Origin: Oceanispirochaeta crateris
GTDB taxonomy: Bacteria; Spirochaetota; Spirochaetia; DSM-2461
Assembly (NCBI RefSeq): GCF_008329965.1
Contig: NZ_CP036150.1
Span: forward strand, 2,728,001 to 2,792,000
DNA length: 64,000 bases
Direction of reading: 5' to 3'
In this document: piece after piece, positions 1-64,000 of the stretch
Layout: every line of letters begins with the position of its first letter
How positions within the stretch are numbered: position 1 is the stretch's first letter
The notes under the pieces: generated by a model
Databases searched by the model: none
Told to the model about the DNA's origin: nothing
Seen by the model: only the letters and a program-made list of their open reading frames with translations
Translations under genes and position numbers: made by a program

Positions 1-1245
1 TCCGTCCTGGGTGTCCAAAACCTGAGCCTGCTCATTAATTGCCAAACCACCCATGCAGTAATGGATTCCCGGTGTGACTTTGATCGCATAATAGGGAGGA
101 TTTTCAAGGGGGACGGAGAGGTCCTGCCTCTGAAACAGATTGTCCACACCTTGTCGTACAGACTCGTTCCAGACTTGCAGAGTCGTTTCCAGATTCGTTT
201 CAGGCAATGCAATTTTTTCTGCCAGAGTAAGGATCGTATCTCCCGCCCAAACCAGTTCTTTTTCAAAATAATACTCCGAAGAGAGAAGACTTTCTCTCAC
301 ACCCTGATCAAATATCAACCAGATAAAGTCTTCATTTTCTTCCTGTATTTTCCGGGTCAAAACCTCACGGAAGGCCAATTCGTCGGTGAATCTCAGACCC
401 TGACTATTCACGAGGATGCCTCCATTCCCCCTCAGAGCTTCGGTGATTAGAATTCCGAAATCGGGTTCGACCGTGGGATGGGTCTGTATATCTTCTAAAT
501 GAACAAGCTTAACAGGCAGATCTCGGGTGAGGTTGATAAAATCTCCCGAAGCGCCCGGTGAATTGGTTGTATTGAACCCTTTCATTTTAGGATTATACCG
601 GACGACCATTTCTAGATTGCCGCCAAATCCACCGGTGGCGATGATCACAGAACGGGCTCGAATCCGATATTCCCGTCCGGTAGGATTCTGGACTAAAACC
701 ATGAGGCTGTTCTTTTTTTGGGTAATAGAAAGGGCCTTGTTTTCCGTCCTAAGGTCAATCCCCTGCTTGGTCACAGCCCGTAACAATACAGATGTGATTT
801 CCCGCCCCACGGGAGAACCGCCAGAAGGACGAAAGGTCCTTCGATGACCGTGCCCCGCCAAGAGGCCCCTGTCAGATAAATCTGCACCTTGATCCTGCAA
901 CCACTTTAGCGCCTCCCCACTGTGTTCTATCATGATCCTGATCAAGGATTCATTCCCCTGAAAATGCCCGGCCTCCATGGTATCTCTCTGATAAGCCATC
1001 TGATCCTGAGTGGACAGTGCCGCATTAAATCCTCCCGAAGCCCGGTTACTGTTCCCTCCAGGGTATGACATCTTTTCCAGCAGGATAATCTTATCCGTAT
1101 ATAGTCGACTCTCCATAGCGGCTCTCATGCCGGCAGCTCCAGCGCCAATGATGACAATATCCGCCCTCTCGGGAATATACTTCGGAGCCACCAGCAGAAA
1201 AAAGACAGCCAGTACGGTTATAAAAACAGAGCTAAGAATTCTCAC
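1..1245 (-). CDS. Membrane-anchored fumarate reductase-like flavoprotein, partial
   Basis: This is an FAD-dependent fumarate reductase / flavocytochrome c-type flavoprotein whose C-terminus lies beyond the window edge. The start is a GTG at 1245 that overlaps the regulator stop by three bases (GTGA). One hydrophobic N-terminal segment (about residues 3-19) is followed directly by the FAD Rossmann motif (ADIVIIGAGAAG), then PGGNSNRASGGFNAA and the family motif GGSPVGR. Near the window edge the paralogue's VHHTMGGL motif reads IHYCMGGL. Unlike the paralogue at 3576-5297 it has no FMN-binding domain, and I see no haem motif in the visible part, so its electron donor is unclear. It probably faces the periplasm and reduces an unsaturated acid such as fumarate; the true substrate cannot be read from sequence. 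It is translationally coupled to the two-component system upstream. Confidence 0.85.
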   Translation of the reverse strand, partial: MRILSSVFITVLAVFFLLVAPKYIPERADIVIIGAGAAGMRAAMESRLYTDKIILLEKMSYPGGNSNRASGGFNAALSTQDQMAYQRDTMEAGHFQGNESLIRIMIEHSGEALKWLQDQGADLSDRGLLAGHGHRRTFRPSGGSPVGREITSVLLRAVTKQGIDLRTENKALSITQKKNSLMVLVQNPTGREYRIRARSVIIATGGFGGNLEMVVRYNPKMKGFNTTNSPGASGDFINLTRDLPVKLVHLEDIQTHPTVEPDFGILITEALRGNGGILVNSQGLRFTDELAFREVLTRKIQEENEDFIWLIFDQGVRESLLSSEYYFEKELVWAGDTILTLAEKIALPETNLETTLQVWNESVRQGVDNLFQRQDLSVPLENPPYYAIKVTPGIHYCMGGLAINEQAQVLDTQDG

Positions 1246-1925
1246 AGATGATCCTTTAAATGATAATAATGTTGGGGACGCCCCACCTTGCCATACTGAA
1301 GTTCCACTGTCAGTAACTCCTGTTTCTCCATAAAATCTAGGTAGCGCCGAATGGTTACCCTGGCAATTCCGAGACGTTCTCCCATCTGTTCGGCCGTGAA
1401 GGGTTCCTTGGTCTTCATCACCTCATCATGAACCGTTTTATAAGTTTTATAACTCATCCCCTTGTCCAGATCATGAGACTGATGAACCGGCTTTTCCCCG
1501 GTTTTATGAAACATATGATCCAGAGAGTCCTGATCAAAATCCCGAACGTTCTGGATTCCCATGATTCTTCTATGGGCATCCTCCAGGGCGTCTGTAAACC
1601 GCTCGAGGGTGAAGGGTTTTACTAAATAATCCAGGGCTCCCAGATGCAGGGCCCTTTCCACTGTTCCCGGACTATTATCGGCAGTGATGAAAATGACATC
1701 CAAGGATATTTTTCTACTCCGTATCCACTGGAGAAGATCAGGCCCGCGGCCTGTGGGAAAATAGACATCCAGCAGAAGGAGATCAAATTCTCGTCTGCTG
1801 AGGAGATCCTTTGCTTCAGCCAGACTGGACGCGATGACAATGTCTTTGACAAATGACTGTTTGGAAGCAAATTTTTGATTAATCTGCCCAACCATGGGGT
1901 CATCTTCCACTATAAGAATATTCAT
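1242..1925 (-). CDS. CitB/DcuR-family response regulator
   Basis: This 227-aa protein has an N-terminal receiver domain (EDD near residue 7, phospho-acceptor Asp in LLLLDVYFP near residue 53, Lys in LVKPF near residue 104) and a C-terminal helix-turn-helix (about 170-215, GERLGIARVTIRRYLDFM). The order and length match the DcuR/CitB/DctR family, which controls uptake and metabolism of C4-dicarboxylates or citrate. The gene overlaps the kinase upstream by an ATGA junction and the flavoprotein downstream by GTGA, so the three genes form one transcript. The likely targets are the flanking flavoprotein genes; a tandem repeat upstream of the gene at 5297 is a candidate binding site. Confidence 0.92.
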   Translation of the reverse strand: MNILIVEDDPMVGQINQKFASKQSFVKDIVIASSLAEAKDLLSRREFDLLLLDVYFPTGRGPDLLQWIRSRKISLDVIFITADNSPGTVERALHLGALDYLVKPFTLERFTDALEDAHRRIMGIQNVRDFDQDSLDHMFHKTGEKPVHQSHDLDKGMSYKTYKTVHDEVMKTKEPFTAEQMGERLGIARVTIRRYLDFMEKQELLTVELQYGKVGRPQHYYHLKDHL

Positions 1926-3493
1926 AAAACCTCTTCTTCAATATAGGGAATTTCAACAATAAATTCAGTATGTCCCGGTCTTGTTTCAAGAGAGATATGC
2001 CCGTCCTCCCGGTTCACCCTTTCTTTAATCAAAAAGAGCCCAAGTCCCCGATCAGGGCCTTTGGAACTGAACCCCCTTTTAAAGACATGGTCTACATTGG
2101 CAATACCCTGTCCATTATCCCTTACTAAAATACGGAGATTCTGACCGCTTTGATAAACACCAACTTGAAGAATGCCATCAATATTTCCAGCCAACTCTTC
2201 TAATGCATTTTCTATGAGGTTACCGAGGATCAAATTCAGTGTATCCGACATGCCTTTGAGATTGGGGAGGAAACTTTTATCATCAAGATAAAATTCACAT
2301 TGCTGTTCCTGGGCCTTGTTGTATTTCCCAAGGAGCAATCCGGCTACAGAACTATCCTTGATGCGGTCACTCAAACGGCCAACAATGGATTTTCTATTCC
2401 GGCTGATCCCTGTGATGAACTGAACGGCTTCATCATATTCCTCCAGCTGTATGAGACCTGATATGGTATGAAGCTTGTTTAAAAACTCATGATTTTGAGC
2501 CCTGAGCCCCTCATTGATCTGCTTTATCCCAGTCAGCTCTTCCGCCCGAAGCCGGACAATCGTGAGATCCTCCATAACGAGGGTCGCTCCCAGGACTTCA
2601 TCTCCTGACTCTGTAAATATGGGTTCGAAACGGCACTGAAGAGTCAACCCTGTCAGAGAGAGCAACTCTAATGAAATGGTTCTCTTTTTATCCAGACAAA
2701 ACTGAAATCCCTGACTAAAAAAATAGGATTGAACGGACTGATTCAGATCCCATTCTCTGAGGCCGGCCAGGCGTATGGCTGATGCATTAAAATAAATAAT
2801 ATTGCCCAGTTGATCTATGGTGACAATACCTTCTTTCAGGTTCTCCAATGTCATGGCACGCTGTCCCAAAAGACGAGAGATTTCTTCCGGCTCCAGGCCG
2901 GACATGGATCTTTTAATGCTGAAAGACAGGAGAGCCGAAGAATATAGGCTGATAAACACTGCCAGAATAAGAAAAAGACTGAAGGTTTGAATATTCAGTC
3001 TGATATCCTGGTACATCCGGCCATTGAGAAAACCTGTAATCACCAGTCCCACAAGTTCTCCCTGGTAAAAGACCGGGGCGGCGGCTTCAACCGCTGGAAA
3101 ACGGGATGTTCCTGTCCGGCGGACCCGGACTTCCGGAACGGAAGATGTGAGAATCGATTGTATAAAAGGGTCCTCCTCCCTTGTTCCCTGCAGGGCAGGT
3201 ACGGTATGAGAATAGTAATCGCCAAACTTGTTTAGAACATAAATATATTGTGTTCGTGTGGAAAGCTTCAGCTCATCCATTCTTCTTTGGATCGGGATGC
3301 TACCATTGGGAAGGGTCAGGTTGTACTGAAGAGATTCCATTTCTGATATGGTAACAGCCAAATCCTGTGCTGAAAGTTCCAGCTGAGTCTGCAGGGTGCT
3401 GAACCATTGCTGTATAACGAGAACACCCGTCAGCAGGAGGATGGTTGTTGTAAACATTCCTGTGGCCAGTGATATTTTACGATTCAGCTTCAT
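1922..3493 (-). CDS. CitA/DcuS-type sensor histidine kinase
   Basis: This 523-aa kinase has an N-terminal membrane helix (about 9-28), an extracytoplasmic PDC-like sensor region (about 30-165), a second membrane helix (about 170-192), a PAS-like segment (about 215-310) and a C-terminal kinase core. The phospho-acceptor box is NHEFLNKLHTISGL, the form seen in DcuS/CitA kinases, followed by the N-box NLIENALEEL and the G-boxes DNGQGI and GLGLFL. Family members sense external C4-dicarboxylates or citrate. It overlaps its regulator by four bases and lies between two fumarate-reductase-like genes, so the signal is probably the unsaturated or dicarboxylic acid that those enzymes reduce. A terminator at 3525-3553 separates it from the upstream gene, so it needs its own promoter in the short gap. 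Confidence 0.93.
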   Translation of the reverse strand: MKLNRKISLATGMFTTTILLLTGVLVIQQWFSTLQTQLELSAQDLAVTISEMESLQYNLTLPNGSIPIQRRMDELKLSTRTQYIYVLNKFGDYYSHTVPALQGTREEDPFIQSILTSSVPEVRVRRTGTSRFPAVEAAAPVFYQGELVGLVITGFLNGRMYQDIRLNIQTFSLFLILAVFISLYSSALLSFSIKRSMSGLEPEEISRLLGQRAMTLENLKEGIVTIDQLGNIIYFNASAIRLAGLREWDLNQSVQSYFFSQGFQFCLDKKRTISLELLSLTGLTLQCRFEPIFTESGDEVLGATLVMEDLTIVRLRAEELTGIKQINEGLRAQNHEFLNKLHTISGLIQLEEYDEAVQFITGISRNRKSIVGRLSDRIKDSSVAGLLLGKYNKAQEQQCEFYLDDKSFLPNLKGMSDTLNLILGNLIENALEELAGNIDGILQVGVYQSGQNLRILVRDNGQGIANVDHVFKRGFSSKGPDRGLGLFLIKERVNREDGHISLETRPGHTEFIVEIPYIEEEVL

Positions 3494-3524
3494 AGTCCAC
3501 CAGTATATTCCTACAGAGGGGAAA

Positions 3525-3553
3525 TAAAAAAGCGATTCCCCTGGGGGAACCGC
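3525..3553 (-). terminator. Rho-independent terminator after the FMN-bind flavoprotein gene
   Basis: On the minus strand a GC-rich hairpin (arms at 3544-3553 and 3532-3541, one A-C mismatch) is followed by six T residues. It lies just after the stop at 3576 and before the kinase start at 3493, so it should insulate the two-component operon from the highly expressed reductase. Confidence 0.8.
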
Positions 3554-3575
3554 CTGTTTATCTGAATATCTACTC

Positions 3576-5297
3576 TTATTTTACGTAGGAAGCTGCCTGA
3601 GTTCCAGCAATGCGTCCATAAATTGTGATATCCGCCATGGCATTACCACCAAGTCTATTGGCTCCGTGAACACCACCTGTGACTTCACCTGCAGCGAAGA
3701 GTCCTGTCACCCACTCACCGGATTCATTAATAACCTTGGTATCTGTATCGATCTTAAGCCCACCCATAGTGTGGTGTACAGCAGGACCGACTTCTACCAT
3801 ATAGAATGGAGGATTTTCAATTTTTCTTGGTAAATCGGCTCTACCAAAATCAGGATCACTACCGGAATCTACATATCCGTTATAGGTATCAATGGTTGCC
3901 TGCAGTGTTTCCCCATCGAGATCCAAGGCAGAAGCCAATTCGGCGATACTTCCAGCTTCAGTCAGAAGACCAGAGGTCGCATAATGCTCAATCGCTTTTA
4001 GAGACTCTCTCACACCCTGATCAAAACAAAGGAATACTGTTTGCCCTGTCTGAGCAAGCTCAGCATCAGATACAACATCACGAGTTTGAAGTTCAGAGAC
4101 AAATCTTTCGGCTTCTCTGTTCACCATGATAGCTCCATTACCACGAACCGCTTCTGTGATCATAGTATTTTTTACTGGAACAACAGTAGGATGAGTCTGA
4201 ATCTGTTCCATATCAACCAAAGCGACATTCAGAGGCTTAACGAGTTCCAGAGCATCTCCGGTAGCTCCGGGATGATTGGTTGTACCAAAACCCTTGAGTG
4301 CAGGTTTAAATTGAACAATTTTTTCAGGGCTGGATCCAAAACCACCTGAAGCAATGATGACGGCCTTGGCTGTTATATGATAAATACCATCAGCAGTTTC
4401 TACATCGACTCCATTCACGACACCACCGTCTGCAGTAATGGCTACAACCTTGCTACCAGTACGGATATCTGCCACTTCTTCAGCCACTTTATCAAGTACA
4501 GAAACTATATGAGCACCAATACTGGCACCACCGGTGGGTCTATGAGTTCTGGAGTTGGTTGAACCACCCAAGAAACCCACATCAGAAAGATCCGCGCCCA
4601 GAGATGTGAGCCAGTTGACATTGTCTTTAGATTTCTCGGTCAGAACTTTGACCAATGCGGGATCATTTAGATTTTTTCCACCCTTCATAGTATCTTCAAA
4701 ATACTGCTCTACCGAATCTTCGATTCCCTTGGCTTTCTGCTGGTCAGTATAGGCCGCATTCAGCCCTCCGGTGGCGTAATTTGTATTTCCACCTACAAAG
4801 GCCATTTTTTCTAGTACAATGACCTTGGCACCAGCATCCGCGGCTGCTTTTGCTGCAGACAGACCGGCTCCGCCAGCCCCGATAATGACGATATCAGCTT
4901 GGTCGTCTTCCAATGCTGTGGTAGCTTCACTCTTAGAAACTGCATCTTGAGTCTTACCAGTGGAAGCTTTTGCCAGGGCTGCCTGTATGGCAGTGATCAT
5001 TCCTTCGGAAGTTTCCGATGCACCGGAAATAGCGTCTATGTCTCCTGAATTTTCTTTGATAGCACTTTCAATCAGAGCATTTATTGGTTTCAAACTGAAT
5101 TCAGATTCAGGATTTTCAACCAGTTCAATGGCTTCGATAGCCTTATCACTGACGGTCACAGAAACAACGATGGTTCCACCATGCCCTTTTCCTTCACCTT
5201 CATAAGTCCCTGCATTGTAGAGGGCTTTACCTGAACAACTGATAAAACTGACAATCAGAATTGCCAGAATCAGAGAATTTCGAATCATTTTCTTCAT
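3576..5297 (-). CDS. Secreted FMN-binding fumarate reductase-like flavoprotein
   Basis: This 573-aa flavoprotein starts with a lipoprotein-like signal (hydrophobic stretch ending FISC, Cys21; the lipobox is relaxed as in spirochaetes). Residues about 28-112 form an FMN-binding domain with the covalent flavinylation motif DAISGASET (acceptor probably Thr96). The FAD domain follows (IIGAGGAG near 139) with the reductase motifs GGASIGAH, VHHTMGGL and HGANRLGGNA, the last carrying the conserved catalytic-region Arg. Extracytoplasmic enzymes with this build use a covalently bound FMN (attached by ApbE) to pass electrons to FAD and reduce fumarate, urocanate, acrylate-like or other enoates. No haem domain is present. 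The gene is monocistronic, with its own promoter (5338-5366) and terminator, and is probably controlled by the adjacent kinase/regulator pair. The substrate is not determinable here. Confidence 0.93.
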   Translation of the reverse strand: MKKMIRNSLILAILIVSFISCSGKALYNAGTYEGEGKGHGGTIVVSVTVSDKAIEAIELVENPESEFSLKPINALIESAIKENSGDIDAISGASETSEGMITAIQAALAKASTGKTQDAVSKSEATTALEDDQADIVIIGAGGAGLSAAKAAADAGAKVIVLEKMAFVGGNTNYATGGLNAAYTDQQKAKGIEDSVEQYFEDTMKGGKNLNDPALVKVLTEKSKDNVNWLTSLGADLSDVGFLGGSTNSRTHRPTGGASIGAHIVSVLDKVAEEVADIRTGSKVVAITADGGVVNGVDVETADGIYHITAKAVIIASGGFGSSPEKIVQFKPALKGFGTTNHPGATGDALELVKPLNVALVDMEQIQTHPTVVPVKNTMITEAVRGNGAIMVNREAERFVSELQTRDVVSDAELAQTGQTVFLCFDQGVRESLKAIEHYATSGLLTEAGSIAELASALDLDGETLQATIDTYNGYVDSGSDPDFGRADLPRKIENPPFYMVEVGPAVHHTMGGLKIDTDTKVINESGEWVTGLFAAGEVTGGVHGANRLGGNAMADITIYGRIAGTQAASYVK

Positions 5298-5337
5298 ATC
5301 TCTTCCTCGATTTAATAGATAAATTATTAGCGATTAG

Positions 5338-5366
5338 AAGATACTCCTTGAAGAACATAAAGACAA
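5338..5366 (-). promoter_or_regulatory. Sigma-70-like promoter of the FMN-bind reductase gene
   Basis: On the minus strand TTGTCT (5361-5366) and TATCTT (5338-5343) are separated by exactly 17 bases, about 40 bases before the start codon. Confidence 0.5.
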
Positions 5367-5387
5367 TCATTAAGTTGTTTATGTGCG

Positions 5388-5404
5388 TTTTGGTCTTTTT
5401 GGTC
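5388..5404 (-). promoter_or_regulatory. Tandem repeat, candidate response-regulator site
   Basis: GACCAAAA occurs twice on the minus strand (5397-5404 and 5388-5395), nine bases apart and about 20 bases upstream of the -35 element. Direct repeats at this position are typical of activator sites; the CitB/DcuR-type regulator at 1242-1925 is the obvious candidate. This is an inference from position only. Confidence 0.35.
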
Positions 5405-5638
5405 TCAAAAATGACCCGTCTATTTTGATAAAAAGATCCCTGATAAATAGCAGGCTCTGTCCATCCCTGTTTGGAATAAAGCCGGTTCTGTTCGTATGAG
5501 GGGGTTATATTGTTACTGATTAATGGATTTCATACCCGGGAGTTATCCTCAAAGGGTACCCAAATCCAACGGCTTCAAATAGAGAAGCATTGAACTTGAG
5601 TACCTCCAGCTTTCAGATAAAATGGACTCTAAGGCCTT

Positions 5639-7645
5639 TTATTTTGCCTTTAGATATGCATTTTCCCGGTAATCCTTCCACATCGTTTCAAACCAAAATT
5701 CCTCGGAAGGCAGGGCTCTGCAAGGAACAAACTGGAACTCAATATCACCGGAGCTGCTATTTTTCAAAACCTGTATATATTGATTAAGATCTGTATTGCT
5801 TTCTTTAAAATTCCAGGAAGAACTTAAAAGAGGATGTGATTCAGACCCCGATTTATCTAGTACAAGAAAAGAACCGCGGCTGCCTCCCTTTTCTTCCAGA
5901 TAATGTCTGATGGCAGATAGATAATAGACTTGCGCCAAGGCCAATTGACGGTTTTTAAGTGCAAAGGGAATCTGTTCCCGATTCAGAAGCTTCTGAGTGG
6001 TGAAAGAATTCACCTGTTCCTTAGCCTCTGCTTCAGCTTTCTTAGCCGAATCAAGAGACCTTACAAAGCCTCCAGCAAGGGTCATTCTCTTCTGAAACTC
6101 TCGTCGATACTGAAAGACGTCTATTCCTGTTGAGTTATTCATCAAGGCCTCAATTCTTTCCAGCCACTGCTTTACCTTTAACAGTACACCCTCACGAAGA
6201 GCCTCTTCATCCAGCACTGGCTCCCTGTAGGACCGGGCAATTTTTATAGAAGCGCGCAAAGCTCCCACCTGCCCAGAATTCAGAGCTGACCCTCCCGGCC
6301 GGTATATTCCATGAGTACCATTGACTTCTCCCACAGGAAAAAGTCTCTTAATATTCGTGGATTCCCACCAGATATCTCCAGAAAGCCCCCCATTGTTATG
6401 TTGAGCACAGACTGCGATTTCCAGAGCTTCTGAAGTAAGATCTATCCCATGATCTTTATATAGCAGGATGGCTGGTTCATTGATTTGTCTCAACCTTTCG
6501 ATTGGGGTGTCTCCGTCCGCACGGGAGGATTGAAGGTATTCTTGAACCTCCGAATTCTGATCCTTTAAAGAGAAGGATTCTTTTGGTCCTTCAGGGTTGA
6601 TACGGAAATCCATAAAAACCCTTCGTCCCTTAATCTCTCGTTCTATGTAAACAAGAAGATCTATGAGAGAAGACCCTTGATTCTGAATTTTCTGAGGATC
6701 AAAAGGCCATTGATACCCCTTTAAAAAGATAGCATGGCAAAGGCTCTGCATGGAGTCAAAATATTGGCTGAGAAAAAACTGCCTGTCATTCCCTTCCCCA
6801 TCGGTACTGTAATAACAGGGCATAACCTGTTGATAGCTTCCCGAAAGGTTCCACCTGAATTTGACCGAGGCAATACCGAACTGAGACTCTGTAAGATTCA
6901 CCGCTTCGGCACCTGCTTCCAAGGCCATACCTATACCGCCACGGTGCATGGAAGGGTAAACAGAAGTTTCATATAGTCCACCCGGTCCTCCCACACCTAG
7001 AACAGTGTTGTCTGCTAGGTAGATTTCCAAACCAAAAACTTCGTTGTCCAGGTTTCGTTTATTCAAAGCCAAGACACCAACAGCCCTGTCTTCATCAGTC
7101 AGGACGAGGAGAACTTCTCGATGATCCAATACTGGAATATCCAGACGCTCCACTTCTTTTGCCAGAGCTTCGGTCATGGCTTTGGAGGTATAAGGTCCCA
7201 GAGACACGCCTCTCGTGAGAGGATCATGATCTGTTTTATATCCTGTATATCCACCATAGGGATTATGAGGAAAATCGACTCCCAATGAGACAAGATGGTA
7301 AAAACTGTTCAGTGAGTTTTGAGCTTCCACAAGTGCAATATCCCCATGCATACACCCGCCTGCTGCCAGGGATTGAGCCATTGCATAGGGAGAATCTGGA
7401 GCATGGCCTGCATCTGCCAGCTTATAGTAAGTCTGTTTGTCTGAACCTGTATTTCTTGAAGTGCCTCCAAGAAAATTGTCCGTGATTATAATAAGGTCTT
7501 CCACTCCTTGCCGTCGCAGCCTTTCGGCACAGCATAGCGAGGCAGCACCACTGCCTACAACCAGAGTGTGAGACCGGTTGACAGGAACAGCTATTGTTTT
7601 CCCACCCCACGGTAACATCCAGACTTTTGTTTCTGGAGGATTCAT
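5639..7645 (-). CDS. FAD-dependent oxidoreductase (fumarate reductase/SdhA-like)
   Basis: This 668-aa flavoprotein has an FAD-binding Rossmann motif near the N-terminus (TLVVGSGAASLCCAERL, about 27-43), GGTSRNTGSDKQTYYKL (about 60-76), and a later FAD-contact region around HNNGGLSGDIWWES and GEVNGTHGIYRPGGSALNSG (about 413-450). The C-terminal 180 residues are helical and poorly conserved. It belongs to the broad succinate dehydrogenase / fumarate reductase flavoprotein group but has no signal peptide and is longer than typical cytoplasmic members. Its start overlaps the end of the upstream ene-reductase by four bases (ATGA), so the two are made together and may act as a pair. It probably accepts electrons for, or directly carries out, reduction or oxidation of a small unsaturated molecule; the substrate is unknown. 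Confidence 0.8.
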   Translation of the reverse strand: MNPPETKVWMLPWGGKTIAVPVNRSHTLVVGSGAASLCCAERLRRQGVEDLIIITDNFLGGTSRNTGSDKQTYYKLADAGHAPDSPYAMAQSLAAGGCMHGDIALVEAQNSLNSFYHLVSLGVDFPHNPYGGYTGYKTDHDPLTRGVSLGPYTSKAMTEALAKEVERLDIPVLDHREVLLVLTDEDRAVGVLALNKRNLDNEVFGLEIYLADNTVLGVGGPGGLYETSVYPSMHRGGIGMALEAGAEAVNLTESQFGIASVKFRWNLSGSYQQVMPCYYSTDGEGNDRQFFLSQYFDSMQSLCHAIFLKGYQWPFDPQKIQNQGSSLIDLLVYIEREIKGRRVFMDFRINPEGPKESFSLKDQNSEVQEYLQSSRADGDTPIERLRQINEPAILLYKDHGIDLTSEALEIAVCAQHNNGGLSGDIWWESTNIKRLFPVGEVNGTHGIYRPGGSALNSGQVGALRASIKIARSYREPVLDEEALREGVLLKVKQWLERIEALMNNSTGIDVFQYRREFQKRMTLAGGFVRSLDSAKKAEAEAKEQVNSFTTQKLLNREQIPFALKNRQLALAQVYYLSAIRHYLEEKGGSRGSFLVLDKSGSESHPLLSSSWNFKESNTDLNQYIQVLKNSSSGDIEFQFVPCRALPSEEFWFETMWKDYRENAYLKAK

Positions 7646-8808
7646 TTATTTCTATTTTTCCATAAGTCTTTGTAATAATCATTGTAGAGAATACAGCCGT
7701 CATTTTTCTGGGCTACCATGAGCTTACTACATCCGGAGCAAGCGGTGCAGTAGTTCACAGCTTCACCGGTTTTTACTTTTTCAGGAAACAGAGGATCAGC
7801 AAAAGATTGACGACCCCAACCGGCACAATCGGCATAACCCTTTTGGAGATTCTCATCTGCCAGCTCCAAGGCTCCCTCTTTCAGGATGGAATAAGCAGAC
7901 CCGATGACCATCATTTTCGATACAATATTTTTGGCCCATCTGGCGTAGCGGAACTGATGGAGATACAAATACAATGAAGGAGGAGTCGGTCTGGTTATTT
8001 CACTGGTAGTTCCAGGAATCCCAGCTGAAATATTCACATAGTCCATATTCAGTTCTTCCATGAGTTGAATGACTTTTTCCATTTCACTCAAATCCTCGAT
8101 GATCTCATCAGGACCGCCGGTACCACAGCCCCCTTCAATGCCTTCATAGACAGAGATACGGGAGCCAAGGATGAAATCAGGATTCTTCAAACGAGATCGG
8201 ATTTCACCTAAAGACTCAGTTAGAAAACGGGTTCTATTCTCAAAAGAACCACCCCATTTATCATCGCGGACATTCCCGGGACGGAGCATTTCACAGCCGA
8301 AATAGCCATGGCACATTTTAAAATCGACGCCATCGGCTCCTGCTTCTTCTGCCAGAAGAGCGGCCTCGACAATGGCGTTCTTGATATCTTCGACATCCTG
8401 AGTGGATAAGAGTTTCTCTCCTTCGGCAGGATTATAGAGAGCTGTCGCAGAAGAGTGTGATTTCACAGCCTTGCGCCCCGAATGAGTCACCTGGAACAGG
8501 AGAATGGTCTCGGGGGCTATTTTCTTAAACTCAGCCACCAGGGTCTTGAATCCATCAAGGTTTTCGCGGTTTAAAATCATTTGATTGACACGAGCCAGAG
8601 AGGATGGATCTGCCGAGAGGGCTTCTACAACGACAACGCCCCAATGACCGGAAGCCAAATTTTTATAGCGATCAATAGCTCTTTTAGATACGGAACCACC
8701 AGCTTCGCCGTCATTAGCTTCCATGGCCTGAGAAACAAACCTGTTGACAAGAGTTTTAGTTCCGAGAGTTCCTTTTTTGAATAGATGGGGATATTGATTT
8801 TGAGACAT
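7642..8808 (-). CDS. Old Yellow Enzyme-family NADH:flavin oxidoreductase
   Basis: This 388-aa TIM-barrel flavoenzyme carries typical OYE / 2,4-dienoyl-CoA reductase features: an N-terminal motif with KTLVNRFVSQAME (about 16-28), VVVEAL, QVTHSGRKA (about 102-110), the active-site-like stretch GVDFKMCHGYFGCEML (about 160-175) and a glycine-rich FMN phosphate site late in the barrel (MVIGSAYS, about 300). The C-terminus has a cysteine cluster (CTACSGC then C, about 357-376) resembling the [4Fe-4S] site of the larger dienoyl-CoA reductase-like members, but the FAD/NAD domain that normally follows is missing. The following gene supplies a separate FAD protein, so the pair may replace the fused form. 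Expression starts from the promoter at 8838-8866 under LacI-type control. Confidence 0.85.
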   Translation of the reverse strand: MSQNQYPHLFKKGTLGTKTLVNRFVSQAMEANDGEAGGSVSKRAIDRYKNLASGHWGVVVVEALSADPSSLARVNQMILNRENLDGFKTLVAEFKKIAPETILLFQVTHSGRKAVKSHSSATALYNPAEGEKLLSTQDVEDIKNAIVEAALLAEEAGADGVDFKMCHGYFGCEMLRPGNVRDDKWGGSFENRTRFLTESLGEIRSRLKNPDFILGSRISVYEGIEGGCGTGGPDEIIEDLSEMEKVIQLMEELNMDYVNISAGIPGTTSEITRPTPPSLYLYLHQFRYARWAKNIVSKMMVIGSAYSILKEGALELADENLQKGYADCAGWGRQSFADPLFPEKVKTGEAVNYCTACSGCSKLMVAQKNDGCILYNDYYKDLWKNRNK

Positions 8809-8825
8809 TCCAGTCCTCCTGTTTT

Positions 8826-8866
8826 ATTGCATGCAATATTATCCAGTGAAAGTTTGAGCATGTCAA
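8826..8866 (-). promoter_or_regulatory. Promoter and LacI-type operator of the ene-reductase operon
   Basis: On the minus strand TTGACA (8861-8866) and GATAAT (8838-8843) are separated by 17 bases. The perfect palindrome ATTGCATGCAAT (8826-8837) abuts the -10 box and would cover the transcription start. The same element recurs at the regulator's own promoter and at the divergent dehydrogenase promoter, so it is probably the operator of the LacI-family protein at 8942-9958 and acts by repression. Confidence 0.75.
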
Positions 8867-8941
8867 CTATCTCTAAGAAAACTCTGCCCGGCCTCATTCG
8901 TATCAATGTCTAGGGATGGGACAGGTCAAAAAGACAGTACA

Positions 8942-9958
8942 TCAAGAAAGAGTTTGCCCCTGGACATAACTGACGGTGAGTATTTCTTTCAATTCCTTCT
9001 GATCTCTGTCAATGATATTAGATTTCAGCCATTGTCCGGCCATCTTTCCCAGTAAAGGAATAGAGAGGCTGATAGTGTCAATTTTTCTTCCAAGAATATT
9101 CTGTATGGGTGAGTCATCAAAGCCTGTGAGCATGATATCTTCAGGAATTCTCAAACCAGAATACTGGCAAGCTTGCAGAAAGGAAAGCGCAATGAGGTCA
9201 TTAAATGCCAGGACAGCATTAAACCCATTCTCCTGAACCCATTGAACAGCTTTAGACGGGATTTCATCCAAAGAATGAATATCAAGGGATGATGTTTTAT
9301 CAAAATGGATTCCCTTTTCTCTAAAAAATTCAAGAGCAGTCTCATAGCGTTCCTGGGAAACTGCTGGGAGTTTTTCGAATCCGAGATAGCAGGGCCTAAG
9401 GCCCGCACCCTTTTTATCAATCATCTTTTGCGACAGAAGTCTTATCCCTTGAGGAACATCGTAGGCTATGAAATTCCCATTTTTCGATGTTCTATTCAGT
9501 AAAATGTAAGGAATAGACCTGTTATTCAACTCTTTTTGAAGTTTTAGAGAAGGACTGGTAAAAGCAAAAACACATCCATCAATTTGCCCGGTTTTTTTCC
9601 GTTCCAAAAACTCAAGATTTCCATCATTGACCCTGGTTATAAAATTCAATCGGACTTCACCGAATCCCTCCTGAATGGATTCTATCAAATCAGACATATT
9701 GTAAAAAAAGTGGGTCAGCTGATTATTTGTTTCCGGAAGGAAGAGGTGTAGATTCAGGATCACACGGTTAATATGTTTCTTGATGACTCTTTTACGGTAT
9801 CCCATCTTCTCTGCGGTATCCCGGATCTGACGGGATCGTTCATCACTGATAAGAGAAGAGTTATTCAAAACCCGGGAAACAGTACTCGTTGAAATATTCA
9901 ACTCTTCAGCTATATCATAAACAGTAATTCTCTTTGGCAATTCTGTCCTCTTTTCCAT
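8942..9958 (-). CDS. LacI-family transcriptional regulator
   Basis: This 338-aa regulator has an N-terminal LacI-type helix-turn-helix and hinge (about 10-60: VYDIAEELNISTSTVSRVLNN, then GYRKR) and a periplasmic-binding-protein-like effector domain (about 65-330). Such proteins usually bind a sugar or related small molecule and release an operator near -10 or +1. Its gene is flanked by the ene-reductase/flavoprotein operon and the divergent dehydrogenase gene, and matching operators occur at all three promoters including its own, so it is probably an autoregulated local repressor. The predicted transcription start is only about 8 bases before the ATG and no ribosome binding site is visible, so the message may be nearly leaderless. 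The inducer is unknown. Confidence 0.92.
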   Translation of the reverse strand: MEKRTELPKRITVYDIAEELNISTSTVSRVLNNSSLISDERSRQIRDTAEKMGYRKRVIKKHINRVILNLHLFLPETNNQLTHFFYNMSDLIESIQEGFGEVRLNFITRVNDGNLEFLERKKTGQIDGCVFAFTSPSLKLQKELNNRSIPYILLNRTSKNGNFIAYDVPQGIRLLSQKMIDKKGAGLRPCYLGFEKLPAVSQERYETALEFFREKGIHFDKTSSLDIHSLDEIPSKAVQWVQENGFNAVLAFNDLIALSFLQACQYSGLRIPEDIMLTGFDDSPIQNILGRKIDTISLSIPLLGKMAGQWLKSNIIDRDQKELKEILTVSYVQGQTLS

Positions 9959-9972
9959 AAATCTTGGCTTGA

Positions 9973-10002
9973 ATGATACCCTGATTGCCTGTTGAGTGCA
10001 AT
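9973..10002 (-). promoter_or_regulatory. Promoter and operator of the LacI-family gene
   Basis: On the minus strand TTGCAC (9996-10001) and TATCAT (9973-9978) are 17 bases apart. The -35 box is part of ATTGCACTCAAC (9991-10002), one base different from the operator of the divergent dehydrogenase. Its position over the -35 suggests autorepression. Confidence 0.6.
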
Positions 10003-10041
10003 AAAACAGATCTTAAACACAGCTGATGCCGTCGGGGGATA

Positions 10042-10069
10042 TTGACATAATTGCACGCAACAATAAAAT
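10042..10069 (+). promoter_or_regulatory. Promoter and operator of the dehydrogenase gene
   Basis: TTGACA (10042-10047) and TAAAAT (10064-10069) are separated by 16 bases. The operator-like ATTGCACGCAAC (10050-10061) fills the spacer, a classic repressor position. A strong ribosome binding site (AAAGGAGAG) lies just before the ATG at 10095. Confidence 0.65.
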
Positions 10070-10094
10070 AATGCAAAATAAAGGAGAGTCAACC

Positions 10095-10889
10095 ATGGCC
10101 CATAAACAGAAAGTTATCCTGGTAACAGGTTCAAGCCGGGGAATAGGAAGAGGGATTGCTCAGAAGCTGGCCGAGAAAGGTTTCAGTGTCGCTGTGAACT
10201 ATGCAGGGAATAGAGAAGCGGCAGAAGAAACATTGTCATTATGTCGCGAAGCTGCCGAAAAATCAGGACATACTGGCAAATTTGAGGCATTTCAGGGTGA
10301 CATTTCTGATTCTGCCAGCCGCCAGACTCTCCTGGATTCGGTAATCCGTCATTTCGGAGATATACATGGTCTTGTCAATAATGCGGGAGTGGCTCCCAAA
10401 GAACGGAAGGATATTCTGGAAATGACAGAGGATTCTTTTGATCGGCTGATGGGGACAAACCTCAAAGGCTCTTTTTATATGAGTCAGCTAGTATCTAAAT
10501 ATTGGATGACTCTTCCCTCTGAAGAACGGGGATTCCGCAGTCTTATATTCATAACATCCGTTTCTGCCGAGATGGTATCCATCAACAGAGGAGAATACTG
10601 TATGGCCAAGGCCGGCCTCTCCATGGCAACAAAACTGTTTGCCCGGCGTCTAGCCGAAGAGAACATAGGAGTGTATGAACTCAGGCCTGGAATTATCCTG
10701 ACAGATATGACAGGGGCAGTAAAAGAAAAATACGACAGCCTCATTGCGGAGGGTCTTGTCCCCCAAAAACGCTGGGGCTATCCAGAGGACATTGGCAAGG
10801 CCATTGCCAGCCTCGCAGCGGAAGACTTCCCCTTCTCTACAGGATCTGTTATCCATGTGGACGGAGGACTTCATATTTCCTCCCTCTAA
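10095..10889 (+). CDS. Short-chain dehydrogenase/reductase (FabG-like)
   Basis: This 264-aa protein is a classical SDR: the cofactor motif VTGSSRGIGRGIA (about 10-22), NNAGVAP (about 95-101), catalytic Ser in SVSAEM (near 157) and YCMAK (near 169-173), and a C-terminal ending VIHVDGGLHI. The ATG at 10095 is chosen because AAAGGAGAG precedes it; a longer frame exists upstream but lacks a ribosome binding site and would run over the promoter. The family interconverts alcohols and ketones with NAD(P)H. It is divergent from the LacI-type regulator and shares its operator, so it probably acts on the same compound as the ene-reductase/flavoprotein pair, for example by oxidising a hydroxyl next to the reducible double bond. 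A terminator follows. Confidence 0.92.
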   Translation: MAHKQKVILVTGSSRGIGRGIAQKLAEKGFSVAVNYAGNREAAEETLSLCREAAEKSGHTGKFEAFQGDISDSASRQTLLDSVIRHFGDIHGLVNNAGVAPKERKDILEMTEDSFDRLMGTNLKGSFYMSQLVSKYWMTLPSEERGFRSLIFITSVSAEMVSINRGEYCMAKAGLSMATKLFARRLAEENIGVYELRPGIILTDMTGAVKEKYDSLIAEGLVPQKRWGYPEDIGKAIASLAAEDFPFSTGSVIHVDGGLHISSL

Positions 10890-10896
10890 TCCCAAT

Positions 10897-10929
10897 AAAA
10901 AAAACCCAGTCACAGACTGGGTTTTTTTT
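10897..10929. terminator. Bidirectional terminator between the SDR gene and typA
   Basis: A CCCAGTC / GACTGGG hairpin (10905-10911 and 10915-10921, loop ACA) is flanked by an A-tract on the left and a T-tract on the right, so it can end both converging transcripts. Confidence 0.93.
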
Positions 10930-10952
10930 ATTATCATTCAGGATAGTGTCTG

Positions 10953-12785
10953 TCAGCCTTTCTTATCATTCACCTTACGGGCTGATGCCGCAAGGAGAAC
11001 CTTCCTTAGACGGATGGACTTGGGAGTAACCTCCATCAGTTCATCTTCCCGGAGGAACTGGATACCACGTTCCAGAGTCATAGGGATTACAGGAGTCAAA
11101 ACAACAGCATCATCCTTCCCAGAGGCACGAACATTGGACAGTTTCTTGGTTTTACAAGCATTCACATTCAAATCATTCTCACGGTTATGTTCTCCCACGA
11201 TCATGCCTTCATACACAACATCGCCGGGGGACACAAATAGCTGACCTCTGGGTTCCAGATTGTAAAGAGCATAGGGAACGGCTTCTCCGGTTCTATCGGC
11301 AATCAAAGCCCCGGAATGACGATCGGGAAAATCTCCGCGATACTCTTCATAATCGGAAATGAGAGAGTTCATAATACCAGTTCCTCTGGTATCGGTGAGG
11401 AATTCATCCCGGTAACCTATCAGGGCTCTTGAAGGGACTGAAAATTCAAGACGAACCCGGCCATGCTCATGATTAACATAGCTGACCATTCGTCCTTTCC
11501 TCTTGGAAAGTTTTTCTGTAACGACGCCGGTATACTCTTCTTCACAGTCCACATAGAGATGTTCAATGGGTTCCATGACTTTCCCATCTTTGTGATGAAA
11601 AATAACTTCGGGACGTCCTACGCAAAGCTCAAAACCTTCCCGTCTCATCGTCTCGATGAGGATAACCATCTGGAACTCTCCCCGCCCCTTGACGACAAAA
11701 CCTTCCTTATCTGGAAATTCCTCTACTTTGATGGAAACATTCAGCATTGTCTCTTTTTCAAGACGCTCCCGTATCTTACTGGACTGAACGAATTTTCCCT
11801 CTTGCCCCATGGTGGGCGACGTATTGGGTGTGAAACGCATGGAAACAGTCGGTTCATCAACGGTGATCCTCTTGAGAGCCTTAGGATTGACTTTGGTACA
11901 GATCGTATCTCCGATATGCACATCTTCAATCCCTGCCATAACCACAATATCTCCAGGGCTGGCCGAGTCTGTTTCCTTGAGAGAAGGCCCTTCATAGACC
12001 TGCAATTTTGTAACATTCAAAGAAGCCTGTTTGCCTTTATCCTTGATACAGACAAGGGCATCTCTTGATTTAACATGCCCATGAACGACCTTGCCAATGG
12101 CAAGACGGCCCAGATAATCCGAATAGGACAGGTCGGTCACCAACATCTGAAAGGGTTCAGCATCATTGTAGGATGGAGGGGGAATTTCTTTGAGAATTGT
12201 ATCCATCAGCACATGAAGATTCTCAGTCTTATCCTCTAAATTCAACTTGGCGATTCCTGCACGGCCATCGGCAAAAAGAACAGGACATTCCAGCTGATCA
12301 TCGTGGGCATCCAGATCAATAAGCAGGTCATAGACCTCACTGAGAACGGCCTCTGGACGAGCGTCAGGCCTATCTATTTTATTTATGACGATGACGACGG
12401 ACAAACCGGCATTGAGTGCTTTAGCCAGAACAAACCGCGTTTGTGGCAGAGGGCCTTCAGAAGCATCAACCAAAAGTAATACACCATCTACCATTGACAG
12501 TGCCCGTTCTACTTCTCCACCGAAATCCGCATGCCCCGGGGTATCGAGGATATTGATTTTGACACCTTTCCAAACGATGGAACAGTTCTTGGCGGCAATG
12601 GTGATTCCACGCTCCCGTTCAAGATCCATGCTGTCCATCAGCCTTTCTTCTGTTTCCTTTCCTTCTCGAAAGGTACCACTTTGTTTGAACATTGAGTCAA
12701 CCAGAGTGGTCTTGCCATGGTCAACGTGGGCTATAATGGCAATATTTCTCAGTTCTTTATTAAAACTGTTGTTATTATGGGGCAT
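10953..12785 (-). CDS. typA: Ribosome-associated translational GTPase TypA/BipA
   Basis: This 610-aa protein is a full-length TypA/BipA GTPase. The G motifs are in order: G1 AHVDHGKTTL (about 18-27), G2 RERGITI (about 54-60), G3 DTPGHADFGGEVERAL (about 75-90) and G4 NKIDRPDA (about 130-137), followed by EF-Tu-like and EF-G-like domains and the lysine-rich BipA C-terminus. It binds the 70S ribosome near the factor site and helps late ribosome assembly and stress or low-temperature growth. The ATG at 12785 is preceded by AAGGA. It is a single-gene unit that ends at the shared bidirectional terminator. Confidence 0.97.
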   Translation of the reverse strand: MPHNNNSFNKELRNIAIIAHVDHGKTTLVDSMFKQSGTFREGKETEERLMDSMDLERERGITIAAKNCSIVWKGVKINILDTPGHADFGGEVERALSMVDGVLLLVDASEGPLPQTRFVLAKALNAGLSVVIVINKIDRPDARPEAVLSEVYDLLIDLDAHDDQLECPVLFADGRAGIAKLNLEDKTENLHVLMDTILKEIPPPSYNDAEPFQMLVTDLSYSDYLGRLAIGKVVHGHVKSRDALVCIKDKGKQASLNVTKLQVYEGPSLKETDSASPGDIVVMAGIEDVHIGDTICTKVNPKALKRITVDEPTVSMRFTPNTSPTMGQEGKFVQSSKIRERLEKETMLNVSIKVEEFPDKEGFVVKGRGEFQMVILIETMRREGFELCVGRPEVIFHHKDGKVMEPIEHLYVDCEEEYTGVVTEKLSKRKGRMVSYVNHEHGRVRLEFSVPSRALIGYRDEFLTDTRGTGIMNSLISDYEEYRGDFPDRHSGALIADRTGEAVPYALYNLEPRGQLFVSPGDVVYEGMIVGEHNRENDLNVNACKTKKLSNVRASGKDDAVVLTPVIPMTLERGIQFLREDELMEVTPKSIRLRKVLLAASARKVNDKKG

Positions 12786-12970
12786 TGAAGTTCCTTATTT
12801 CATTCCAATATTTAAATTCTAGTCACAGTACTCTATTCATGAAGGAAATTCCATAGAGGAAAGGACTTAAAGCTAAATATGTCAAGCTTTTCTTTTTTAG
12901 ATCTCTTTTGACCCTGAATGGGGTAATATTCGCAGAAAAGAGAGGCCTTTATTGACAGGATAGAGCAGAA

Positions 12971-13540
12971 TTACGGTTCATTTGTAACCTGATATTCCCT
13001 GATCCCCTTGAGAGGATTGTGCTCATTGGTCCTGTCTTTGACAAGAAGAACCGTAAAAGGGACCTTGAGCTGCTGGTGAAAAATAACGTCGTGGCCAAGA
13101 CAGAGTCCTACCTCGATCACAAAATCTGCATTATCGTTGAGGAAGACAGCCTGCCCGGCAGGGTTGCAGGAATATACTTCACTTGTTTTATCAGGATCGA
13201 TTTCACACTCTTTCACAGCTCCCATAGAGCAGCGTGCCGGAACAAGACTCAGACCCGAAGCACTCATTTTCTCCCGTATTTCCTCAGCCAGGGATTCTAA
13301 ACCGAAACAGTAGGCCAGGCCTATTTTTTTATACCCCTGGAGAGTACAGAACTCTATCACTTCCTGAAACCGGGAGAGAGAACCGGCTCTTCCATTGTCT
13401 ACAAGACGCCCGCTGGAACGGACCATGTCCAAAGTTTCCTGATCGTCATAGATATCAAGACTATTCTCTTTCAGTCCGTAACAATCGGCTCCTGTTTTAC
13501 GGCAGTTCTTGGTTTTACAGTCCAGACAATTCAATTTCAT
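12971..13540 (-). CDS. Cysteine-rich DUF1847 family protein
   Basis: This protein of 189 residues matches my recollection of the DUF1847 family of putative metal-binding proteins. It opens with a cysteine cluster (CLDCKTKNCRKTGADC, first 20 residues), and has further conserved cysteines in AYCFG, ARCSMGAVKEC, YSCNPAGQA and VGLCLGHD. No enzyme function is established; the pattern suggests a bound metal or cluster. The ATG at 13540 places the cysteine motif at the N-terminus as in relatives; a TTG at 13588 in the same frame is possible but less likely. TATACT lies only about 10 bases before the ATG with no close ribosome binding site, so a leaderless message is possible. It is divergent from the ABC-F gene. 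Confidence 0.8.
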   Translation of the reverse strand: MKLNCLDCKTKNCRKTGADCYGLKENSLDIYDDQETLDMVRSSGRLVDNGRAGSLSRFQEVIEFCTLQGYKKIGLAYCFGLESLAEEIREKMSASGLSLVPARCSMGAVKECEIDPDKTSEVYSCNPAGQAVFLNDNADFVIEVGLCLGHDVIFHQQLKVPFTVLLVKDRTNEHNPLKGIREYQVTNEP

Positions 13541-13658
13541 GGAATACAGTATACCAGAAACCCTTCCTTTTAGGATTGATATTTTCAAGAATATATTCTA
13601 ATTCTACTGAGGAACAACGTTTGAAAATCTCTTTAAAACAATCCGGGAGTCTTCTTCA

Positions 13659-15293
13659 ATGGTCAACTTATCCAACATCCGCGTCGCCTATGGTGAACGC
13701 ATCCTCTTTCAAAATTCCTCTGTACTGATCCGCCCTCAGGATAAGATAGGTCTTGTGGGACCCAATGGTTCAGGAAAAACGACGATTTTCCGGCTCATTG
13801 CCGGAGAAGAACAGCCCGACGAAGGAACGGTCAGCATAGATCCCGGAGTTGTTGTAGGTTATTTTTCTCAGGATGTAGGTGAAATGAAGGGAAAATCGGC
13901 CCTGGAAGAGGTCCTTCAAGGGGCTGGAAAAGTCCATGAGTTGAGCCTCCTGCTGGAAGAGATGGAACATACCATGTCCGATAGTGACACTATGGAAAAG
14001 ATGAGTGATGACGACATGGAAAAATTCATGAACCGCTATGGAGAAATCCAGATGGAGTATCAGAACAGGGGCGGCTACGAACTTGAAAGCAATGCCCGGG
14101 CCATCCTGGATGGCCTTGGGATTCCCGAAACCAGGCAAAACCAGAGTCTTGAAAACTTCAGCGGTGGATGGAAGATGCGGATAGCCTTGGCCCGAATACT
14201 CCTGCTCAATCCGGATGTACTCCTCATGGACGAACCGACCAATCACCTGGATATTGAATCCATACTCTGGCTTGAAGAGTGGCTTAAGTCCTTCAAAGGG
14301 GCACTCATGATGACCAGCCATGACCGGGAGTTTATGACCAGAATCTGCGGGAGAACCGTAGAGGCTGCCGGAGAAAGCATCAACAGCTACTCGGGCGACT
14401 ATGATTTCTATCTGAGAGAAAGAGAAATCCGAAGAGAACAGCTGCTTGCTGCCAGCCGGAGACAGCAGGCCATGTTGGCCAAAGAAGAGGAGTTTATTGC
14501 CCGTTTTGCCGCCAGAGCCTCCCATGCTGCTCAAGTACAGTCCAGGGTCAAGATGATAGAAAAGATGGAGAGGGTTGTCATACCGCCGGACCCCAAGGTG
14601 ATGAAATTTAAATTCACTCCCTGTCCCCGCAGCGGAGATGTTGTTGTCAGAATGGAAAATCTCGGAAAAGCATGGCCTTTGGAAAACGGAACACTTCACC
14701 CCGTATTCAGCGGGGTAAGCGGTGTAGTTGAGCGGGGAAACAAGATTGCCCTCACTGGTATTAACGGAGCGGGAAAATCAACACTTCTCAAAGTCCTGGC
14801 GTCCCTGACTGAGGCCAGTGAAGGCCGGAGCGAACTGGGAGCCAGTGTGAATGCGGGTTATTTCAGCCAATATTCAGGAGACAGCCTCAATATGGAGAGT
14901 ACGATTTTTGAAGAGCTGGCTGCCCTGCTGCCGAGAGAATCTGTGGGAAGCATCAAAAGCTTACTGGGGGCTTTCCAGTTTTCTGGGGATGACACGGACA
15001 AAAAAATAAATGTCCTCTCGGGGGGAGAAAAGAGCCGCGTCATGCTGGCATCCCTTTTAGCCCGTCCGATCAACTTTCTCATGCTCGATGAACCAACGAA
15101 CCATTTGGATATTGCCAGCCGTGAAGTGCTATTGGAAGCTCTCCAGAAATTTGAAGGGACGATTATCATTGTCAGCCATGACCGTTATTTTCTCAAACAT
15201 CTGGTGAATAGAGTCTTTGAAATAGATCATGGAAAAATGAATATTTACGAAGGTGATTACAACTACTATCTTGGAAAAAAAGAGTCAGACTAG
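13659..15293 (+). CDS. ABC-F family ATPase (translation factor type)
   Basis: This 544-aa protein has two ATP-binding cassettes and no membrane segment, the ABC-F layout. First cassette: GPNGSGKTT (about 34-42), signature LENFSGGWKMR (about 164-174) and Walker B LLMDEPTNHLD. Linker: a basic, helical stretch (about 240-320). Second cassette: [17 protein letters not shown] and FLMLDEPTNHLD. ABC-F proteins bind the ribosome E site and rescue stalled translation or protect against antibiotics; which subgroup this is (YbiT-, Uup- or EttA-like) I cannot settle by eye. GGGAG lies 10 bases before the ATG. Confidence 0.93.
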   Translation: MVNLSNIRVAYGERILFQNSSVLIRPQDKIGLVGPNGSGKTTIFRLIAGEEQPDEGTVSIDPGVVVGYFSQDVGEMKGKSALEEVLQGAGKVHELSLLLEEMEHTMSDSDTMEKMSDDDMEKFMNRYGEIQMEYQNRGGYELESNARAILDGLGIPETRQNQSLENFSGGWKMRIALARILLLNPDVLLMDEPTNHLDIESILWLEEWLKSFKGALMMTSHDREFMTRICGRTVEAAGESINSYSGDYDFYLREREIRREQLLAASRRQQAMLAKEEEFIARFAARASHAAQVQSRVKMIEKMERVVIPPDPKVMKFKFTPCPRSGDVVVRMENLGKAWPLENGTLHPVFSGVSGVVERGNKIALTGINGAGKSTLLKVLASLTEASEGRSELGASVNAGYFSQYSGDSLNMESTIFEELAALLPRESVGSIKSLLGAFQFSGDDTDKKINVLSGGEKSRVMLASLLARPINFLMLDEPTNHLDIASREVLLEALQKFEGTIIIVSHDRYFLKHLVNRVFEIDHGKMNIYEGDYNYYLGKKESD

Positions 15294-15304
15294 AAGACTC
15301 CAAT

Positions 15305-15345
15305 AAAAAAGGCTGTGTACGTTCCTGACAGAAAAGTACACAGCC
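15305..15345 (-). terminator. Terminator of the iron alcohol dehydrogenase gene
   Basis: A perfect 10-base inverted repeat (GGCTGTGTAC at 15311-15320 with GTACACAGCC at 15336-15345) is followed on the minus strand by TTTTTT, fitting a Rho-independent terminator for the gene ending at 15398. On the plus strand no T-tract follows. Confidence 0.85.
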
Positions 15346-15397
15346 GCATCAGTATTATATAGAGAAAGAGAAGCGAGGATCTCTTCTTTATACCCAG

Positions 15398-16552
15398 TTA
15401 TTTCATGCTTTTCCCATAGTAGGAAGCTTCGTAAATGGCTTTTACATCGGCCACTGTTGGAGCCCCTGGATTCGTAAGAGTGCAAGGATCTCCGTGGGCA
15501 TTCTTACTCATTCGATCCAGGACGTCCAGAAACTTTTCTTCATTAAAATCCACTTCTTTGCAGTCTTTAAAACAGGAGGGAATACCCAGCGCCTTGTTCA
15601 GTCCCCTCAATGCTTCGGCCAGATCTTTTATACCTATGTTCTTTTCAACCATGCTGTATTTGTCTGTAAACTTTCTATTGAAGTCTATGATATAGGGCAG
15701 CATTATGGCATTTGCCAGACCATGGGTGACACCGAACTCACCACCGATTTTATGGGCAAGAGAGTGAACCAGTCCCAGAGAGGCATTTGTAAAGGCCATT
15801 CCAGCCAGACAGGAAGCATTATGCATGTTATAGCGAGCTTCCATATCATTACCACTCTTAAAAGCAGTTTCCAGGTTTGCCAGGACCAACTTTATGGCTT
15901 CCATAGCATAGGGGTCGGTAAAACAGCTGGCTGCGGTTGAAGCCACGGCCTCCACGGCGTGTGCCATAACGTCCATCCCAGTATTGGCAGTAATATGAGG
16001 CGGCATTTTTGCAGGCAGAGCCGGATCAAGTATAGCTAAATCGGGAACCATATCTCCGGCAACAATGGGATATTTTATATGATTTTCAGTGTCCGTGATG
16101 ACTGAAAAGGCTGTAATTTCAGAAGCGGTTCCGCTGGTTGAGGGAATAGCCACGAATTTGGCTTTATTCCGCAGAGCAGGCATAGAACCGGGTTCAATAA
16201 TATCCTCGAAGCTAAGCTTGGGATGTTCATAGAAACACCACATGATTTTGGCAGCATCTAATGCGGAACCACCCCCAATGGCCACAATCCAATCAGGATT
16301 AAAAGCATTCATTTCGGCAGCGCCTCTTTTGACCGTAAGAACAGAGGGGTTAGGCTCAACACCATCTATGATAATCGTTTCCATTCCCGCTTTTTGAAGT
16401 AGCTTTTCAGCCTGATCGAGAAAGCCGAACTTTTTCATGGAGCTTCCGCCTGTTACTAAAGCCGCTTTTTTACCTTTGAGTGTCGCAAGCTTTTCCATAG
16501 AACCTTCACCATATACGATGTCTCTTGGAATAGAAAAATTCATAACTGCCAT
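15398..16552 (-). CDS. Iron-containing alcohol dehydrogenase
   Basis: This 384-aa enzyme is a group III, iron-dependent alcohol dehydrogenase. The NAD(H) motif is GGGSALDAAKIMW (about 96-108) and the metal site includes Asp in the GMDVMAHAVEA region (about 193-203) and the His residues of GLVHSLAHKIGGEFGVTHG (about 260-280). Members reduce acetaldehyde, butyraldehyde or 3-hydroxypropanal, or oxidise the matching alcohols; here it most likely regenerates NAD+ by reducing an aldehyde during fermentation. Its promoter carries the same palindromic element as the hydrogenase operons, which ties it to redox balance. It is a single-gene unit with a strong terminator. Confidence 0.94.
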   Translation of the reverse strand: MAVMNFSIPRDIVYGEGSMEKLATLKGKKAALVTGGSSMKKFGFLDQAEKLLQKAGMETIIIDGVEPNPSVLTVKRGAAEMNAFNPDWIVAIGGGSALDAAKIMWCFYEHPKLSFEDIIEPGSMPALRNKAKFVAIPSTSGTASEITAFSVITDTENHIKYPIVAGDMVPDLAILDPALPAKMPPHITANTGMDVMAHAVEAVASTAASCFTDPYAMEAIKLVLANLETAFKSGNDMEARYNMHNASCLAGMAFTNASLGLVHSLAHKIGGEFGVTHGLANAIMLPYIIDFNRKFTDKYSMVEKNIGIKDLAEALRGLNKALGIPSCFKDCKEVDFNEEKFLDVLDRMSKNAHGDPCTLTNPGAPTVADVKAIYEASYYGKSMK

Positions 16553-16575
16553 ATTACTCTCCCATTTATAGATAT

Positions 16576-16621
16576 TTTATTATCGATATTTTAATATCTT
16601 TAAAATTGAGGATTCTGTCAA
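16576..16621 (-). promoter_or_regulatory. Promoter and hydrogenase-type palindrome of the alcohol dehydrogenase
   Basis: On the minus strand TTGACA (16616-16621) and GATATT (16593-16598) are 17 bases apart. The element TTTATTATCGATA (16576-16588, plus-strand reading) with a degenerate second arm (16595-16607, 8 of 13 positions matching) overlaps the -10 box and start, a repressor-like position. The intact arm is identical to those at the two hydrogenase promoters. Confidence 0.6.
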
Positions 16622-16728
16622 GAGAAATGAAAATTTAATTGAAAATTATTTATAGAACCCTGAAGAAGGGCTCCCACCCGTGTCTAAAAGACAGAAGACC
16701 ACCAATGGACAGAACGGGCCTAGTGGAA

Positions 16729-18051
16729 TCAGTCCAGCCTGTCGGCCATCCCATACTCAATGAGTTTGTTTTGTATGGTTCTTCTGGTAATGCCGAGTTC
16801 CTGGGCGGCTTTGGTCCTGTTTCCCTCCCAGCGGAGAAGAGACTCCAGAATGAGTTCCTTTTCCATGGCACGCAAAGTACCCGGTTTTTCCTGAACATGA
16901 ACCACACCGGTTGAACTGGGCAACTCCAGATCTTCAGGGCGGATCGTAGTCTCATCTACATAGATACAGGCCCTTTCCAGAATATTTTCCAATTCTCTTA
17001 TATTGCCGGGAAATGAGTAAGATTCAAGAAGCATAACAGCCTCTGGGCTAATGTTGTTTATGGAGCTCCCCATCTTTAAATTCAAATTCTTAAGCAGAAG
17101 TGATGCCAAGGGAATGATATCTTCCTTTCTCTCCCTTAGGGGCGGAAGTTCCAGGCGGGCTACATTGAGACGGTAAAATAGATCTTCCCGGAAGCTCCCC
17201 TTTTTAACTGAGTCCTCAAGAGTCTTATTGGTAGCAGAAATAATTCTGGCTTTGATGGGAATTTCCTCGATGCCACCCAGTCTTCTGATCCTCTTTTCCT
17301 GGAGGACTCGAAGCAGTTTAACCTGCATGCCTGAAGACATTTCTCCAATTTCATCAAGGAACAGAGTCCCCTCTGCTGCAGCCTCAAAAAGACCGATTTT
17401 CCTTCTGTCAGCACCCGTAAAAGCCCCTTTTTCATGACCGAAGAGTTCACTTTCAAGAAGCTCCTCGGGGACACCCCCCACATTGATGCTCAAAAAGGGC
17501 CCCTCCGCATGACCGGAGAGCTGATGAATATATCGGGCAGTAACCTCCTTTCCACTTCCACTTTCACCTGTGATGAGAACCGTCGAAGGGGTCGGGGCTA
17601 TTCTCTGAATTCTCTTTTTCATCTGCTTCATCCTTGAAGAATGGGCGATGTAGCTGTCATTTTGCTCTTTAGAATAGAGGGCTCGTTTCAGTGATTGGGC
17701 ATTGGCCGCATTTTTAATCCGATGAATCAGAACATCCGGTTCAAAGGGTTTTACCATGTAGTCATAGGCCCCTAGTTTGAGAGCCTTGACGGCATCATCT
17801 GCCTGACCAAAGGCTGAAATCATAATCATGGGAATATCAAAGGATTTTTCCTTCAGCCAAGCCAATAATTCAAGACCATCCATTCCAGGCATTTTGAGGT
17901 CACTGACAATAATATCAACGTCATCACTTTCAACAATACGCTGGGCAGCGAAACCGTTTTCTGCGGAGAGTCCCTCAATTCCCTCCAGATTCAAGAGCTT
18001 CACAACGATCTCACGAATATTCGTCTCATCATCAACAATTAAAACTTTCAT
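16729..18051 (-). CDS. NtrC-family sigma-54-dependent response regulator
   Basis: This 440-aa regulator has a receiver domain (Asp in [13 protein letters not shown] near residue 52), a central AAA+ domain with Walker A GESGSGKE (near 163-170), the sigma-54 contact loop GAFTGA (near 210-215) and Walker B LFLDEIGE, and a Fis-type helix-turn-helix at the end ([20 protein letters not shown]). It activates RNA polymerase carrying sigma-54 from distant sites. The kinase gene lies 22 bases upstream in the same direction. The divergent secreted-protein gene at 19512 has a near-perfect sigma-54 promoter, so it is the most likely target. Confidence 0.95.
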
Positions 18052-18073
18052 ATTTGCATATTCCTCTAGAACC

Positions 18074-19294
18074 TTATTTTAGGGGAAGCCAAAATGAGAC
18101 GGTTGTCCCTTTGCCTTCTGATGAGTTGATTTTCATAAAGCAGTTTTTTTCATCAAGAAATTTCTTCACTACCATAAGACCGACACCGCTCCCCTTGGTT
18201 TTTGTGGTATAAAAAGGATCAAACATCCTCTTCTGGATCTCTTCTGGAATACCAGAACCCTCGTCTTTGACACTGATATTCACTGTCTTTTTTAAAGCCA
18301 TGCAATGAACTGAAATACCCCTTGGATCAGACCCGCTTTCAAGAGCATTGTTCACTAGATTTTCCATTACAGAGCGAAACCGGTCTCTGTTAAATTCAAT
18401 GAACAGTTCCTTCTCTGGAATATCCCATGTTATTGATTCAGGGTATGTTGCCTTCAACTCGTTTAACGAAAGATTGAGGCTGATTCTGGAGGATTCTTCA
18501 GCAGGAGTTTTGAGGAAATCCCGGACTGTTTCCATGAGACGGGTCAGACGATCCACCTCATCAATGATAATTCTGGTGTCTCTTGCTTCAATTTGGGGAT
18601 ATTTCTTCTCCAGAAGAGAACCTTGGAGCTTGATGGCGCTTAAGGGATTTTTCATCTCATGGGTCAGGGTTCTTAATGCAGTTCCCAGGATGACAAGACT
18701 CTTCTGCTCATTAAGTCTTCTGCTCAGATTCAATCCCTTTTGGTAGTAGAAAATGGCAAGGGAGAAAAAAGCAATTAGAAAAAATTGAATAAATCCATGC
18801 TGAATATCAGTCCTCTTGATTTTCTTAACGAGGTAATCGTTCTGAAATTCTATATGTATGTGAACCTTTCTTTCTTCAAAAGACATTGTGTTGTCAACAA
18901 AGTCAACTTGCTCGGGGCGAAAAAGCAATTCGGGAATAATATTGACAACCACAAGGTCCTCTTCCATGTTCAGATATATATTATTCTGTTCATCCAAATC
19001 GAAAATCCGTGGGTCCTCTTTAATAACACCGTAGTCATAGATGGTCTGTCCCTGCTCATCAATAATGACAAGGCCTGAAATTTCCTCTTTATGATACCGC
19101 ATCTGTTCATCTGTGAAATCAGGGTAGGTTGATAAAACTTTAAAGGCTGATCGCGTATAGTTCTCTTCAACCAGACGCAAGGCTCGCGCTTGAGAGTCTT
19201 TGATAATATAATTGGTCGAGAGAGATGCCATGACCAGACCGAAGACCAGAGTAAAATATATGAATATGGGAACTCTGTTTTTAAACTTTTTCAT
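18074..19294 (-). CDS. Membrane sensor histidine kinase, partner of the sigma-54 regulator
   Basis: This kinase (406 residues from the ATG at 19294) has two membrane helices (about 8-28 and 170-188) around an extracytoplasmic sensor region of about 140 residues that I do not recognise, then a DHp helix (THEMKNPLSAIKL, phospho-acceptor His) and a HATPase domain (NLVNNALESG, DEGSGIPEE, GSGVGLMVVKKFL). The close link with the regulator downstream makes them a pair. The ATG at 19294 starts a normal signal-anchor; a TTG at 19360 in frame would add 22 residues and has no ribosome binding site. The divergent, probably co-regulated gene encodes a secreted head-GIN protein, so an envelope signal is plausible. 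Confidence 0.92.
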   Translation of the reverse strand: MKKFKNRVPIFIYFTLVFGLVMASLSTNYIIKDSQARALRLVEENYTRSAFKVLSTYPDFTDEQMRYHKEEISGLVIIDEQGQTIYDYGVIKEDPRIFDLDEQNNIYLNMEEDLVVVNIIPELLFRPEQVDFVDNTMSFEERKVHIHIEFQNDYLVKKIKRTDIQHGFIQFFLIAFFSLAIFYYQKGLNLSRRLNEQKSLVILGTALRTLTHEMKNPLSAIKLQGSLLEKKYPQIEARDTRIIIDEVDRLTRLMETVRDFLKTPAEESSRISLNLSLNELKATYPESITWDIPEKELFIEFNRDRFRSVMENLVNNALESGSDPRGISVHCMALKKTVNISVKDEGSGIPEEIQKRMFDPFYTTKTKGSGVGLMVVKKFLDEKNCFMKINSSEGKGTTVSFWLPLK

Positions 19295-19456
19295 AATAAT
19301 GATGATAATCAAAAAAAAATGTTGATGAAAGTGCGAATATTCTTCCCACTTTTCAAACAAATAGAATTTTATTCCCGGGGTTCTATCAAAGGACTAAACT
19401 ATCATTTTATTCTTATTTCTTTACCATACAATCATTTAAAAAAACTACAAACAACT

Positions 19457-19472
19457 TGGCACAGCTATTGCA
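19457..19472 (+). promoter_or_regulatory. Sigma-54 (-24/-12) promoter of the head-GIN gene
   Basis: TGGCAC-AGCTA-TTGCA matches the sigma-54 consensus (TGGCAC-N5-TTGCW) at every defined base, with GG and GC separated by exactly 10 bases. It lies 40 bases before the ATG at 19512 and beside an NtrC-type regulator gene. I could not identify clear enhancer repeats; a loose ATAGAA/TTCTAT inverted repeat near 19362-19387 is one candidate. Confidence 0.85.
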
Positions 19473-19511
19473 ATAGTAGTGAGTACAAATAAATTATTTG
19501 AGGAGTTAATT

Positions 19512-20345
19512 ATGAATATGACAAAGAAAAGTATTTCTGTGATCGGGATTGCCCTGATGTCTTTGGTTTTTTCTACAGGGGCATTTGCCTTTGGAACAGT
19601 AACAGGAAGTGGTCAGACCAAAACCCTAAACAAAGAATTTACAAGCATTGAAGAACTGGCCCTTAAAGGCATTTCTGATTTTACAATTGTAAAATCAGAC
19701 ACAGCCCAAGTGTCTATCACAGGGGACAAATCCTTTGTTGATATGGTAGATATGGAAGAAACAGACGGTTATCTTTACCTTGAATCTAATGCAAAGTATC
19801 CTGTTTCCGTTGTTATCAGCACTCCTTCTCTGGAAAGTCTGTTTCTAACAAAAGCTTCCATGGGAACAATTGAAGGTGATTTCAACCTGGACTCTCTTTC
19901 CATCAGCCTGATGAATAGAAGCGCCCTGAATGTTTCCGATACTCTGGCTGTCAATGAATTAACCGTTTACGCCGGCGCCTATACAGAATTAACTGCTGAA
20001 GTAAACACAAAACTCCTCACAGTTGATTCAATGGGTAATTCTGAAGTGACTATTTCGGGTGAAGCCAAACAGTTTAATGCCAATTTCACACAGGGATCAG
20101 GAATCTTCAACAATCTGAATGTGCAATATGCCGACATAAATGCAACTGGTAACTCTTCAATTGATGCCGTTTTTCCTGGAAATAGCATAACATCAGTGAG
20201 AGCATCCAATGACGGAGCAGTTAGCCTTGATATGAACGGTATCCTGAACGCCAGAATGAGTGGAGACAGTACTCTTGCGTACACAGGGAATATCGATTGG
20301 GTTGGAAAACAGGTATCGGATGACGCCGCAATTTCATCTCTTTAG
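19512..20345 (+). CDS. Secreted head-GIN (DUF2807) domain protein
   Basis: This 277-aa protein has a signal peptide (MTKKSISVIGIALMSLVFS, cleavage probably after AFA) and then repeated short beta-strand units typical of the DUF2807 head-GIN domain (for example FTSIEELALKGISDFTIV, then VSITGD, and VVISTPSLESLFLTK). Head-GIN proteins fold into a beta-helix and are found in cell envelopes; no biochemical role is established. The ATG at 19512 is preceded by GAGGAG; a GTG at 19479 is in frame but lies upstream of that site. Expression probably depends on sigma-54 and the divergent two-component system. A strong terminator follows. Confidence 0.85.
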   Translation: MNMTKKSISVIGIALMSLVFSTGAFAFGTVTGSGQTKTLNKEFTSIEELALKGISDFTIVKSDTAQVSITGDKSFVDMVDMEETDGYLYLESNAKYPVSVVISTPSLESLFLTKASMGTIEGDFNLDSLSISLMNRSALNVSDTLAVNELTVYAGAYTELTAEVNTKLLTVDSMGNSEVTISGEAKQFNANFTQGSGIFNNLNVQYADINATGNSSIDAVFPGNSITSVRASNDGAVSLDMNGILNARMSGDSTLAYTGNIDWVGKQVSDDAAISSL

Positions 20346-20405
20346 TTCTAATAGATCTTCTTGGGGTATCTCCAATACTCAAAGAAAAATATAAATTAAG
20401 CGTAG

Positions 20406-20434
20406 GGCCGGTAGAATCTTCTGCCGGCCTTTTT
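20406..20434 (+). terminator. Terminator after the head-GIN gene
   Basis: GGCCGG (20406-20411) pairs with CCGGCC (20424-20429), extended inward by AGAA/TTCT, and is followed by five T residues. It insulates the hydrogenase operon from the upstream gene. Confidence 0.92.
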
Positions 20435-20457
20435 GAATTTATTTTTAAAATTCCTAC

Positions 20458-20516
20458 TTGCCATGCCCATGCTTTTACGATACTTTATTATCGATATAGC
20501 TTTATCGATAATAAAG
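20458..20516 (+). promoter_or_regulatory. Hydrogenase operon promoter with a perfect 14-base palindrome
   Basis: TTGCCA (20458-20463) and TACTTT (20481-20486) are 17 bases apart. A perfect inverted repeat, CTTTATTATCGATA (20483-20496), 6-base spacer, TATCGATAATAAAG (20503-20516), starts in the -10 box and covers the start of transcription, so a bound protein would block the promoter. The same element is present at the alcohol dehydrogenase and sensory-hydrogenase promoters. It does not resemble the Rex motif. Confidence 0.75.
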
Positions 20517-20527
20517 GAAACATAAAG

Positions 20528-21028
20528 ATGCTCAAAACCACTGCGAATACTGAAAAACTACATAATTTCAGCAAAGTCTGTGAAATCTTGGATAAATTCG
20601 ACAGACAGCCTTCAAAAATCATTCCCATTCTTCAGGCCGTACAGGAAGAGTACCGCTATCTGCCAGAAGAAATCATGACCTTTGTAGCAACCAGCCTGGG
20701 GACCTCTCCGGCTCGAGTATTTGGCATTGCCACGTTTTACAGCCATTTTTCTCTGGAACCCAAAGGGAAATACATCATCAAGGTTTGTGACGGCACTGCC
20801 TGTCATGTCAAAGGATCTTCCGGATTGGTCGAAACAATCCAAAGAGAACTCAATCTCTCAGAAAAGAATCATACAACAGACGATCTTCTTTTCACCTTGG
20901 AAACTGTCTCCTGTCTGGGAGCATGCGGCCTGGCTCCGGCAGTTGTCATAAATGACAAGGTTTACGGGCAGGTCTCAAAGCAGCGGATGAAAGAACTCAT
21001 TACAGAATACAAGACCATGGAGGCCTGA
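20528..21028 (+). CDS. hydC: NADH-dependent [FeFe]-hydrogenase subunit HydC (NuoE-like)
   Basis: This 166-aa protein is a thioredoxin-like [2Fe-2S] subunit of the NuoE/HydC family. The four ligand cysteines appear as CDGTACH (near 94-99) and VSCLGACG (near 135-139). An N-terminal helical region (about 15-60, with LQAVQEEYRYLPEE) is standard for NuoE. In the trimeric hydrogenase it relays electrons between the flavin subunit and the H-cluster subunit. It is the first gene of a five-gene operon; only one base separates its stop from the next start. Confidence 0.95.
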   Translation: MLKTTANTEKLHNFSKVCEILDKFDRQPSKIIPILQAVQEEYRYLPEEIMTFVATSLGTSPARVFGIATFYSHFSLEPKGKYIIKVCDGTACHVKGSSGLVETIQRELNLSEKNHTTDDLLFTLETVSCLGACGLAPAVVINDKVYGQVSKQRMKELITEYKTMEA

Positions 21029-21029
21029 T

Positions 21030-22937
21030 ATGGAAACAGCCATACTTGAGAAAATACAAGAAGATTTTAAAAACAGAAAAAGCTGTCTTTCCCACAGGAT
21101 TGTCATCTGTGCAGGAACAGGATGTATTGCTAACGGAGCCATGGATGTGCACGAAGCCCTGGCAAAAATCATCAGAGAAAAACAACTCCCTCTCACTCTC
21201 AGTTTGAAAGAAGAAATTCCCCCAGGAGAGGAGGACCCTATTCTGATCAGCAAAAGCGGATGCCAGGGATTCTGTCAGGTGGGACCACTGGTCACCATAG
21301 AACCAGAAAACATCCTCTACACCAAAGTAAAACCAGAACATGCAAGGGATATAATAGAACGCACAATCCTCGCTGGAGAAGTGATCACAGAACTCCTTTA
21401 CAAGGAACCGCAATCGGGACAATCCTGCAAGAACCATGAAGAGATCTCTTTTTACAAGAGGCAGAACAGAATGGTACTGAAGTCATGCGGAGACATCGAC
21501 CCCGAAGACATAAACAACTACATCTATTCCGGCGGTTATATGGCAGCCAGAGACATGGTCCTGAACAAAAGTCCTCAGGAAGTCTGCGATATCGTAAAGG
21601 AAGCCGGACTCAGAGGCCGGGGCGGCGGGGGATTCAGCACCGGTAGAAAATGGGATCTTGCTCTCAAACAGAAATCCCCTGACAAGTACATCATCTGCAA
21701 TGGAGACGAAGGCGATCCGGGAGCTTTTATGGACCGGAGTGTTATGGAGGGGAATCCCCACAGCATCCTGGAAGGAATGATCATTGCAGCCAAGGCATGT
21801 GGAGGAACGGAAGGTCAGGTTTATGTGCGTATGGAATACCCTCTGGCTGTCCGAAGAATTCAGAAGGCCATCATAGAAGCCCGGAAGAGTCACTTTTTGG
21901 GAGAAAACATCTTTGGTTCTGATTTCAGTTTTGATATTCATGTGATGGAAGGAGCCGGAGCTTTTGTCTGCGGAGAAGCCAGTGCCATGACAGAAAGTAT
22001 TATGGGACGACGGGGCATGCCCCGGGTCAAACCACCAAGGACAGCAGAACAGGGATTATGGGGAAAGCCCACTGTAGTGAACAATGTGGAAACCCTGGCC
22101 TGTGTGCCCCTGATCATCAGAATGGGTGCTGATGCCTTTAAGAAGACCGGAACGACCAGCTCTCCGGGAACCAAAACATTTGCCCTGACGGGACATGTAG
22201 CCAATACCGGATTGATAGAAGTCCCTTTCGGCACCACCCTGAGAGAGATAATCTTCAACATTGGAGGAGGAGTCCTCAATGCGAAAGGAGAAATTGACAA
22301 CAATGATTTCAAGGCGGTTCAGATAGGGGGTCCCTCAGGGGGATGCCTGATTGAAAAACACCTGGATATTCCCTTGGATTTTGATTCTTTAAAATCTGTG
22401 GGAGCCATGGTCGGTTCTGGCGGACTGGTTGTCATGAACAAGAGCACCTGCATGGTGCAAATTGCCCGTTTTTTTATGAAATTCACTCAGTCTGAGAGCT
22501 GTGGAAAATGCGTCCCCTGTCGGGAGGGTACCAGACAGATTTTGGAATTGATTGATGATGTTGCCCAGGGGCGAGGAACCCAAAAGACACTGACACTTCT
22601 GGAAGAACTCTGTGAAACCGTTCAGGAGACATCCCTCTGCGGCCTTGGAAAGTCTGCCCCCTCTCCGGTTCTCTCCACACTCAAACAATTCAGAGAAGAA
22701 TGGGATGCTCATATAGAAATGAATTGTCCCACCGGAAATTGCAAGGATCTCGTGAGCTACACCATTGCAGCCGAATCCTGCAAGGGCTGCACGGCCTGTG
22801 TGAGGGTTTGTCCGGCAGGCGCCATTTCAGGGAACAGGAAGGAAGCCCATGTCATTGATGAACAAAAGTGTATCCGCTGCGGCGCCTGTGTGGAAACTTG
22901 CCGTTTCGATGCCATCAGCGTAGGAGGTAGAGTGTGA
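21030..22937 (+). CDS. hydB: NADH-dependent [FeFe]-hydrogenase flavin subunit HydB (NuoF-like)
   Basis: This 635-aa protein binds FMN and NAD(H) and carries several FeS clusters. In order: an N-terminal thioredoxin-like [2Fe-2S] domain (CAGTGC near 28-33, CQGFC near 76-80), the NuoF flavin/NADH core (RGRGGGGFSTGRKW near 192-205, NGDEGDPGAFMDR, PPRTAEQGLWGKPT), the NuoF [4Fe-4S] site (SCGKCVPCREGTRQ near 490-503) and two C-terminal [4Fe-4S] motifs (CKGCTACVRVCP and CIRCGACVETC). In HydABC-type enzymes this subunit is the site where NADH and ferredoxin electrons are joined (electron confurcation) to make H2. Its length and domain order match the Thermotoga-like HydB. Confidence 0.96.
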   Translation: METAILEKIQEDFKNRKSCLSHRIVICAGTGCIANGAMDVHEALAKIIREKQLPLTLSLKEEIPPGEEDPILISKSGCQGFCQVGPLVTIEPENILYTKVKPEHARDIIERTILAGEVITELLYKEPQSGQSCKNHEEISFYKRQNRMVLKSCGDIDPEDINNYIYSGGYMAARDMVLNKSPQEVCDIVKEAGLRGRGGGGFSTGRKWDLALKQKSPDKYIICNGDEGDPGAFMDRSVMEGNPHSILEGMIIAAKACGGTEGQVYVRMEYPLAVRRIQKAIIEARKSHFLGENIFGSDFSFDIHVMEGAGAFVCGEASAMTESIMGRRGMPRVKPPRTAEQGLWGKPTVVNNVETLACVPLIIRMGADAFKKTGTTSSPGTKTFALTGHVANTGLIEVPFGTTLREIIFNIGGGVLNAKGEIDNNDFKAVQIGGPSGGCLIEKHLDIPLDFDSLKSVGAMVGSGGLVVMNKSTCMVQIARFFMKFTQSESCGKCVPCREGTRQILELIDDVAQGRGTQKTLTLLEELCETVQETSLCGLGKSAPSPVLSTLKQFREEWDAHIEMNCPTGNCKDLVSYTIAAESCKGCTACVRVCPAGAISGNRKEAHVIDEQKCIRCGACVETCRFDAISVGGRV

Positions 22938-24955
22938 ATCAGAAGGGAAGTGTCACTATAAATGGAAAAAAGGTTGTCATTGAAGGAGAGAAAAACCTCC
23001 TCTCTTTGATCAGGAAATCAGGGGTGAAGATGCCCACATTCTGCTATCATTCAGAGTTGAGTATTTACGGAGCCTGCCGTCTTTGTGTTGTAGACATTGA
23101 AGGCCGGGGCATAGATACGAGCTGCTCCACTCCACCCCGGGACGGCATGGTCATCCAGACCCATACCCCCAAGCTCAGAAAAATGCGAAAGACTCTCCTG
23201 GAACTATTGCTGGCCAATCATGACAACAGCTGTACAAGCTGTGAAAAATCCAGCGCCTGCAAATTGAAAGAGCTGGCCAATGATCTGGGTGTAAAAGAGA
23301 TCCCCTACAAAAAGACCAGAGAACATCGTCTGCCCGACCTGCTTTCTCCCAGCCTGATCCGCAATCCCGACAAATGTGTGCTTTGCGGTGACTGCGTCCG
23401 GTATTGCCATGAAATTCAGGGTGTCGGGGCCATCGATTTTGCCTACAGGGGAGAAGATGTTGTTGTCACTCCGGCATTTAATAAAAGCCTGGCCCAGGTA
23501 GACTGCATCAACTGCGGTCAATGTGCGGCAGTCTGCCCCACAGGAGCCATAGTTCCAAGAAGTGAAATTGATGATGTCTGGAATGCCCTTGCAGATAAGA
23601 AAAAATCTGTTGTGGCCCAAATCGCTCCGGCTGTTCGAGCCTCAATAGGAGAAATGTTTGATCTTCCCGACTCTTCGGTGACTCTGGGAAAAATAATGAC
23701 AGCCTTGAAGAGCCTGGGATTCAAAGAGGTCTACGACACCTCCTTTGGGGCCGACCTGACGGTGATGGAAGAAACTCAGGAATATCTGGAACGGGCCGCA
23801 AAGGGAGAGAACCTGCCCCTCTTTACATCCTGTTGTCCGGGATGGGTCAAGTATGCCGAACAGTTTCATCCCGAACTGATCTCCAATCTATCCAGCTGTA
23901 TGTCTCCCCAGGGAATGGTGGGTTCTCTGGCCAAAAAACAGTTAACCGTGACAGAACAGAAAGGAGAGGAGGACATTGTCATGGTCTCCATAATGCCCTG
24001 TACAGCTAAGAAATTTGAGAAGACCAGACCCGAACTAAGCCGCAAGGGTGTTCCCTTTATCGATTATGTCCTGACCACACAAGAACTGGGACGGATGATA
24101 AGAGAAGCAGGAATCGTATTTTCCGAATTGCCTCCCTCGGCTCCCGACCTCCCCTTCGGACTCTATTCCGAATCCGGCCTTGGTTTCGGCAGCAGCCATG
24201 GAGTCTCAGAGGCTGTAGCCCGTTATGCCTCCAGGGCTCTCAATGGTGAAGACCTGGACTCCTTCTTTCCCGAAGAAAAGGACTGTTGGAAAGAAGTGCT
24301 TTTACAGGAGGGAAACCTTAATATCAAAATGGCAATCGTATCGGGGATGAAAAACGCAGAGACACTCATCCAGAAGATGGACTCCGGCGAAGAGAAATAC
24401 GACATTGTAGAGGTCATGGCCTGCCCGGGTGGCTGTATTGCCGGAGCGGGTCAGCCTGTCTCTTACGAAAGGGAGACCATACAGAAACGGAGGACCATCC
24501 TCAAAGAAGCAGGGAATATGACTCCCATACACTGTCCGGAAGAAAATCCCTACATCCAGAAGATATATGAAAAAGTTTTAGGTGGTAAACCAGGAAGTTC
24601 AGAAGCCCATACCCTGGTGCACACCCACTATCAGAGCCGCAAGAGGATCGATAACAGGGCTCTAGAACTGACAAATACGGGACATGAAACACCTGTTGAA
24701 ATTAACGTTTGTGTAGGGACCAGCTGTTTCTTGAGAGGTTCCCAGGAGATCCTTTCAGGAATGACTCACAAAATGGATCAAGAAGGATGGAAACACAGAA
24801 TAGATTTGAAGGCGACCTTCTGCAGTGAAAACTGTTCCCATGGCCCCACAGTCACAGTGGGAAAGACGAAGATCCATAAGGCAACAATGGCCTCAGTCAT
24901 TGAAGAAGTCGAAAATCAGCTGGCTCTGAAACCAAAACAGGAGTTGCCCCTATGA
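22934..24955 (+). CDS. hydA: [FeFe]-hydrogenase catalytic subunit HydA
   Basis: This 673-aa protein is the catalytic subunit. N-terminal [2Fe-2S] (Cys37, 48, 51, 64), a His-ligated [4Fe-4S] (His96, Cys100, 103, 109) and two ferredoxin-like [4Fe-4S] motifs (from Cys148 and Cys191) lead to the H-cluster domain. The three H-cluster signatures are intact: TSCCPGW (298-304, including the proton-transfer Cys), MPCTAKKFE (354-362) and EVMACPGGCIAG (near 494-505). A C-terminal thioredoxin-like [2Fe-2S] domain (CVGTSC, CSENC; about 590-665) is an addition seen in bifurcating enzymes. The start is a GTG overlapping the hydB stop (GTGA). The H-cluster maturation genes hydE, hydF and hydG are not in this window. 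Confidence 0.97.
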   Translation: MNQKGSVTINGKKVVIEGEKNLLSLIRKSGVKMPTFCYHSELSIYGACRLCVVDIEGRGIDTSCSTPPRDGMVIQTHTPKLRKMRKTLLELLLANHDNSCTSCEKSSACKLKELANDLGVKEIPYKKTREHRLPDLLSPSLIRNPDKCVLCGDCVRYCHEIQGVGAIDFAYRGEDVVVTPAFNKSLAQVDCINCGQCAAVCPTGAIVPRSEIDDVWNALADKKKSVVAQIAPAVRASIGEMFDLPDSSVTLGKIMTALKSLGFKEVYDTSFGADLTVMEETQEYLERAAKGENLPLFTSCCPGWVKYAEQFHPELISNLSSCMSPQGMVGSLAKKQLTVTEQKGEEDIVMVSIMPCTAKKFEKTRPELSRKGVPFIDYVLTTQELGRMIREAGIVFSELPPSAPDLPFGLYSESGLGFGSSHGVSEAVARYASRALNGEDLDSFFPEEKDCWKEVLLQEGNLNIKMAIVSGMKNAETLIQKMDSGEEKYDIVEVMACPGGCIAGAGQPVSYERETIQKRRTILKEAGNMTPIHCPEENPYIQKIYEKVLGGKPGSSEAHTLVHTHYQSRKRIDNRALELTNTGHETPVEINVCVGTSCFLRGSQEILSGMTHKMDQEGWKHRIDLKATFCSENCSHGPTVTVGKTKIHKATMASVIEEVENQLALKPKQELPL

Positions 24956-25815
24956 TTGAAATACTCAAAAAAGAGCAGCTTTCATCTGATGTCTATCTCA
25001 TGAAACTCCATGCTCCTCATATTGCCCAATCTCGAAGGGCCGGCCAATTTGTAATCCTCATGATGGATGACAATTATGGAGAAAGAATCCCCCTGACCAT
25101 TGCCGATGGCAACGAAGTGGAAGGGAGTATTACCATCATCTTTCAAGCTGTAGGCGGGACGACCCTCCAACTAAGCCGGATGAAGGAAGGAGAAGGCATT
25201 TCTCATGTTCTGGGGCCCCTAGGGACACCAACTCATATAAGGAAACACAGCAGCCCGGTTGTATGTGTTGGTGGAGGCATTGGTACAGCTCCCCTCTATC
25301 CTATAGTTCAGGCATTCAAAGCCGCCGGAAACAGGGTCATCACCATCATGGGAGCCAGGAACAAGGATCTATTAATACTGGAAAATGAAATGGCAGAGCT
25401 ATCGGATGAACTGATTATCTGCACGGATGATGGAAGTAGAGGCCGCAAGGCCCTGGTCACAGAGCCCTTGAAAGAACTTTGTGAGTCGGATGTACCCCCC
25501 GCAGAGGTTGTTGCCATTGGGCCTCCTGTGATGATGAAGTTCTGCAGTGAAACAACACGTCCCTTTGCGGTACCCACAGTCGTATCGCTGAATACGATCA
25601 TGGTAGACGGTACAGGTATGTGCGGAGGATGCAGGGTCACAGTAGGAGACAGCACAAAATTTGTCTGTGTCGACGGTCCTGAGTTTGATGGCCACAAAGT
25701 AGATTTCAACTCTATGATGAGCCGGATGTCCTCTTACAAAGAACAGGAAAAAGAACATCAATGCCGCATGGATGCATTGGCAAAAGACCATATTAAGGGG
25801 GGAACTCAACCATGA
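24952..25815 (+). CDS. nfnA: Ferredoxin:NADP+ transhydrogenase small subunit NfnA
   Basis: This 287-aa protein is the small subunit of NADH-dependent reduced ferredoxin:NADP+ oxidoreductase (also known as sulfide dehydrogenase subunit SudB). It has an FAD domain (RAGQFVILMMDD near 25-36, ERIPLTIAD), an NAD-binding domain (CVGGGIGTAPLYPI near 104-117) and a C-terminal [2Fe-2S] motif (MCGGCRVTV then CVDGPEFDG, near 224-248). With NfnB it couples NADH and reduced ferredoxin to NADP+, and in reverse. The start overlaps hydA by ATGA. Confidence 0.95.
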   Translation: MIEILKKEQLSSDVYLMKLHAPHIAQSRRAGQFVILMMDDNYGERIPLTIADGNEVEGSITIIFQAVGGTTLQLSRMKEGEGISHVLGPLGTPTHIRKHSSPVVCVGGGIGTAPLYPIVQAFKAAGNRVITIMGARNKDLLILENEMAELSDELIICTDDGSRGRKALVTEPLKELCESDVPPAEVVAIGPPVMMKFCSETTRPFAVPTVVSLNTIMVDGTGMCGGCRVTVGDSTKFVCVDGPEFDGHKVDFNSMMSRMSSYKEQEKEHQCRMDALAKDHIKGGTQP

Positions 25816-27320
25816 CAGAATACAGAGAACCTGCTCTTCTGAGCCGGGAAGCTGATGATATAAAAGACCGGCTAAACTTGCCTGAAGGACTTCATGACTT
25901 AAAAGCCAAAGAGAGAGCCGCCATTCCTCAGCAGGAGATGCCGGCCCAGGAAGCCCGAATTAGAGCACACAATATGGATGAGGTGGCCCTTGGGTATACT
26001 GAAAGCCAGGTTATTGTCGAAGCCAGCCGTTGTCTGGGTTGTAAGAATGCCCCCTGTGTTGCCGGTTGTCCCGTAGGCATCAACATCCCGGGATTCATCG
26101 CGGCAGCGGCACAATATAAATTTGATGAAGCCCTCCAAATCATCCAAGAAAGCAGCATACTTCCTGCCATTTGTGGCAGAGTCTGTCCGCAGGAAAAGCA
26201 GTGCATGCAACTCTGCACCCTGGGTAAAATTAAAAAAGACCCACTCCAGTCGGTGGCCATAGGCAGGATTGAGCGATTTTTGGCCGACCACGGTAGTTCC
26301 CACAGCACTCTTGATTCAAAACAGCCCTCTACAGGCAAAAAGGTAGCCATTGTTGGCAGTGGCCCTTCCGGATTAACCACAGCTGCCGATCTGGCCCGCC
26401 TTGGTCATGATGTCACGATTTTTGAAGCATTTCACAAAGCCGGAGGCGTCACAGTGTACGGCATCCCTGAGTTCCGCCTGCCAAAATCCATCGTCAGCAG
26501 AGAAGTAGAGAATCTGGAGGCTCTGGGAGTCAAAATCATCTATGACTACCTCATTGGTAGAACCAGAACAATCAAAGAACTGATGGAAAAAGACGGATAT
26601 GATTCAGTTTATGTAGCAAACGGAGCAGGGCTTCCCAAGTTCATGAATATTGAAGGGGAAAATCTGGTGGGGGTCTTCTCTGCCAACGAATACCTTACCC
26701 GAACAAACCTAATGAAAGCCTATGATAGAGACAATGCAGCGACCCCCTTGTATTCCTCTAAAAAAGTAGCGGTTTTCGGAGGAGGTAACGTAGCCATGGA
26801 TGCGGCGAGAACCGCCCTCAGGATGGGGGCGGAAGAAGTTCACATTGTCTACAGACGAACAGAAGCCGAAATGCCTGCCCGTAAAGAGGAAGTTCTCCAT
26901 GCCCGGGAGGAAGGGATCATATTTGATCTATTGACCAACCCTTCCCGAATCTTAGGGGATGAAAATGGAAGAGTCAGGGGCATTGAGTGCCTTAAGTATA
27001 AATTGGGAATACCAGATGAGTCGGGAAGAGCCCGTCCGGAGGTCATCGAGGGAAGTGAATTTCAGATGGAGATTGATACTTGCATTACCGCTTTGGGCAA
27101 CAGCTCAAACCCATTGGTAACGGGAACCACTCCCGAACTGGAAGTCAATAAATGGGGAAATATCATTGTAGATGAAAATGGAATGACCTCAATGAAAGGT
27201 GTATTTGCGGGTGGAGATATTGTGCAGGGTGCCGCCACGGTCATACTGGCAATGGGAGATGGCAGGATTGCCGCCAGAGGAATTCATCAATATCTGTCAA
27301 ATGAGGCTCAGCCTTTATGA
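25812..27320 (+). CDS. nfnB: Ferredoxin:NADP+ transhydrogenase large subunit NfnB (GltD-like)
   Basis: This 502-aa flavoprotein is the large Nfn subunit, related to the glutamate synthase small chain. Cysteine motifs for two [4Fe-4S] clusters are near the N-terminus (CLGCKNAPCVAGCP and CGRVCPQEKQCMQLC, about 75-140). The FAD motif is VAIVGSGPSGLTTAADLA (near 176-193) and the NADPH motif VAVFGGGNVAMDAARTA (near 318-334). The C-terminus ends with GGDIVQGAATVILAMGDGRIAA, the FAD-closing motif. The product is the site of flavin-based electron bifurcation in the Nfn complex. It is last in the operon and its end overlaps by six bases the end of a convergent gene. Confidence 0.96.
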   Translation: MTEYREPALLSREADDIKDRLNLPEGLHDLKAKERAAIPQQEMPAQEARIRAHNMDEVALGYTESQVIVEASRCLGCKNAPCVAGCPVGINIPGFIAAAAQYKFDEALQIIQESSILPAICGRVCPQEKQCMQLCTLGKIKKDPLQSVAIGRIERFLADHGSSHSTLDSKQPSTGKKVAIVGSGPSGLTTAADLARLGHDVTIFEAFHKAGGVTVYGIPEFRLPKSIVSREVENLEALGVKIIYDYLIGRTRTIKELMEKDGYDSVYVANGAGLPKFMNIEGENLVGVFSANEYLTRTNLMKAYDRDNAATPLYSSKKVAVFGGGNVAMDAARTALRMGAEEVHIVYRRTEAEMPARKEEVLHAREEGIIFDLLTNPSRILGDENGRVRGIECLKYKLGIPDESGRARPEVIEGSEFQMEIDTCITALGNSSNPLVTGTTPELEVNKWGNIIVDENGMTSMKGVFAGGDIVQGAATVILAMGDGRIAARGIHQYLSNEAQPL

Positions 27321-27794
27321 GGCAGAAGTAAAACTCTCCAGAAGGGCCTGGTACAAATCTTTCAGCACCGGGCTCTTCCCATTGGGAATATAGACTTCAG
27401 CAAGAATATCGCTGCGTTCCTTTTGAATCCATCGAAACAGACGCGGACCGGCTTCTGAGTCAGAACCGGCGGCAGATGCTATTTGATAGAGCGCCCGGAT
27501 TTCACTGGAATCCATAAAAAGGCGGACCTTCCCAACACAGATATTGAAAAACTTAGGCCTTTCCGTCTGCTCTATCCACAGCTTCGGAATATCAGAAACA
27601 GGATTCTTAACGACTGAATCACCAGGTGCATCCTCAGATGTGGTGGCTTCTTCAGTACGGGATTCCCTTTGAATACGGACTTTCCGATTATATTCCAGAA
27701 CCTCAGCCTGTTGTCGTAAAAATACCAAATCCTGAGTCTCCAGATTTGTCATCAAAGACAGGATCTCTTCCTTAATTCTTTTATTCTCATCCAT
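27315..27794 (-). CDS. Unknown 159-aa protein of the sensory hydrogenase operon
   Basis: I do not recognise this family. The 159-aa sequence has an N-terminal charged helical part (about 1-45, likely coiled coil), a low-complexity acidic linker (about 45-65) and a compact C-terminal part (about 70-159) with ICVGKVRLFMDSSEIRALYQI and a terminal helix. It has no signal peptide, membrane segment or metal motif. It is the last gene of the operon that encodes the HydS-type protein and the SpoIIE-type phosphatase (gap of 21 bases), so it may be a partner or substrate of the phosphatase. This is an inference from position. Confidence 0.7.
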   Translation of the reverse strand: MDENKRIKEEILSLMTNLETQDLVFLRQQAEVLEYNRKVRIQRESRTEEATTSEDAPGDSVVKNPVSDIPKLWIEQTERPKFFNICVGKVRLFMDSSEIRALYQIASAAGSDSEAGPRLFRWIQKERSDILAEVYIPNGKSPVLKDLYQALLESFTSAS

Positions 27795-27815
27795 AACTTA
27801 AATATAGCTCAAATA

Positions 27816-28997
27816 TCAGATATAATTGATGAGAACTTCTTTGAAATAGAGTTTTTCAAGGGTGTTTGCAATACTGATGATCAAGTTACGCCGGATTTCC
27901 AGAGCCACCGGCATATTGGGATCCTGGTGTGCTTCATTGATTCGGGTACCAACCATAAAATGAATCACATCTGAATTGATCATCTCTTTCACAATGCGTT
28001 CTGCAGGATCACCCTTCCCGCCAACGGGTTCTAACCTTTTTTCGAGGTACTCATGCACCCGACTCATGGTGATAATACCTTCGGTTACCAGATCGACCCC
28101 TTCCATGGTGGAACAGGGGGGAATTGTATCGGTCTGGCTTCCCAAATCCAAGGTGAGGTTCCGCCCCAGTTCCCGGGCAATAATGTTTGCCGTGGTTCCT
28201 CCGGAAATGATTGTCGTTCCATCAAAACCACTGATCATCCCGGCTAAATGTTTATCCCGTTCACGATCATAGGGAGGGCCGGTTGCAATCATCAACTGCC
28301 GGGGATTTCTGAAGTAGAGAGATCCGCAGGTTATATCATCCTTAGGAGAATAGACATCGTGTTTCAAACTTTCACGAACCAGGGCTTTTGAAAGCTGAGA
28401 TGAGGAGTACTCCGGATGTGAGACAAGTGTCGTCAATAGAAACTGCCGGGCGCCCGCATCTCCCCATCCCAATGGAGTCTCTTTCATACCCAATCCCGAC
28501 TGGGTCACACCATCGGAGAAAAAAACAAGCCGATCTCCGCTGACAGCCTGAAAGCTTGAGCAGCGGATGATATTCCGTTTTGTATTGACTGTCTTGAAGC
28601 TGAAGCTCTCAGATTCCGGTTCTTCGATTTGTCCATCCCGTATCAGGACAAAGTGGGGGTTGTCATATTCGGCAATCTGAACCAGACCATGTTCGTCAAC
28701 ATCCACAATCGTAAAGGTGGAATAGCTGATTTTCCGGATACTGCAAACGGGAAGAGTTCTGGATATGAGTTCCGCTGTTTTTAAGGGAGGCAGGTTGTTT
28801 TCGATAGACCGCAGAGCCATGGTCGCCGTGAGTGTTGAAAGGACATTGGCCCGGATACCGCTTCCAAGACCATCGGAGAGCACAGAGATAACCCTCTGCC
28901 TTCCCTGCGCCTTCTGAGTCAGAAAGGCATCCCCGGGAGCCGACTCACCCTTCTTCGTAATCTGAAAATATCCAACGTCAAAAAAAGTCTTAATCAT
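27816..28997 (-). CDS. SpoIIE-type PP2C phosphatase with an extra C-terminal domain
   Basis: This 393-aa protein has a PP2C/SpoIIE phosphatase core (about 1-227): the metal-binding aspartates lie in SVLSDGLGSG (near 38-47), FFSDGVTQSG (near 164-173) and SPKDDITCGSL (near 213-223). A further 165 residues (about 228-393; ISGGTTANIIARELG is the clearest motif) have no function that I recognise. The start overlaps the end of the HydS-type gene by eight bases. Phosphatases of this kind are known neighbours of sensory [FeFe]-hydrogenases and probably transmit the H2 or redox signal to a phosphorylated partner. No anti-sigma factor or STAS gene is in the window. Confidence 0.88.
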   Translation of the reverse strand: MIKTFFDVGYFQITKKGESAPGDAFLTQKAQGRQRVISVLSDGLGSGIRANVLSTLTATMALRSIENNLPPLKTAELISRTLPVCSIRKISYSTFTIVDVDEHGLVQIAEYDNPHFVLIRDGQIEEPESESFSFKTVNTKRNIIRCSSFQAVSGDRLVFFSDGVTQSGLGMKETPLGWGDAGARQFLLTTLVSHPEYSSSQLSKALVRESLKHDVYSPKDDITCGSLYFRNPRQLMIATGPPYDRERDKHLAGMISGFDGTTIISGGTTANIIARELGRNLTLDLGSQTDTIPPCSTMEGVDLVTEGIITMSRVHEYLEKRLEPVGGKGDPAERIVKEMINSDVIHFMVGTRINEAHQDPNMPVALEIRRNLIISIANTLEKLYFKEVLINYI

Positions 28998-30720
28998 CAG
29001 AGTCCCTGTTTGATTCAGAACTAAATGAGGTGATGATGGAGTTCAGCATGACTTCACTCTGAGCAGCATTCTCTCCCAATAGAAAGGCAATCTGCTGCAC
29101 CGTGGAGATGCTGTTTTCCATAACCTTGCGGGCCTGTTTAATGACCTGATCTTTTTGAACCCAGGGAAGAGTGACATCTTGAAAAATAGCCCCCACGGCC
29201 TGATCCTTTTCGATGGTGAATACCGAACCTGTAAAAACCTTGTTCTCCAAATGAAATGTCTGATCGGTTAAGACTCCTTCTTCGGAGAGAACCCCCTGAA
29301 ACAGGGATGTAAAAGGAAGTATCTTTGATAAAGAAGCCCCCTTCAAACCGGGTTTTGCCTCAAAAGCAGCCAGAGTCTCTTCACCAATCAATGTGGCAAA
29401 GGCTCTATTACACTGAATGATCTTCATCTCGGCATCCACAATGACTACACCGGAAGGCATGGATCTGATCAGAGCATCCGCCTTCTTTTCGGATAGTGTC
29501 CTGAGATAACTGACGCACATATCTTTCTCGGCCCGTCCATCCAGAAAGGCTCTGGCATAATCCCGGCAGGTCGAATATCCGCAGGCTCCACAATTTTTCT
29601 CGTCTCCACTATCGTATTTACCGATATTTCTCAGGGCTTTCCTGATTTCCAGTTCATCATGGGATACGACCTTCACTGCATTAATTTTCCGGTCGTACTG
29701 GATACTGGTGCAGGACTTATAGAGGGGGACCTGTTCTTTGCGGCTTGTGGCATAATCCATAAGGATTTTCTCTTTCACAGCTGTTCCCGAATGTTTAGCA
29801 CAGCCCGGGCCATTGATGCACCCTCCTTCACAGGCCAAAAGCTCAAGGAACAGAGGTTCCTTCTGCCCCAGCACTTCTAGGTTGTTCAGGACTCCTCCCA
29901 TGGAATGAACATTTGTAAAGCTCAGCATCTGATTATCCTTGAGGATGGTCTTCTGCAGCTTCAAACTGCGGATCATACCCCCTTCTAGTGGATATGAGGC
30001 TCCGTCATAGGAAAACTGAGGGACAAAACTCTCCTCATCACTACCGGATAACGAGGAGAGATCAATTTGATTCTGGGCAAACCAGCTTTTCAAATCATTG
30101 AAGGTTATAGCCGTATGCAGTAAGTCTTCTCTAAGATCGGCTTCTCTTTTTTTGGAAATGCAGGGACCGGCAAAAACAATAATACAATCCTCGCCATAGA
30201 GCTCCTTCAACATCTGACAGTGAGTGAGCAAAGGCGAAAGATGATCAATGATCGATGATGAATATTGGGGTTTATGCTTATGAATATACTCCACCATGGT
30301 GGGACAAGCGGACGAAATGAAAACGCCATGGTCTGCCTTCTGCAACACCGCATTGGTATGCCGGCTCACTTCCTGAGCCCCTATAGCCGTTTCAGAAACC
30401 GCCCAAAACCCCAGGTCCTTTATCGCCCGGATAAGAGTCTTTTCAGAAATACCGGGAAACTCCCCAGCAAAAGAGGGAGCCAAAGAAAGGATGACTTTTT
30501 CATGATCTTCCAAGGCCCGTTGGGCCCTGGGCAGATCATTACGTATCCGCTTTGCCCCGACAGGACACATGAGGTAACAATTCCCGCAGAGAATACAATC
30601 ATCCACGAGAATTTTAGCATGGCCGTCTTCCACTTTTATGCTTTTCACCGGGCAATGACGGATGCATTTATAGCAATCCTGGCACTCTGTAATTTCTGTA
30701 TAGATAGGGTTGAGTTTCAT
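28990..30720 (-). CDS. hydS: HydS-type sensory [FeFe]-hydrogenase with PAS domain
   Basis: This 576-aa protein starts with two ferredoxin [4Fe-4S] motifs (Cys13/16/19/23 and Cys42/45/48/52), followed by an H-cluster domain with altered signatures: SSACP (136-140; the proton-transfer Cys of TSCCP is Ala138), GPCISKK (185-191; Gly for Met) and LLACEGGC (294-301; both ligand Cys kept). A further four-Cys motif (Cys377, 380, 385, 402) and a PAS domain (about 415-520) end in a helical stretch. This build matches group C sensory hydrogenases, in which slow H-cluster chemistry reports H2 to the PAS output. It lacks a kinase domain, so output probably goes through the phosphatase encoded next. Confidence 0.92.
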   Translation of the reverse strand: MKLNPIYTEITECQDCYKCIRHCPVKSIKVEDGHAKILVDDCILCGNCYLMCPVGAKRIRNDLPRAQRALEDHEKVILSLAPSFAGEFPGISEKTLIRAIKDLGFWAVSETAIGAQEVSRHTNAVLQKADHGVFISSACPTMVEYIHKHKPQYSSSIIDHLSPLLTHCQMLKELYGEDCIIVFAGPCISKKREADLREDLLHTAITFNDLKSWFAQNQIDLSSLSGSDEESFVPQFSYDGASYPLEGGMIRSLKLQKTILKDNQMLSFTNVHSMGGVLNNLEVLGQKEPLFLELLACEGGCINGPGCAKHSGTAVKEKILMDYATSRKEQVPLYKSCTSIQYDRKINAVKVVSHDELEIRKALRNIGKYDSGDEKNCGACGYSTCRDYARAFLDGRAEKDMCVSYLRTLSEKKADALIRSMPSGVVIVDAEMKIIQCNRAFATLIGEETLAAFEAKPGLKGASLSKILPFTSLFQGVLSEEGVLTDQTFHLENKVFTGSVFTIEKDQAVGAIFQDVTLPWVQKDQVIKQARKVMENSISTVQQIAFLLGENAAQSEVMLNSIITSFSSESNRDSDD

Positions 30721-30737
30721 GATAGCAATTTTCCTGT

Positions 30738-30983
30738 TTATGAGTTGATATATGTTTCCACCAGATCGGCGATTTCAGAACTGTCTACACAGCTGAACAT
30801 TGTGTCTCCCAGATAAAGGACGGGCCCTTTACTGCACTGTTCTTGACAGAGAGCTCCAGAAAGCTGTACGTCAATCCCCTCATACCCGCTGATGATCTCC
30901 TGAATAATTTTCAGGTTTTGATTATTTCCCCGGGAGAAACAGGAACTTCCCATGCAAATGGTGATTGTCTTTGGACTTTTCAT
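30738..30983 (-). CDS. Small thioredoxin-like [2Fe-2S] ferredoxin
   Basis: This 81-aa protein is a stand-alone thioredoxin-like [2Fe-2S] protein: CMGSSC (near 10-15) and CQEQC (near 46-50) give the CX4C...CX3C pattern of HydC/NuoE C-terminal domains. It is the first gene of the sensory hydrogenase operon, 17 bases before the HydS-type gene, and resembles the C-terminal domain of HydA and the N-terminal domain of HydB in this window. It probably carries electrons to or from the sensory H-cluster. Confidence 0.88.
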   Translation of the reverse strand: MKSPKTITICMGSSCFSRGNNQNLKIIQEIISGYEGIDVQLSGALCQEQCSKGPVLYLGDTMFSCVDSSEIADLVETYINS

Positions 30984-31009
30984 GACGACCTCCCGGATTG
31001 ACTCATCCT

Positions 31010-31073
31010 ATCATGGCACCAATAGGAAACAGTGTCAATATTTTATTATCGATATAGTTTTAACGAAACTAGT
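31010..31073 (-). promoter_or_regulatory. Sensory hydrogenase operon promoter with shared palindrome
   Basis: On the minus strand TTGACA (31033-31038) and CATGAT (31010-31015) are 17 bases apart. Immediately upstream of the -35 box lies TTTATTATCGATA (31042-31054, plus-strand reading), spacer TAGTTT, and a weaker second arm (31061-31073, 8 of 13). The site is upstream of the promoter here, in an activator-like position, whereas it overlaps the start at the hydrogenase and alcohol dehydrogenase promoters. Confidence 0.65.
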
Positions 31074-31097
31074 TAATTGCAGATGCAGGTCATATCC

Positions 31098-32549
31098 TTA
31101 CTCTAGGATAACAACACGATTTTTACCAGATCCTTTAGACTGGTAGAGTGCCGCATCGGCTCGTTGAACGACCGATTTCAGTTCATCATCATCCCGAACA
31201 GAAGAGACCCCCATACTCACTGTCATGCTAGCCTGGATTCCCAGATCATTGAAAACGGTCCGTTCAGAAAGGGCAATCCGTATCCTTTCTGCCGAAGCAA
31301 AAGCAACCTTTGAGTCTGCTCCCATAAGGATCACAAACTCATCCCCGCCCCAGCGAGCAAGAACATCAGTAGGACGGATGACTTCATGGATGATATCGGT
31401 CATGCGGATCAGGACCTTATCTCCTATGGCATGACCATATTGGTCATTGATGGTCTTAAAGTCATCCAGATCAATGATAATAATGGAATATTTTGATTCG
31501 TACCTCTTAATGCTATATATCGATGTAAGAAACCGTTTTTCAAGCTCCCTCCGGTTCAAGGCTCCGGTCAAACTATCCGTACTGGCTAAATTTTCCAGAT
31601 AAAGCTGAAAACTGCCGATAGTTTTGGAGCTCAAATAAGCTAAAAGGATAGTGGTGAAAATACCCACCACAATATTGATAAAGAGATTTCTCCTTGCAGC
31701 ATCCATATACTCATATTCATGCTGTTCCACAAGGATAAACCACCCCAGTTCTTCCATATACCGAGAACTTATAAGCGAAGGATTCTGGGATGCATTATAA
31801 ATAAGATCTGTGGGAAAATCTGAAGGATTAAGGAGATCATCGGCAATATCCCGTAATCCAGGAATATCATAAATAGAGAGTGTCTCAACCTTAGTGATAT
31901 CCGGATGAACTTGTATAATTCCCCGATCATCAACCATATAGATGTCCCGTTTATACTCATCTTTTTTTTCGGCCAGAGTGACACTGATCTTATCCAACCG
32001 GATGCCGACACCGGCAACACCTAGAAAATGCCCTGTGGAATCAACAACTCTAAAATTGATAAAGACAGTCAGAATTCCATTTGAAGCTTCATCAGAATCA
32101 ACATCCAAATCGTATTCGAGGCCCGAGTTAACAAACTTATAATACCAGATATCATGAGAGTCCACCGGGCTGACTTGTTTCAGAATTCCGTCATAGTAAT
32201 AATAATTCTCACTTTTTTCTGAAACCAAAAAAGCAGTAAAAAATCCGAATTCTTCTTTTATAACCTTTAAATAGTCTACAATCTCCTGTTCATCCGATTC
32301 ACCATCGTGTATCCAGTCCACAAGGAATGTATCTCTGGACATAGCAGAAGAAATATTGATGGGCAGAGTCAGGTAGCTTTGTATATAGGAGTAGATATTT
32401 TCACTCAAAAGAGGAAGTGAAGAGTGAAGAATCTCCTTTCTCATGGAAGCCCTGGCACTATAATATGAATAGAAACTGACAGAAATAAATGAGACAGCAA
32501 TAATTGAGATCAGTGCTACAAGTGTTAGTTTTCTTGAGGGGATATGCAT
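31098..32549 (-). CDS. Membrane diguanylate cyclase with dCACHE sensor
   Basis: This 483-aa protein has a membrane helix (about 8-28), a large extracytoplasmic dCACHE-like sensor region (about 30-285; for example SHDIWYYKFVNSG and VAGVGIRLDKISVTL), a second helix (about 287-307) and a C-terminal GGDEF domain (about 325-483) with the active-site motif RWGGDEFVILMG. It should make cyclic-di-GMP in response to an external ligand. An inhibitory RXXD motif is not obvious. It is transcribed alone and lies just upstream of the sensory hydrogenase promoter. Confidence 0.94.
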   Translation of the reverse strand: MHIPSRKLTLVALISIIAVSFISVSFYSYYSARASMRKEILHSSLPLLSENIYSYIQSYLTLPINISSAMSRDTFLVDWIHDGESDEQEIVDYLKVIKEEFGFFTAFLVSEKSENYYYYDGILKQVSPVDSHDIWYYKFVNSGLEYDLDVDSDEASNGILTVFINFRVVDSTGHFLGVAGVGIRLDKISVTLAEKKDEYKRDIYMVDDRGIIQVHPDITKVETLSIYDIPGLRDIADDLLNPSDFPTDLIYNASQNPSLISSRYMEELGWFILVEQHEYEYMDAARRNLFINIVVGIFTTILLAYLSSKTIGSFQLYLENLASTDSLTGALNRRELEKRFLTSIYSIKRYESKYSIIIIDLDDFKTINDQYGHAIGDKVLIRMTDIIHEVIRPTDVLARWGGDEFVILMGADSKVAFASAERIRIALSERTVFNDLGIQASMTVSMGVSSVRDDDELKSVVQRADAALYQSKGSGKNRVVILE

Positions 32550-32684
32550 TCTTTATTATATATTATTATTGAAATAGAACAAGAGAACCCCCTACAAACC
32601 AGGAAACCGGCAATAAATAGAAAACTGAAAATAATTTAAATTTTCTTGACCCTCTGCGGCAGAATGAGTTATCAAGAGGCAACT

Positions 32685-33299
32685 ATGAACAATATACGAA
32701 TCAAACAAGATCTCCATATCCATACAACATATTCATTTGGCGACAGCGCCGTTGTCCCCCAGCAAACCGTTCAATTGATTGAGAACCTGAATCACGCAGA
32801 GCTTCGGGGCATCAGCGATCATTTCGGATACCTCAAAGGTGACGTTTTTCAAAAGTACAAGGCAGACCTGCACCAACATGGCTTTTATTGCGGATGTGAA
32901 GTGAATGACAGCATAGATGTTCTTGAAGCTGTGAACTACTCCTTTGACTACTTTATATACCATTGCCGTGATAAAGCCTCCGAATACAAAGGGGCTGAAA
33001 GACTCGTGGAAACAGGCAAACCTGTGATTATATCCCATCCCATCGCCATAGGTGCAGATCTGGATAAAGTCCCTACCGACTGCTATATTGAGGTCAATAA
33101 CCGGTATATATGGAAAGCGGAAAATTACAAAGCCTTTTATACTCCCCACTTAAGCCGTTTTCGCTTTGTGATCGGTTCGGATGCCCATCAACCAAACTGG
33201 CTGAACCAGACAGTAGCAAGGTATGCCGCAGCTCAGATGGGAATTGAAGAAACAATGGTTTTTTCCGCCCCCTTTCAATCGCAGACAAAGTCCCTCTAA
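32685..33299 (+). CDS. PHP-domain metal-dependent hydrolase
   Basis: This 204-aa protein belongs to the PHP superfamily. The metal-ligand motifs are HIHTTYSFGDS (near 9-19), GISDHFGYL (near 41-49), ISHPIAIGADLDKVP and SDAHQPNWL (near 165-173). PHP proteins hydrolyse phosphoesters (histidinol phosphatase, nucleases) or act on related substrates; the substrate here is unknown. The ATG at 32685 follows AAGAGGC; a TTG at 32646 in frame is less likely. It faces the GH130 gene tail to tail. Confidence 0.85.
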   Translation: MNNIRIKQDLHIHTTYSFGDSAVVPQQTVQLIENLNHAELRGISDHFGYLKGDVFQKYKADLHQHGFYCGCEVNDSIDVLEAVNYSFDYFIYHCRDKASEYKGAERLVETGKPVIISHPIAIGADLDKVPTDCYIEVNNRYIWKAENYKAFYTPHLSRFRFVIGSDAHQPNWLNQTVARYAAAQMGIEETMVFSAPFQSQTKSL

Positions 33300-33320
33300 G
33301 GGTAACCTTTATGCTTTACA

Positions 33321-34793
33321 CTATTTTTCACGTTTCAGTTCTGCCAGCAACTCCCTAAGGTTCACTGTACAGTATGTTGATGAATAATCAGAAACGGCAT
33401 AGGGAAGGATCAATTCTTCATTATGAATGATGGAACCGCAGGAATAGACCACATTGGGGACATATCCCTCACGTTCCATCTCATTGGCCGTGAGCAGGGG
33501 AGAATCCAGCCGTCCTATTTCTACTTCGGGATTCTCAAGATCAAGAAGTATGGCTCCCAGAACATATTCCCTCATGGCACCCACACCATGGGTAATAACA
33601 AGCCATCCATCTTCGGTCTCCAGGGGTGATCCACAGTTCCCCACCTGGATAAACTCCCAGGTATATCGGGGAGACTGAACCATTTTAGCCTCTGTCCACA
33701 GGTTTAGATTGTCAGAGAAGGAGATGTAATTATTCCTGCCGTCCATCCGGCAGAGCATGGCATACTTACCTCTTATTTTTCTTGGAAAAAGAGCCATCCC
33801 CTTGTTCCTGGCAATATTCCCATGAAGTGGATGAACCTTGAAATGATAGAAGTCACTTGTCTCGATCAGTTTTGGCATGGTAGTCATTCCGTCATACGCC
33901 GTGTATGTCCCATAGTACTGGGTCATTCCCTCATCGGTGAATTTGACAAACCGGGCATCCTCAATCCCCCGCCTCTCTGTAGAAGAAATCGGGAAAATAA
34001 CCCTTTCACACAACGAAGAATCAAGGGAAAAATCTATTTCATAATGGGATGATGCCAACCACATGATTTTACTATAGCAAGAGTTTTCCTCCATTGAGGT
34101 AATCCCTTCGCGTTCCATGACCTCCTTTATACACGATTCCAACTCTCCATAGGTAAAGTCATCGCCCAGGCAGGAGAGGGCATCTTTGGGAATGAGATTA
34201 TCCTGATGGTCCTGCAGCTCTTCTAGGTCCTGTAAGAACTGCTTCTTATTATATAGATGTCGTTTGATCCTCTCGGCTTCCGCCAGCATGGATCCCACTG
34301 GATCCATTTTAAAATTCCCGTCTCTATCCACTATGCCTGAACGAAAAACAATGGATGAAAGATGGCCTTCTCCTGTGGCACGGAAACTCAGAATAACCCT
34401 CTTTTCTCCAGGGAGTAAGCCCAGCTGATCCGGCGATTCAACGATGGAAGGATTAAAAAAGGCTGCCGCCTCGACGGAATACTCCATAGTAAAATAGGCT
34501 CCGATAAGAACACGCCTATTTGTATCCACCTTATTTCTATCAATCTCCATCTGCGAAAGAAGATGATTCAGGAGATCAAAATGTTTTTCAAAAACCTTGG
34601 AAATATTGCGGTGTCTTTTTGAATACCGTCGAAGGATCTGATTCAGTTGATTTTTGACTTCATCATCACTGAGATCCAAAATGCTTTTGACTATTATGGC
34701 ACTGCGTTCATCACCGGTATAGAAGTATCTGGCAATGACCCTAGACAGATCAGGATTGAAAGTGACATCCCGTCTTTTCACATGAACCTGCAT
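33321..34793 (-). CDS. GH130-like beta-mannoside phosphorylase or mannosidase
   Basis: This 490-aa protein matches glycoside hydrolase family 130: ERRGIEDARFVKF (near 276-288) contains the family GIEDAR signature, with YGTYTAYDG, a basic patch around GKYAMLCRMDGR, and a C-terminal motif GYVPNVVYSCGSIIHNEELILPY. About 130 N-terminal residues precede the propeller, as in the longer GH130 subfamilies. Members phosphorolyse or hydrolyse beta-mannosides. The ATG at 34793 follows AAGAGGA. It has no signal peptide, so it acts in the cytoplasm. It is divergent from the PIG-L/GT4/glycosidase operon and probably belongs to the same pathway. Confidence 0.85.
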   Translation of the reverse strand: MQVHVKRRDVTFNPDLSRVIARYFYTGDERSAIIVKSILDLSDDEVKNQLNQILRRYSKRHRNISKVFEKHFDLLNHLLSQMEIDRNKVDTNRRVLIGAYFTMEYSVEAAAFFNPSIVESPDQLGLLPGEKRVILSFRATGEGHLSSIVFRSGIVDRDGNFKMDPVGSMLAEAERIKRHLYNKKQFLQDLEELQDHQDNLIPKDALSCLGDDFTYGELESCIKEVMEREGITSMEENSCYSKIMWLASSHYEIDFSLDSSLCERVIFPISSTERRGIEDARFVKFTDEGMTQYYGTYTAYDGMTTMPKLIETSDFYHFKVHPLHGNIARNKGMALFPRKIRGKYAMLCRMDGRNNYISFSDNLNLWTEAKMVQSPRYTWEFIQVGNCGSPLETEDGWLVITHGVGAMREYVLGAILLDLENPEVEIGRLDSPLLTANEMEREGYVPNVVYSCGSIIHNEELILPYAVSDYSSTYCTVNLRELLAELKREK

Positions 34794-34998
34794 AAAAAAT
34801 CCTCTTATCAATAGTGTATATTTTAATCTAGCTCCTTATGCAATTTTAATTCATCCATACTCCAACTACATCATTATTTTCCAAATAGTTGATAAATCTG
34901 AAATATTGCTGATGAAAGAATAAGAAAAATCTTGTGTCCGGATATTGACTGAATTATCATTCATAGAAAGAAGGCATCCATATGGTTTGGATAAAGAG

Positions 34999-35622
34999 AT
35001 GAGAAAGAGTGTTGCAGTCATCGTGGCACACCCCGATGATGAGACTCTCTGGGCCGCTGGAACAATACTGACTGAAAAGTTTGAAGATTGTTTTATTTTG
35101 AGCCTCTGTAGACTGTCCGATACAGATCGGTCGCCCAAATTTTTTCGGGTACTTGATGAATGGGGTGCCAGTGGTGCTATGGCAGATCTGGATGATGGTC
35201 CCGAACAATTGAGCCTTGATGAGGAGCTGATAACCTCCACCATCCTCAGTCATCTCCCCCGGCTAAGTTTTGACATGATCTACACCCACAGTCCAGCAGG
35301 AGAATACACACGGCACAAAAGGCATGAAGAAATAGGCCGGACCGTATTGAACCTCTGGATTTCCGGACGTTTAAGATCGCAGGAACTAAGACTCTTTGCT
35401 TACGAAGACCGTAACAAATCAACCTTACCCAAAAGCATTTCTTCCGCGCCGGTCCAATGCCGCCTGGACCAGGAGATCTGGCAGAAAAAGTACAGAATCA
35501 TTACTGATATTTATGGATTCAACAAAGATAGTTTTGAAGCCAGAACGACTCCCGAACAAGAAGCCTTTTGGCAATTCACGAGTACAACACAAGCCGCAGA
35601 ATGGTTAAAAAAGGATATATAG
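34999..35622 (+). CDS. PIG-L/LmbE-family N-acetylglucosamine deacetylase-like protein
   Basis: This protein (207 residues from the ATG at 34999) has the PIG-L/LmbE zinc motif AHPDDETLW near the N-terminus and YTHSPAGEYTRHKRHEEIG (near 95-113) with the second His pair. The family removes acetyl groups from GlcNAc-containing molecules such as GlcNAc-inositol, GlcNAc-malate, teicoplanin or chitooligosaccharides. It is followed after 3 bases by a glycosyltransferase and then a glycosidase, so it probably deacetylates the glycoside that the transferase makes. The start is uncertain: a TTG at 34945 in frame is also possible. Confidence 0.85.
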   Translation: MRKSVAVIVAHPDDETLWAAGTILTEKFEDCFILSLCRLSDTDRSPKFFRVLDEWGASGAMADLDDGPEQLSLDEELITSTILSHLPRLSFDMIYTHSPAGEYTRHKRHEEIGRTVLNLWISGRLRSQELRLFAYEDRNKSTLPKSISSAPVQCRLDQEIWQKKYRIITDIYGFNKDSFEARTTPEQEAFWQFTSTTQAAEWLKKDI

Positions 35623-35625
35623 ACT

Positions 35626-36765
35626 ATGAAAGTTCTGGTTATGTACGATTATCCCCCGTCTCCTGGAGGATTGGCAACTCAGGGGGACATGCTCTATCGG
35701 GGACTTAAAAAAATGGGTGTGGATGTTTATGCCGTCAACTCCTGCTCAACCATGGAAAAAGAGTGGTATTACAAATGGTTTAAACCGGATGTGGTCACCG
35801 GAGTCGGGTACTGGGGTTACACTCCGGATATCATTCTTCACCCGCAGAAGTTCGCGGTACTACCCGTTCCCTGGCTCGTTGCCGACGGTTACATTGCCAA
35901 CTACCAGGATGTTTTGAATCAACTGCCCCTCATCCTGGTGACCTCTCAATGGGTTAAAGACATGTATGTTCGGGATGGCATTTCAAAAGAGAATATTGAA
36001 GTATTGCCAGTAGGGTGTGAAACAGAAATATTCAAGCCGATTTCCAAGGATGATCCTAAAATTCAATCCATTAGAAAAAATCTGGGAATCTCGGAAGATC
36101 AATTGATGATACTGACCATCGGAGGAGATGCTGCTTCCAAGGGTGCTCAGGAAGTGATGCAGGCCTTAGCAAGCCTGGAGGGTAAAGTTCCAGACTGGCG
36201 TTATATTTGCAAGGTTTGGCCTCAGGACAGGACGACCTCTCAGAATTCTATGGATGAGAAACTGGCAAAACAATTGGGTATCGAAAAACAAATGGATTTT
36301 CAGACAAGTATCATCTCCCGGAACTTCATTCCCTACCTGATGAATGCCTGTGATATATATGCTGCGCCCGCCCGTTTGGAGGGGTTTGGTATGCCTCAAG
36401 TAGAAGCCGGGGCTTGTGGCAAACCTGTTATCAGCATCAATGCCATGGGCCCCAAGGATACAATGATTCATGGAGAAACAGCCATGTTGGCCAGTGTTGC
36501 ACAAAAGATTCTCCTCCACGAAACAATACTGGGAAAAGAATCAGGATATGAAGAGAATACTAAGTTTGTTTTTGATCCTCCCAGAATTGTGGATTACCGG
36601 GCTAGTATTCCCGATATTACCGATTCTCTCCTTCAATTGATGAATGATAAAGCCCTGAGAGACCGCCTGGGAAATGCCGCAAGAAACCATGTCGTCAAGA
36701 ATTTTGATTATATGGTTGTTGCTGAAAAGTTTATGCAGATAGTTCAAAAAAAGCTGGGTAAGTAG
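35626..36765 (+). CDS. GT4-family glycosyltransferase
   Basis: This 379-aa protein is a GT-B fold family 4 glycosyltransferase. The N-terminal acceptor half opens with MYDYPPSPGGLATQGDML (near 4-21), and the donor half carries TIGGDAASKGAQEVMQAL (near 164-181) and the EX7E element in EGFGMPQVEAGACGKPVI (near 250-267). It has no membrane segment. It should transfer a sugar from a nucleotide donor (UDP-, GDP- or ADP-linked). It lies between a PIG-L deacetylase and a glycosidase, with gaps of 3 and 4 bases. It does not show the BshA N-terminal pattern, so bacillithiol synthesis is not supported. Confidence 0.88.
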   Translation: MKVLVMYDYPPSPGGLATQGDMLYRGLKKMGVDVYAVNSCSTMEKEWYYKWFKPDVVTGVGYWGYTPDIILHPQKFAVLPVPWLVADGYIANYQDVLNQLPLILVTSQWVKDMYVRDGISKENIEVLPVGCETEIFKPISKDDPKIQSIRKNLGISEDQLMILTIGGDAASKGAQEVMQALASLEGKVPDWRYICKVWPQDRTTSQNSMDEKLAKQLGIEKQMDFQTSIISRNFIPYLMNACDIYAAPARLEGFGMPQVEAGACGKPVISINAMGPKDTMIHGETAMLASVAQKILLHETILGKESGYEENTKFVFDPPRIVDYRASIPDITDSLLQLMNDKALRDRLGNAARNHVVKNFDYMVVAEKFMQIVQKKLGK

Positions 36766-36769
36766 GGAC

Positions 36770-37969
36770 ATGGACAAATATCAGTGGGATATGATTCACA
36801 AGGCTGAGCTGGCGGCTCATGAAGTATTGAGACATAATGCATTTGGCCCTTTTGAAAACCTGCCACGCACGGCTGGGTGGGGATATCCCGAACCCTACAC
36901 CAGAGATCTGATGATCGCCATGCCGGGAATGCTCCTTTGTGATGACCCGATCCTAACGGACCAGATGAGAATGACACTCCAGACTCTGGCTTCGAATCAA
37001 TCTCCTCACGGACAGATCCCATCGCTGGTACATGATTCTAAAAACAGAGGAGCCAGCGATACAACCCCGCTCTATCTTCTTGGACTGGCCCTATTCAGAG
37101 CAGCAACGGGAGAAAAGGAATTCCTGGAAGAATCAGCACGTCAAGCTTTAAATTGGATGACTTACCAGAGTCCTACAGACAGCGCTCTCATAGGACAACT
37201 GCCTACAACAGACTGGCGGGACGAACAGTGGGTCATCGGTTATGGATTATATGTAAACACATTAGCCTATGCTTACCTTCGGTTTTTCGGAGAAAAGAAT
37301 CAGGCGGCAGGCCTGGCTCAGTCCTTCTGCTGTTTTGATATTAAGGAAGGAAGGGCACACAGTCATGTTCACAGCAAGCTCAGAGAAAAAGAAAAGCCCT
37401 ACTATGGTTTCTGGTCCTTCAAAGTTTACAGTAGTGAGCGCTTTGACCTTCTTGGAAACAGCCTTGCCATCCTAACAGGGCTGGCTCCCCTGAAAAGGGC
37501 AAAAAATATTGTTAAATGGATCAGCAGAGAGTGCGAGTTTCTAAAAACAAATGGGGACTTGATTGTGGATCTGCCCCCCAATTTTTTCCCGTATATGAGA
37601 AAAGAAGATCCTGACTGGCTGGATCGCTATGAGCAGTACAATAGGCCAGGAGAGTACCATAATGGAGGAATTTGGCCTTTTATCAACGGTTTTTATATTG
37701 CAGCCCTTGTAGCCGCAGAAGAATATGATCTTGCTGAAGAAAAACTCATGGTTCTCACCGAGCTTGTCCAAAAATCCGGGAACAAGGATCTTACATTTGG
37801 TTTTAATGAATGGATTAAGGCTCAGGATGGGTCAATACAGGGGCAGGACTGGCAAACATGGTCGGCCGCGATGTATATTTATGCCGCTCGTTGTGTGAGA
37901 GACAGGAAGACACCTTTTTTCGATATCATCAGACAAAGGGAGGTCTCCCCCCCCAACTCAAGCAAATGA
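36770..37969 (+). CDS. Six-hairpin glycosidase, GH100/amylo-glucosidase-like
   Basis: This 399-aa protein has the features of an (alpha/alpha)6-barrel glycosidase: YPEPYTRDLMIAMPGML (near 42-58) with a probable catalytic Asp, GQIPSLVHD, YHNGGIWPFINGFYIAAL (near 295-312) and GQDWQTWSAAMYIYAAR (near 362-378). The pattern resembles GH100 neutral invertases and debranching-like families, but the specific substrate is not clear. It has no signal peptide and is therefore cytoplasmic. It is the last gene of the PIG-L/GT4 group, 4 bases after the transferase. Confidence 0.8.
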   Translation: MDKYQWDMIHKAELAAHEVLRHNAFGPFENLPRTAGWGYPEPYTRDLMIAMPGMLLCDDPILTDQMRMTLQTLASNQSPHGQIPSLVHDSKNRGASDTTPLYLLGLALFRAATGEKEFLEESARQALNWMTYQSPTDSALIGQLPTTDWRDEQWVIGYGLYVNTLAYAYLRFFGEKNQAAGLAQSFCCFDIKEGRAHSHVHSKLREKEKPYYGFWSFKVYSSERFDLLGNSLAILTGLAPLKRAKNIVKWISRECEFLKTNGDLIVDLPPNFFPYMRKEDPDWLDRYEQYNRPGEYHNGGIWPFINGFYIAALVAAEEYDLAEEKLMVLTELVQKSGNKDLTFGFNEWIKAQDGSIQGQDWQTWSAAMYIYAARCVRDRKTPFFDIIRQREVSPPNSSK

Positions 37970-38037
37970 CGATGCAGCCTGTACTATCATCTGCACCATC
38001 ATTCTGTCTAAGATTAACACAGACACCGGTCGATCAA

Positions 38038-38298
38038 TTATTTCCGGGTCGACATCTTTTTGGGTTTAGCCCAGTCCATGATCAGTTTTCTGCCTAGAAA
38101 GGGGACTCCTTCAAGCGACTTGATAGCCATCTCAGCATCCTCTTCCTGTGCAAATTTGACATAGGCTATTCCTTTTTTCTGAATATGATTGACATCTGTA
38201 ACCGGACCGAATTGTTCCAGGATTTCATATAAATCCTCATCAGAAATGTCATAACTCAAATTCCCTAAATAAACATCCTGCACGGTTGTTTCACTCAT
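38038..38298 (-). CDS. RRM-type RNA-binding protein
   Basis: This 86-aa protein is a single RNA recognition motif: RNP2 VYLGNL (near 7-12) and RNP1-like GIAYVKF (near 41-47), with the usual beta-alpha-beta spacing and a short basic tail. Small RRM proteins occur in spirochaetes, cyanobacteria and other bacteria and bind RNA, but their role is poorly known. The ATG at 38298 overlaps the upstream gene by 8 bases and has AAAGGGG before it; an upstream in-frame start is unlikely. Confidence 0.9.
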   Translation of the reverse strand: MSETTVQDVYLGNLSYDISDEDLYEILEQFGPVTDVNHIQKKGIAYVKFAQEEDAEMAIKSLEGVPFLGRKLIMDWAKPKKMSTRK

Positions 38299-38497
38299 CG
38301 AGCATACCCCTTTCCATAGCAAACTCATATTCATCATGGTAGTTTTTTAATTCGGCAAAACCTATAGAATGAATCGTAATATGATCAAGAGGATTGTCCT
38401 CTTTCAGATATATACGTTCTTCTGTTGCGATATCCCGGTCATTGTAAACATCTACCAGCTCATCGTTTTGAGTCAGAAACCATAATTCTTTTTTCAT
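38291..38497 (-). CDS. Small unknown protein coupled to the RRM protein
   Basis: This 68-aa acidic protein is not a family that I recognise. It has no signal peptide, membrane segment or cysteine motif, and contains repeated acidic and aromatic residues (LVDVYNDRD, LKNYHDEYEF). AGAGG precedes the ATG. Its stop overlaps the RRM gene start by 8 bases, so the two are co-translated and may function together in RNA binding. Confidence 0.75.
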   Translation of the reverse strand: MKKELWFLTQNDELVDVYNDRDIATEERIYLKEDNPLDHITIHSIGFAELKNYHDEYEFAMERGMLDE

Positions 38498-38847
38498 GAG
38501 AACCTCTGATCTGCTTTGCTGGAGAACAATCTAGGCGTAGTAAGAGGGGTATCCCCAGTAAACCACAAACTGAAACCAACTCCAAAAGACAAAGCAATTA
38601 AATGAAGATGATAACAGACGTTTGTTAGCTTAAAGGGTCCTTAGTCTGTGATTAATGGCCATCGACAATGGCGCAGTAACTGCTTTTATAAATGGTTTAA
38701 AAACACGAGGTTGTCAATATTTATTTTGAAAAAAGCCTTGTGTTCTCCGGGACATAGGTTATGAATAAAATGTTTTTTGCAGTATTTAATTGTTCCAATA
38801 TAGTCATTTATTGTAATATGGAGGAAGCCTTCGAATAAGGAACAACC
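38498..38847. other. Intergenic region between the RRM pair and an AEC transporter
   Basis: The 350 bases separate two divergent units. Near 38794-38823 (TTGTTC, 18 bases, TAATAT) there is a weak promoter pair before the transporter gene, which has AAGGA as ribosome binding site. At 38669-38684 TGGCGC-AGTAA-CTGCT is a fair sigma-54 look-alike on the plus strand, but no enhancer is visible. I see no gene or strong hairpin in the rest. Confidence 0.45.
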
Positions 38848-39774
38848 ATGATTGATACTTTTCTGAGCATTCTGCCTGTGCTATTGTTTTTTTCCCTGGG
38901 TATTCTCCTTAGAAAGAAAAAATTTCTAAAGGAAAACAGCAGCCAGGATATAAAAAAGATAGTCTCTACTCTGGCACTCCCGGCTCTCTTATTCCAGGCT
39001 TTTGCGTCTATCAGTTTCGAAGCATCCCACCTTCTACTGGTCATCACCATCTTTTTAATCTGCCTAATGATGGTTCTTATAGGGAGAGTCACAGCCCGCA
39101 TCCTGAAAATCAGAACCCCCTACTGGCCCTTGATGATGGGGGGATTTGAAATGGGAATGTTGGGTTATGCTTTGTTTCTCTCTATTTATGGAAAAGAACA
39201 TATAGCCCAATTTGCTCTCATGGACCTGGGTCAGGTACTCTTTGTGTTCTTCGTTCTCATGACACTTTTAATCAGAGAAAAGGAAGGCAACAGTTCTCCA
39301 AAGTCTATTTTGCTTTCTTTTTTAAAGTCACCCGTAATTTTGGCCATATTTGCTGGGCTCATAACCGGTATGATCAAGCCCTTGGTCGATCCCAATTCAT
39401 TGACAACGGCCCTGGGTGAGTTCCTTACACTGACAGGGAACCTCACAGTTCCCCTTATTTCATTGATGATAGGATATGAGTTAAACTTCAAAAAATCAGG
39501 CATGACATTGGCTCTTATGACAATCATGGTCCGTAAAACCTTACTGATAGGTCTGGCCTTTCTGGTGAATACCCTTATCATTAGGAATTATCTTGGTCTT
39601 GACCGCATCTATGAGATGGCCCTGCTAACGATGTTCCTCCTCCCTTCCCCCTTCGTAATATCCATCTATATGAAGCAGGAAGATAAGGAGAACCTGGACT
39701 ATGTTAACAATACCCTTTCCTTGAGTACAATCATTTCTGTATGCCTGCTGATCCTTCTGACAATCCTGTACTAA
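38848..39774 (+). CDS. AEC-family (auxin efflux carrier-like) transporter
   Basis: This 308-aa membrane protein has about 8-10 hydrophobic helices and the AEC family pattern in two halves (IVSTLALPALLFQAFASI near 42-60; STIISVCLLILL at the end). AEC members export or import small organic acids, for example malate or malonate. It lies alone, divergent from the RRM pair, close to malic enzyme and the LDH2-type dehydrogenase, so a C4 or C3 acid is a reasonable substrate guess. Confidence 0.88.
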   Translation: MIDTFLSILPVLLFFSLGILLRKKKFLKENSSQDIKKIVSTLALPALLFQAFASISFEASHLLLVITIFLICLMMVLIGRVTARILKIRTPYWPLMMGGFEMGMLGYALFLSIYGKEHIAQFALMDLGQVLFVFFVLMTLLIREKEGNSSPKSILLSFLKSPVILAIFAGLITGMIKPLVDPNSLTTALGEFLTLTGNLTVPLISLMIGYELNFKKSGMTLALMTIMVRKTLLIGLAFLVNTLIIRNYLGLDRIYEMALLTMFLLPSPFVISIYMKQEDKENLDYVNNTLSLSTIISVCLLILLTILY

Positions 39775-39866
39775 ATGCAGGACCTTTTCAGAATAGGATC
39801 TTCCCTGAGAAAGCCTAATTTTCTATAAGAACATATTCAAGGGTACTGATTTCACTCAAAAACAGC

Positions 39867-40511
39867 CTAAATTTCTCTGACGTCTACAATCCGCTCAGTA
39901 TAAGGTTGTATGGTCTTTACTAGCTCTTCTTCACTGATGTTCTGGACCTTGATAATGGCATACCTGTTTGTGGCATTTTCTCCCAGCAGATTCCCAAAAG
40001 AAACAATATCTCCACCGCAATCGGCAATGGCTTTTGAAAGTTCTGCCAACTCTCCCCGTTTCTCGGGCATGAGAACAGTAAGCCTGATACCTTTCTCTCT
40101 GGCTCCAAAGAGTTCAACAAAGACCCTAAAGAGATCCGATTCTGTTATAATACCAACGAGTATACCCTTTTCAATGATGGGCAAACCTCCGATATTATTA
40201 TCAGCCATGATACGGGCAGCATCCTCAAGTGGAGTATCAGGTCCAATGGTGATAACATCTTTGGTCATCACGGAATGGACTTCCAAATGAGCCAGAAGGT
40301 TACTTATCTCAAAAACGTCTAGGGATGTTGCCGGGGATGGAGAGGCATACAGAATGTCTTTTTCTGTTATAATGCCCATAAGGTGACCCGTTTTATCAAC
40401 GACTGGAAGTCGATGAATTTTTTCTCTTTTCATTTTGTTACGGGCTTCAGAGACTGGTGTTTGGGGAGAAACAGAAACTGGATTTTTTGTCATTCTATTC
40501 AGTACTTGCAT
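39867..40511 (-). CDS. CBS-domain protein with C-terminal ACT-like domain (AcuB-like)
   Basis: This 214-aa protein has two CBS domains (about 1-60, motif VDKTGHLMGIITEKDIL, and about 78-130, motif LVGIITESDLFRVF) and an ACT-like C-terminal domain (about 138-214). The order resembles AcuB-like proteins, which are thought to sense adenine nucleotides or acetyl-group status. AGGAG precedes the ATG. It is downstream of malic enzyme in the same direction, separated by 239 bases holding a tandem repeat. The real ligand and partner are unknown. Confidence 0.88.
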   Translation of the reverse strand: MQVLNRMTKNPVSVSPQTPVSEARNKMKREKIHRLPVVDKTGHLMGIITEKDILYASPSPATSLDVFEISNLLAHLEVHSVMTKDVITIGPDTPLEDAARIMADNNIGGLPIIEKGILVGIITESDLFRVFVELFGAREKGIRLTVLMPEKRGELAELSKAIADCGGDIVSFGNLLGENATNRYAIIKVQNISEEELVKTIQPYTERIVDVREI

Positions 40512-40529
40512 TGAAAACTCCTATCAAAG

Positions 40530-40646
40530 CTACCGGGGCCCCAGCAGGAGTCCCGGTGATTTCCATTTCATGGCCGAAGGCCTACAAACTACCGAAACAC
40601 CATAGGAGTCCCGGTAATTTCAATCTCTAGTCCTAGAGCCTTACAG
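40530..40646. repeat. Two-copy imperfect tandem repeat upstream of the CBS gene
   Basis: Two units of about 59 bases (40530-40588 and 40589-40646) share CTACCG, AGGAGTCCCGGT and ATTTC, and each ends in a small hairpin (GGCC-GAA-GGCC and CTCTAG-TC-CTAGAG). On the minus strand both units can be read as EITGTP in a short peptide frame, but there is no start codon or full gene. It could be a leader regulatory element or a remnant of a duplicated gene end. Confidence 0.6.
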
Positions 40647-40750
40647 TTTGAATTCTAAGATGAAAGCAGCCAGTTGGCAATTGAAATTTCTTTTATATCC
40701 CAGAAGCTGCTTTTCTCGTTTTTACTGTCCCTCTCAAACCCGTAAAGCGA

Positions 40751-42034
40751 CTATTGCCAGTATTTCTCCATTCTTTTCTTCAAAGTAGATCTGTAGGCAT
40801 CCCAGTCTGTTATAGGATCAGCCGCCAAGCCTTCTTCACAGGCAGCCTTGGCAACAGCCACGGCTTCCCATTCGATGACCCGGGGGTCAAAGGGTTTAGG
40901 AACAACATACTCTTTCCCGAACTTGAAATCTCTCCCATAGGCTTTTCGAACCTCTTCAGGAACGGGCTCTTTTGCTAGAGAGGCCAAGGCCATAGCCGCT
41001 GCCATTTTCATACCTTCAGAAATCTTACTGGCTTTTACATCCAAGGCTCCCCTGAAAATGAAGGGAAATCCCAGAACATTATTGACCTGGTTCGGATAGT
41101 CACTTCGGCCTGTCCCGATGATCACATCATCCCTTGTTGCCAGAGCCAGTTCCGGCTTTATTTCCGGGTTTGGATTAGCCATGGCAAAAATAACAGGATC
41201 ATTGGCCATGCTCTTCAACATATCAGGAGTGAGACAATCAGGAACAGAGAGGCCAATAAAAAAATCGGCTCCTACCATGGCATCTCCCAGAGTTCTTTTT
41301 TCAGTATCGATAAGGAATTCAACTTTTTCAGGCGTGATACGCTCGGTTCTTCCTTTATAGAGGACCCCCTTAGAATCCAGCAAAAGAAGGTTTTCCCGCC
41401 GAACTCCTGCAGCCAGAAACATCTTGCTGCAACTGATGCCGGCAGCACCTGCTCCATTAACAACAACCTTGAGGTCCTCAATCTTCTTTCCGGTAATCTC
41501 TGCTGCATTCATCATAGCGGCTGTGGCGATGATGGCAGTTCCATGCTGATCGTCATGAAAAATAGGAATATTACACTCTTTGATCAATGTCTGCTCAATC
41601 TCAAAACATTCGGGGGCGCCGATATCTTCTAAGTTCACACCACCGAATGTTGGAGCCATGGCTTTGACAATTTCAATGATTTTTTTAGGATCTTTTGTGT
41701 CCAATTCAATATCAAAAACATCGATGTCAGCAAATCGTTTGAACAGAACTCCCTTACCTTCCATAACAGGCTTACTTGCCAGAGCCCCGCGGTCGCCTAA
41801 GCCTAGTATAGCTGTTCCATTTGAAATGACACCGACAAGATTACCCTTTCCGGTATATTTATAGGCATCCAGAGGATTTTCCGCGATCTCCAGAACTGGA
41901 AAAGCAACTCCCGGAGAGTAAGCTAGAGAAAGTTGATCGGCTGTGACACAAGGTTTGGAAGCGATGACTTCCAACTTTCCCGGTTTACCATCCATTACGT
42001 GATATTCCAGGGCTTTCTTTTTCATATCATCCAT
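40751..42034 (-). CDS. NAD(P)-dependent malic enzyme
   Basis: This 427-aa protein is a short-form malic enzyme (oxaloacetate-decarboxylating malate dehydrogenase). It has the N-terminal malic domain (SLAYSPGVAFPVLEIAENP, and NGTAILGLGDRGALASKPVMEGK near 72-94), the metal site in DIGAPECFEIEQ and the NAD(P) motif VVNGAGAAGISCSKMF (near 190-205). It converts L-malate to pyruvate and CO2. AAAGGA precedes the ATG. It follows the LDH2-type gene by 50 bases, so both may be expressed from the promoter at 43269-43298 to connect malate and pyruvate or lactate. Confidence 0.95.
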   Translation of the reverse strand: MDDMKKKALEYHVMDGKPGKLEVIASKPCVTADQLSLAYSPGVAFPVLEIAENPLDAYKYTGKGNLVGVISNGTAILGLGDRGALASKPVMEGKGVLFKRFADIDVFDIELDTKDPKKIIEIVKAMAPTFGGVNLEDIGAPECFEIEQTLIKECNIPIFHDDQHGTAIIATAAMMNAAEITGKKIEDLKVVVNGAGAAGISCSKMFLAAGVRRENLLLLDSKGVLYKGRTERITPEKVEFLIDTEKRTLGDAMVGADFFIGLSVPDCLTPDMLKSMANDPVIFAMANPNPEIKPELALATRDDVIIGTGRSDYPNQVNNVLGFPFIFRGALDVKASKISEGMKMAAAMALASLAKEPVPEEVRKAYGRDFKFGKEYVVPKPFDPRVIEWEAVAVAKAACEEGLAADPITDWDAYRSTLKKRMEKYWQ

Positions 42035-42084
42035 TATTTATATCCTTTCGTATTAATTCTTAATCTATTTTTGAAACGAGAAAA

Positions 42085-43212
42085 TCAGGAATCCCAAGAG
42101 AACTTGAAATCCAAATTCCAACGATCCCGTAGTTCGGACATCTGCTTCTGCAGAACCGAAGGAACCGGACAGCCATGATCCTTTCTGTACTGCCAGGCTA
42201 GGTACTCTTTCTCTCCAGCAGTATAGATTCTTTCCTCTCCAGGAGCTTTCTTAGAATCCCGTAAACCTCTCATGATAGATCCGGCAATTTTACGAAAAAC
42301 CTTTTCACCCATAAAGGCATCTGTATTGATGGCGATGAAAAAATGTCCTAGAGGATAGGGAATCTTGTTCCCTTCTTCATCAAAGCCGTTCAAGTCTTTC
42401 ATAAACTTTCCATCCTGCAACGCCGCAGACAGGACTTCTACAACTGTGGCGTACCCAAATCCCTTGAATCCGGCAGTTTCTTCTCCAATCCCGCCTAAGG
42501 GAGCCAGGGCGGCCTTGCCCTTTGTCAGATCAATGAGAACCTGCTGTGTATCCGTTCGAGTCTTACCATTCTCATCAATAACCCAACCTGGAGGGAGGTC
42601 TTTTCCTGCCCGTCCATACACTTCCAGCTTTCCTCTCTGGGACACCGATGTGGCACAGTCAAGATTAAAATCAAACTCTTCATCTGTGGGAAGTCCAATA
42701 GTCAGAGGATTGGTACCCAGCATGTTTTCTACCCCAAAAGTCGGAGCAATAGAAGGCCGGGCATTTGTCCCGGTCATGCCGATCATTCCGGCTTTTGTAG
42801 CCATGGAAGTATAGTACCCGGCAATACCGTAGTGAGTTGAATTCCGAACGGCGACCATACCCATCCCATGTTCTTTGGCTTTATCAATGGCCATCTGCAT
42901 GGCCTGTTTGGCAACCACATGACCTAAACCGTTATTACCATCCAATACCGCTGTTGTGGTCGTTTCCTTGATGACATCAACCTTCGTGAGGGGATTCATA
43001 ATCCCTGCATCAAGTCTATCGATATAAATAGGTTTCAACCGGCCGATACCGTGGGAGTCAATCCCTCTCTTATCCGATTCGATTAGAACATCCGAGATGA
43101 TATTTGCATCACCCTCGGGTATACCACTTTTGAGCAAAACCTGCTTCATGAAATCTTCTAGGACTTCAAAGTCCATCCATTCACAATCTTTATAAGCATC
43201 AGCATATCCCAT
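42085..43212 (-). CDS. LDH2/malate dehydrogenase-type NAD(P)-dependent oxidoreductase
   Basis: This 375-aa protein belongs to the LDH2/MDH2 family, which includes malate, ureidoglycolate, 2,3-diketogulonate and sulfolactate dehydrogenases. SHGIGRLKPIY (near 45-55) and RNSTHYGIAGYY (near 112-123) are the typical active-site motifs. The ATG at 43212 is preceded by AAGGAGG. The gene is next to malic enzyme and under a DeoR-type operator, so malate or lactate is the most likely substrate, but this family varies and the substrate is not proven. Confidence 0.88.
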   Translation of the reverse strand: MGYADAYKDCEWMDFEVLEDFMKQVLLKSGIPEGDANIISDVLIESDKRGIDSHGIGRLKPIYIDRLDAGIMNPLTKVDVIKETTTTAVLDGNNGLGHVVAKQAMQMAIDKAKEHGMGMVAVRNSTHYGIAGYYTSMATKAGMIGMTGTNARPSIAPTFGVENMLGTNPLTIGLPTDEEFDFNLDCATSVSQRGKLEVYGRAGKDLPPGWVIDENGKTRTDTQQVLIDLTKGKAALAPLGGIGEETAGFKGFGYATVVEVLSAALQDGKFMKDLNGFDEEGNKIPYPLGHFFIAINTDAFMGEKVFRKIAGSIMRGLRDSKKAPGEERIYTAGEKEYLAWQYRKDHGCPVPSVLQKQMSELRDRWNLDFKFSWDS

Positions 43213-43268
43213 ACCAGCCTCCTTTATTCTCATTCTATTAGCATATAAATGTTATCTTTTCTATTTTC

Positions 43269-43298
43269 ATATTAGATCGTTAATGATCTATTTGTCAA
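43269..43298 (-). promoter_or_regulatory. Promoter and DeoR-type operator of the LDH2/malic enzyme operon
   Basis: On the minus strand TTGACA (43293-43298) and TAATAT (43269-43274) are 18 bases apart. The palindrome AGATCG-TTAA-TGATCT (43274-43289) fills the spacer. The half-site AGATCG recurs at 43305-43310 further upstream. The same operator type occurs before the DeoR gene itself. Confidence 0.7.
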
Positions 43299-43377
43299 CT
43301 TATAAGATCGTTTTTAGATTATTTCAGGAATATTTAAAAATTATTCTTCAAACGACACCGTATTCGATCATAATAAT

Positions 43378-44163
43378 TCATTCTAAATCATTTAAAACGA
43401 TCAAGCGTACACCCGCAGCAAAAAAATCTTTTTTCATTGACGGATCAGGTAGAGAATCTGTAATAAGGAAGGATACAGATGAAATAGAGGCAATATAATG
43501 AAGCGATAAGGTGCCAATCTTACTGGAATCGGCCACGACAATAACCCTGCCGGCTGTCTGCTCTATCATTTTCCGGCTTACCGCAGCTTCATGAGGATTG
43601 TGAGACGTGAGCCCCCGGCGAAGAGAAATCCCATCTATCCCAATAATACTGGTGGTTGGGTAACTTTGAGACAAAGGGTCTAAAGCTCCTTCACCAACAA
43701 GACAACCTGTTCCAGTTCTCAAGGTACCACCAGTGAGAATGAACTCACAGTCTGCCGCTGTTTCCAGATTATAAAGGGCTGCCGCATTATTACTGACAAT
43801 GGTAAGTCTGGGGATCTGTACCAGTTCATGGATAACAAGCGCCGTAGTAGATCCACTGTTAATATAGACTGTTTCACCAGGTTCTATAAGAGAGACCGTT
43901 TTTTTGGCAATAGCTTTTTTTATTGGAACATTTGTCTGCCCCTTATCCAGATAGGAAGGCTCATTAATCTGGACATGAGACTGTATCGCTCCCCCATGTG
44001 TACGCTCCAAAAGGCCCTCTGATTCCATACAGGCCAGATCGCGGCGGATAGTGATAACAGAGACATCCAGATCCCGGCTCAGCTCATCGACCCGAACGAT
44101 CCTTTTCTCTTTTAAAAGATGCAGAATGCGGGCACGCCTTTCTGCGGGGATTTCCATCTTCAT
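43378..44163 (-). CDS. DeoR-family transcriptional regulator
   Basis: This 261-aa regulator has the DeoR signature at its N-terminus (RRARILHLLKEKRIVRVDELSRDLDVSVITIRRDLACMESEGLLERTHGGA, about 9-58) and a sugar-phosphate-binding-like C-terminal domain (SGSTTALVIHEL, then ITDSLPD). DeoR proteins usually respond to a phosphorylated sugar or related metabolite and repress. It is immediately upstream of the LDH2/malic enzyme operon in the same direction, and palindromes matching AGATCG-N4-CGATCT are found at both promoters, so autoregulation and control of the operon are likely. Confidence 0.93.
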   Translation of the reverse strand: MKMEIPAERRARILHLLKEKRIVRVDELSRDLDVSVITIRRDLACMESEGLLERTHGGAIQSHVQINEPSYLDKGQTNVPIKKAIAKKTVSLIEPGETVYINSGSTTALVIHELVQIPRLTIVSNNAAALYNLETAADCEFILTGGTLRTGTGCLVGEGALDPLSQSYPTTSIIGIDGISLRRGLTSHNPHEAAVSRKMIEQTAGRVIVVADSSKIGTLSLHYIASISSVSFLITDSLPDPSMKKDFFAAGVRLIVLNDLE

Positions 44164-44245
44164 ACGCCCTTGTTCCCTTAACTATTGTAAAGATATAGTC
44201 TCTTGACTCATTTTGAATCATAATAGATCAGAAAGCAAGTAGAAT

Positions 44246-44261
44246 AGATCGCCAACGATCT
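44246..44261 (-). promoter_or_regulatory. DeoR-type operator upstream of the regulator gene
   Basis: AGATCG-CCAA-CGATCT is a perfect 6-base inverted repeat with a 4-base spacer, the same layout as the operator at 43274-43289. A weaker copy (7 of 12 arm positions) lies nearer the gene at 44216-44231. Confidence 0.7.
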
Positions 44262-44292
44262 TTATATCCGGGATATTAGAGAAGTCTCCAAC

Positions 44293-45153
44293 TCAGTTAA
44301 TATTTAATGATTTCGCAATTTTGATAAGACTGTCATAATCCTCAATATTCACAGGTTCAAATCCTTCTATTCCAGCCCTGTTCAAAGCCCTTTGGCCTCT
44401 TTCTGTTTCAGGAAGTGTCAATAAAATATCTCTGATAGTCTTTATTGTCTCCTGATCAAGGTTCTTATTGACAACAAATGGTCCCAGAGCAAAAGGTTCG
44501 GAGCGGTCAAAGACGTATAGCTCTTCTCGTATATCTTCGGATTGTTCATTATAAATAAATGAAGCACAGACTCCAGCATCTGAAGTTCTGTTTAAAACAG
44601 AGAGGATCAAAGAATCCTGTTTTGAAATTATTATTGTTTCAGAAAAATCGGTTTCGGGTTCAATATTTTTTCTTCTAAACATTTCATGAGGAATCAAATA
44701 AGAACTAGTTGAATATGGATCACCTAGAGCAACAACCCTTCCATGAAGATCGTCTATAGACTTGATTCCACTATTTTTTCTGGTAAAAAAGAAACTCTGA
44801 TAACTCTTTGAATTTTGTATTTTCCTTGCGGCAATAGGAATAACGGCATCATAGGGAATAACCCTCAAGAATGAAAAGGCATTAATAATTCCAAAATCAA
44901 TTTCCTGATTGATATAGGCTTTCTGCATCTCAGAAAATGTCTTCTTATGAACAAATTCAATTTTGACATTTAACCCTTCAGACATTATCTCCATCAAAGG
45001 AGTCATACTCTCAATGAGAAGAGAAGGATTCTGGCTTGAGGAATAACCAAATTTGAGAGTTTCACTGCTCCCCTGCTCCTGGCAGCAGAGCTGACCTGCA
45101 CCCAAGAGAATAAAAAGACTTAAAAATATCATTATGATTTTACATTTATTCAT
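44293..45153 (-). CDS. PhnD-like periplasmic substrate-binding protein
   Basis: This 286-aa protein has a signal peptide (IIMIFLSLFILLGAG) and the PhnD/PtxB-type solute-binding fold (LKFGYSSSQNPSLLIESM near 28-45, QKAYINQEIDFGIIN, DDLHGRVVALGDPYSTSSYLIPHEMFR, SDAGVCASFIYNE). The family binds phosphonate, phosphite or phosphate-like anions, but similar domains also serve as sensors. No ABC ATPase or permease is near. The ATG at 45153 follows GAAAGGG. It comes 47 bases after the Na/Pi transporter gene, so both may serve phosphorus acquisition or sensing. It may be surface-anchored, but the lipobox is not clear. Confidence 0.82.
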   Translation of the reverse strand: MNKCKIIMIFLSLFILLGAGQLCCQEQGSSETLKFGYSSSQNPSLLIESMTPLMEIMSEGLNVKIEFVHKKTFSEMQKAYINQEIDFGIINAFSFLRVIPYDAVIPIAARKIQNSKSYQSFFFTRKNSGIKSIDDLHGRVVALGDPYSTSSYLIPHEMFRRKNIEPETDFSETIIISKQDSLILSVLNRTSDAGVCASFIYNEQSEDIREELYVFDRSEPFALGPFVVNKNLDQETIKTIRDILLTLPETERGQRALNRAGIEGFEPVNIEDYDSLIKIAKSLNIN

Positions 45154-45200
45154 TTGAATCCCTTTCAATATCTTATATCCATAATGATAAAACTGCAAAA

Positions 45201-46847
45201 TTAATTAATACGGCTCAGTCGCTTGGCTATGTAAGCAATATGTCCGTTGATCCTGGAAAGATAACTAATGAGATCCAGGTGTACCGAGGATGTAGCAATC
45301 GACTCCGACTGCCCCTGATACAATCTTTCAATATGAAGCTTTTTATATTTTTCTTCTTCTTTCTTCTTATGAAAATCAAGGACTTTTTTAGCCATTCTCA
45401 AATCATCATCCTTCAGAGCCTGGATCAAATACTCAAAATTTCTATTGACCCTATAAATGAGATGTTCCAGTTCATGAAATCCATCTTCTGAAAATTTAAG
45501 GTCCTGATCAACTTTTTTTTCAAACAGGCTCATAATATTTTTATCTATAAGATCGCCAATGGATTCCAGTTCATTCTGAATATACATATAGTTCACACAA
45601 AGAGCGGACTCTTTTTCAGAAAGCTCCTCTTGCGAAAGTTTGGCCAGAAAATGAATTATTGAAGCATGAAGAGTATCCACTTTAGAGTCAAGTTCACGGA
45701 CTCGGTTAAAAACTGAAATATCATTGGAACTGAAACCTGTTTTCATATCAATAATCATACTCTGGATAAAATCCGCTACTCTTAGAACTTCTTTTTTTGC
45801 CATCAGGAGAGAAAGATCAACGCTGCTGCTGATGAGCCGGTCTTTGATGTATTTAACACCAAAGGGTTTCACGGCTTCACCTTCAGGAAAAATCCGATTA
45901 AAGAAACGGAGGATAAGCCTTAGATTGGGAAAGACAATGATGTGATTAATGATAGGCATAAAAGTGAAACCCATGGCAATTTGCCTGGCCAGGCTATCTG
46001 TTCTCAGAACATTCAGTGTAAACCATTTGATAGCCCAGATATATAGACGTTCCCCCTGAAAGGGGATGGACAGAAGGATAAAGACCCAAAAAGCCCCGAT
46101 AAGCTGAAACAAAATATGGATATAAGCGGACCTCTTGGCTTCACGATTTAGTGTAATACTCCCCAGAACTGCCGTTATACAGGTTCCTACAGCAGCGCCC
46201 AAATTGATGGGAATAGCCTGTTCAAGGCTGATCGTACCAGAAAGTGCCATAGCAATGGTAATACTGGTGGTGGCACCGGAGGATTGGATAATCATAGTGA
46301 AAATCACACCCAAAAGAATTCCCAGAATTGGTGTTTCGATGTTTTTCATTAAAAGAATAAAAGGTTCAAAGCTTCTTAGGGGTTTAAGTGAAGTGGACAT
46401 CATATCCATACCAAGGAAAAGGAGCCCGAAAGTGAATACTGTCATGGCTATGTGTCTTTTCTTTCTGTCTTTTGAAGTAATGCGGAGCAAAAACCCGACG
46501 AAAACAATCAAGGAGGAAAACTTGGTTATAGAAGGAAAGGCAATCAACTGAGGGAGAAAAGTCGAGCCGAGTTCCGCTCCAAGGGTTACAGCAAGGCTCT
46601 GGTGAAATGTCATAAGACCTGCTCCCACAAGAGCCGCCTCCAGAACCGTTGTAGCTGAGGAAGACTGATTCACAATAGTAATTCCAAGACCAGTAAAATA
46701 TCCCCTAACAGGTCCCTTTGTAAGAGTCATCATAATAGACTTCATTTTGCTGCCGGCAATAGAAGTGAGATGCTTGTTCATTTCTATCATGCCATACAAA
46801 AATATCGCCAGCCCCCCTACCAGCGAAAATAGGTTCCACATACTCAT
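45201..46847 (-). CDS. Na/Pi cotransporter-family protein with PhoU-like C-terminus
   Basis: This 548-aa protein has two repeated transmembrane units (first about 45-130 with TGLGITIVNQSSSATTVLEAALVGAG; second about 180-240 with TMIIQSSGATTSITIAMA), the QSSSATT/QSSGATT motifs of the NptA/Na-Pi cotransporter family, and a cytoplasmic helical C-terminal part (about 345-548) resembling PhoU. It probably imports phosphate with Na+. AAGGAG precedes the ATG. It begins just after the terminator of the tct operon. Confidence 0.92.
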   Translation of the reverse strand: MSMWNLFSLVGGLAIFLYGMIEMNKHLTSIAGSKMKSIMMTLTKGPVRGYFTGLGITIVNQSSSATTVLEAALVGAGLMTFHQSLAVTLGAELGSTFLPQLIAFPSITKFSSLIVFVGFLLRITSKDRKKRHIAMTVFTFGLLFLGMDMMSTSLKPLRSFEPFILLMKNIETPILGILLGVIFTMIIQSSGATTSITIAMALSGTISLEQAIPINLGAAVGTCITAVLGSITLNREAKRSAYIHILFQLIGAFWVFILLSIPFQGERLYIWAIKWFTLNVLRTDSLARQIAMGFTFMPIINHIIVFPNLRLILRFFNRIFPEGEAVKPFGVKYIKDRLISSSVDLSLLMAKKEVLRVADFIQSMIIDMKTGFSSNDISVFNRVRELDSKVDTLHASIIHFLAKLSQEELSEKESALCVNYMYIQNELESIGDLIDKNIMSLFEKKVDQDLKFSEDGFHELEHLIYRVNRNFEYLIQALKDDDLRMAKKVLDFHKKKEEEKYKKLHIERLYQGQSESIATSSVHLDLISYLSRINGHIAYIAKRLSRIN

Positions 46848-46868
46848 AGCTGCACTCCTTCATAACTT

Positions 46869-46893
46869 AAAAAGGGTTGCCCTGAAGCAACCC
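46869..46893 (-). terminator. Terminator of the tctCBA operon
   Basis: GGGTTGC (46874-46880) pairs with GCAACCC (46887-46893) around a 6-base loop, followed on the minus strand by TTTTT. It separates the tricarboxylate transporter operon from the Na/Pi gene. Confidence 0.9.
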
Positions 46894-46914
46894 CTGATTT
46901 ATTTAATACTCTTT

Positions 46915-48402
46915 TTAAATTGCCGATTCTTCGGTTGGATCCATTTCTGGTGCGGTAAAATAACTGGAAACGATCAGAATGACTGTGATTGCAATCAAAA
47001 CGATACTTGTAGGACGGGTAACAAAAATAGAATAAGATCCCTTACCCATCAAGATTCCCTGGGCAAATCCTTTTTCTGCAATAGGTCCGAGGATTAGCCC
47101 CAGAACCAGTGCTCCCATGGAAAAACCATATTTACTTAGAAAATATCCCAATAAAGCAAATATAATCATAACTCCCACATCAAACAGGCTGTTCTGTATG
47201 GCATAAGTACCAATAACCGAGAACATACAGACAACTGGTATCAGCAGGGATGTAGGTATTAATGAAACCTTTGCCAACTGGGGTGCAAAAAACAATCCCA
47301 CCATCAGAAATACGACATTGGCAACGAATAGGGAAAGGATAAAAGGATAAGTAACATCAGCATACCGGGTAAACAGTTCAGGACCCGGGATAAGCCCCTG
47401 AATAATCAAACCTCCCATAAGGGCTGCAGAGGTTGTATTTCCCGGAATACCGAGGGTCAGAAGAGGGATCAAAGATCCCCCGGTTACGGCGTTATTACTA
47501 CTTTCAGCAGCAGCAATCCCCTCAAGACTTCCTTTTCCAAACTCATGCTTTTTTTTGGAAATTTGCCTTTGAGTCTGGTATGCCAGAAAGGCTGAAATAG
47601 TGGCACCGGCGCCCGGCAGGATACCGATTCCGGTTCCCATAAAAGAACCAAGAGTTATGGGTTTAACCAATCCTTTAGGCATTTTTTCTTTTTTGATAAC
47701 CGCTTTAGCATCTCCTACACCCTTGGCAATAGTCTTTTCTCCTGCCAGGGTAAGCATCTGGGCAATGGAGAACATTCCAATAAGAGGAGCCATAAAATCA
47801 AGCCCTTCATAAAGCTCCAGAAAACCACCAGTGTAGCGAAGGCTTCCGGAAATTGGGTCTGTACCAATCAGAGAAATTGCCAGACCTATAAAACCCGACA
47901 ACAACCCCTTGATCATATTACCTTTGGCAAACATGACGATACTGGCCAGGCCCATAATAGCCAAGAGGAAATACTCGGGAGGACCAAAATTCAAGGCGAA
48001 ATAAGCCAGAATTGGGGCGAAAATCAATAGTACGGCCGTAGAGATAATTCCACCCCAGAAGCTGGAAACTGCCGAGACTTTTAGGGCAATTCCCGCACGG
48101 CCTTTCCTTGTTAGAGGATAACCTTCAAACGATGTACACAATGCTGCGGGAGTACCAGGTGTTGACATAAGAATTGATGCTATTGAACCACCGTACATAG
48201 AACCGCTATATGACCCTCCCATCATGGCAAGACCCATCACCGGATCCATGGAGAAAGTGGTGGGAATCAGAATGGCAACAGCTAGAGTACCCGTTAATCC
48301 AGGCATGGCTCCCATCATGGTTCCAAGCACCGTTCCCGACGCGATTGCAATCAGGTTTGGTATTGTAAAAAGAATCTCAATATAGTTGAAAATCATATCC
48401 AT
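46915..48402 (-). CDS. tctA: Tripartite tricarboxylate transporter large membrane subunit TctA
   Basis: This 495-aa protein has about 11-12 membrane helices and the TctA family motifs (GTMMGAMPGLTGTLAVAILIPTTF near 23-46, GSYSGSMYGGSIASILMSTPGTPAA near 62-86, and LTLGIPGNTTSAALMGG near 316-332). Together with TctB and the periplasmic TctC it forms a sodium- or proton-driven importer for citrate, tricarballylate or other carboxylates. It is the last gene of the tctCBA operon. Confidence 0.96.
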   Translation of the reverse strand: MDMIFNYIEILFTIPNLIAIASGTVLGTMMGAMPGLTGTLAVAILIPTTFSMDPVMGLAMMGGSYSGSMYGGSIASILMSTPGTPAALCTSFEGYPLTRKGRAGIALKVSAVSSFWGGIISTAVLLIFAPILAYFALNFGPPEYFLLAIMGLASIVMFAKGNMIKGLLSGFIGLAISLIGTDPISGSLRYTGGFLELYEGLDFMAPLIGMFSIAQMLTLAGEKTIAKGVGDAKAVIKKEKMPKGLVKPITLGSFMGTGIGILPGAGATISAFLAYQTQRQISKKKHEFGKGSLEGIAAAESSNNAVTGGSLIPLLTLGIPGNTTSAALMGGLIIQGLIPGPELFTRYADVTYPFILSLFVANVVFLMVGLFFAPQLAKVSLIPTSLLIPVVCMFSVIGTYAIQNSLFDVGVMIIFALLGYFLSKYGFSMGALVLGLILGPIAEKGFAQGILMGKGSYSIFVTRPTSIVLIAITVILIVSSYFTAPEMDPTEESAI

Positions 48403-48417
48403 AATCAGCGTCCTCCG

Positions 48418-48849
48418 TCAGGGCATGGGTACCTGGAGCATTCTAAAAAACACCAGATAAGTCGATAAGAGAATCCCAACAAATGAAGCAGCCATGATTT
48501 TCCAGTTCCTGTAACCCAGCAGCAATGATGTTGCTGCCAGGAAGGGAATCGTGGCAATCATAAACCCGACGTTTAACATAAGAAGGATCATATAGGCCAG
48601 CATTAATCCGACAAGGCCGAAAAAGTAGGTTTTGTTAGTGAATAATTCCACTTTCCCCGACTTTTTTTTCAAGGTCATACTGAAGTCGACTGCCGAAAGT
48701 ATGGCCATTCCGGCACCTACGAACTTAACATAGACCGCAGTGCTGGTCTGAGCCCTTTCGGGGAAACCCAATGCGCTAATATATAACACTATTCCTAGAA
48801 AGACGAAAAATGCCGCCAGAGCAAGTTCGCCAGGTTTTTTATTGACCAT
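48418..48849 (-). CDS. tctB: Tripartite tricarboxylate transporter small membrane subunit TctB
   Basis: This 143-aa membrane protein has four predicted helices (for example LALAAFFVFLGIVLYISAL near 8-26) and belongs to the TctB/DUF1468 family, the small membrane part of TTT importers. It lies 15 bases upstream of tctA and 5 bases after the tctC stop. It has no catalytic motif. Confidence 0.93.
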   Translation of the reverse strand: MVNKKPGELALAAFFVFLGIVLYISALGFPERAQTSTAVYVKFVGAGMAILSAVDFSMTLKKKSGKVELFTNKTYFFGLVGLMLAYMILLMLNVGFMIATIPFLAATSLLLGYRNWKIMAASFVGILLSTYLVFFRMLQVPMP

Positions 48850-48854
48850 AATTC

Positions 48855-49814
48855 TTACCAGGGTTCCTTTGCATAAAGAGATTCCATTTCTTTCTGAAGA
48901 TTATCCATAAAGATGGCATAACTGGGACCGTCTTTGTAAACAAAGGACTGATTACTCTTTTCAAGAGTTTCAGCAAACTCAGGATCAGATGTTACATCAG
49001 ACATCAGTTTTTCCAGAACATTTTTAACATCAGCAGGAGCATCTTTCTGAATAACGAAACCACGGGTACCACTCATTTTTACGCGGTCATACCCTACTTC
49101 ACCGATTGTAGGAATATCCATAGCTCTTGCATCTTTATTATCACCCAGGATTGCAAGAATCTTCACTTCTCCATTCTGATGCTGTGAAATCATCTGAGAT
49201 ATATTCATAAATGCGACATCTACGTGTCCACCCATGACAGTAGCCTTCTGTTCAGAAGATCCGGAAGCAGGAATAACGGAGAATTCTACACCCGTAGCAC
49301 TCTGGAACAGCATCAAAGCTAAATGGTCATCACTACCAATCCCATTTACAGAAGCCGTCATCTCATTGGCTTTGGTGTAGGATACCAGCTCTTCCAAAGA
49401 GTTTACCGGACTGTCTTTAGGAACAACAATGATACTGGGATCTTCCAGGATTTGATTTAGAAAATGGAAGTCATCCAATACATATCTGGCTCTTCCGGAA
49501 ACGATATGTGAGGGAAGTTGAACAGTAAAAATAAGGCCTAGAGTATATCCATCAGGTTTTGCAGCCGCAATATACTCAAATCCCTGCTGGCCACCTGAAC
49601 CAGGTTTGTTGACAACGGCAAATTCTGCATCGGGAAGGTACTTCTGGGCAACCTGAACAAAGATCCGGGCCAGAGCATCGGTTGAGCCACCAGCTTTGGA
49701 AGGGACTACAATATCAATCGTTTTTGAGGGATACACACTTTCATTTTGACCCTCGGCCATTAGAGAAAGGGTTGTGACGATTCCAAGAATCAATAATAAG
49801 AAAACTTTTTTCAT
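48855..49814 (-). CDS. tctC: Tripartite tricarboxylate transporter binding protein TctC
   Basis: This 319-aa protein has a signal peptide (MKKVFLLLILGIVTTLSLMA) and the TctC/Bug fold (YPSKTIDIVVPSKAGGSTDALARI near 27-50, VVNKPGSGGQQGFEYIA near 69-85, TLGLIFTVQLPSH). It captures the substrate in the periplasm for TctAB; the ligand (citrate or another carboxylate) is not clear. The ATG at 49814 is chosen because the sigma-54 start site near 49847 would leave an ATG at 49844 with almost no leader. The neighbouring NtrC-type regulator probably activates the operon. Confidence 0.93.
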   Translation of the reverse strand: MKKVFLLLILGIVTTLSLMAEGQNESVYPSKTIDIVVPSKAGGSTDALARIFVQVAQKYLPDAEFAVVNKPGSGGQQGFEYIAAAKPDGYTLGLIFTVQLPSHIVSGRARYVLDDFHFLNQILEDPSIIVVPKDSPVNSLEELVSYTKANEMTASVNGIGSDDHLALMLFQSATGVEFSVIPASGSSEQKATVMGGHVDVAFMNISQMISQHQNGEVKILAILGDNKDARAMDIPTIGEVGYDRVKMSGTRGFVIQKDAPADVKNVLEKLMSDVTSDPEFAETLEKSNQSFVYKDGPSYAIFMDNLQKEMESLYAKEPW

Positions 49815-49856
49815 GTCTGAGACATCTCCTTTGATTTTAATCATTAGAGATTACTT

Positions 49857-49874
49857 AAGCAAAAAGGATACCAA
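49857..49874 (-). promoter_or_regulatory. Sigma-54 (-24/-12) promoter of tctCBA
   Basis: On the minus strand TTGGTAT-CCTTT-TTGCTT matches the sigma-54 consensus in the invariant GG and GC (exactly 10 bases apart) and in TTGCT, with two departures in the TGGCAC half (T for C, T for C). It lies 43 bases before the tctC ATG and downstream of the palindromic sites at 49948-49994, next to an NtrC-type regulator gene. Confidence 0.7.
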
Positions 49875-49947
49875 AGATGATTTTATCCTCCGGATGCTGT
49901 TTTAGAAATAGTACAGCCCCATGCTCTCAGCCTAAAGTGTTCTAATC

Positions 49948-49994
49948 TGTTCCATTTGGAACACAGCTTTTTCAAAGTTGTTCCTTATGGCACA
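49948..49994. promoter_or_regulatory. Candidate enhancer (UAS) palindromes for the NtrC-type regulator
   Basis: TGTTCC-ATTT-GGAACA (49948-49963) is a perfect inverted repeat. TGTTCCTTATGGCACA (49979-49994) matches it in 13 of 16 positions, 31 bases away (three helical turns), and a half-site TGTTCT is 10 bases closer to the promoter. They lie about 75-125 bases upstream of the -24/-12 promoter, a normal enhancer distance. The second overlaps the end of the regulator gene. Confidence 0.65.
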
Positions 49995-51334
49995 GTAAGT
50001 TCATATTTTTTTATCCTGTTATACAGCGCTTTTCTCCCGATGCCCAAAGTTTTGGCGGTTTTTGAAATATTCCAACCACAGCTTTCCAGAGCTTCACGGA
50101 CAATTTCTTTTTCCCGAACAGACAGCGTTGGCTGCCTGATTTCAGAAGATTCTGCTTCATACGTTTCCTCTTTTAACCTGTCTCTATATTCTTCAATCTC
50201 AGCAGGTAGAGAATCCAGAATCATCAACCGTTCTACACAGTTCTTCAGCTCCCGTACATTACCAGGCCAGTTATAGCTCATCAATTTCTCCATATGTTCA
50301 CGGGAGATATCATGCATGGGAGAACATTCCCCATTTCCAATTGTTTTTTTGAAGCTGTCAATCAATAAAGGAATGTCTTCCATTCTGTCCCGCAGTGGAG
50401 GGGCGTTTATACTAATTACATTTAGCCTATAATACAGATCCGAGCGGAATCTTTTGTTCTCAACTTCATTTTTCAGATTTTTATTTGTGGCGGCAATTAA
50501 GCGGAAATCAACTTCAAGCTGCTGTGTTCCACCTATGCGCACAAACTGCTTTTCCTGTATCACTCTGAGAAGTTTTGCCTGACAGGAAAGGGGTAATTCA
50601 CCAATTTCGTCCAGAAAAAGTGTTCCTCCCGCAGCCTTTTCTATTCGACCTTTTTTTAGGACATTTGCCCCTGTAAAAGCTCCTTTTTCATGCCCGAAAA
50701 GCTCACTTTCTATCAAAGATTCGGGAATTGCAGAACAATCTACCACAATGAACGCTTCATGAACTCTCCGACTATAGGCATAAAGACTCCTGGCTATAAG
50801 TTCTTTCCCTGTTCCGCATTCTCCCTGAATAAGAACCCCGGAATCAGTAGGAGCAACTACTTTGATAATAGAAAACATTTTAAGCATGGGAGCAGACTTC
50901 CCTATAATATTATCCAGTCCCCATTCCTGTTTAAGATTTTCCTTCAGCTTTTCATTTTCAGACCGGTTATGGCATTCATCAAGAATTTGAGCAATTTTAA
51001 TCTTCAGCAGGTCATAATGAAGAGGCTTGGTCAGATAATCATTAGCCCCAGATTTTATGGCCTCTACAGCAGAAGAAATAGAACCAAAGGCTGTTAAAAG
51101 AATGACTGGTACTTTCTCGTCTTTTTTCCTCAGGAGCTTGATAAATTCAAGACCTGACATTTTTTCCATTTTAAGATCAGTCAATATGATATCCGGTGAC
51201 TCTTTACCAAATAGGACAAGCCCTTCTTCTCCGGACAGGGCTGTCACTGTATCATATCCTGAAGCCTGTAAAATATCGCTCAGGACCTGACATATATTTA
51301 TTTTATCATCAATAATCAATATTTTATGCTTCAC
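49985..51334 (-). CDS. NtrC-family sigma-54-dependent response regulator
   Basis: This protein (449 residues from the GTG at 51334) has a receiver domain (Asp in [13 protein letters not shown] near 53), an AAA+ domain with Walker A GECGTGKE (near 170-177) and the GAFTGA loop, and a Fis-type C-terminal helix-turn-helix ([25 protein letters not shown]). The GTG overlaps the kinase stop (GTGAAGCATAA) and is preceded by AGGA; a longer in-frame start adds only residues unlike the family. Its most likely target is the adjacent tctCBA operon. Confidence 0.95.
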
Positions 51335-52730
51335 AGATTCCTGCCTTTTCCACGGGGAGAGAAATAATGGCTTTGGTCCAGCTGCCGGGTTCACTTACTA
51401 TATTCAAACTTCCCTTATGTTGTTTTATAATATATTTTGAAGTGCTCAGTCCAATCCCCGAACCTTCGCTTTTTGTAGAAAAGAATGGCAGAAAAATTTC
51501 TTTCTGAATTGCCGGATCAATACCACAGCCATTATCTTTAACAGTTATAAATATATTGGGAGCAAGAAACTTTGTAGTGATTTCAATAAACCCCTGTTCA
51601 GAAGACTTTGCCTGAATAGCATTTAAGATGAGATTCAAAAATACCTGCTTCAGCATTCCGCTATCCCCGGGGATTTCAGGTAAATCTTCTGCGAAAATCA
51701 AATCCAGACGAAACCTTGCCTTTTTTACGGTATATTCCAGAAGAAGCTGTATATCATTTAGGATATTGTTAATATTTACCTTTTTCTTCTGCATCCGGCT
51801 GCTTCTGGACACATCCAGAAAGCTGTCAAGAAATGCTATAAGACCAGAAACTTCATCCTGAATTATTTTGGAGTATTTAACAATGTCTTGATTATCAGGA
51901 TGCTTGAGTCTCAAAATTTCGGCAGATCCCTTAATGGGTTCCAGCGGGTTTTTCACTTCATGAGCCAGAACAGAAGAGAGGTTGCCTAATACGGCCATTT
52001 TTTCATTTTTCACCCGGTATTCTATAGATTGTTCGATTTCATCCATCATTATCTTAAATGTTCTTTTCAAAATTGAAATTTCATTATCTGAGTCGTTTTT
52101 CTCAATCTCTGAACGCTTCAGCATAAAGCTTTGAATGTCTTCAGTTAATTGAATGATAGGTTTTGATATTTGCCGGCTAATCAGGTAGGCCGCGAGGATT
52201 CCGGCAGATAGGACAGATGCGGTCAGTATGAGGATTCTTTTCTCAAAAGATTTTATTAATTTAAGGTAATTCATATCTGAAAGAATTATATGGATAAACC
52301 CCTTTCTATCATGGTCTATCTCAACAGCGCTGAAAAACATATAGTTATATGTATTGCCCTCCTGGTGTCTCTCCTTGATAATATTTTTATCGCCAAAATC
52401 ATTATCTTTAAAATGATAAGAGCTGTCTTGCCCCAATTGTTTGATATTTGAATGCATCTTTATGTAATTATCCGCTCCAACCAGAGAAACTGAGACAACA
52501 TCATCATCCTGATCCAGAGTATCAAAAAGGAGTTTAATCGCGTAGAAATCATAACTGTACAGGTGGTTGCGAACAGATGCCGCCAGTAATTTAGTTAAAA
52601 CCTGTCCCTTCTTATCAACCTGATTTGTAATCAGTTCTCTCTGGACAGAAAGAGAGTATGTACTGAGAATGGCCGCTGTGGCAAAAATCAGGCATATAAT
52701 GGCAATAATAATCCGGTATGAGAGTCTCAT
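51324..52730 (-). CDS. Sensor histidine kinase of the tct two-component system
   Basis: This kinase (468 residues from the ATG at 52730) has an N-terminal membrane helix (about 6-25), an extracytoplasmic sensor region (about 27-170), a second helix (about 172-190), a HAMP linker (ISRQISKPIIQLTEDI), a DHp domain (LAHEVKNPLEPIKG) and a HATPase domain (NLILNAIQA, DNGCGIDPA, GSGIGLSTSKYII). DctB-like kinases of this build sense carboxylates, which fits the transporter it probably controls. A TTG at 52904 in the same frame would add 58 residues with no membrane or signal logic, so the ATG is preferred. Confidence 0.93.
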   Translation of the reverse strand: MRLSYRIIIAIICLIFATAAILSTYSLSVQRELITNQVDKKGQVLTKLLAASVRNHLYSYDFYAIKLLFDTLDQDDDVVSVSLVGADNYIKMHSNIKQLGQDSSYHFKDNDFGDKNIIKERHQEGNTYNYMFFSAVEIDHDRKGFIHIILSDMNYLKLIKSFEKRILILTASVLSAGILAAYLISRQISKPIIQLTEDIQSFMLKRSEIEKNDSDNEISILKRTFKIMMDEIEQSIEYRVKNEKMAVLGNLSSVLAHEVKNPLEPIKGSAEILRLKHPDNQDIVKYSKIIQDEVSGLIAFLDSFLDVSRSSRMQKKKVNINNILNDIQLLLEYTVKKARFRLDLIFAEDLPEIPGDSGMLKQVFLNLILNAIQAKSSEQGFIEITTKFLAPNIFITVKDNGCGIDPAIQKEIFLPFFSTKSEGSGIGLSTSKYIIKQHKGSLNIVSEPGSWTKAIISLPVEKAGICEA

Positions 52731-52943
52731 GGAGATATAATAATACAAGTTAAGCAATTTTACAGCTTTTAATTGTATAGGTTGACAGAGCCATGATCGA
52801 TCTGGAGAAAAGACACACTTCTTAGCATAGAGGCCGAAAAACAGCAGGTGACAACAGTAAGTATAAAGACTCCCGCTATTTCTGATCTTCTTCTCACCCG
52901 CCAATCCGGAAACAATCTATTAAGAAGATCAATAACAGCTCAT

Positions 52944-53849
52944 CTAAAGGAAGACGGCTAGCCCCCACATCAGAAAGAAACTGATGATCAATGTCATATT
53001 CACAACGGCCCCTGCACTATCACGGTCATAAGCAAACTCAATGGAATAAGGAACAACAGTAAATCCCGCTGGCAGAATCAAACACATGAATACAATTTTC
53101 CTCACAACCTCATCCGCTGGAAGGAAATTCCACACAAGGATTCCTAAAACGATCCCGATGGAATACCTCAGAATCAGAAGAGAGACTAAACCACTCTTCA
53201 AGTGTTTTCTCCATCCAAAACTGAGGACAAGACCCAGAACTAATAAGACTAGAAATTGATTGGCAGCGCTTAATACATTCAACCAGGAGAGAAAAAAACC
53301 GGGAAGACTCCATCCAATGAAATTGAGTAGGAGGGCAAATAAATAACAAAGAAGAGGAATAGAGCGTCCAAAGACCTTAAGGGTTCCCCAGAAACCCCTC
53401 TTATGGTTTTCTGAAGCCGGAGAATAACGCTCTCCCACCATATAGGAGATGCCAAAAATAGCAATGGCATTCCCAATGTCAATGAGGGCACCGACCTGAA
53501 CGCCGAGATCCCCATAAATCCCTTGGAGTATGGGAAAAGCAAAGAGGCCGAGGTTAAGTCCCATGGTGGACATGAGCATCAATCCTTTTCGATCCTGGGG
53601 AAGAGCTCGAAACAGATAGAGCCCTGCCCCCAATCCTACAATGGCAGCTATGACAGGAATCCAGGGAAGAATAAAGAGTTCGCTTGTAATCCTTGATTTT
53701 GTAACGCTACCAAGAATGAGGGCCGGAAATGTCACGTTCATGACAATCTTGGAAAGAACACCGCTGTGGTCGGCGTTTAATACCCCGATCCTTTTCAAAA
53801 AATAGCCCAGAAGAATTGTGAACAGGCTCAACAAAAATGGAATTTGCAT
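52944..53849 (-). CDS. AEC-family (auxin efflux carrier-like) transporter
   Basis: This 301-aa membrane protein has about 10 hydrophobic helices and the AEC family opening (FLLSLFTILLGYFLKRIGVL) and the conserved ALILGSVTKSRI region. It probably moves a small organic acid. It is distinct from the AEC protein at 38848-39774 and lies beside the tct system, separated by about 210 bases. TAATAT lies only 4 bases before the ATG and no ribosome binding site is visible, so the mRNA may be leaderless. Confidence 0.88.
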   Translation of the reverse strand: MQIPFLLSLFTILLGYFLKRIGVLNADHSGVLSKIVMNVTFPALILGSVTKSRITSELFILPWIPVIAAIVGLGAGLYLFRALPQDRKGLMLMSTMGLNLGLFAFPILQGIYGDLGVQVGALIDIGNAIAIFGISYMVGERYSPASENHKRGFWGTLKVFGRSIPLLCYLFALLLNFIGWSLPGFFLSWLNVLSAANQFLVLLVLGLVLSFGWRKHLKSGLVSLLILRYSIGIVLGILVWNFLPADEVVRKIVFMCLILPAGFTVVPYSIEFAYDRDSAGAVVNMTLIISFFLMWGLAVFL

Positions 53850-53895
53850 TGGAATATTATGGCGATTAGTCTCTGAGCAGACAAGACAGTGAAAT

Positions 53896-53922
53896 AAAAA
53901 AACCCGGAAACCGGGTTTTTTT
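53896..53922. terminator. Terminator of the mgl operon
   Basis: ACCCGG (53902-53907) pairs with CCGGGT (53911-53916) around AAA, flanked by seven A and seven T residues. It lies just after the mglC stop on the minus strand and before the AEC gene start; it can act in both directions. Confidence 0.92.
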
Positions 53923-53956
53923 ATGCTTGTTTATGAAAAGAGGTAAGATTGAGAAA

Positions 53957-54982
53957 TCAGACCTTCTTCAGATATTTCTTAGCATCCAGAGATACGGCAA
54001 CAACGATGATAATACCCTTGATGATATACTGATAATACTGATCCAGTCCGATGAAGGTCATCCCGTAGGAGATGATGGTAAACATCAGGACTCCCGCCAC
54101 GGCCCCTGATACTTTTCCAATCCCGCCCGAAAAGGATATTCCTCCTACAACACAGGCGGCAATCGCATCCAGCTCATAGCCGAATCCAGTCCCGTTATTG
54201 GCAGAACCGATTCGCGCGGCTTCGAGGTATCCGCCCAGACCGTACATAACACCGGCTAGGACATACACCAGGATGGTGGTTCTTGTAACATTAACTCCGG
54301 AAACATTGGCAGCCTCTGGGTTTCCCCCTACGGCATACATATTCTTTCCGAAGGTAGTTTTATTCCAAAGGACCCATATGAGGACCGCTGTGAGAGCGGC
54401 AATGATGACCAGGTTCGGGATTCTCAATGTCTCTCCTGTCACAAGTTCTACATAGCGGGTATCATGCCCCCCGATCGGCTGAGGTCCGGGAGCTCCGGAC
54501 GCAAAGTAGATTGAGAGAATGCCGTAAAGGGTAATCATCATACCCATGGTAGCAAGAAAGGGATGAATTTTGAATGTTGCAACAACCCAACCATTAATGG
54601 CTGAGAAAAAAACACACACGGCGATAGCCACCAGAAGTGGCACAAACAAGGGAAGCTGAGCCATGTCAGGATAGAAGCGTCCGGCATAATCGGGTCTCTG
54701 AAGAAGAGAAGCAGAGACTACCGCGGCGAATCCCACAGACCGCCCCAAGGAAAGGTCCGTCCCCTGAAGAATGATGATACCGGCCACACCAAAGGCCAGT
54801 ATCAGACGCACAGCCGACTGGGTCAGGATATTCCTCAATACCGGTATGGATATGAAGGAGGGTTCCCGGATTACGACAATCGAAATAATTGAAAATATAA
54901 CAATGTAAATAGCATTATTGATCAGAAAATCTTTCCACTCATCCCATGACTTATTGAAGAAATTTGTCCTTTGGATGCTCAT
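53957..54982 (-). CDS. mglC: Galactose/methyl-galactoside ABC transporter permease MglC
   Basis: This 341-aa membrane protein has about 8-10 helices and the sugar-ABC permease motif in [27 protein letters not shown] (near 203-229). High similarity to enteric MglC in the core ([22 protein letters not shown] and [27 protein letters not shown]) supports the name. It forms the membrane channel for galactose, methyl-galactosides or a related hexose. The start overlaps mglA by ATGA; the operon ends at the terminator at 53896-53922. Confidence 0.95.
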
Positions 54983-56511
54983 ACTTCGGCCTCTCTATTA
55001 TTGTTTAAAAATTTGGCAGACATATTGAATATCTCTGTCTGAGTTGTCTCATCTGTATTGACAATACCTGAAACATATCCATTGCTCATGACCATAATCC
55101 TATTGGTGATTCCCAAGAGTTCAGGCATTTCTGACGAAACCATGATCACTGACTTTCCTCTCTTAGCCAGATCGATAATAAGCTGATAGATTTCAAATTT
55201 AGCTCCTACATCAATTCCCCGGGTAGGTTCATCAAGGAGAAGGATATCCGGATTTGTCAGAAGCCAGCGGCCGATAATAACCTTCTGCTGATTCCCACCA
55301 CTAAGAGATCGAATCAGTTCTTTCCTATTTGGTGTCTTGATCCTCATATTGCCAATCTGTTTATCCGTATCATCTTTCATCTTCTGGTCTACAAGAAATC
55401 CCAATTTATTCTTATATGCCTGAACATTGGATATGGTGGAATTGAAGGTTATATCCGCGACTGGGTAAATACCAGTCTCCCGACGTTCCTCCGTCAGTAA
55501 TGCAAAATGATTATTAATAGCCTTATGAGGATTGGAATTATCAATTTTTTTACCATCAATAAGGATTTCACCGCTACGCAAAGTTCTGGCCCCAAAGAGG
55601 GCTTCCACCATTTCGGTCCTTCCTGCACCCACCAATCCAGCGACACCCAAGATTTCACCACGGTGAAGTTCAAAATTTACATTATGGATGATCGGGGGAT
55701 ATTTAGTAGTTAAATTCTTGACAGTCATATGAACTTCACCAGGCACATTTATTTTAGGAGGAAACCTTTCCTCCAGATCCCGACCGACCATCATATTCAC
55801 GATTTTTTCCATGGTAAGATCTTCAATTTTTTCAGTCCCGATGTAGTTTCCATCCCTAAGAACTGTTACTTCATCGGAAATTTCAAAGATTTCTTCCATT
55901 TTATGAGAGATATACACAACTCCGACACCCTCTGTCTTCAATACATTGATGATGTCGAATAGCTTTTTAACTTCATTATCCGTCAGGGATGATGTTGGTT
56001 CATCCAGGACGATGATCTTTGCATCATAGGAAACAGCCTTGGCTATTTCCACCATCTGCCTTTGTGATACCGAAAGTTTATCCAACCTGGTCCTTGGATC
56101 AAGGTGAATATTCAGGCGCTCAAAAAGAGCCTTTGTATCATCATACATTTTCTTCTCATCCACAAAGATTCTCTTGACGGGGTAACGCCCCAGCCAGATA
56201 TTGTCGATGATGGTCCTCTGTACGACCTGATTCAATTCCTGGTGAACCATGGAGACTCCATGTTCCAGGGCATTTTTGGGGTCCTGAAAATTGAACTCTT
56301 CATTATTCAGGTAGAATTGTCCTTCATCCTGTCTGTAAATACCAAAGAGACATTTCATTAAAGTGGATTTCCCTGCCCCGTTTTCACCCATAAGGGAATG
56401 AACAGTTCCGGCGCGAACATTCAGGCAGACATTTTTCAACACCTTAACACCTGAGAATGATTTGCAGACATCTTTAATTCTCAATAAATATTCTTCTTGC
56501 AAAAGAATCAC
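54979..56511 (-). CDS. mglA: Galactose/methyl-galactoside ABC transporter ATPase MglA
   Basis: This 510-aa protein has two ATP-binding cassettes, the layout of MglA. First cassette: GENGAGKST (near 42-50), [14 protein letters not shown] and [11 protein letters not shown]. Second cassette: [30 protein letters not shown] and [15 protein letters not shown]. The sequence follows the enteric MglA closely over its whole length. The start is either the GTG at 56511 or the TTG at 56502; AGAGAGG sits at a good distance from the TTG. A stem-loop before the gene probably lowers read-through from mglB. Confidence 0.95.
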
Positions 56512-56581
56512 CTCTCTACCGATACAGACTCAAATCCTATACATAATAGAAACTTTACTGATCAATTTTAATTATTGAAAT

Positions 56582-56618
56582 AAAAAATTGCAGAAGCATC
56601 TCAGTGCCCCTGCAATTT
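56582..56618 (-). terminator. Intercistronic stem-loop between mglB and mglA
   Basis: AAATTGCAG (56585-56593) pairs with CTGCAATTT (56610-56618), followed on the minus strand by T-rich sequence. It probably acts as a partial terminator or mRNA stabiliser, so that the binding protein is made in excess over the ATPase and permease, as is common for such operons. Confidence 0.8.
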
Positions 56619-56651
56619 CTAAACTTTAAGACTTAATGCTTGAAATGAAGC

Positions 56652-57674
56652 CTATCTGAATTCCTGGTAGTTTTTGGGTGTAACACCCACATATGCTACT
56701 CGAACAGCCTTTGAACCATCAGTTGTCAATGTCCAGTTGGTTCCTTCTGTAGGAGCTTTGCCTTTTGCAACATTGACAGCCAGATCAATAGTGGCTTTAG
56801 CCTGATTGGCTCCGTCATTCAATACGGTTCCGTCCAATTCACCTTCAGCAATGTGAGTCAGAGCCTGATCCAAAGCATCTACGGAGTAGATGGGAAGTCT
56901 TACTCCTGCAGCCTTCATAGCTGTAATGGCACCGAATCCCATACCATCATTGTTGCAGATAACGAGCTCAATGTCCTTTCCAAAAGAAGATGTCAACCAT
57001 GCTGCCATCTTGTCATTTCCATGCTGTGTAGACCAGTTAGGATCTGCTTCAAGTGCGAGCTGTTTTACCTTGATACCGGCATCTGTGAAAGCTTTTACAG
57101 ATTCTCTTGTTCTTGCTTCAGCATCTGGGTGTCCGGGCTCTCCTTTGAGCATAACATACTGAACGACTCCATCACCATTCTTGTCCATTTTTGGATTGGC
57201 CTTCCAGTCGGCAACCATCATTTGTCCCTGGATGATTCCAGACTCTGCAGAGTCAGTACCTACATACCATACTTTATCATAGGAAGCCATGGCTTCTTTT
57301 GTTCCTTCCTTGTTGAAAAGAACAAGGGGAATGTCCGCTTTTTTTGCTTTGTCAATAACAGACTGAGCGGAAGCGGGGTCAACAAGATTTATAGCCAGTA
57401 CATCAACACCCTTGGTGATGAAAATATCGACCTGATTGTTCAAAATAGCCTGCTGACCTTCGGAGTCAACAATCTGGATTTCTGCACCCAGTTCAGCAGC
57501 ATAACTCTCAAGAACAGGTTTCATAACACCGTTCATAAAGTTATCCTGAAAGTTATAGATGTTGGCACCGATGACAATAGAATCACTGCCCTTGTCTTTC
57601 TGACCTTCTGCAAAAAGACCTGCAAAAGGTAAAACCATCATGATGATGAGTGTAAAAAGAATCGCTTTTTTCAT
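56652..57674 (-). CDS. mglB: Galactose/glucose-binding periplasmic protein MglB
   Basis: This 340-aa protein has a signal peptide (AILFTLIIMMVLPFAGLFA) and the MglB fold. The Ca2+-binding loop is KMDKNGDGVVQYV (near 156-168), followed by LKGEPGHPDAEARTRESV; sugar-site and hinge motifs include CNNDGMGFGAITAM and GTVLNDGANQAKATIDLA. It captures galactose, glucose or a related hexose for MglAC. The ATG at 57674 follows AAAGGAG. A weak promoter pair (TTGTGC, 16 bases, TATTCT at 57720-57747) lies upstream, so it may also be transcribed separately from the sensor genes. Confidence 0.93.
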   Translation of the reverse strand: MKKAILFTLIIMMVLPFAGLFAEGQKDKGSDSIVIGANIYNFQDNFMNGVMKPVLESYAAELGAEIQIVDSEGQQAILNNQVDIFITKGVDVLAINLVDPASAQSVIDKAKKADIPLVLFNKEGTKEAMASYDKVWYVGTDSAESGIIQGQMMVADWKANPKMDKNGDGVVQYVMLKGEPGHPDAEARTRESVKAFTDAGIKVKQLALEADPNWSTQHGNDKMAAWLTSSFGKDIELVICNNDGMGFGAITAMKAAGVRLPIYSVDALDQALTHIAEGELDGTVLNDGANQAKATIDLAVNVAKGKAPTEGTNWTLTTDGSKAVRVAYVGVTPKNYQEFR

Positions 57675-57792
57675 AAAATAGATACTCCTTTGATATAAAA
57701 ATATCATGTGTCTGTATCGAGAATAACACCGATTCAGTGGAGCACAATGTGATATATTCTCCTGTTTTTATAAGATTATCCAAAAATTATCT

Positions 57793-58803
57793 TTATTTTT
57801 TGAGTGTAAAGACCTGGTAGTCAATCCAGATATATTTTCCATCTTCCAGTGGAAAAGAGAGATCATCAAAACTTTTATTGTACAAAATGGCCTCTGCCAA
57901 CTCTGTTATTGCCAAAGCCATTGATGCTGAATCGTTCAGGACTGTTCCCAAAAGATACCCTTCGGAGATGAGTTGTACAGCCTGGTCAAGACCGTCGATT
58001 CCCAAAACAGGAATCCAACTCTCATCCTCTCTGTCGACCCGGCCATTTTCATTATTATCTTTGAAAAACCCCATCTGTCTCATCCGGGTGATGGCTCCTA
58101 TGGCCATGGCATCATTATTGGAGAGTACCAGTTCAAGCTGTTCACCATAATTTGTGATCAAATCACCCATTTTATCATAGGCTTCATCCCTGTCCCAGTT
58201 GGCCACTTCCGTCACAAGGAGATCAAGATCAAACCCCTTGAGGCGGAAGGTTCTAACAACCTCGGAAGTTCTGATTTCTGCATCCTGATGCCCCTGTTCT
58301 CCCTTCAAAATGATCGTTTGAATGCGGCCATCCCCGTTTCTATCGAATCGGTTTAGATGGTGCGGATCATTCCCGAAGAGCTCCATAACCAGCTGGGCCT
58401 GAATTTGTCCGGACTGTTCAGCCCTGGCGCCGACATACCAGGTCTGATCCCAGAGCTGAAGGTCTTTTAATAGAGGTTCCCTGTTAAAAAAGATCACTGG
58501 AATATTCTCAGCACGGAGCTTTTTGATCACCGAATAAGCACCCAGTCGATCTACAGGATTGATCAGCATGAGATCGGAACCACTGTTGATTTGATTCTCA
58601 ATGGTTTCATTTTGAAGGACCTGGGAGTTCCTGGCATCAAAAGTCTGAAAATCTGCCATTGGCTCACCCATGCTAACAATATGTCTTGAAAAGTTGCCGA
58701 CAAAGAGATCTTCCCCGTTATATAGAAGGAGGCTTACCTTTTTTTCCGGAACCCGACAGGAAACCATGAGTCCGACCATCAACAGAAGAGACCATTTATT
58801 CAT
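57793..58803 (-). CDS. Second MglB-like sugar-binding lipoprotein, probable sensor component
   Basis: This 336-aa protein is a diverged MglB paralogue with a lipoprotein-like signal (WSLLLMVGLMVSC, Cys16). It keeps the Ca2+ loop (NRFDRNGDGRIQTII) with LKGEQGHQDAEIRTSEVV and the motifs SNNDAMAIGAITRM and GTVLNDSASMALAITELA, and has an insertion with a second acidic loop (DNNENGRVDRED). Its start overlaps the end of the kinase gene by 8 bases, so it is made together with the two-component system. It may present bound sugar to the kinase rather than to the transporter. Confidence 0.88.
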   Translation of the reverse strand: MNKWSLLLMVGLMVSCRVPEKKVSLLLYNGEDLFVGNFSRHIVSMGEPMADFQTFDARNSQVLQNETIENQINSGSDLMLINPVDRLGAYSVIKKLRAENIPVIFFNREPLLKDLQLWDQTWYVGARAEQSGQIQAQLVMELFGNDPHHLNRFDRNGDGRIQTIILKGEQGHQDAEIRTSEVVRTFRLKGFDLDLLVTEVANWDRDEAYDKMGDLITNYGEQLELVLSNNDAMAIGAITRMRQMGFFKDNNENGRVDREDESWIPVLGIDGLDQAVQLISEGYLLGTVLNDSASMALAITELAEAILYNKSFDDLSFPLEDGKYIWIDYQVFTLKK

Positions 58804-60535
58804 TTTGTCCGTCCCCGTTTTGCAATCCAGAAGGAATCATCAGCGTCACATTAGTCATTTCATCCAGCTCGCTAGAAATGATCAGGTCTGCCTTGTCGCC
58901 ATAGTAGAGTTTCAGCCTCTGATACACATTCCGAAGCCCCACACTATGTCCATCCATTGTTCCATTCAGAATTTGATAGAGCATCTCGATTTTTTCCTTA
59001 GGAATACCATAACCACTGTTTTCCACCTCAAAAACAAGAAATTGCTCCTTCTTATACCCTCGGATAATGATCGTACCCTCTTCTTCACCCACTCCGTGAT
59101 ATATGGCATTTTCAACAAGAGGCTGGAGGATCAACTTCATGACCTTGTAGTTGTAAATATCTTTATCAATTTCAAATCGGTATTCAAATTTTCCGATATA
59201 GCGGATTTTCTGAATGGTAAGATAGTTCCGAATATGGGAAATCTCATCCTTCACGGCAATGAAGTTCTTCCCCTTTGAAATGCTGATACGAAAAAACCGG
59301 GCCAGAGCAACCACCGTGGTTACAACATCTTCACTCCGTTCGTTTTCAGCCAGCCAGACGATAGAATCCAGGGTATTGTAGAGAAAATGAGGATTGATCT
59401 GATTTTGAAGTGCCACAAGCTCCGTTTTCCTTTTTTCACGCTGTTCTGAAACAAGACGATCCATGAGTGTCCGGATTTCATCGATCATATCATTGAATGA
59501 CTTGGCAACCAGAACTATCTCCTTTTGTCCGGTCACTTCCACCCGGCTGTAAAAATCTCCGCTCTCGATGCGGAGCATACACTTTTTCAATTGATTCAAA
59601 GGCTTGGAGATTCTTCGGGAAATAAACAGAGCCACAAGAGCCGTAATCAGCAAACTGCTCCCCATGATAAGGAACAAATTGAGGAACATCTGACTTTTGG
59701 CTTTGTTTAGATCGTCAATATTGGTCACAGTGACAATCCTCCATCTTGTATGAGAGAGTGTGTTGATGTTTCCGTACATTCCAATAGAATTGATATCTGC
59801 CTTAAAGCCGCCCAGATACTGGGCTCTCGCCAGTTCTAAACTTTCGGGAGCCATGGGTGCTCCACTTACAGTGGAATAGATGAGCGAGTCATCATCATTA
59901 AGGATCAGAATATGCCCTCCTGGTCCAAGGTTGGTTTTGCCTGCCAACTCCTTGATAACCCTGAAATTCAATTCCAGCAGCAGGACTCCTTTCTTTTGAA
60001 CAGATCCGTCAAAATAATCCACCACCTTGGACACCGAGATGATCTCTTCCTGAGTTCTGGTATCATCACCGGAAATATGAGGCGGTGAAAAATGAAAAAT
60101 AGCATCATCTTTCATGGCATTCTGGAACCAGAATGAAAGAATCACCTGTTTGTCATATACCTTCCTATCGAGGTCTCCAAGCAAAAACACCCCATTTTTA
60201 TCATAGAGGGCAAGGGATACGACATCTTTTTTACTCTCCATATTGTAGACATAAATATTCTGAAGTGATTCATAGGAATTCTTTAAATCAAGGTTGAGCG
60301 AAGAAGACTGGATATAATTGGCTATTTCGATGATGGAATTGATATAACTCTCATAGTTCAGAACAATCTGTTTATTGATTTCCCTGGATTGACTCTCCAC
60401 GAGAGCATCTGTATGAATGGAAAAGCTTGTATAAAAAATCAGCCCTGTTACAGCAAGGACGATTGTCACAATGGTTAGAGTCGAAATAAGGATGCTTTGT
60501 CCAATGGAAAGATCAATTCTGGTTAATTTCTTCAC
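58796..60535 (-). CDS. YesM/LytS-type sensor histidine kinase
   Basis: This kinase (579 residues from the GTG at 60535) has a membrane helix, a large extracytoplasmic dCACHE-like sensor region (about 40-280), a second helix (about 285-305), a HAMP linker (ISRRISKPLNQLKKCML) and a His_kinase/HATPase domain of the YesM type (ALQNQINPHFLYNTLDSI with phospho-acceptor His; LQPLVENAIYHGV; ENSGYGIPKE; GHSVGLRNVYQRL). Its start overlaps the regulator gene. The GTG is a choice, as upstream in-frame starts would lie deep within the regulator gene and no ribosome binding site is clear. It probably senses the sugar bound by the lipoprotein encoded next. Confidence 0.92.
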   Translation of the reverse strand: MKKLTRIDLSIGQSILISTLTIVTIVLAVTGLIFYTSFSIHTDALVESQSREINKQIVLNYESYINSIIEIANYIQSSSLNLDLKNSYESLQNIYVYNMESKKDVVSLALYDKNGVFLLGDLDRKVYDKQVILSFWFQNAMKDDAIFHFSPPHISGDDTRTQEEIISVSKVVDYFDGSVQKKGVLLLELNFRVIKELAGKTNLGPGGHILILNDDDSLIYSTVSGAPMAPESLELARAQYLGGFKADINSIGMYGNINTLSHTRWRIVTVTNIDDLNKAKSQMFLNLFLIMGSSLLITALVALFISRRISKPLNQLKKCMLRIESGDFYSRVEVTGQKEIVLVAKSFNDMIDEIRTLMDRLVSEQREKRKTELVALQNQINPHFLYNTLDSIVWLAENERSEDVVTTVVALARFFRISISKGKNFIAVKDEISHIRNYLTIQKIRYIGKFEYRFEIDKDIYNYKVMKLILQPLVENAIYHGVGEEEGTIIIRGYKKEQFLVFEVENSGYGIPKEKIEMLYQILNGTMDGHSVGLRNVYQRLKLYYGDKADLIISSELDEMTNVTLMIPSGLQNGDGQNE

Positions 60536-62120
60536 GATATTTTTTGGGAGAAACTCCTGTATACTTTTTAAAACTATGGCTGAAGTAATACACCTCATTG
60601 TAACCGCATTTTCCCGCAATATCGATTATTTTTTCACTGGTAAGGCTCAGAAGCTCTTTTGCTTTTTCAAGACGGATCATGGTGAGGTATTTTACAAAGG
60701 TCGTCTGCTTTTCCTTTTTAAACAGGAGGCTCAGGTAGGAGACAGAGAGGCCCATTTCATCGCAAACTGATTCCATGGAAATATTTGTTTCAGCATAATT
60801 TTTTTCCATGTAATTGATTGCATTATCAAGCATGCGTTGAGAATTGGTCATTTTATTCTTTAGATTCATTTCTCGCAGCTTGAGAAGAACAGAAAGTACC
60901 CAGTCAAACATCTGTTCCAGGTTTCTAAACAAAGTCATTTTCTCAAGGATGTCTTCTCCCAGAGTTTCATCTAGATTGACTCCAATAGATTCAGAAAAAT
61001 TCACAAGGACATTTACCATATTAATGATATAGGGTCTGAAATTTGTAATTGTCTTACTGTCCCGCAGGGCATTAAGTTTCAATGATTCCATAACATTACG
61101 GATCTCCGAATCAGATCCGAATTTAACATTATAAACAATATCATTGATTTCCGTTTCACTCAGACTTAGCACCTTGGGCCGATCTTTCTCCAGCTGATTG
61201 ATATAGACGATTCTTCCTGCGTTGAGGAACCGGCTGAATCCTAAAGCCTGACCAGCTTCTTCATAACCTTCTCTAAGTTCAGCAAATCCGCGGTGGAGAT
61301 TACTCACACCAATATCAATGGCCACATTGAGGTATTGCTCCACCATCTTGACCATTTCATAAAAGACAGAATCGACCTTTTTAAAAAAATTAAGGCTATT
61401 TTCCTTAATAACCAGGATGATGCCACTGTTGAAATGAAAGCTGTAAAAAGTGTAGCCATGGCGTTCCAGAATAGACTGGATCACGGAACGAACCGATAAT
61501 TTCAGTTTCTCATATTCTATGACATCAAGATGATCTGGTCCCCGTTCGGTCTGGATATAACTGAGAATATACTCTCGGTCATCCAGAGAGATCCCATGGT
61601 GCTTCAAGTTTTCAATATCTTCAGTTTTTCCACTTTGTGAAGAAACAAGGTAGGAGGTAAAATAATTATCAATGATGAGAGGGATACTTTTTTCATACCG
61701 TTTCCGAAGGATATCCAGGTTATATTTTTCTTTAAACTCATTATCCAGTTCCACTTTCAGCTTATCAAGGAAGAGAGAAATATCATTCTGGGTCACTGGT
61801 TTGGTCAGATAACTGGTAACATGAAGCTCAATAGCTTCCCTGGCATATTCAAATTCATCGAACCCTGTGATAAAGGCGACACGGGTGGTAGGAAAATCTC
61901 GTTTAATGGTTTTGGTGAGTTCAATGCCGTTGATAAAGGGCATTTTTATATCCGTCAAAACGACATGGGGATTGAACTTTTCAATGAGTTCCAGGGCATC
62001 GTAGCCGTTCCCGGCCGCAGCAACAACCTGAAAACCGCTGTCCTTGGATATTTTGGATGAAATACGTCCCCGCACCTCATCCTCATCATCTACCAGAATC
62101 ATTCTATACAATTCTTCCAC
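60513..62120 (-). CDS. YesN/AraC-type response regulator
   Basis: This 535-aa regulator has an N-terminal receiver domain (DDEDEVRGR near 10-18, phospho-acceptor Asp in VVLTDIKMPFING near 56), a long middle helical region (about 130-420) and a C-terminal AraC-type double helix-turn-helix (about 435-535; GLSVSYLSLLFKKEKQTTFVKYL and IAGKCGYNEVYYFSHSFKKYTGVSPKKYR). Together with the YesM-type kinase it is a sugar-responsive two-component system of a kind common in carbohydrate loci. The likely target is mglBAC downstream. Confidence 0.95.
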   Translation of the reverse strand: MEELYRMILVDDEDEVRGRISSKISKDSGFQVVAAAGNGYDALELIEKFNPHVVLTDIKMPFINGIELTKTIKRDFPTTRVAFITGFDEFEYAREAIELHVTSYLTKPVTQNDISLFLDKLKVELDNEFKEKYNLDILRKRYEKSIPLIIDNYFTSYLVSSQSGKTEDIENLKHHGISLDDREYILSYIQTERGPDHLDVIEYEKLKLSVRSVIQSILERHGYTFYSFHFNSGIILVIKENSLNFFKKVDSVFYEMVKMVEQYLNVAIDIGVSNLHRGFAELREGYEEAGQALGFSRFLNAGRIVYINQLEKDRPKVLSLSETEINDIVYNVKFGSDSEIRNVMESLKLNALRDSKTITNFRPYIINMVNVLVNFSESIGVNLDETLGEDILEKMTLFRNLEQMFDWVLSVLLKLREMNLKNKMTNSQRMLDNAINYMEKNYAETNISMESVCDEMGLSVSYLSLLFKKEKQTTFVKYLTMIRLEKAKELLSLTSEKIIDIAGKCGYNEVYYFSHSFKKYTGVSPKKYREEINQN

Positions 62121-62204
62121 CCGAAATGTCTCCTCACAACAAATTTATAAGATCATTGTCATTCGGAAGGAAGTATTTTGTAAAGTCTCAAATTTAAAAC
62201 CTTT

Positions 62205-62447
62205 TTAGTAGCCTTTTCCCGCCGACATAACATGAATTGGATCAAAGGCATGACAGGGAGTCACAGCATGAACGGCTTCGCACTCAGGGCATTGTGCCTC
62301 AAATGTTTCCATCTCAAAATCCTTATCACACACTGCGCATTTCACTGTCATGGGGATGGGCATGAACTGATTTGAAAAGCCCATCATACGTACCTTGTCT
62401 ACTACCTGTTTTCCATCGGTGAAACTTCCTGAACATCCATCGTGCAT
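62205..62447 (-). CDS. Small zinc-ribbon-like protein
   Basis: This 80-aa protein has two CXXC pairs spaced as in a zinc ribbon (CAVC near 37-40 and CPEC near 53-56), plus His residues near the C-terminus. AAGGAG precedes the ATG. It has no signal peptide. It follows a putative ABC ATPase and GTPase in the same direction, 74 bases after the ATPase stop, and could belong to that metal-handling operon. The function is unknown. Confidence 0.75.
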   Translation of the reverse strand: MHDGCSGSFTDGKQVVDKVRMMGFSNQFMPIPMTVKCAVCDKDFEMETFEAQCPECEAVHAVTPCHAFDPIHVMSAGKGY

Positions 62448-62521
62448 ACGATTTCTCCTTACTATTTTTTTTGTTTATTCTGCCTAAAGAGGCTATATGA
62501 AAGTCTTCATTATCATTGGAT

Positions 62522-63538
62522 TCAAGCTTGAATGGGATCGATCAGACTATCTCCCATTCTTAAGCGGGTACGGTAACTAAGGAGTGTTTTGTCCAATTCT
62601 TCCAGCTTTCCCAGAATGGTCCTCTCTTCATCCGTCGTTTCGATAACTTTGCTTATCCCGCCATTTTTAATCACAATCCGCCGGTCTCCCATGAGAGCCA
62701 GAACAGGATCATGAGTTGCCATCAGAACAATTTTTTCCTCGGAAAGAAGAAGCTGAAGGGCCTTTTTTCTGTCTATGCCAGCGTTCTCAATTTCATCGAT
62801 GAGGATGATGGGAGACTGGCTTAGAATTGCTGTATCGGCAATCATGAGTGCCCTCGATTGCCCTCCGGAAAGACTGGTAATGGGTGTGTCAGGCTGAAAC
62901 TGCTCTCCCGCCAGCTTATTGGCCTCTTCGATGATCCTCTGAACAAGGTCATCCCTGTTTTCTACCATTCGGCTTTCTGCATGAAGCTCGACAAACTCCT
63001 GAACAGAAAGATCCATGACGAAGTTCATATTCTGAGAAAGTTGAGCCACTAGCTTTTTGGCACCTGAAAATCGCCAGGATGTATCGGGAACATCGTCATT
63101 GATCAAGATTTCCCGCTTGGTGGGAGTATCTTTCCGAGCCACCCATTCTATGTCTCCCAATAAACGACTTTTCCCGGAACCTGTAGGTCCCACAATAGAA
63201 ATGACTTCGCTTTTTCGGATGACAAGTTCATCGAATCCTTCCGGATTTCCCGATTTGTCCAGACCGGGAAGGATTGTGAGTGAATGGACCTGCTGACCTT
63301 CATCCAGAAAATCGAGCATCTGGTTGATATATTCTGTCAACTGAGACAGAAGGAGGTCGGGGTCCAGAGCCCGGTCCTCCTTCTCATCATCATCAAAAGA
63401 ATCAAAATACCCCGCCCAGCTCAAAGAGCCGGCCCGGGAAATATCCAGACCATTGTTCTTGAAAAAAGATTCTGTAAAAGGATAATCCCGAAGGATCTCA
63501 TCGAATAGTCTATGTTCCAGTCGGTCTTTTGTGATCAT
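62522..63538 (-). CDS. Stand-alone ABC-type ATPase with a novel N-terminal domain
   Basis: This 338-aa protein has an ATP-binding cassette (about 95-300): Walker A GPTGSGKSRLLG (near 117-128), signature SLSGGQSRALMIAD (near 219-232), Walker B PIILIDEIENAG (near 240-251) and an H-loop ATHDP. No transmembrane permease is near. The N-terminal region (about 1-90; YPFTESFFKNNGLD) faintly resembles DUF1858/ScdA-N domains. The start overlaps the GTPase stop by ATGA, so the two are co-translated. I do not know its role; the GTPase link suggests metal-centre assembly. Confidence 0.75.
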   Translation of the reverse strand: MITKDRLEHRLFDEILRDYPFTESFFKNNGLDISRAGSLSWAGYFDSFDDDEKEDRALDPDLLLSQLTEYINQMLDFLDEGQQVHSLTILPGLDKSGNPEGFDELVIRKSEVISIVGPTGSGKSRLLGDIEWVARKDTPTKREILINDDVPDTSWRFSGAKKLVAQLSQNMNFVMDLSVQEFVELHAESRMVENRDDLVQRIIEEANKLAGEQFQPDTPITSLSGGQSRALMIADTAILSQSPIILIDEIENAGIDRKKALQLLLSEEKIVLMATHDPVLALMGDRRIVIKNGGISKVIETTDEERTILGKLEELDKTLLSYRTRLRMGDSLIDPIQA

Positions 63539-64000
63539 GAATGAGGTTCTCCATCTGTTAAATTCATTTTTCGAACATTTCCCATTTGAAAACTCTCTCC
63601 AATCCGGGTTTCACCCAAACAGTAGGAGCAAAGAGCTGAAGGCATTGAAAATCTGAGTTTTTTACCAACCAGGGTTTCAATTTTCTCATTTTCATCGAAA
63701 AACAGAGTACTGAGCTCGAAACTTCCCTGCCCTGTCAAACCGTTGATATTCATGATTACCGCAGAGGGATTGACCATATTCACACGGCTGGCAAAGACTT
63801 CTCTCTCTGCTTGCGAGACGATATCACCCTTGGTAATGACCACGATATCTGCCGATTTCAGCATAGGACCAATTTTTTTCGGAGTATTGATTCCACTGAG
63901 ATTGTCGATGACACAGACGGCTTTGATATCCTTGATATAGGGAGAACAACGGTTGCATAACCCGGCGGATTCAGAAATAAGAACATCGAATCCTTCTCGG
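63535..64000 (-). CDS. HypB/CobW-type metallochaperone-like GTPase, partial
   Basis: Only the C-terminal part is in the window; the frame is open to base 64000. It shows the switch region ESAGLCNRCSPYIKDIKAVCVIDNLSG, a base-recognition motif (VVITKGDIVSQAERE), INGLTGQGSFELSTLF and a C-terminal CSYC pair. This is the layout of SIMIBI-class G proteins such as HypB, UreG or CooC, which insert or transfer metals, but the two CXXC pairs are unusual. The Walker A motif must lie beyond the edge. It is translationally coupled to the ABC ATPase downstream. Confidence 0.7.
   Translation of the reverse strand, partial: REGFDVLISESAGLCNRCSPYIKDIKAVCVIDNLSGINTPKKIGPMLKSADIVVITKGDIVSQAEREVFASRVNMVNPSAVIMNINGLTGQGSFELSTLFFDENEKIETLVGKKLRFSMPSALCSYCLGETRIGESFQMGNVRKMNLTDGEPHS

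Follow-up and report, generated by a model that had tools for sequence, protein, structure and literature searches.

Do five neighbouring genes of Oceanispirochaeta crateris, among them a glycosyltransferase and two putative carbohydrate-cleaving enzymes, form a single system, and if not, which of them belong together? All five open reading frames are present in the window, which is the whole stretch of 64,000 nucleotides analysed here. Three lie in a row on the forward strand and are called the trio below: PIG-L (34945-35622, 225 aa from a TTG start), a GT4 (35626-36765, 379 aa) and a GH100-like (alpha/alpha)6 six-hairpin glycosidase (36770-37969, 399 aa). By their ORF coordinates, only 3 bases separate PIG-L from the GT4 and 4 the GT4 from the glycosidase, which is consistent with the trio being one operon.

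Divergent from PIG-L, and 133 bases upstream of the trio, is an N-terminally extended GH130 on the reverse strand (33321-34811, 496 aa), called GH130L from here on. The intergenic region between the two (34812-34944) offers a place for divergent promoters. A promoter scan of 32400-39000 found 19, against 13.2 ± 4.2 in shuffles, which is little over chance. The fifth gene is a neighbour encoding a small PHP-like protein (32685-33299, forward strand, 204 aa from 32685). No signal peptides were apparent when the N-termini were inspected by eye.

These five genes do not make up a single system. What is conserved is the unit of PIG-L, the GT4 and the GH100-like glycosidase. Gene order and strand of the trio are identical in all nine complete loci, two of which come from Bacteroidota-group genomes. 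GH130L adjoins the trio in five loci (the window, L038, L039, L040 and L042). A protein in which a GT4 is joined to an (alpha/alpha)6 six-hairpin domain, here called the fusion, does so in four (L040, L042, L095 and L096), and one or both are found in 7 of the 9. In the surroundings of the two Bacteroidota-group loci there is no GH130 or fusion; a gene for an old-yellow-enzyme-type reductase overlaps the start of PIG-L there.

A preliminary description had proposed an operon of PIG-L, GT4 and glycosidase with a divergent GH130, which stands, and had taken all five genes as one system, which does not. It had also suggested looking for scattering of the genes in related genomes. The trio is never scattered (9/9), GH130L is adjacent in the five loci just named, and PHP is adjacent in none of the eight loci besides the window.

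The PHP gene thus lies outside the system. The protein scores 23.1 bits against PF02811, below the cut-off of 26.4. Orthologues are found in 14 of 61 genomes, 13 of them besides the window's, and in those 13 PHP is never on a contig that holds the trio. A full-length GH130L is missing from no fewer than five of them (G007, G009, G023, G030 and G055). Only in G002 does PHP adjoin a 3' fragment of a GH130, on a contig (C220) different from that of its trio. Since the orthologues are unlinked to the trio in relatives, PHP as a phosphatase of the pathway was rejected, and its earlier inclusion in the glycoside system is given up.

The trio itself is rare. A search of 392 genomes from the window's phylum places GT4 orthologues only in G000, which is the window's genome, G063 and G097; in the Bacteroidota group they occur in 2 of 168 genomes. 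Orthologues of the glycosidase are found in the identical three genomes of the phylum. Its profile matched 32 of the 392 at E ≤ 1e-3, of which only three exceed 600 bits, the next best scoring 82. In G063 and G097 GH130L is present away from the trio. G009 has PIG-L and GT4 at a contig end, where the GT4 is cut, and has no GH130L match.

PIG-L scores 29.7 bits against PF02585, weakly above the threshold of 28.2. The AHPDDE motif and the second histidine motif, GEYTRHKRHEE, are intact in the window. AHPDDE is present in 9/9 trio loci and the second motif as written in 7/9; it is altered in L134 and L135, both Bacteroidota-group loci. Apart from this, the catalytic motifs of the trio are intact in the nine loci. 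A search for relatives of PIG-L in the PDB found none. Starting instead at an in-frame ATG near 34999 would shorten the protein but leave the motifs in place.

The GT4 scores 81.9 bits against PF00534. Its E-x7-E motif (EGFGMPQVE) and PGGLATQG loop are kept in all nine trio loci, with one loop residue varying in L095 and L096. No specificity for UDP-GlcNAc can be read from the GT4 sequence.

The glycosidase belongs to GH100 both by its Pfam score (PF12899, 43.6 bits, cut-off 23.6; GDE_C 43.1) and by the invertase fold of its AlphaFold model (pLDDT 82.7). The best structural match of this model is the invertase InvA (5gop, Z 35.1, 3.1 Å over 357 residues). InvA and InvB share not only this fold but also the YHNGG-WP and catalytic Glu motifs, although identity in the structure alignments is merely ~16-20%. 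GH100 is an inverting alpha-glucosidase family. Asp97 and Glu347 are the presumed catalytic residues. The subsites do not discriminate between glucose, mannose and glucosamine.

GH130L is a clear member of its family (PF04041, 101.7 bits, cut-off 26). Its model (pLDDT 89.5) is a five-bladed propeller with additional N-terminal and inserted helices, and is best matched by the beta-1,2-mannobiose phosphorylase 7fir, with Z 37.0 and 1.8 Å over 283 residues. The catalytic pair is Glu284-Asp285, the invariant Asp285 lying within GIEDARF. In Uhgb_MP, the three phosphate-binding basic residues of a mannoside phosphorylase are Arg168, Lys212 and His231. In the alignment computed here, GH130L retains Arg355 and His408 and has Gln389 at the third basic position, which is Lys in L052, L054 and L055. 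Because of this Gln, window GH130L lacks the full set of three, and phosphorolysis is not assured. The Glu pair of BT3780-type mannosidases is also absent from the aligned sequence.

GH130 enzymes acting on beta-1,2 bonds are described as marked by a Lys at the +1 subsite and a Glu preceding the catalytic Asp (PMC4599007). GH130L has both, as Lys337 (the NK position) and Glu284, and the beta-1,4 enzymes aligned have Arg and Tyr at these positions. Lys337 is probably equivalent to Lys199 of BT3780. Judged by these residues, GH130L would act on beta-1,2-mannosidic bonds. Scores against the NCBIfam models for mannobiose phosphorylase (NF050092, 144.6, cut-off 550) and beta-1,2-mannobiose phosphorylase (NF052550, 137.5, cut-off 450) are both below the cut-off.

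In 30 of 36 GH130L loci, which are the best matches and not a random sample, the gene is at most 3 kb from a glycosyltransferase. That GH130L keeps such company in two bacterial groups points to intracellular mannoside synthesis. The preliminary description had treated this GH130 as a generic cleaving enzyme; its residues suggest beta-1,2-mannosides, and it sits in a synthetic context and not in a mannan-degradation locus. In L128, L129 and L130, a short GH130 is found alongside the fusion, another GT4 and GH130L. The one of these that was scored, from L128, reaches 256.7 bits to NF050092 and 205.3 to NF052550. Two extended GH130 genes were also found on IMG/VR contigs (L114 and L115). No trio or fusion genes are nearby, and a viral link was set aside on that ground.

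GH130L and the fusion tend to occur together. Each is found in 26 of the 392 phylum genomes, and 22 have both, against 1.7 expected from a hypergeometric calculation that ignores relatedness among genomes and is thus descriptive. The GH130L count takes in partial matches. For the fusion, 31 genomes matched at E ≤ 1e-30, of which 26 were counted; G032, G057, G111, G125 and G196 matched the GT4 half only and were left out. All three trio genomes of the phylum also hold GH130L and the fusion. In the window's genome the fusion is at G000:C1:2444858-2447089, ~320 kb from the locus. No fusion match was found in G018, a trio-bearing draft that is 80% complete. The second domain of the fusion has a relative of solved structure, YPO2471, on which a literature search found no paper.

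Our main reading, to which we give a probability of roughly one in three, is that the trio operon makes an alpha-linked amino-glycoside inside the cell and also turns it over, and that in the window's lineage it is joined to the glycan system of GH130L and the fusion. The genes, their conserved order, catalytic motifs, folds and co-occurrence are as found above; the donors, acceptors, reaction directions and the link from GH130L to the trio's product we infer.

The GT4 would transfer an N-acetylhexosamine with retention to a soluble acceptor; the likeliest is GlcNAc, with a UDP sugar as donor. PIG-L would then deacetylate this residue to an alpha-glucosaminyl group. The glycosidase would hydrolyse, with inversion, an alpha-glycosidic linkage within this compound family, so as to edit or recover its members. 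The trio would have been added, in the window's lineage, to the wider glycan system, where GH130L may carry out reversible phosphorolysis of beta-1,2-mannosides to mannose-1-phosphate, or synthesis. The simplest joint reading would be a cytoplasmic beta-1,2-manno-oligosaccharide bearing a glucosamine residue. The retaining GT4 and the GH100-like enzyme in one conserved operon, as well as the placement of GH130L with glycosyltransferases, support the earlier suggestion of intracellular glycoside synthesis and recycling.

Other products have been considered. GT4 next to PIG-L is the signature pair of the mycothiol and bacillithiol pathways (MshA/MshB, BshA/BshB), in which a HexNAc is transferred and then deacetylated, so the trio might make a glucosamine-based low-molecular-weight thiol or cofactor. 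Of the NCBIfam models, MshA does match the GT4 best, and the reductase gene overlapping PIG-L in the Bacteroidota-group loci would suit detoxification. The scores are far under the cut-offs, however: 65.9 bits against 462.5 for MshA, 39.4 against 273.7 for BshA and 15.4 against 195.25 for BshB2. Of the trio's neighbours that were searched, none was identifiable as a cysteine ligase, and the third conserved gene is a glycosidase. The scores exclude the known bacillithiol and mycothiol gene sets, as the preliminary description had already concluded; a thiol of this general kind is very improbable. A compatible solute resembling mannosyl- or glucosylglycerate is rather unlikely. Here the glycosidase would be the releasing hydrolase and GH130 would recycle mannose. 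The glycosidase fold is near the GH63 mannosylglycerate hydrolase 4wvc (Z 28.4, 2.9 Å, 312 residues), and its score against the MGH1-like model, 27.2 bits, barely reaches the cut-off of 27. A GH130L neighbour in G097 (L127) has 49.3 bits to a mannosylglucosylglycerate synthase model with a cut-off of 640, and a protein with the same start is found in G063 (L126). The GH100 fold match is clearly better, though, the glucosylglycerate hydrolase model NF047898 gives 12.6 bits against 550, no phosphatase is conserved alongside the trio, and we know of no role for a PIG-L deacetylase in the known glycerate osmolytes.

It is also conceivable, if doubtful, that the product is an envelope glycan, lipid-linked or exported, which the GT4s assemble and GH130 and the glycosidase trim. 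Exopolysaccharide or lipopolysaccharide transferases account for many of the NCBIfam matches of these GT4s, and in GPI synthesis PIG-L acts on lipid-linked GlcNAc. On the other hand, all the enzymes appear cytosolic, and the surroundings of the trio in the nine loci, where few neighbours were family-searched, showed no recognisable flippase, polymerase or lipid carrier transferase. That the system salvages beta-mannosides or N-glycan fragments taken up from outside, the role of most characterised GH130s (PMC8950772), is very unlikely given the glycosyltransferases beside GH130L and the synthetic and modifying character of GT4 and PIG-L. Anti-phage defence was prompted by matches to a GT4-conflict model (16.7 bits in the window, cut-off 26; 28.8 for L134), and was set aside when PADLOC, run on 6 proteins, gave no match at E ≤ 0.001.

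The families involved are not new, while their combination is uncharacterised, and limited literature searches found no account of it. The extra GH100-like gene separates the trio from the thiol pathways. For GH130L, one of the closest known systems is Teth514_1786-1789 of Thermoanaerobacter, reported to encode beta-1,2-oligomannan and beta-1,2-mannobiose phosphorylases, ManC and a GT4 (PMC4264767). By sequence and by fold, the window's GH130 matches the cytoplasmic GH130s of this cluster best. GH130L differs in its 496 aa, the added helices and the Gln at the phosphate position. No adjoining ManC or sugar ABC operon was recognised in the window, and PIG-L and the GH100-like gene lie beside it instead. 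Neither was a gene for GDP-mannose or mannose-1-phosphate supply seen adjoining the trio.

GH130 enzymes have been described chiefly as catabolic for mannosides, and mannogen of Leishmania as an intracellular beta-1,2-mannan handled by GT108 dual mannosyltransferase-phosphorylases with a GH130-related five-bladed propeller (PMC8950772). Leishmania MPT structures match the GH130L model at Z 21.5-22.4 (6q50 at 22.4), clearly further away than the GH130 phosphorylases; this is a comparison of folds only. A more far-reaching reading, and an unlikely one, draws a bacterial parallel to mannogen. GH130L would be a beta-1,2-mannosyl enzyme that runs in the direction of synthesis, or reversibly, with the bifunctional fusion as its partner, the trio would cap the chain with alpha-glucosamine, and the GH100-like enzyme would remove the cap so that the chain becomes usable. 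If true, this would be a bacterial counterpart of the Leishmania storage polysaccharide, for which we know of no GT4, PIG-L or glycosidase operon. The trio, if the main reading holds, would offer three genes in one defined operon, open to expression and assay, and a route to a new intracellular amino-glycoside.

Sucrose metabolism proper was rejected: the GT4 is not like sucrose-phosphate synthase (sucr_P_syn_N, 30.1 bits against 576). A GT4 adjoins a GH100-like enzyme in L097-L099, L109 and L110 as well. In L109, a sucrose-phosphate-synthase-like GT4 is paired with a phosphatase-GH100 fusion, which makes for a make-and-break pair. Compared with this synthase/S6PP-GH100 module, the window has a different GT4, and PIG-L in place of the phosphatase.

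All five genes that the preliminary description had joined into one cytoplasmic glycoside cluster (32685-37969) are present where it put them. They are a small PHP-like gene (32685..33299, +), a GH130 gene (33321..34811, -), and a trio on the plus strand (34945-37969) made up of a PIG-L deacetylase, a GT4 glycosyltransferase and a GH100-like six-hairpin glycosidase. The trio genes, in that order, are spaced 3 and 4 bases apart, and the divergent GH130 gene lies 133 bases upstream of PIG-L. The family assignments hold for GH130, GT4, the glycosidase and PIG-L (just over its Pfam cut-off); PHP stays under its cut-off. The genome, G000, is 4.01 Mb in one contig.

The cluster is real and conserved. 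Its enzyme families are known; as far as our searches go, the literature searched has no published account of the combination, which is apparently uncharacterised. The core idea, that a cytoplasmic glycoside is made and recycled, is supported. The five-gene boundary is not upheld, and neither is the role of PHP as the pathway phosphatase. Osmolyte or thiol roles for the product are guesses.

Gene neighbourhoods were compared at 46 loci, window included. All 9/9 loci with the complete set keep PIG-L, GT4 and glycosidase in this order and on the same strand: the window, L038, L039, L040, L042, L095 and L096 in its own phylum, and L134 and L135 in genomes from the Bacteroidota group of L003. The catalytic motifs AHPDDE, EGFGMPQVE, SDTTP, FNEW and YTRD are kept in all nine; the second PIG-L motif, as written, is kept in seven and is missing from L134 and L135. 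A tenth locus, L124 in genome G009, has PIG-L and GT4 and then the contig ends.

At E <= 1e-40, GT4 orthologues occur in only three of 392 genomes of the window's phylum (G000, G063 and G097). The glycosidase set is identical, with a score gap from 659 bits to 82 bits for the next match. Among 60 relatives examined, the glycosidase is additionally in G002, G012, G018 and G038. GT4 is also found in 2/168 Bacteroidota-group genomes, each time within a complete trio. These two copies (L134, L135) are 67% identical to the window's GT4, whereas L042, L095 and L096 from its own phylum reach 57-58%. This suggests horizontal transfer, on a small and unrooted tree. Apparent transposase genes, read by eye, lie on both sides of the G009 fragment (L124:1520-4821), which is consistent with mobility of the cluster.

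In L134 and L135 a reductase gene of old-yellow-enzyme type (L134:7188-8300, L135:7794-8906; family assigned from L134 only) precedes the trio, and its end overlaps the PIG-L start by 4 bases.

The glycosidase is nearest to GH100 alkaline/neutral invertases by sequence and fold (5gop, Z 35.1, 3.1 A over 357 residues), followed by an amylo-alpha-1,6-glucosidase (Z 31.0) and a GH63 mannosylglycerate hydrolase (Z 28.4). In the sequence alignment, the Glu of its FNEW motif falls on the Glu of FPEY in the invertases. Elsewhere in the phylum (L097-L099, L109, L110) its distant relatives adjoin GT4 genes, which makes the pairing of a GT4 with a GH100-like enzyme a recurring make-and-break arrangement. 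At L109:2462-6025 the first gene codes for a sucrose-phosphate-synthase-like GT4, and the next fuses sucrose-6-phosphate phosphatase to a GH100-like glycosidase; this one operon would both synthesise and hydrolyse sucrose, or a related compound. Where the sucrose module has a phosphatase, the window-type trio has PIG-L.

The window GH130 is 496 aa long, vs 303-390 in solved relatives. Its model (pLDDT 89.5) is a five-bladed propeller with additional helices ahead of blade 1 and between blades 1 and 2. The best fold match is the beta-1,2-mannobiose phosphorylase 7fir (Z 37.0, 1.8 A over 283 residues), and 9gph follows at Z 36.1. Uhgb_MS, a mannoside synthase, reaches 35.4, the beta-1,4 enzymes score 34.3 or less, and the Leishmania MPT enzymes are far weaker (22.4). 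Cuskin et al. (PMC4599007) mark beta-1,2 enzymes by a +1-subsite Lys and a Glu preceding the catalytic Asp. The window enzyme has Lys337 and Glu284 there, where aligned beta-1,4 enzymes have Arg and Tyr. Two of the three basic residues that bind phosphate, Arg355 and His408, are conserved, while Gln389 takes the third position (Lys in relatives L052, L054 and L055). The protein lacks the paired Glu residues of GH130 mannosidases. It is thus likely to be a beta-1,2-mannoside enzyme, which may work towards synthesis or towards breakdown.

At L003:11613-13082 a second GH130 paralogue adjoins the normal copy. It is probably inactive, since its catalytic GIED is replaced by GYKSP.

Extended GH130 loci were counted at 400 bits or more (n=36), and 30 have a glycosyltransferase within 3 kb. 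Of the others, L005 and L006 have a related gene ~6 kb off, L041 and L050 are short contigs, L061 adjoins a 764-aa protein without a Pfam match and a GH65 enzyme, and L114 comes from a viral collection. Extended GH130 genes lie on two IMG/VR contigs (L114:5019-6488, L115:4947-6056), the rest of the system not being nearby.

The most frequent partner is a GT4 fused to an (alpha/alpha)6-like domain, whose top solved sequence relative is 7tem, a putative exported protein. Among the 392 genomes, 26 have the fusion, 26 the extended GH130 and 22 both, with 1.7 expected. In 20 of the 22 they share a contig within ~2.6 kb; in the exceptions, G063 and G097, the fusion adjoins the trio instead. G000 itself has the fusion and a second extended GH130 ~320 kb from the window cluster, side by side at G000:C1:2443377-2447089 (L037:9372-13081, outside the window). 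That pair is close to a lactate-racemase-domain gene (Lar_N), and G002 (L047) is arranged alike.

L128, L129 and L130 cluster the fusion, a short GH130, a further GT4 and the extended GH130. In G097 the extended GH130 adjoins GT4 and a protein (L127:5940-7457) that weakly matches mannosylglucosylglycerate synthase (49.3 bits, cut-off 640). A protein that shares its start (L126:8511-10001) adjoins the extended GH130 and GT4 in G063. Neither of these ~500-aa proteins has a Pfam match.

In the proposed mechanism, GT4 would form an alpha-HexNAc bond on a soluble acceptor, PIG-L would remove the acetyl group from that product, and the glycosidase would hydrolyse an alpha bond in it. A beta-1,2-manno-oligosaccharide processed by the extended GH130 and the fusion may serve as acceptor in the window's lineage. 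The chief weakness of this joint mechanism is that the trio may have a separate acceptor of its own: neither GH130 nor the fusion is near the trio in the L134 and L135 neighbourhoods, and a genome search of G009, which has PIG-L and GT4, gave no match to the extended GH130.

Elsewhere in the window, at 27315-30720 (-), a gene for a ferredoxin / iron-hydrogenase-like protein that includes a PAS-like part is followed by one that begins SpoIIE-phosphatase-like. From translations read by eye, this looks like a redox sensor operon.
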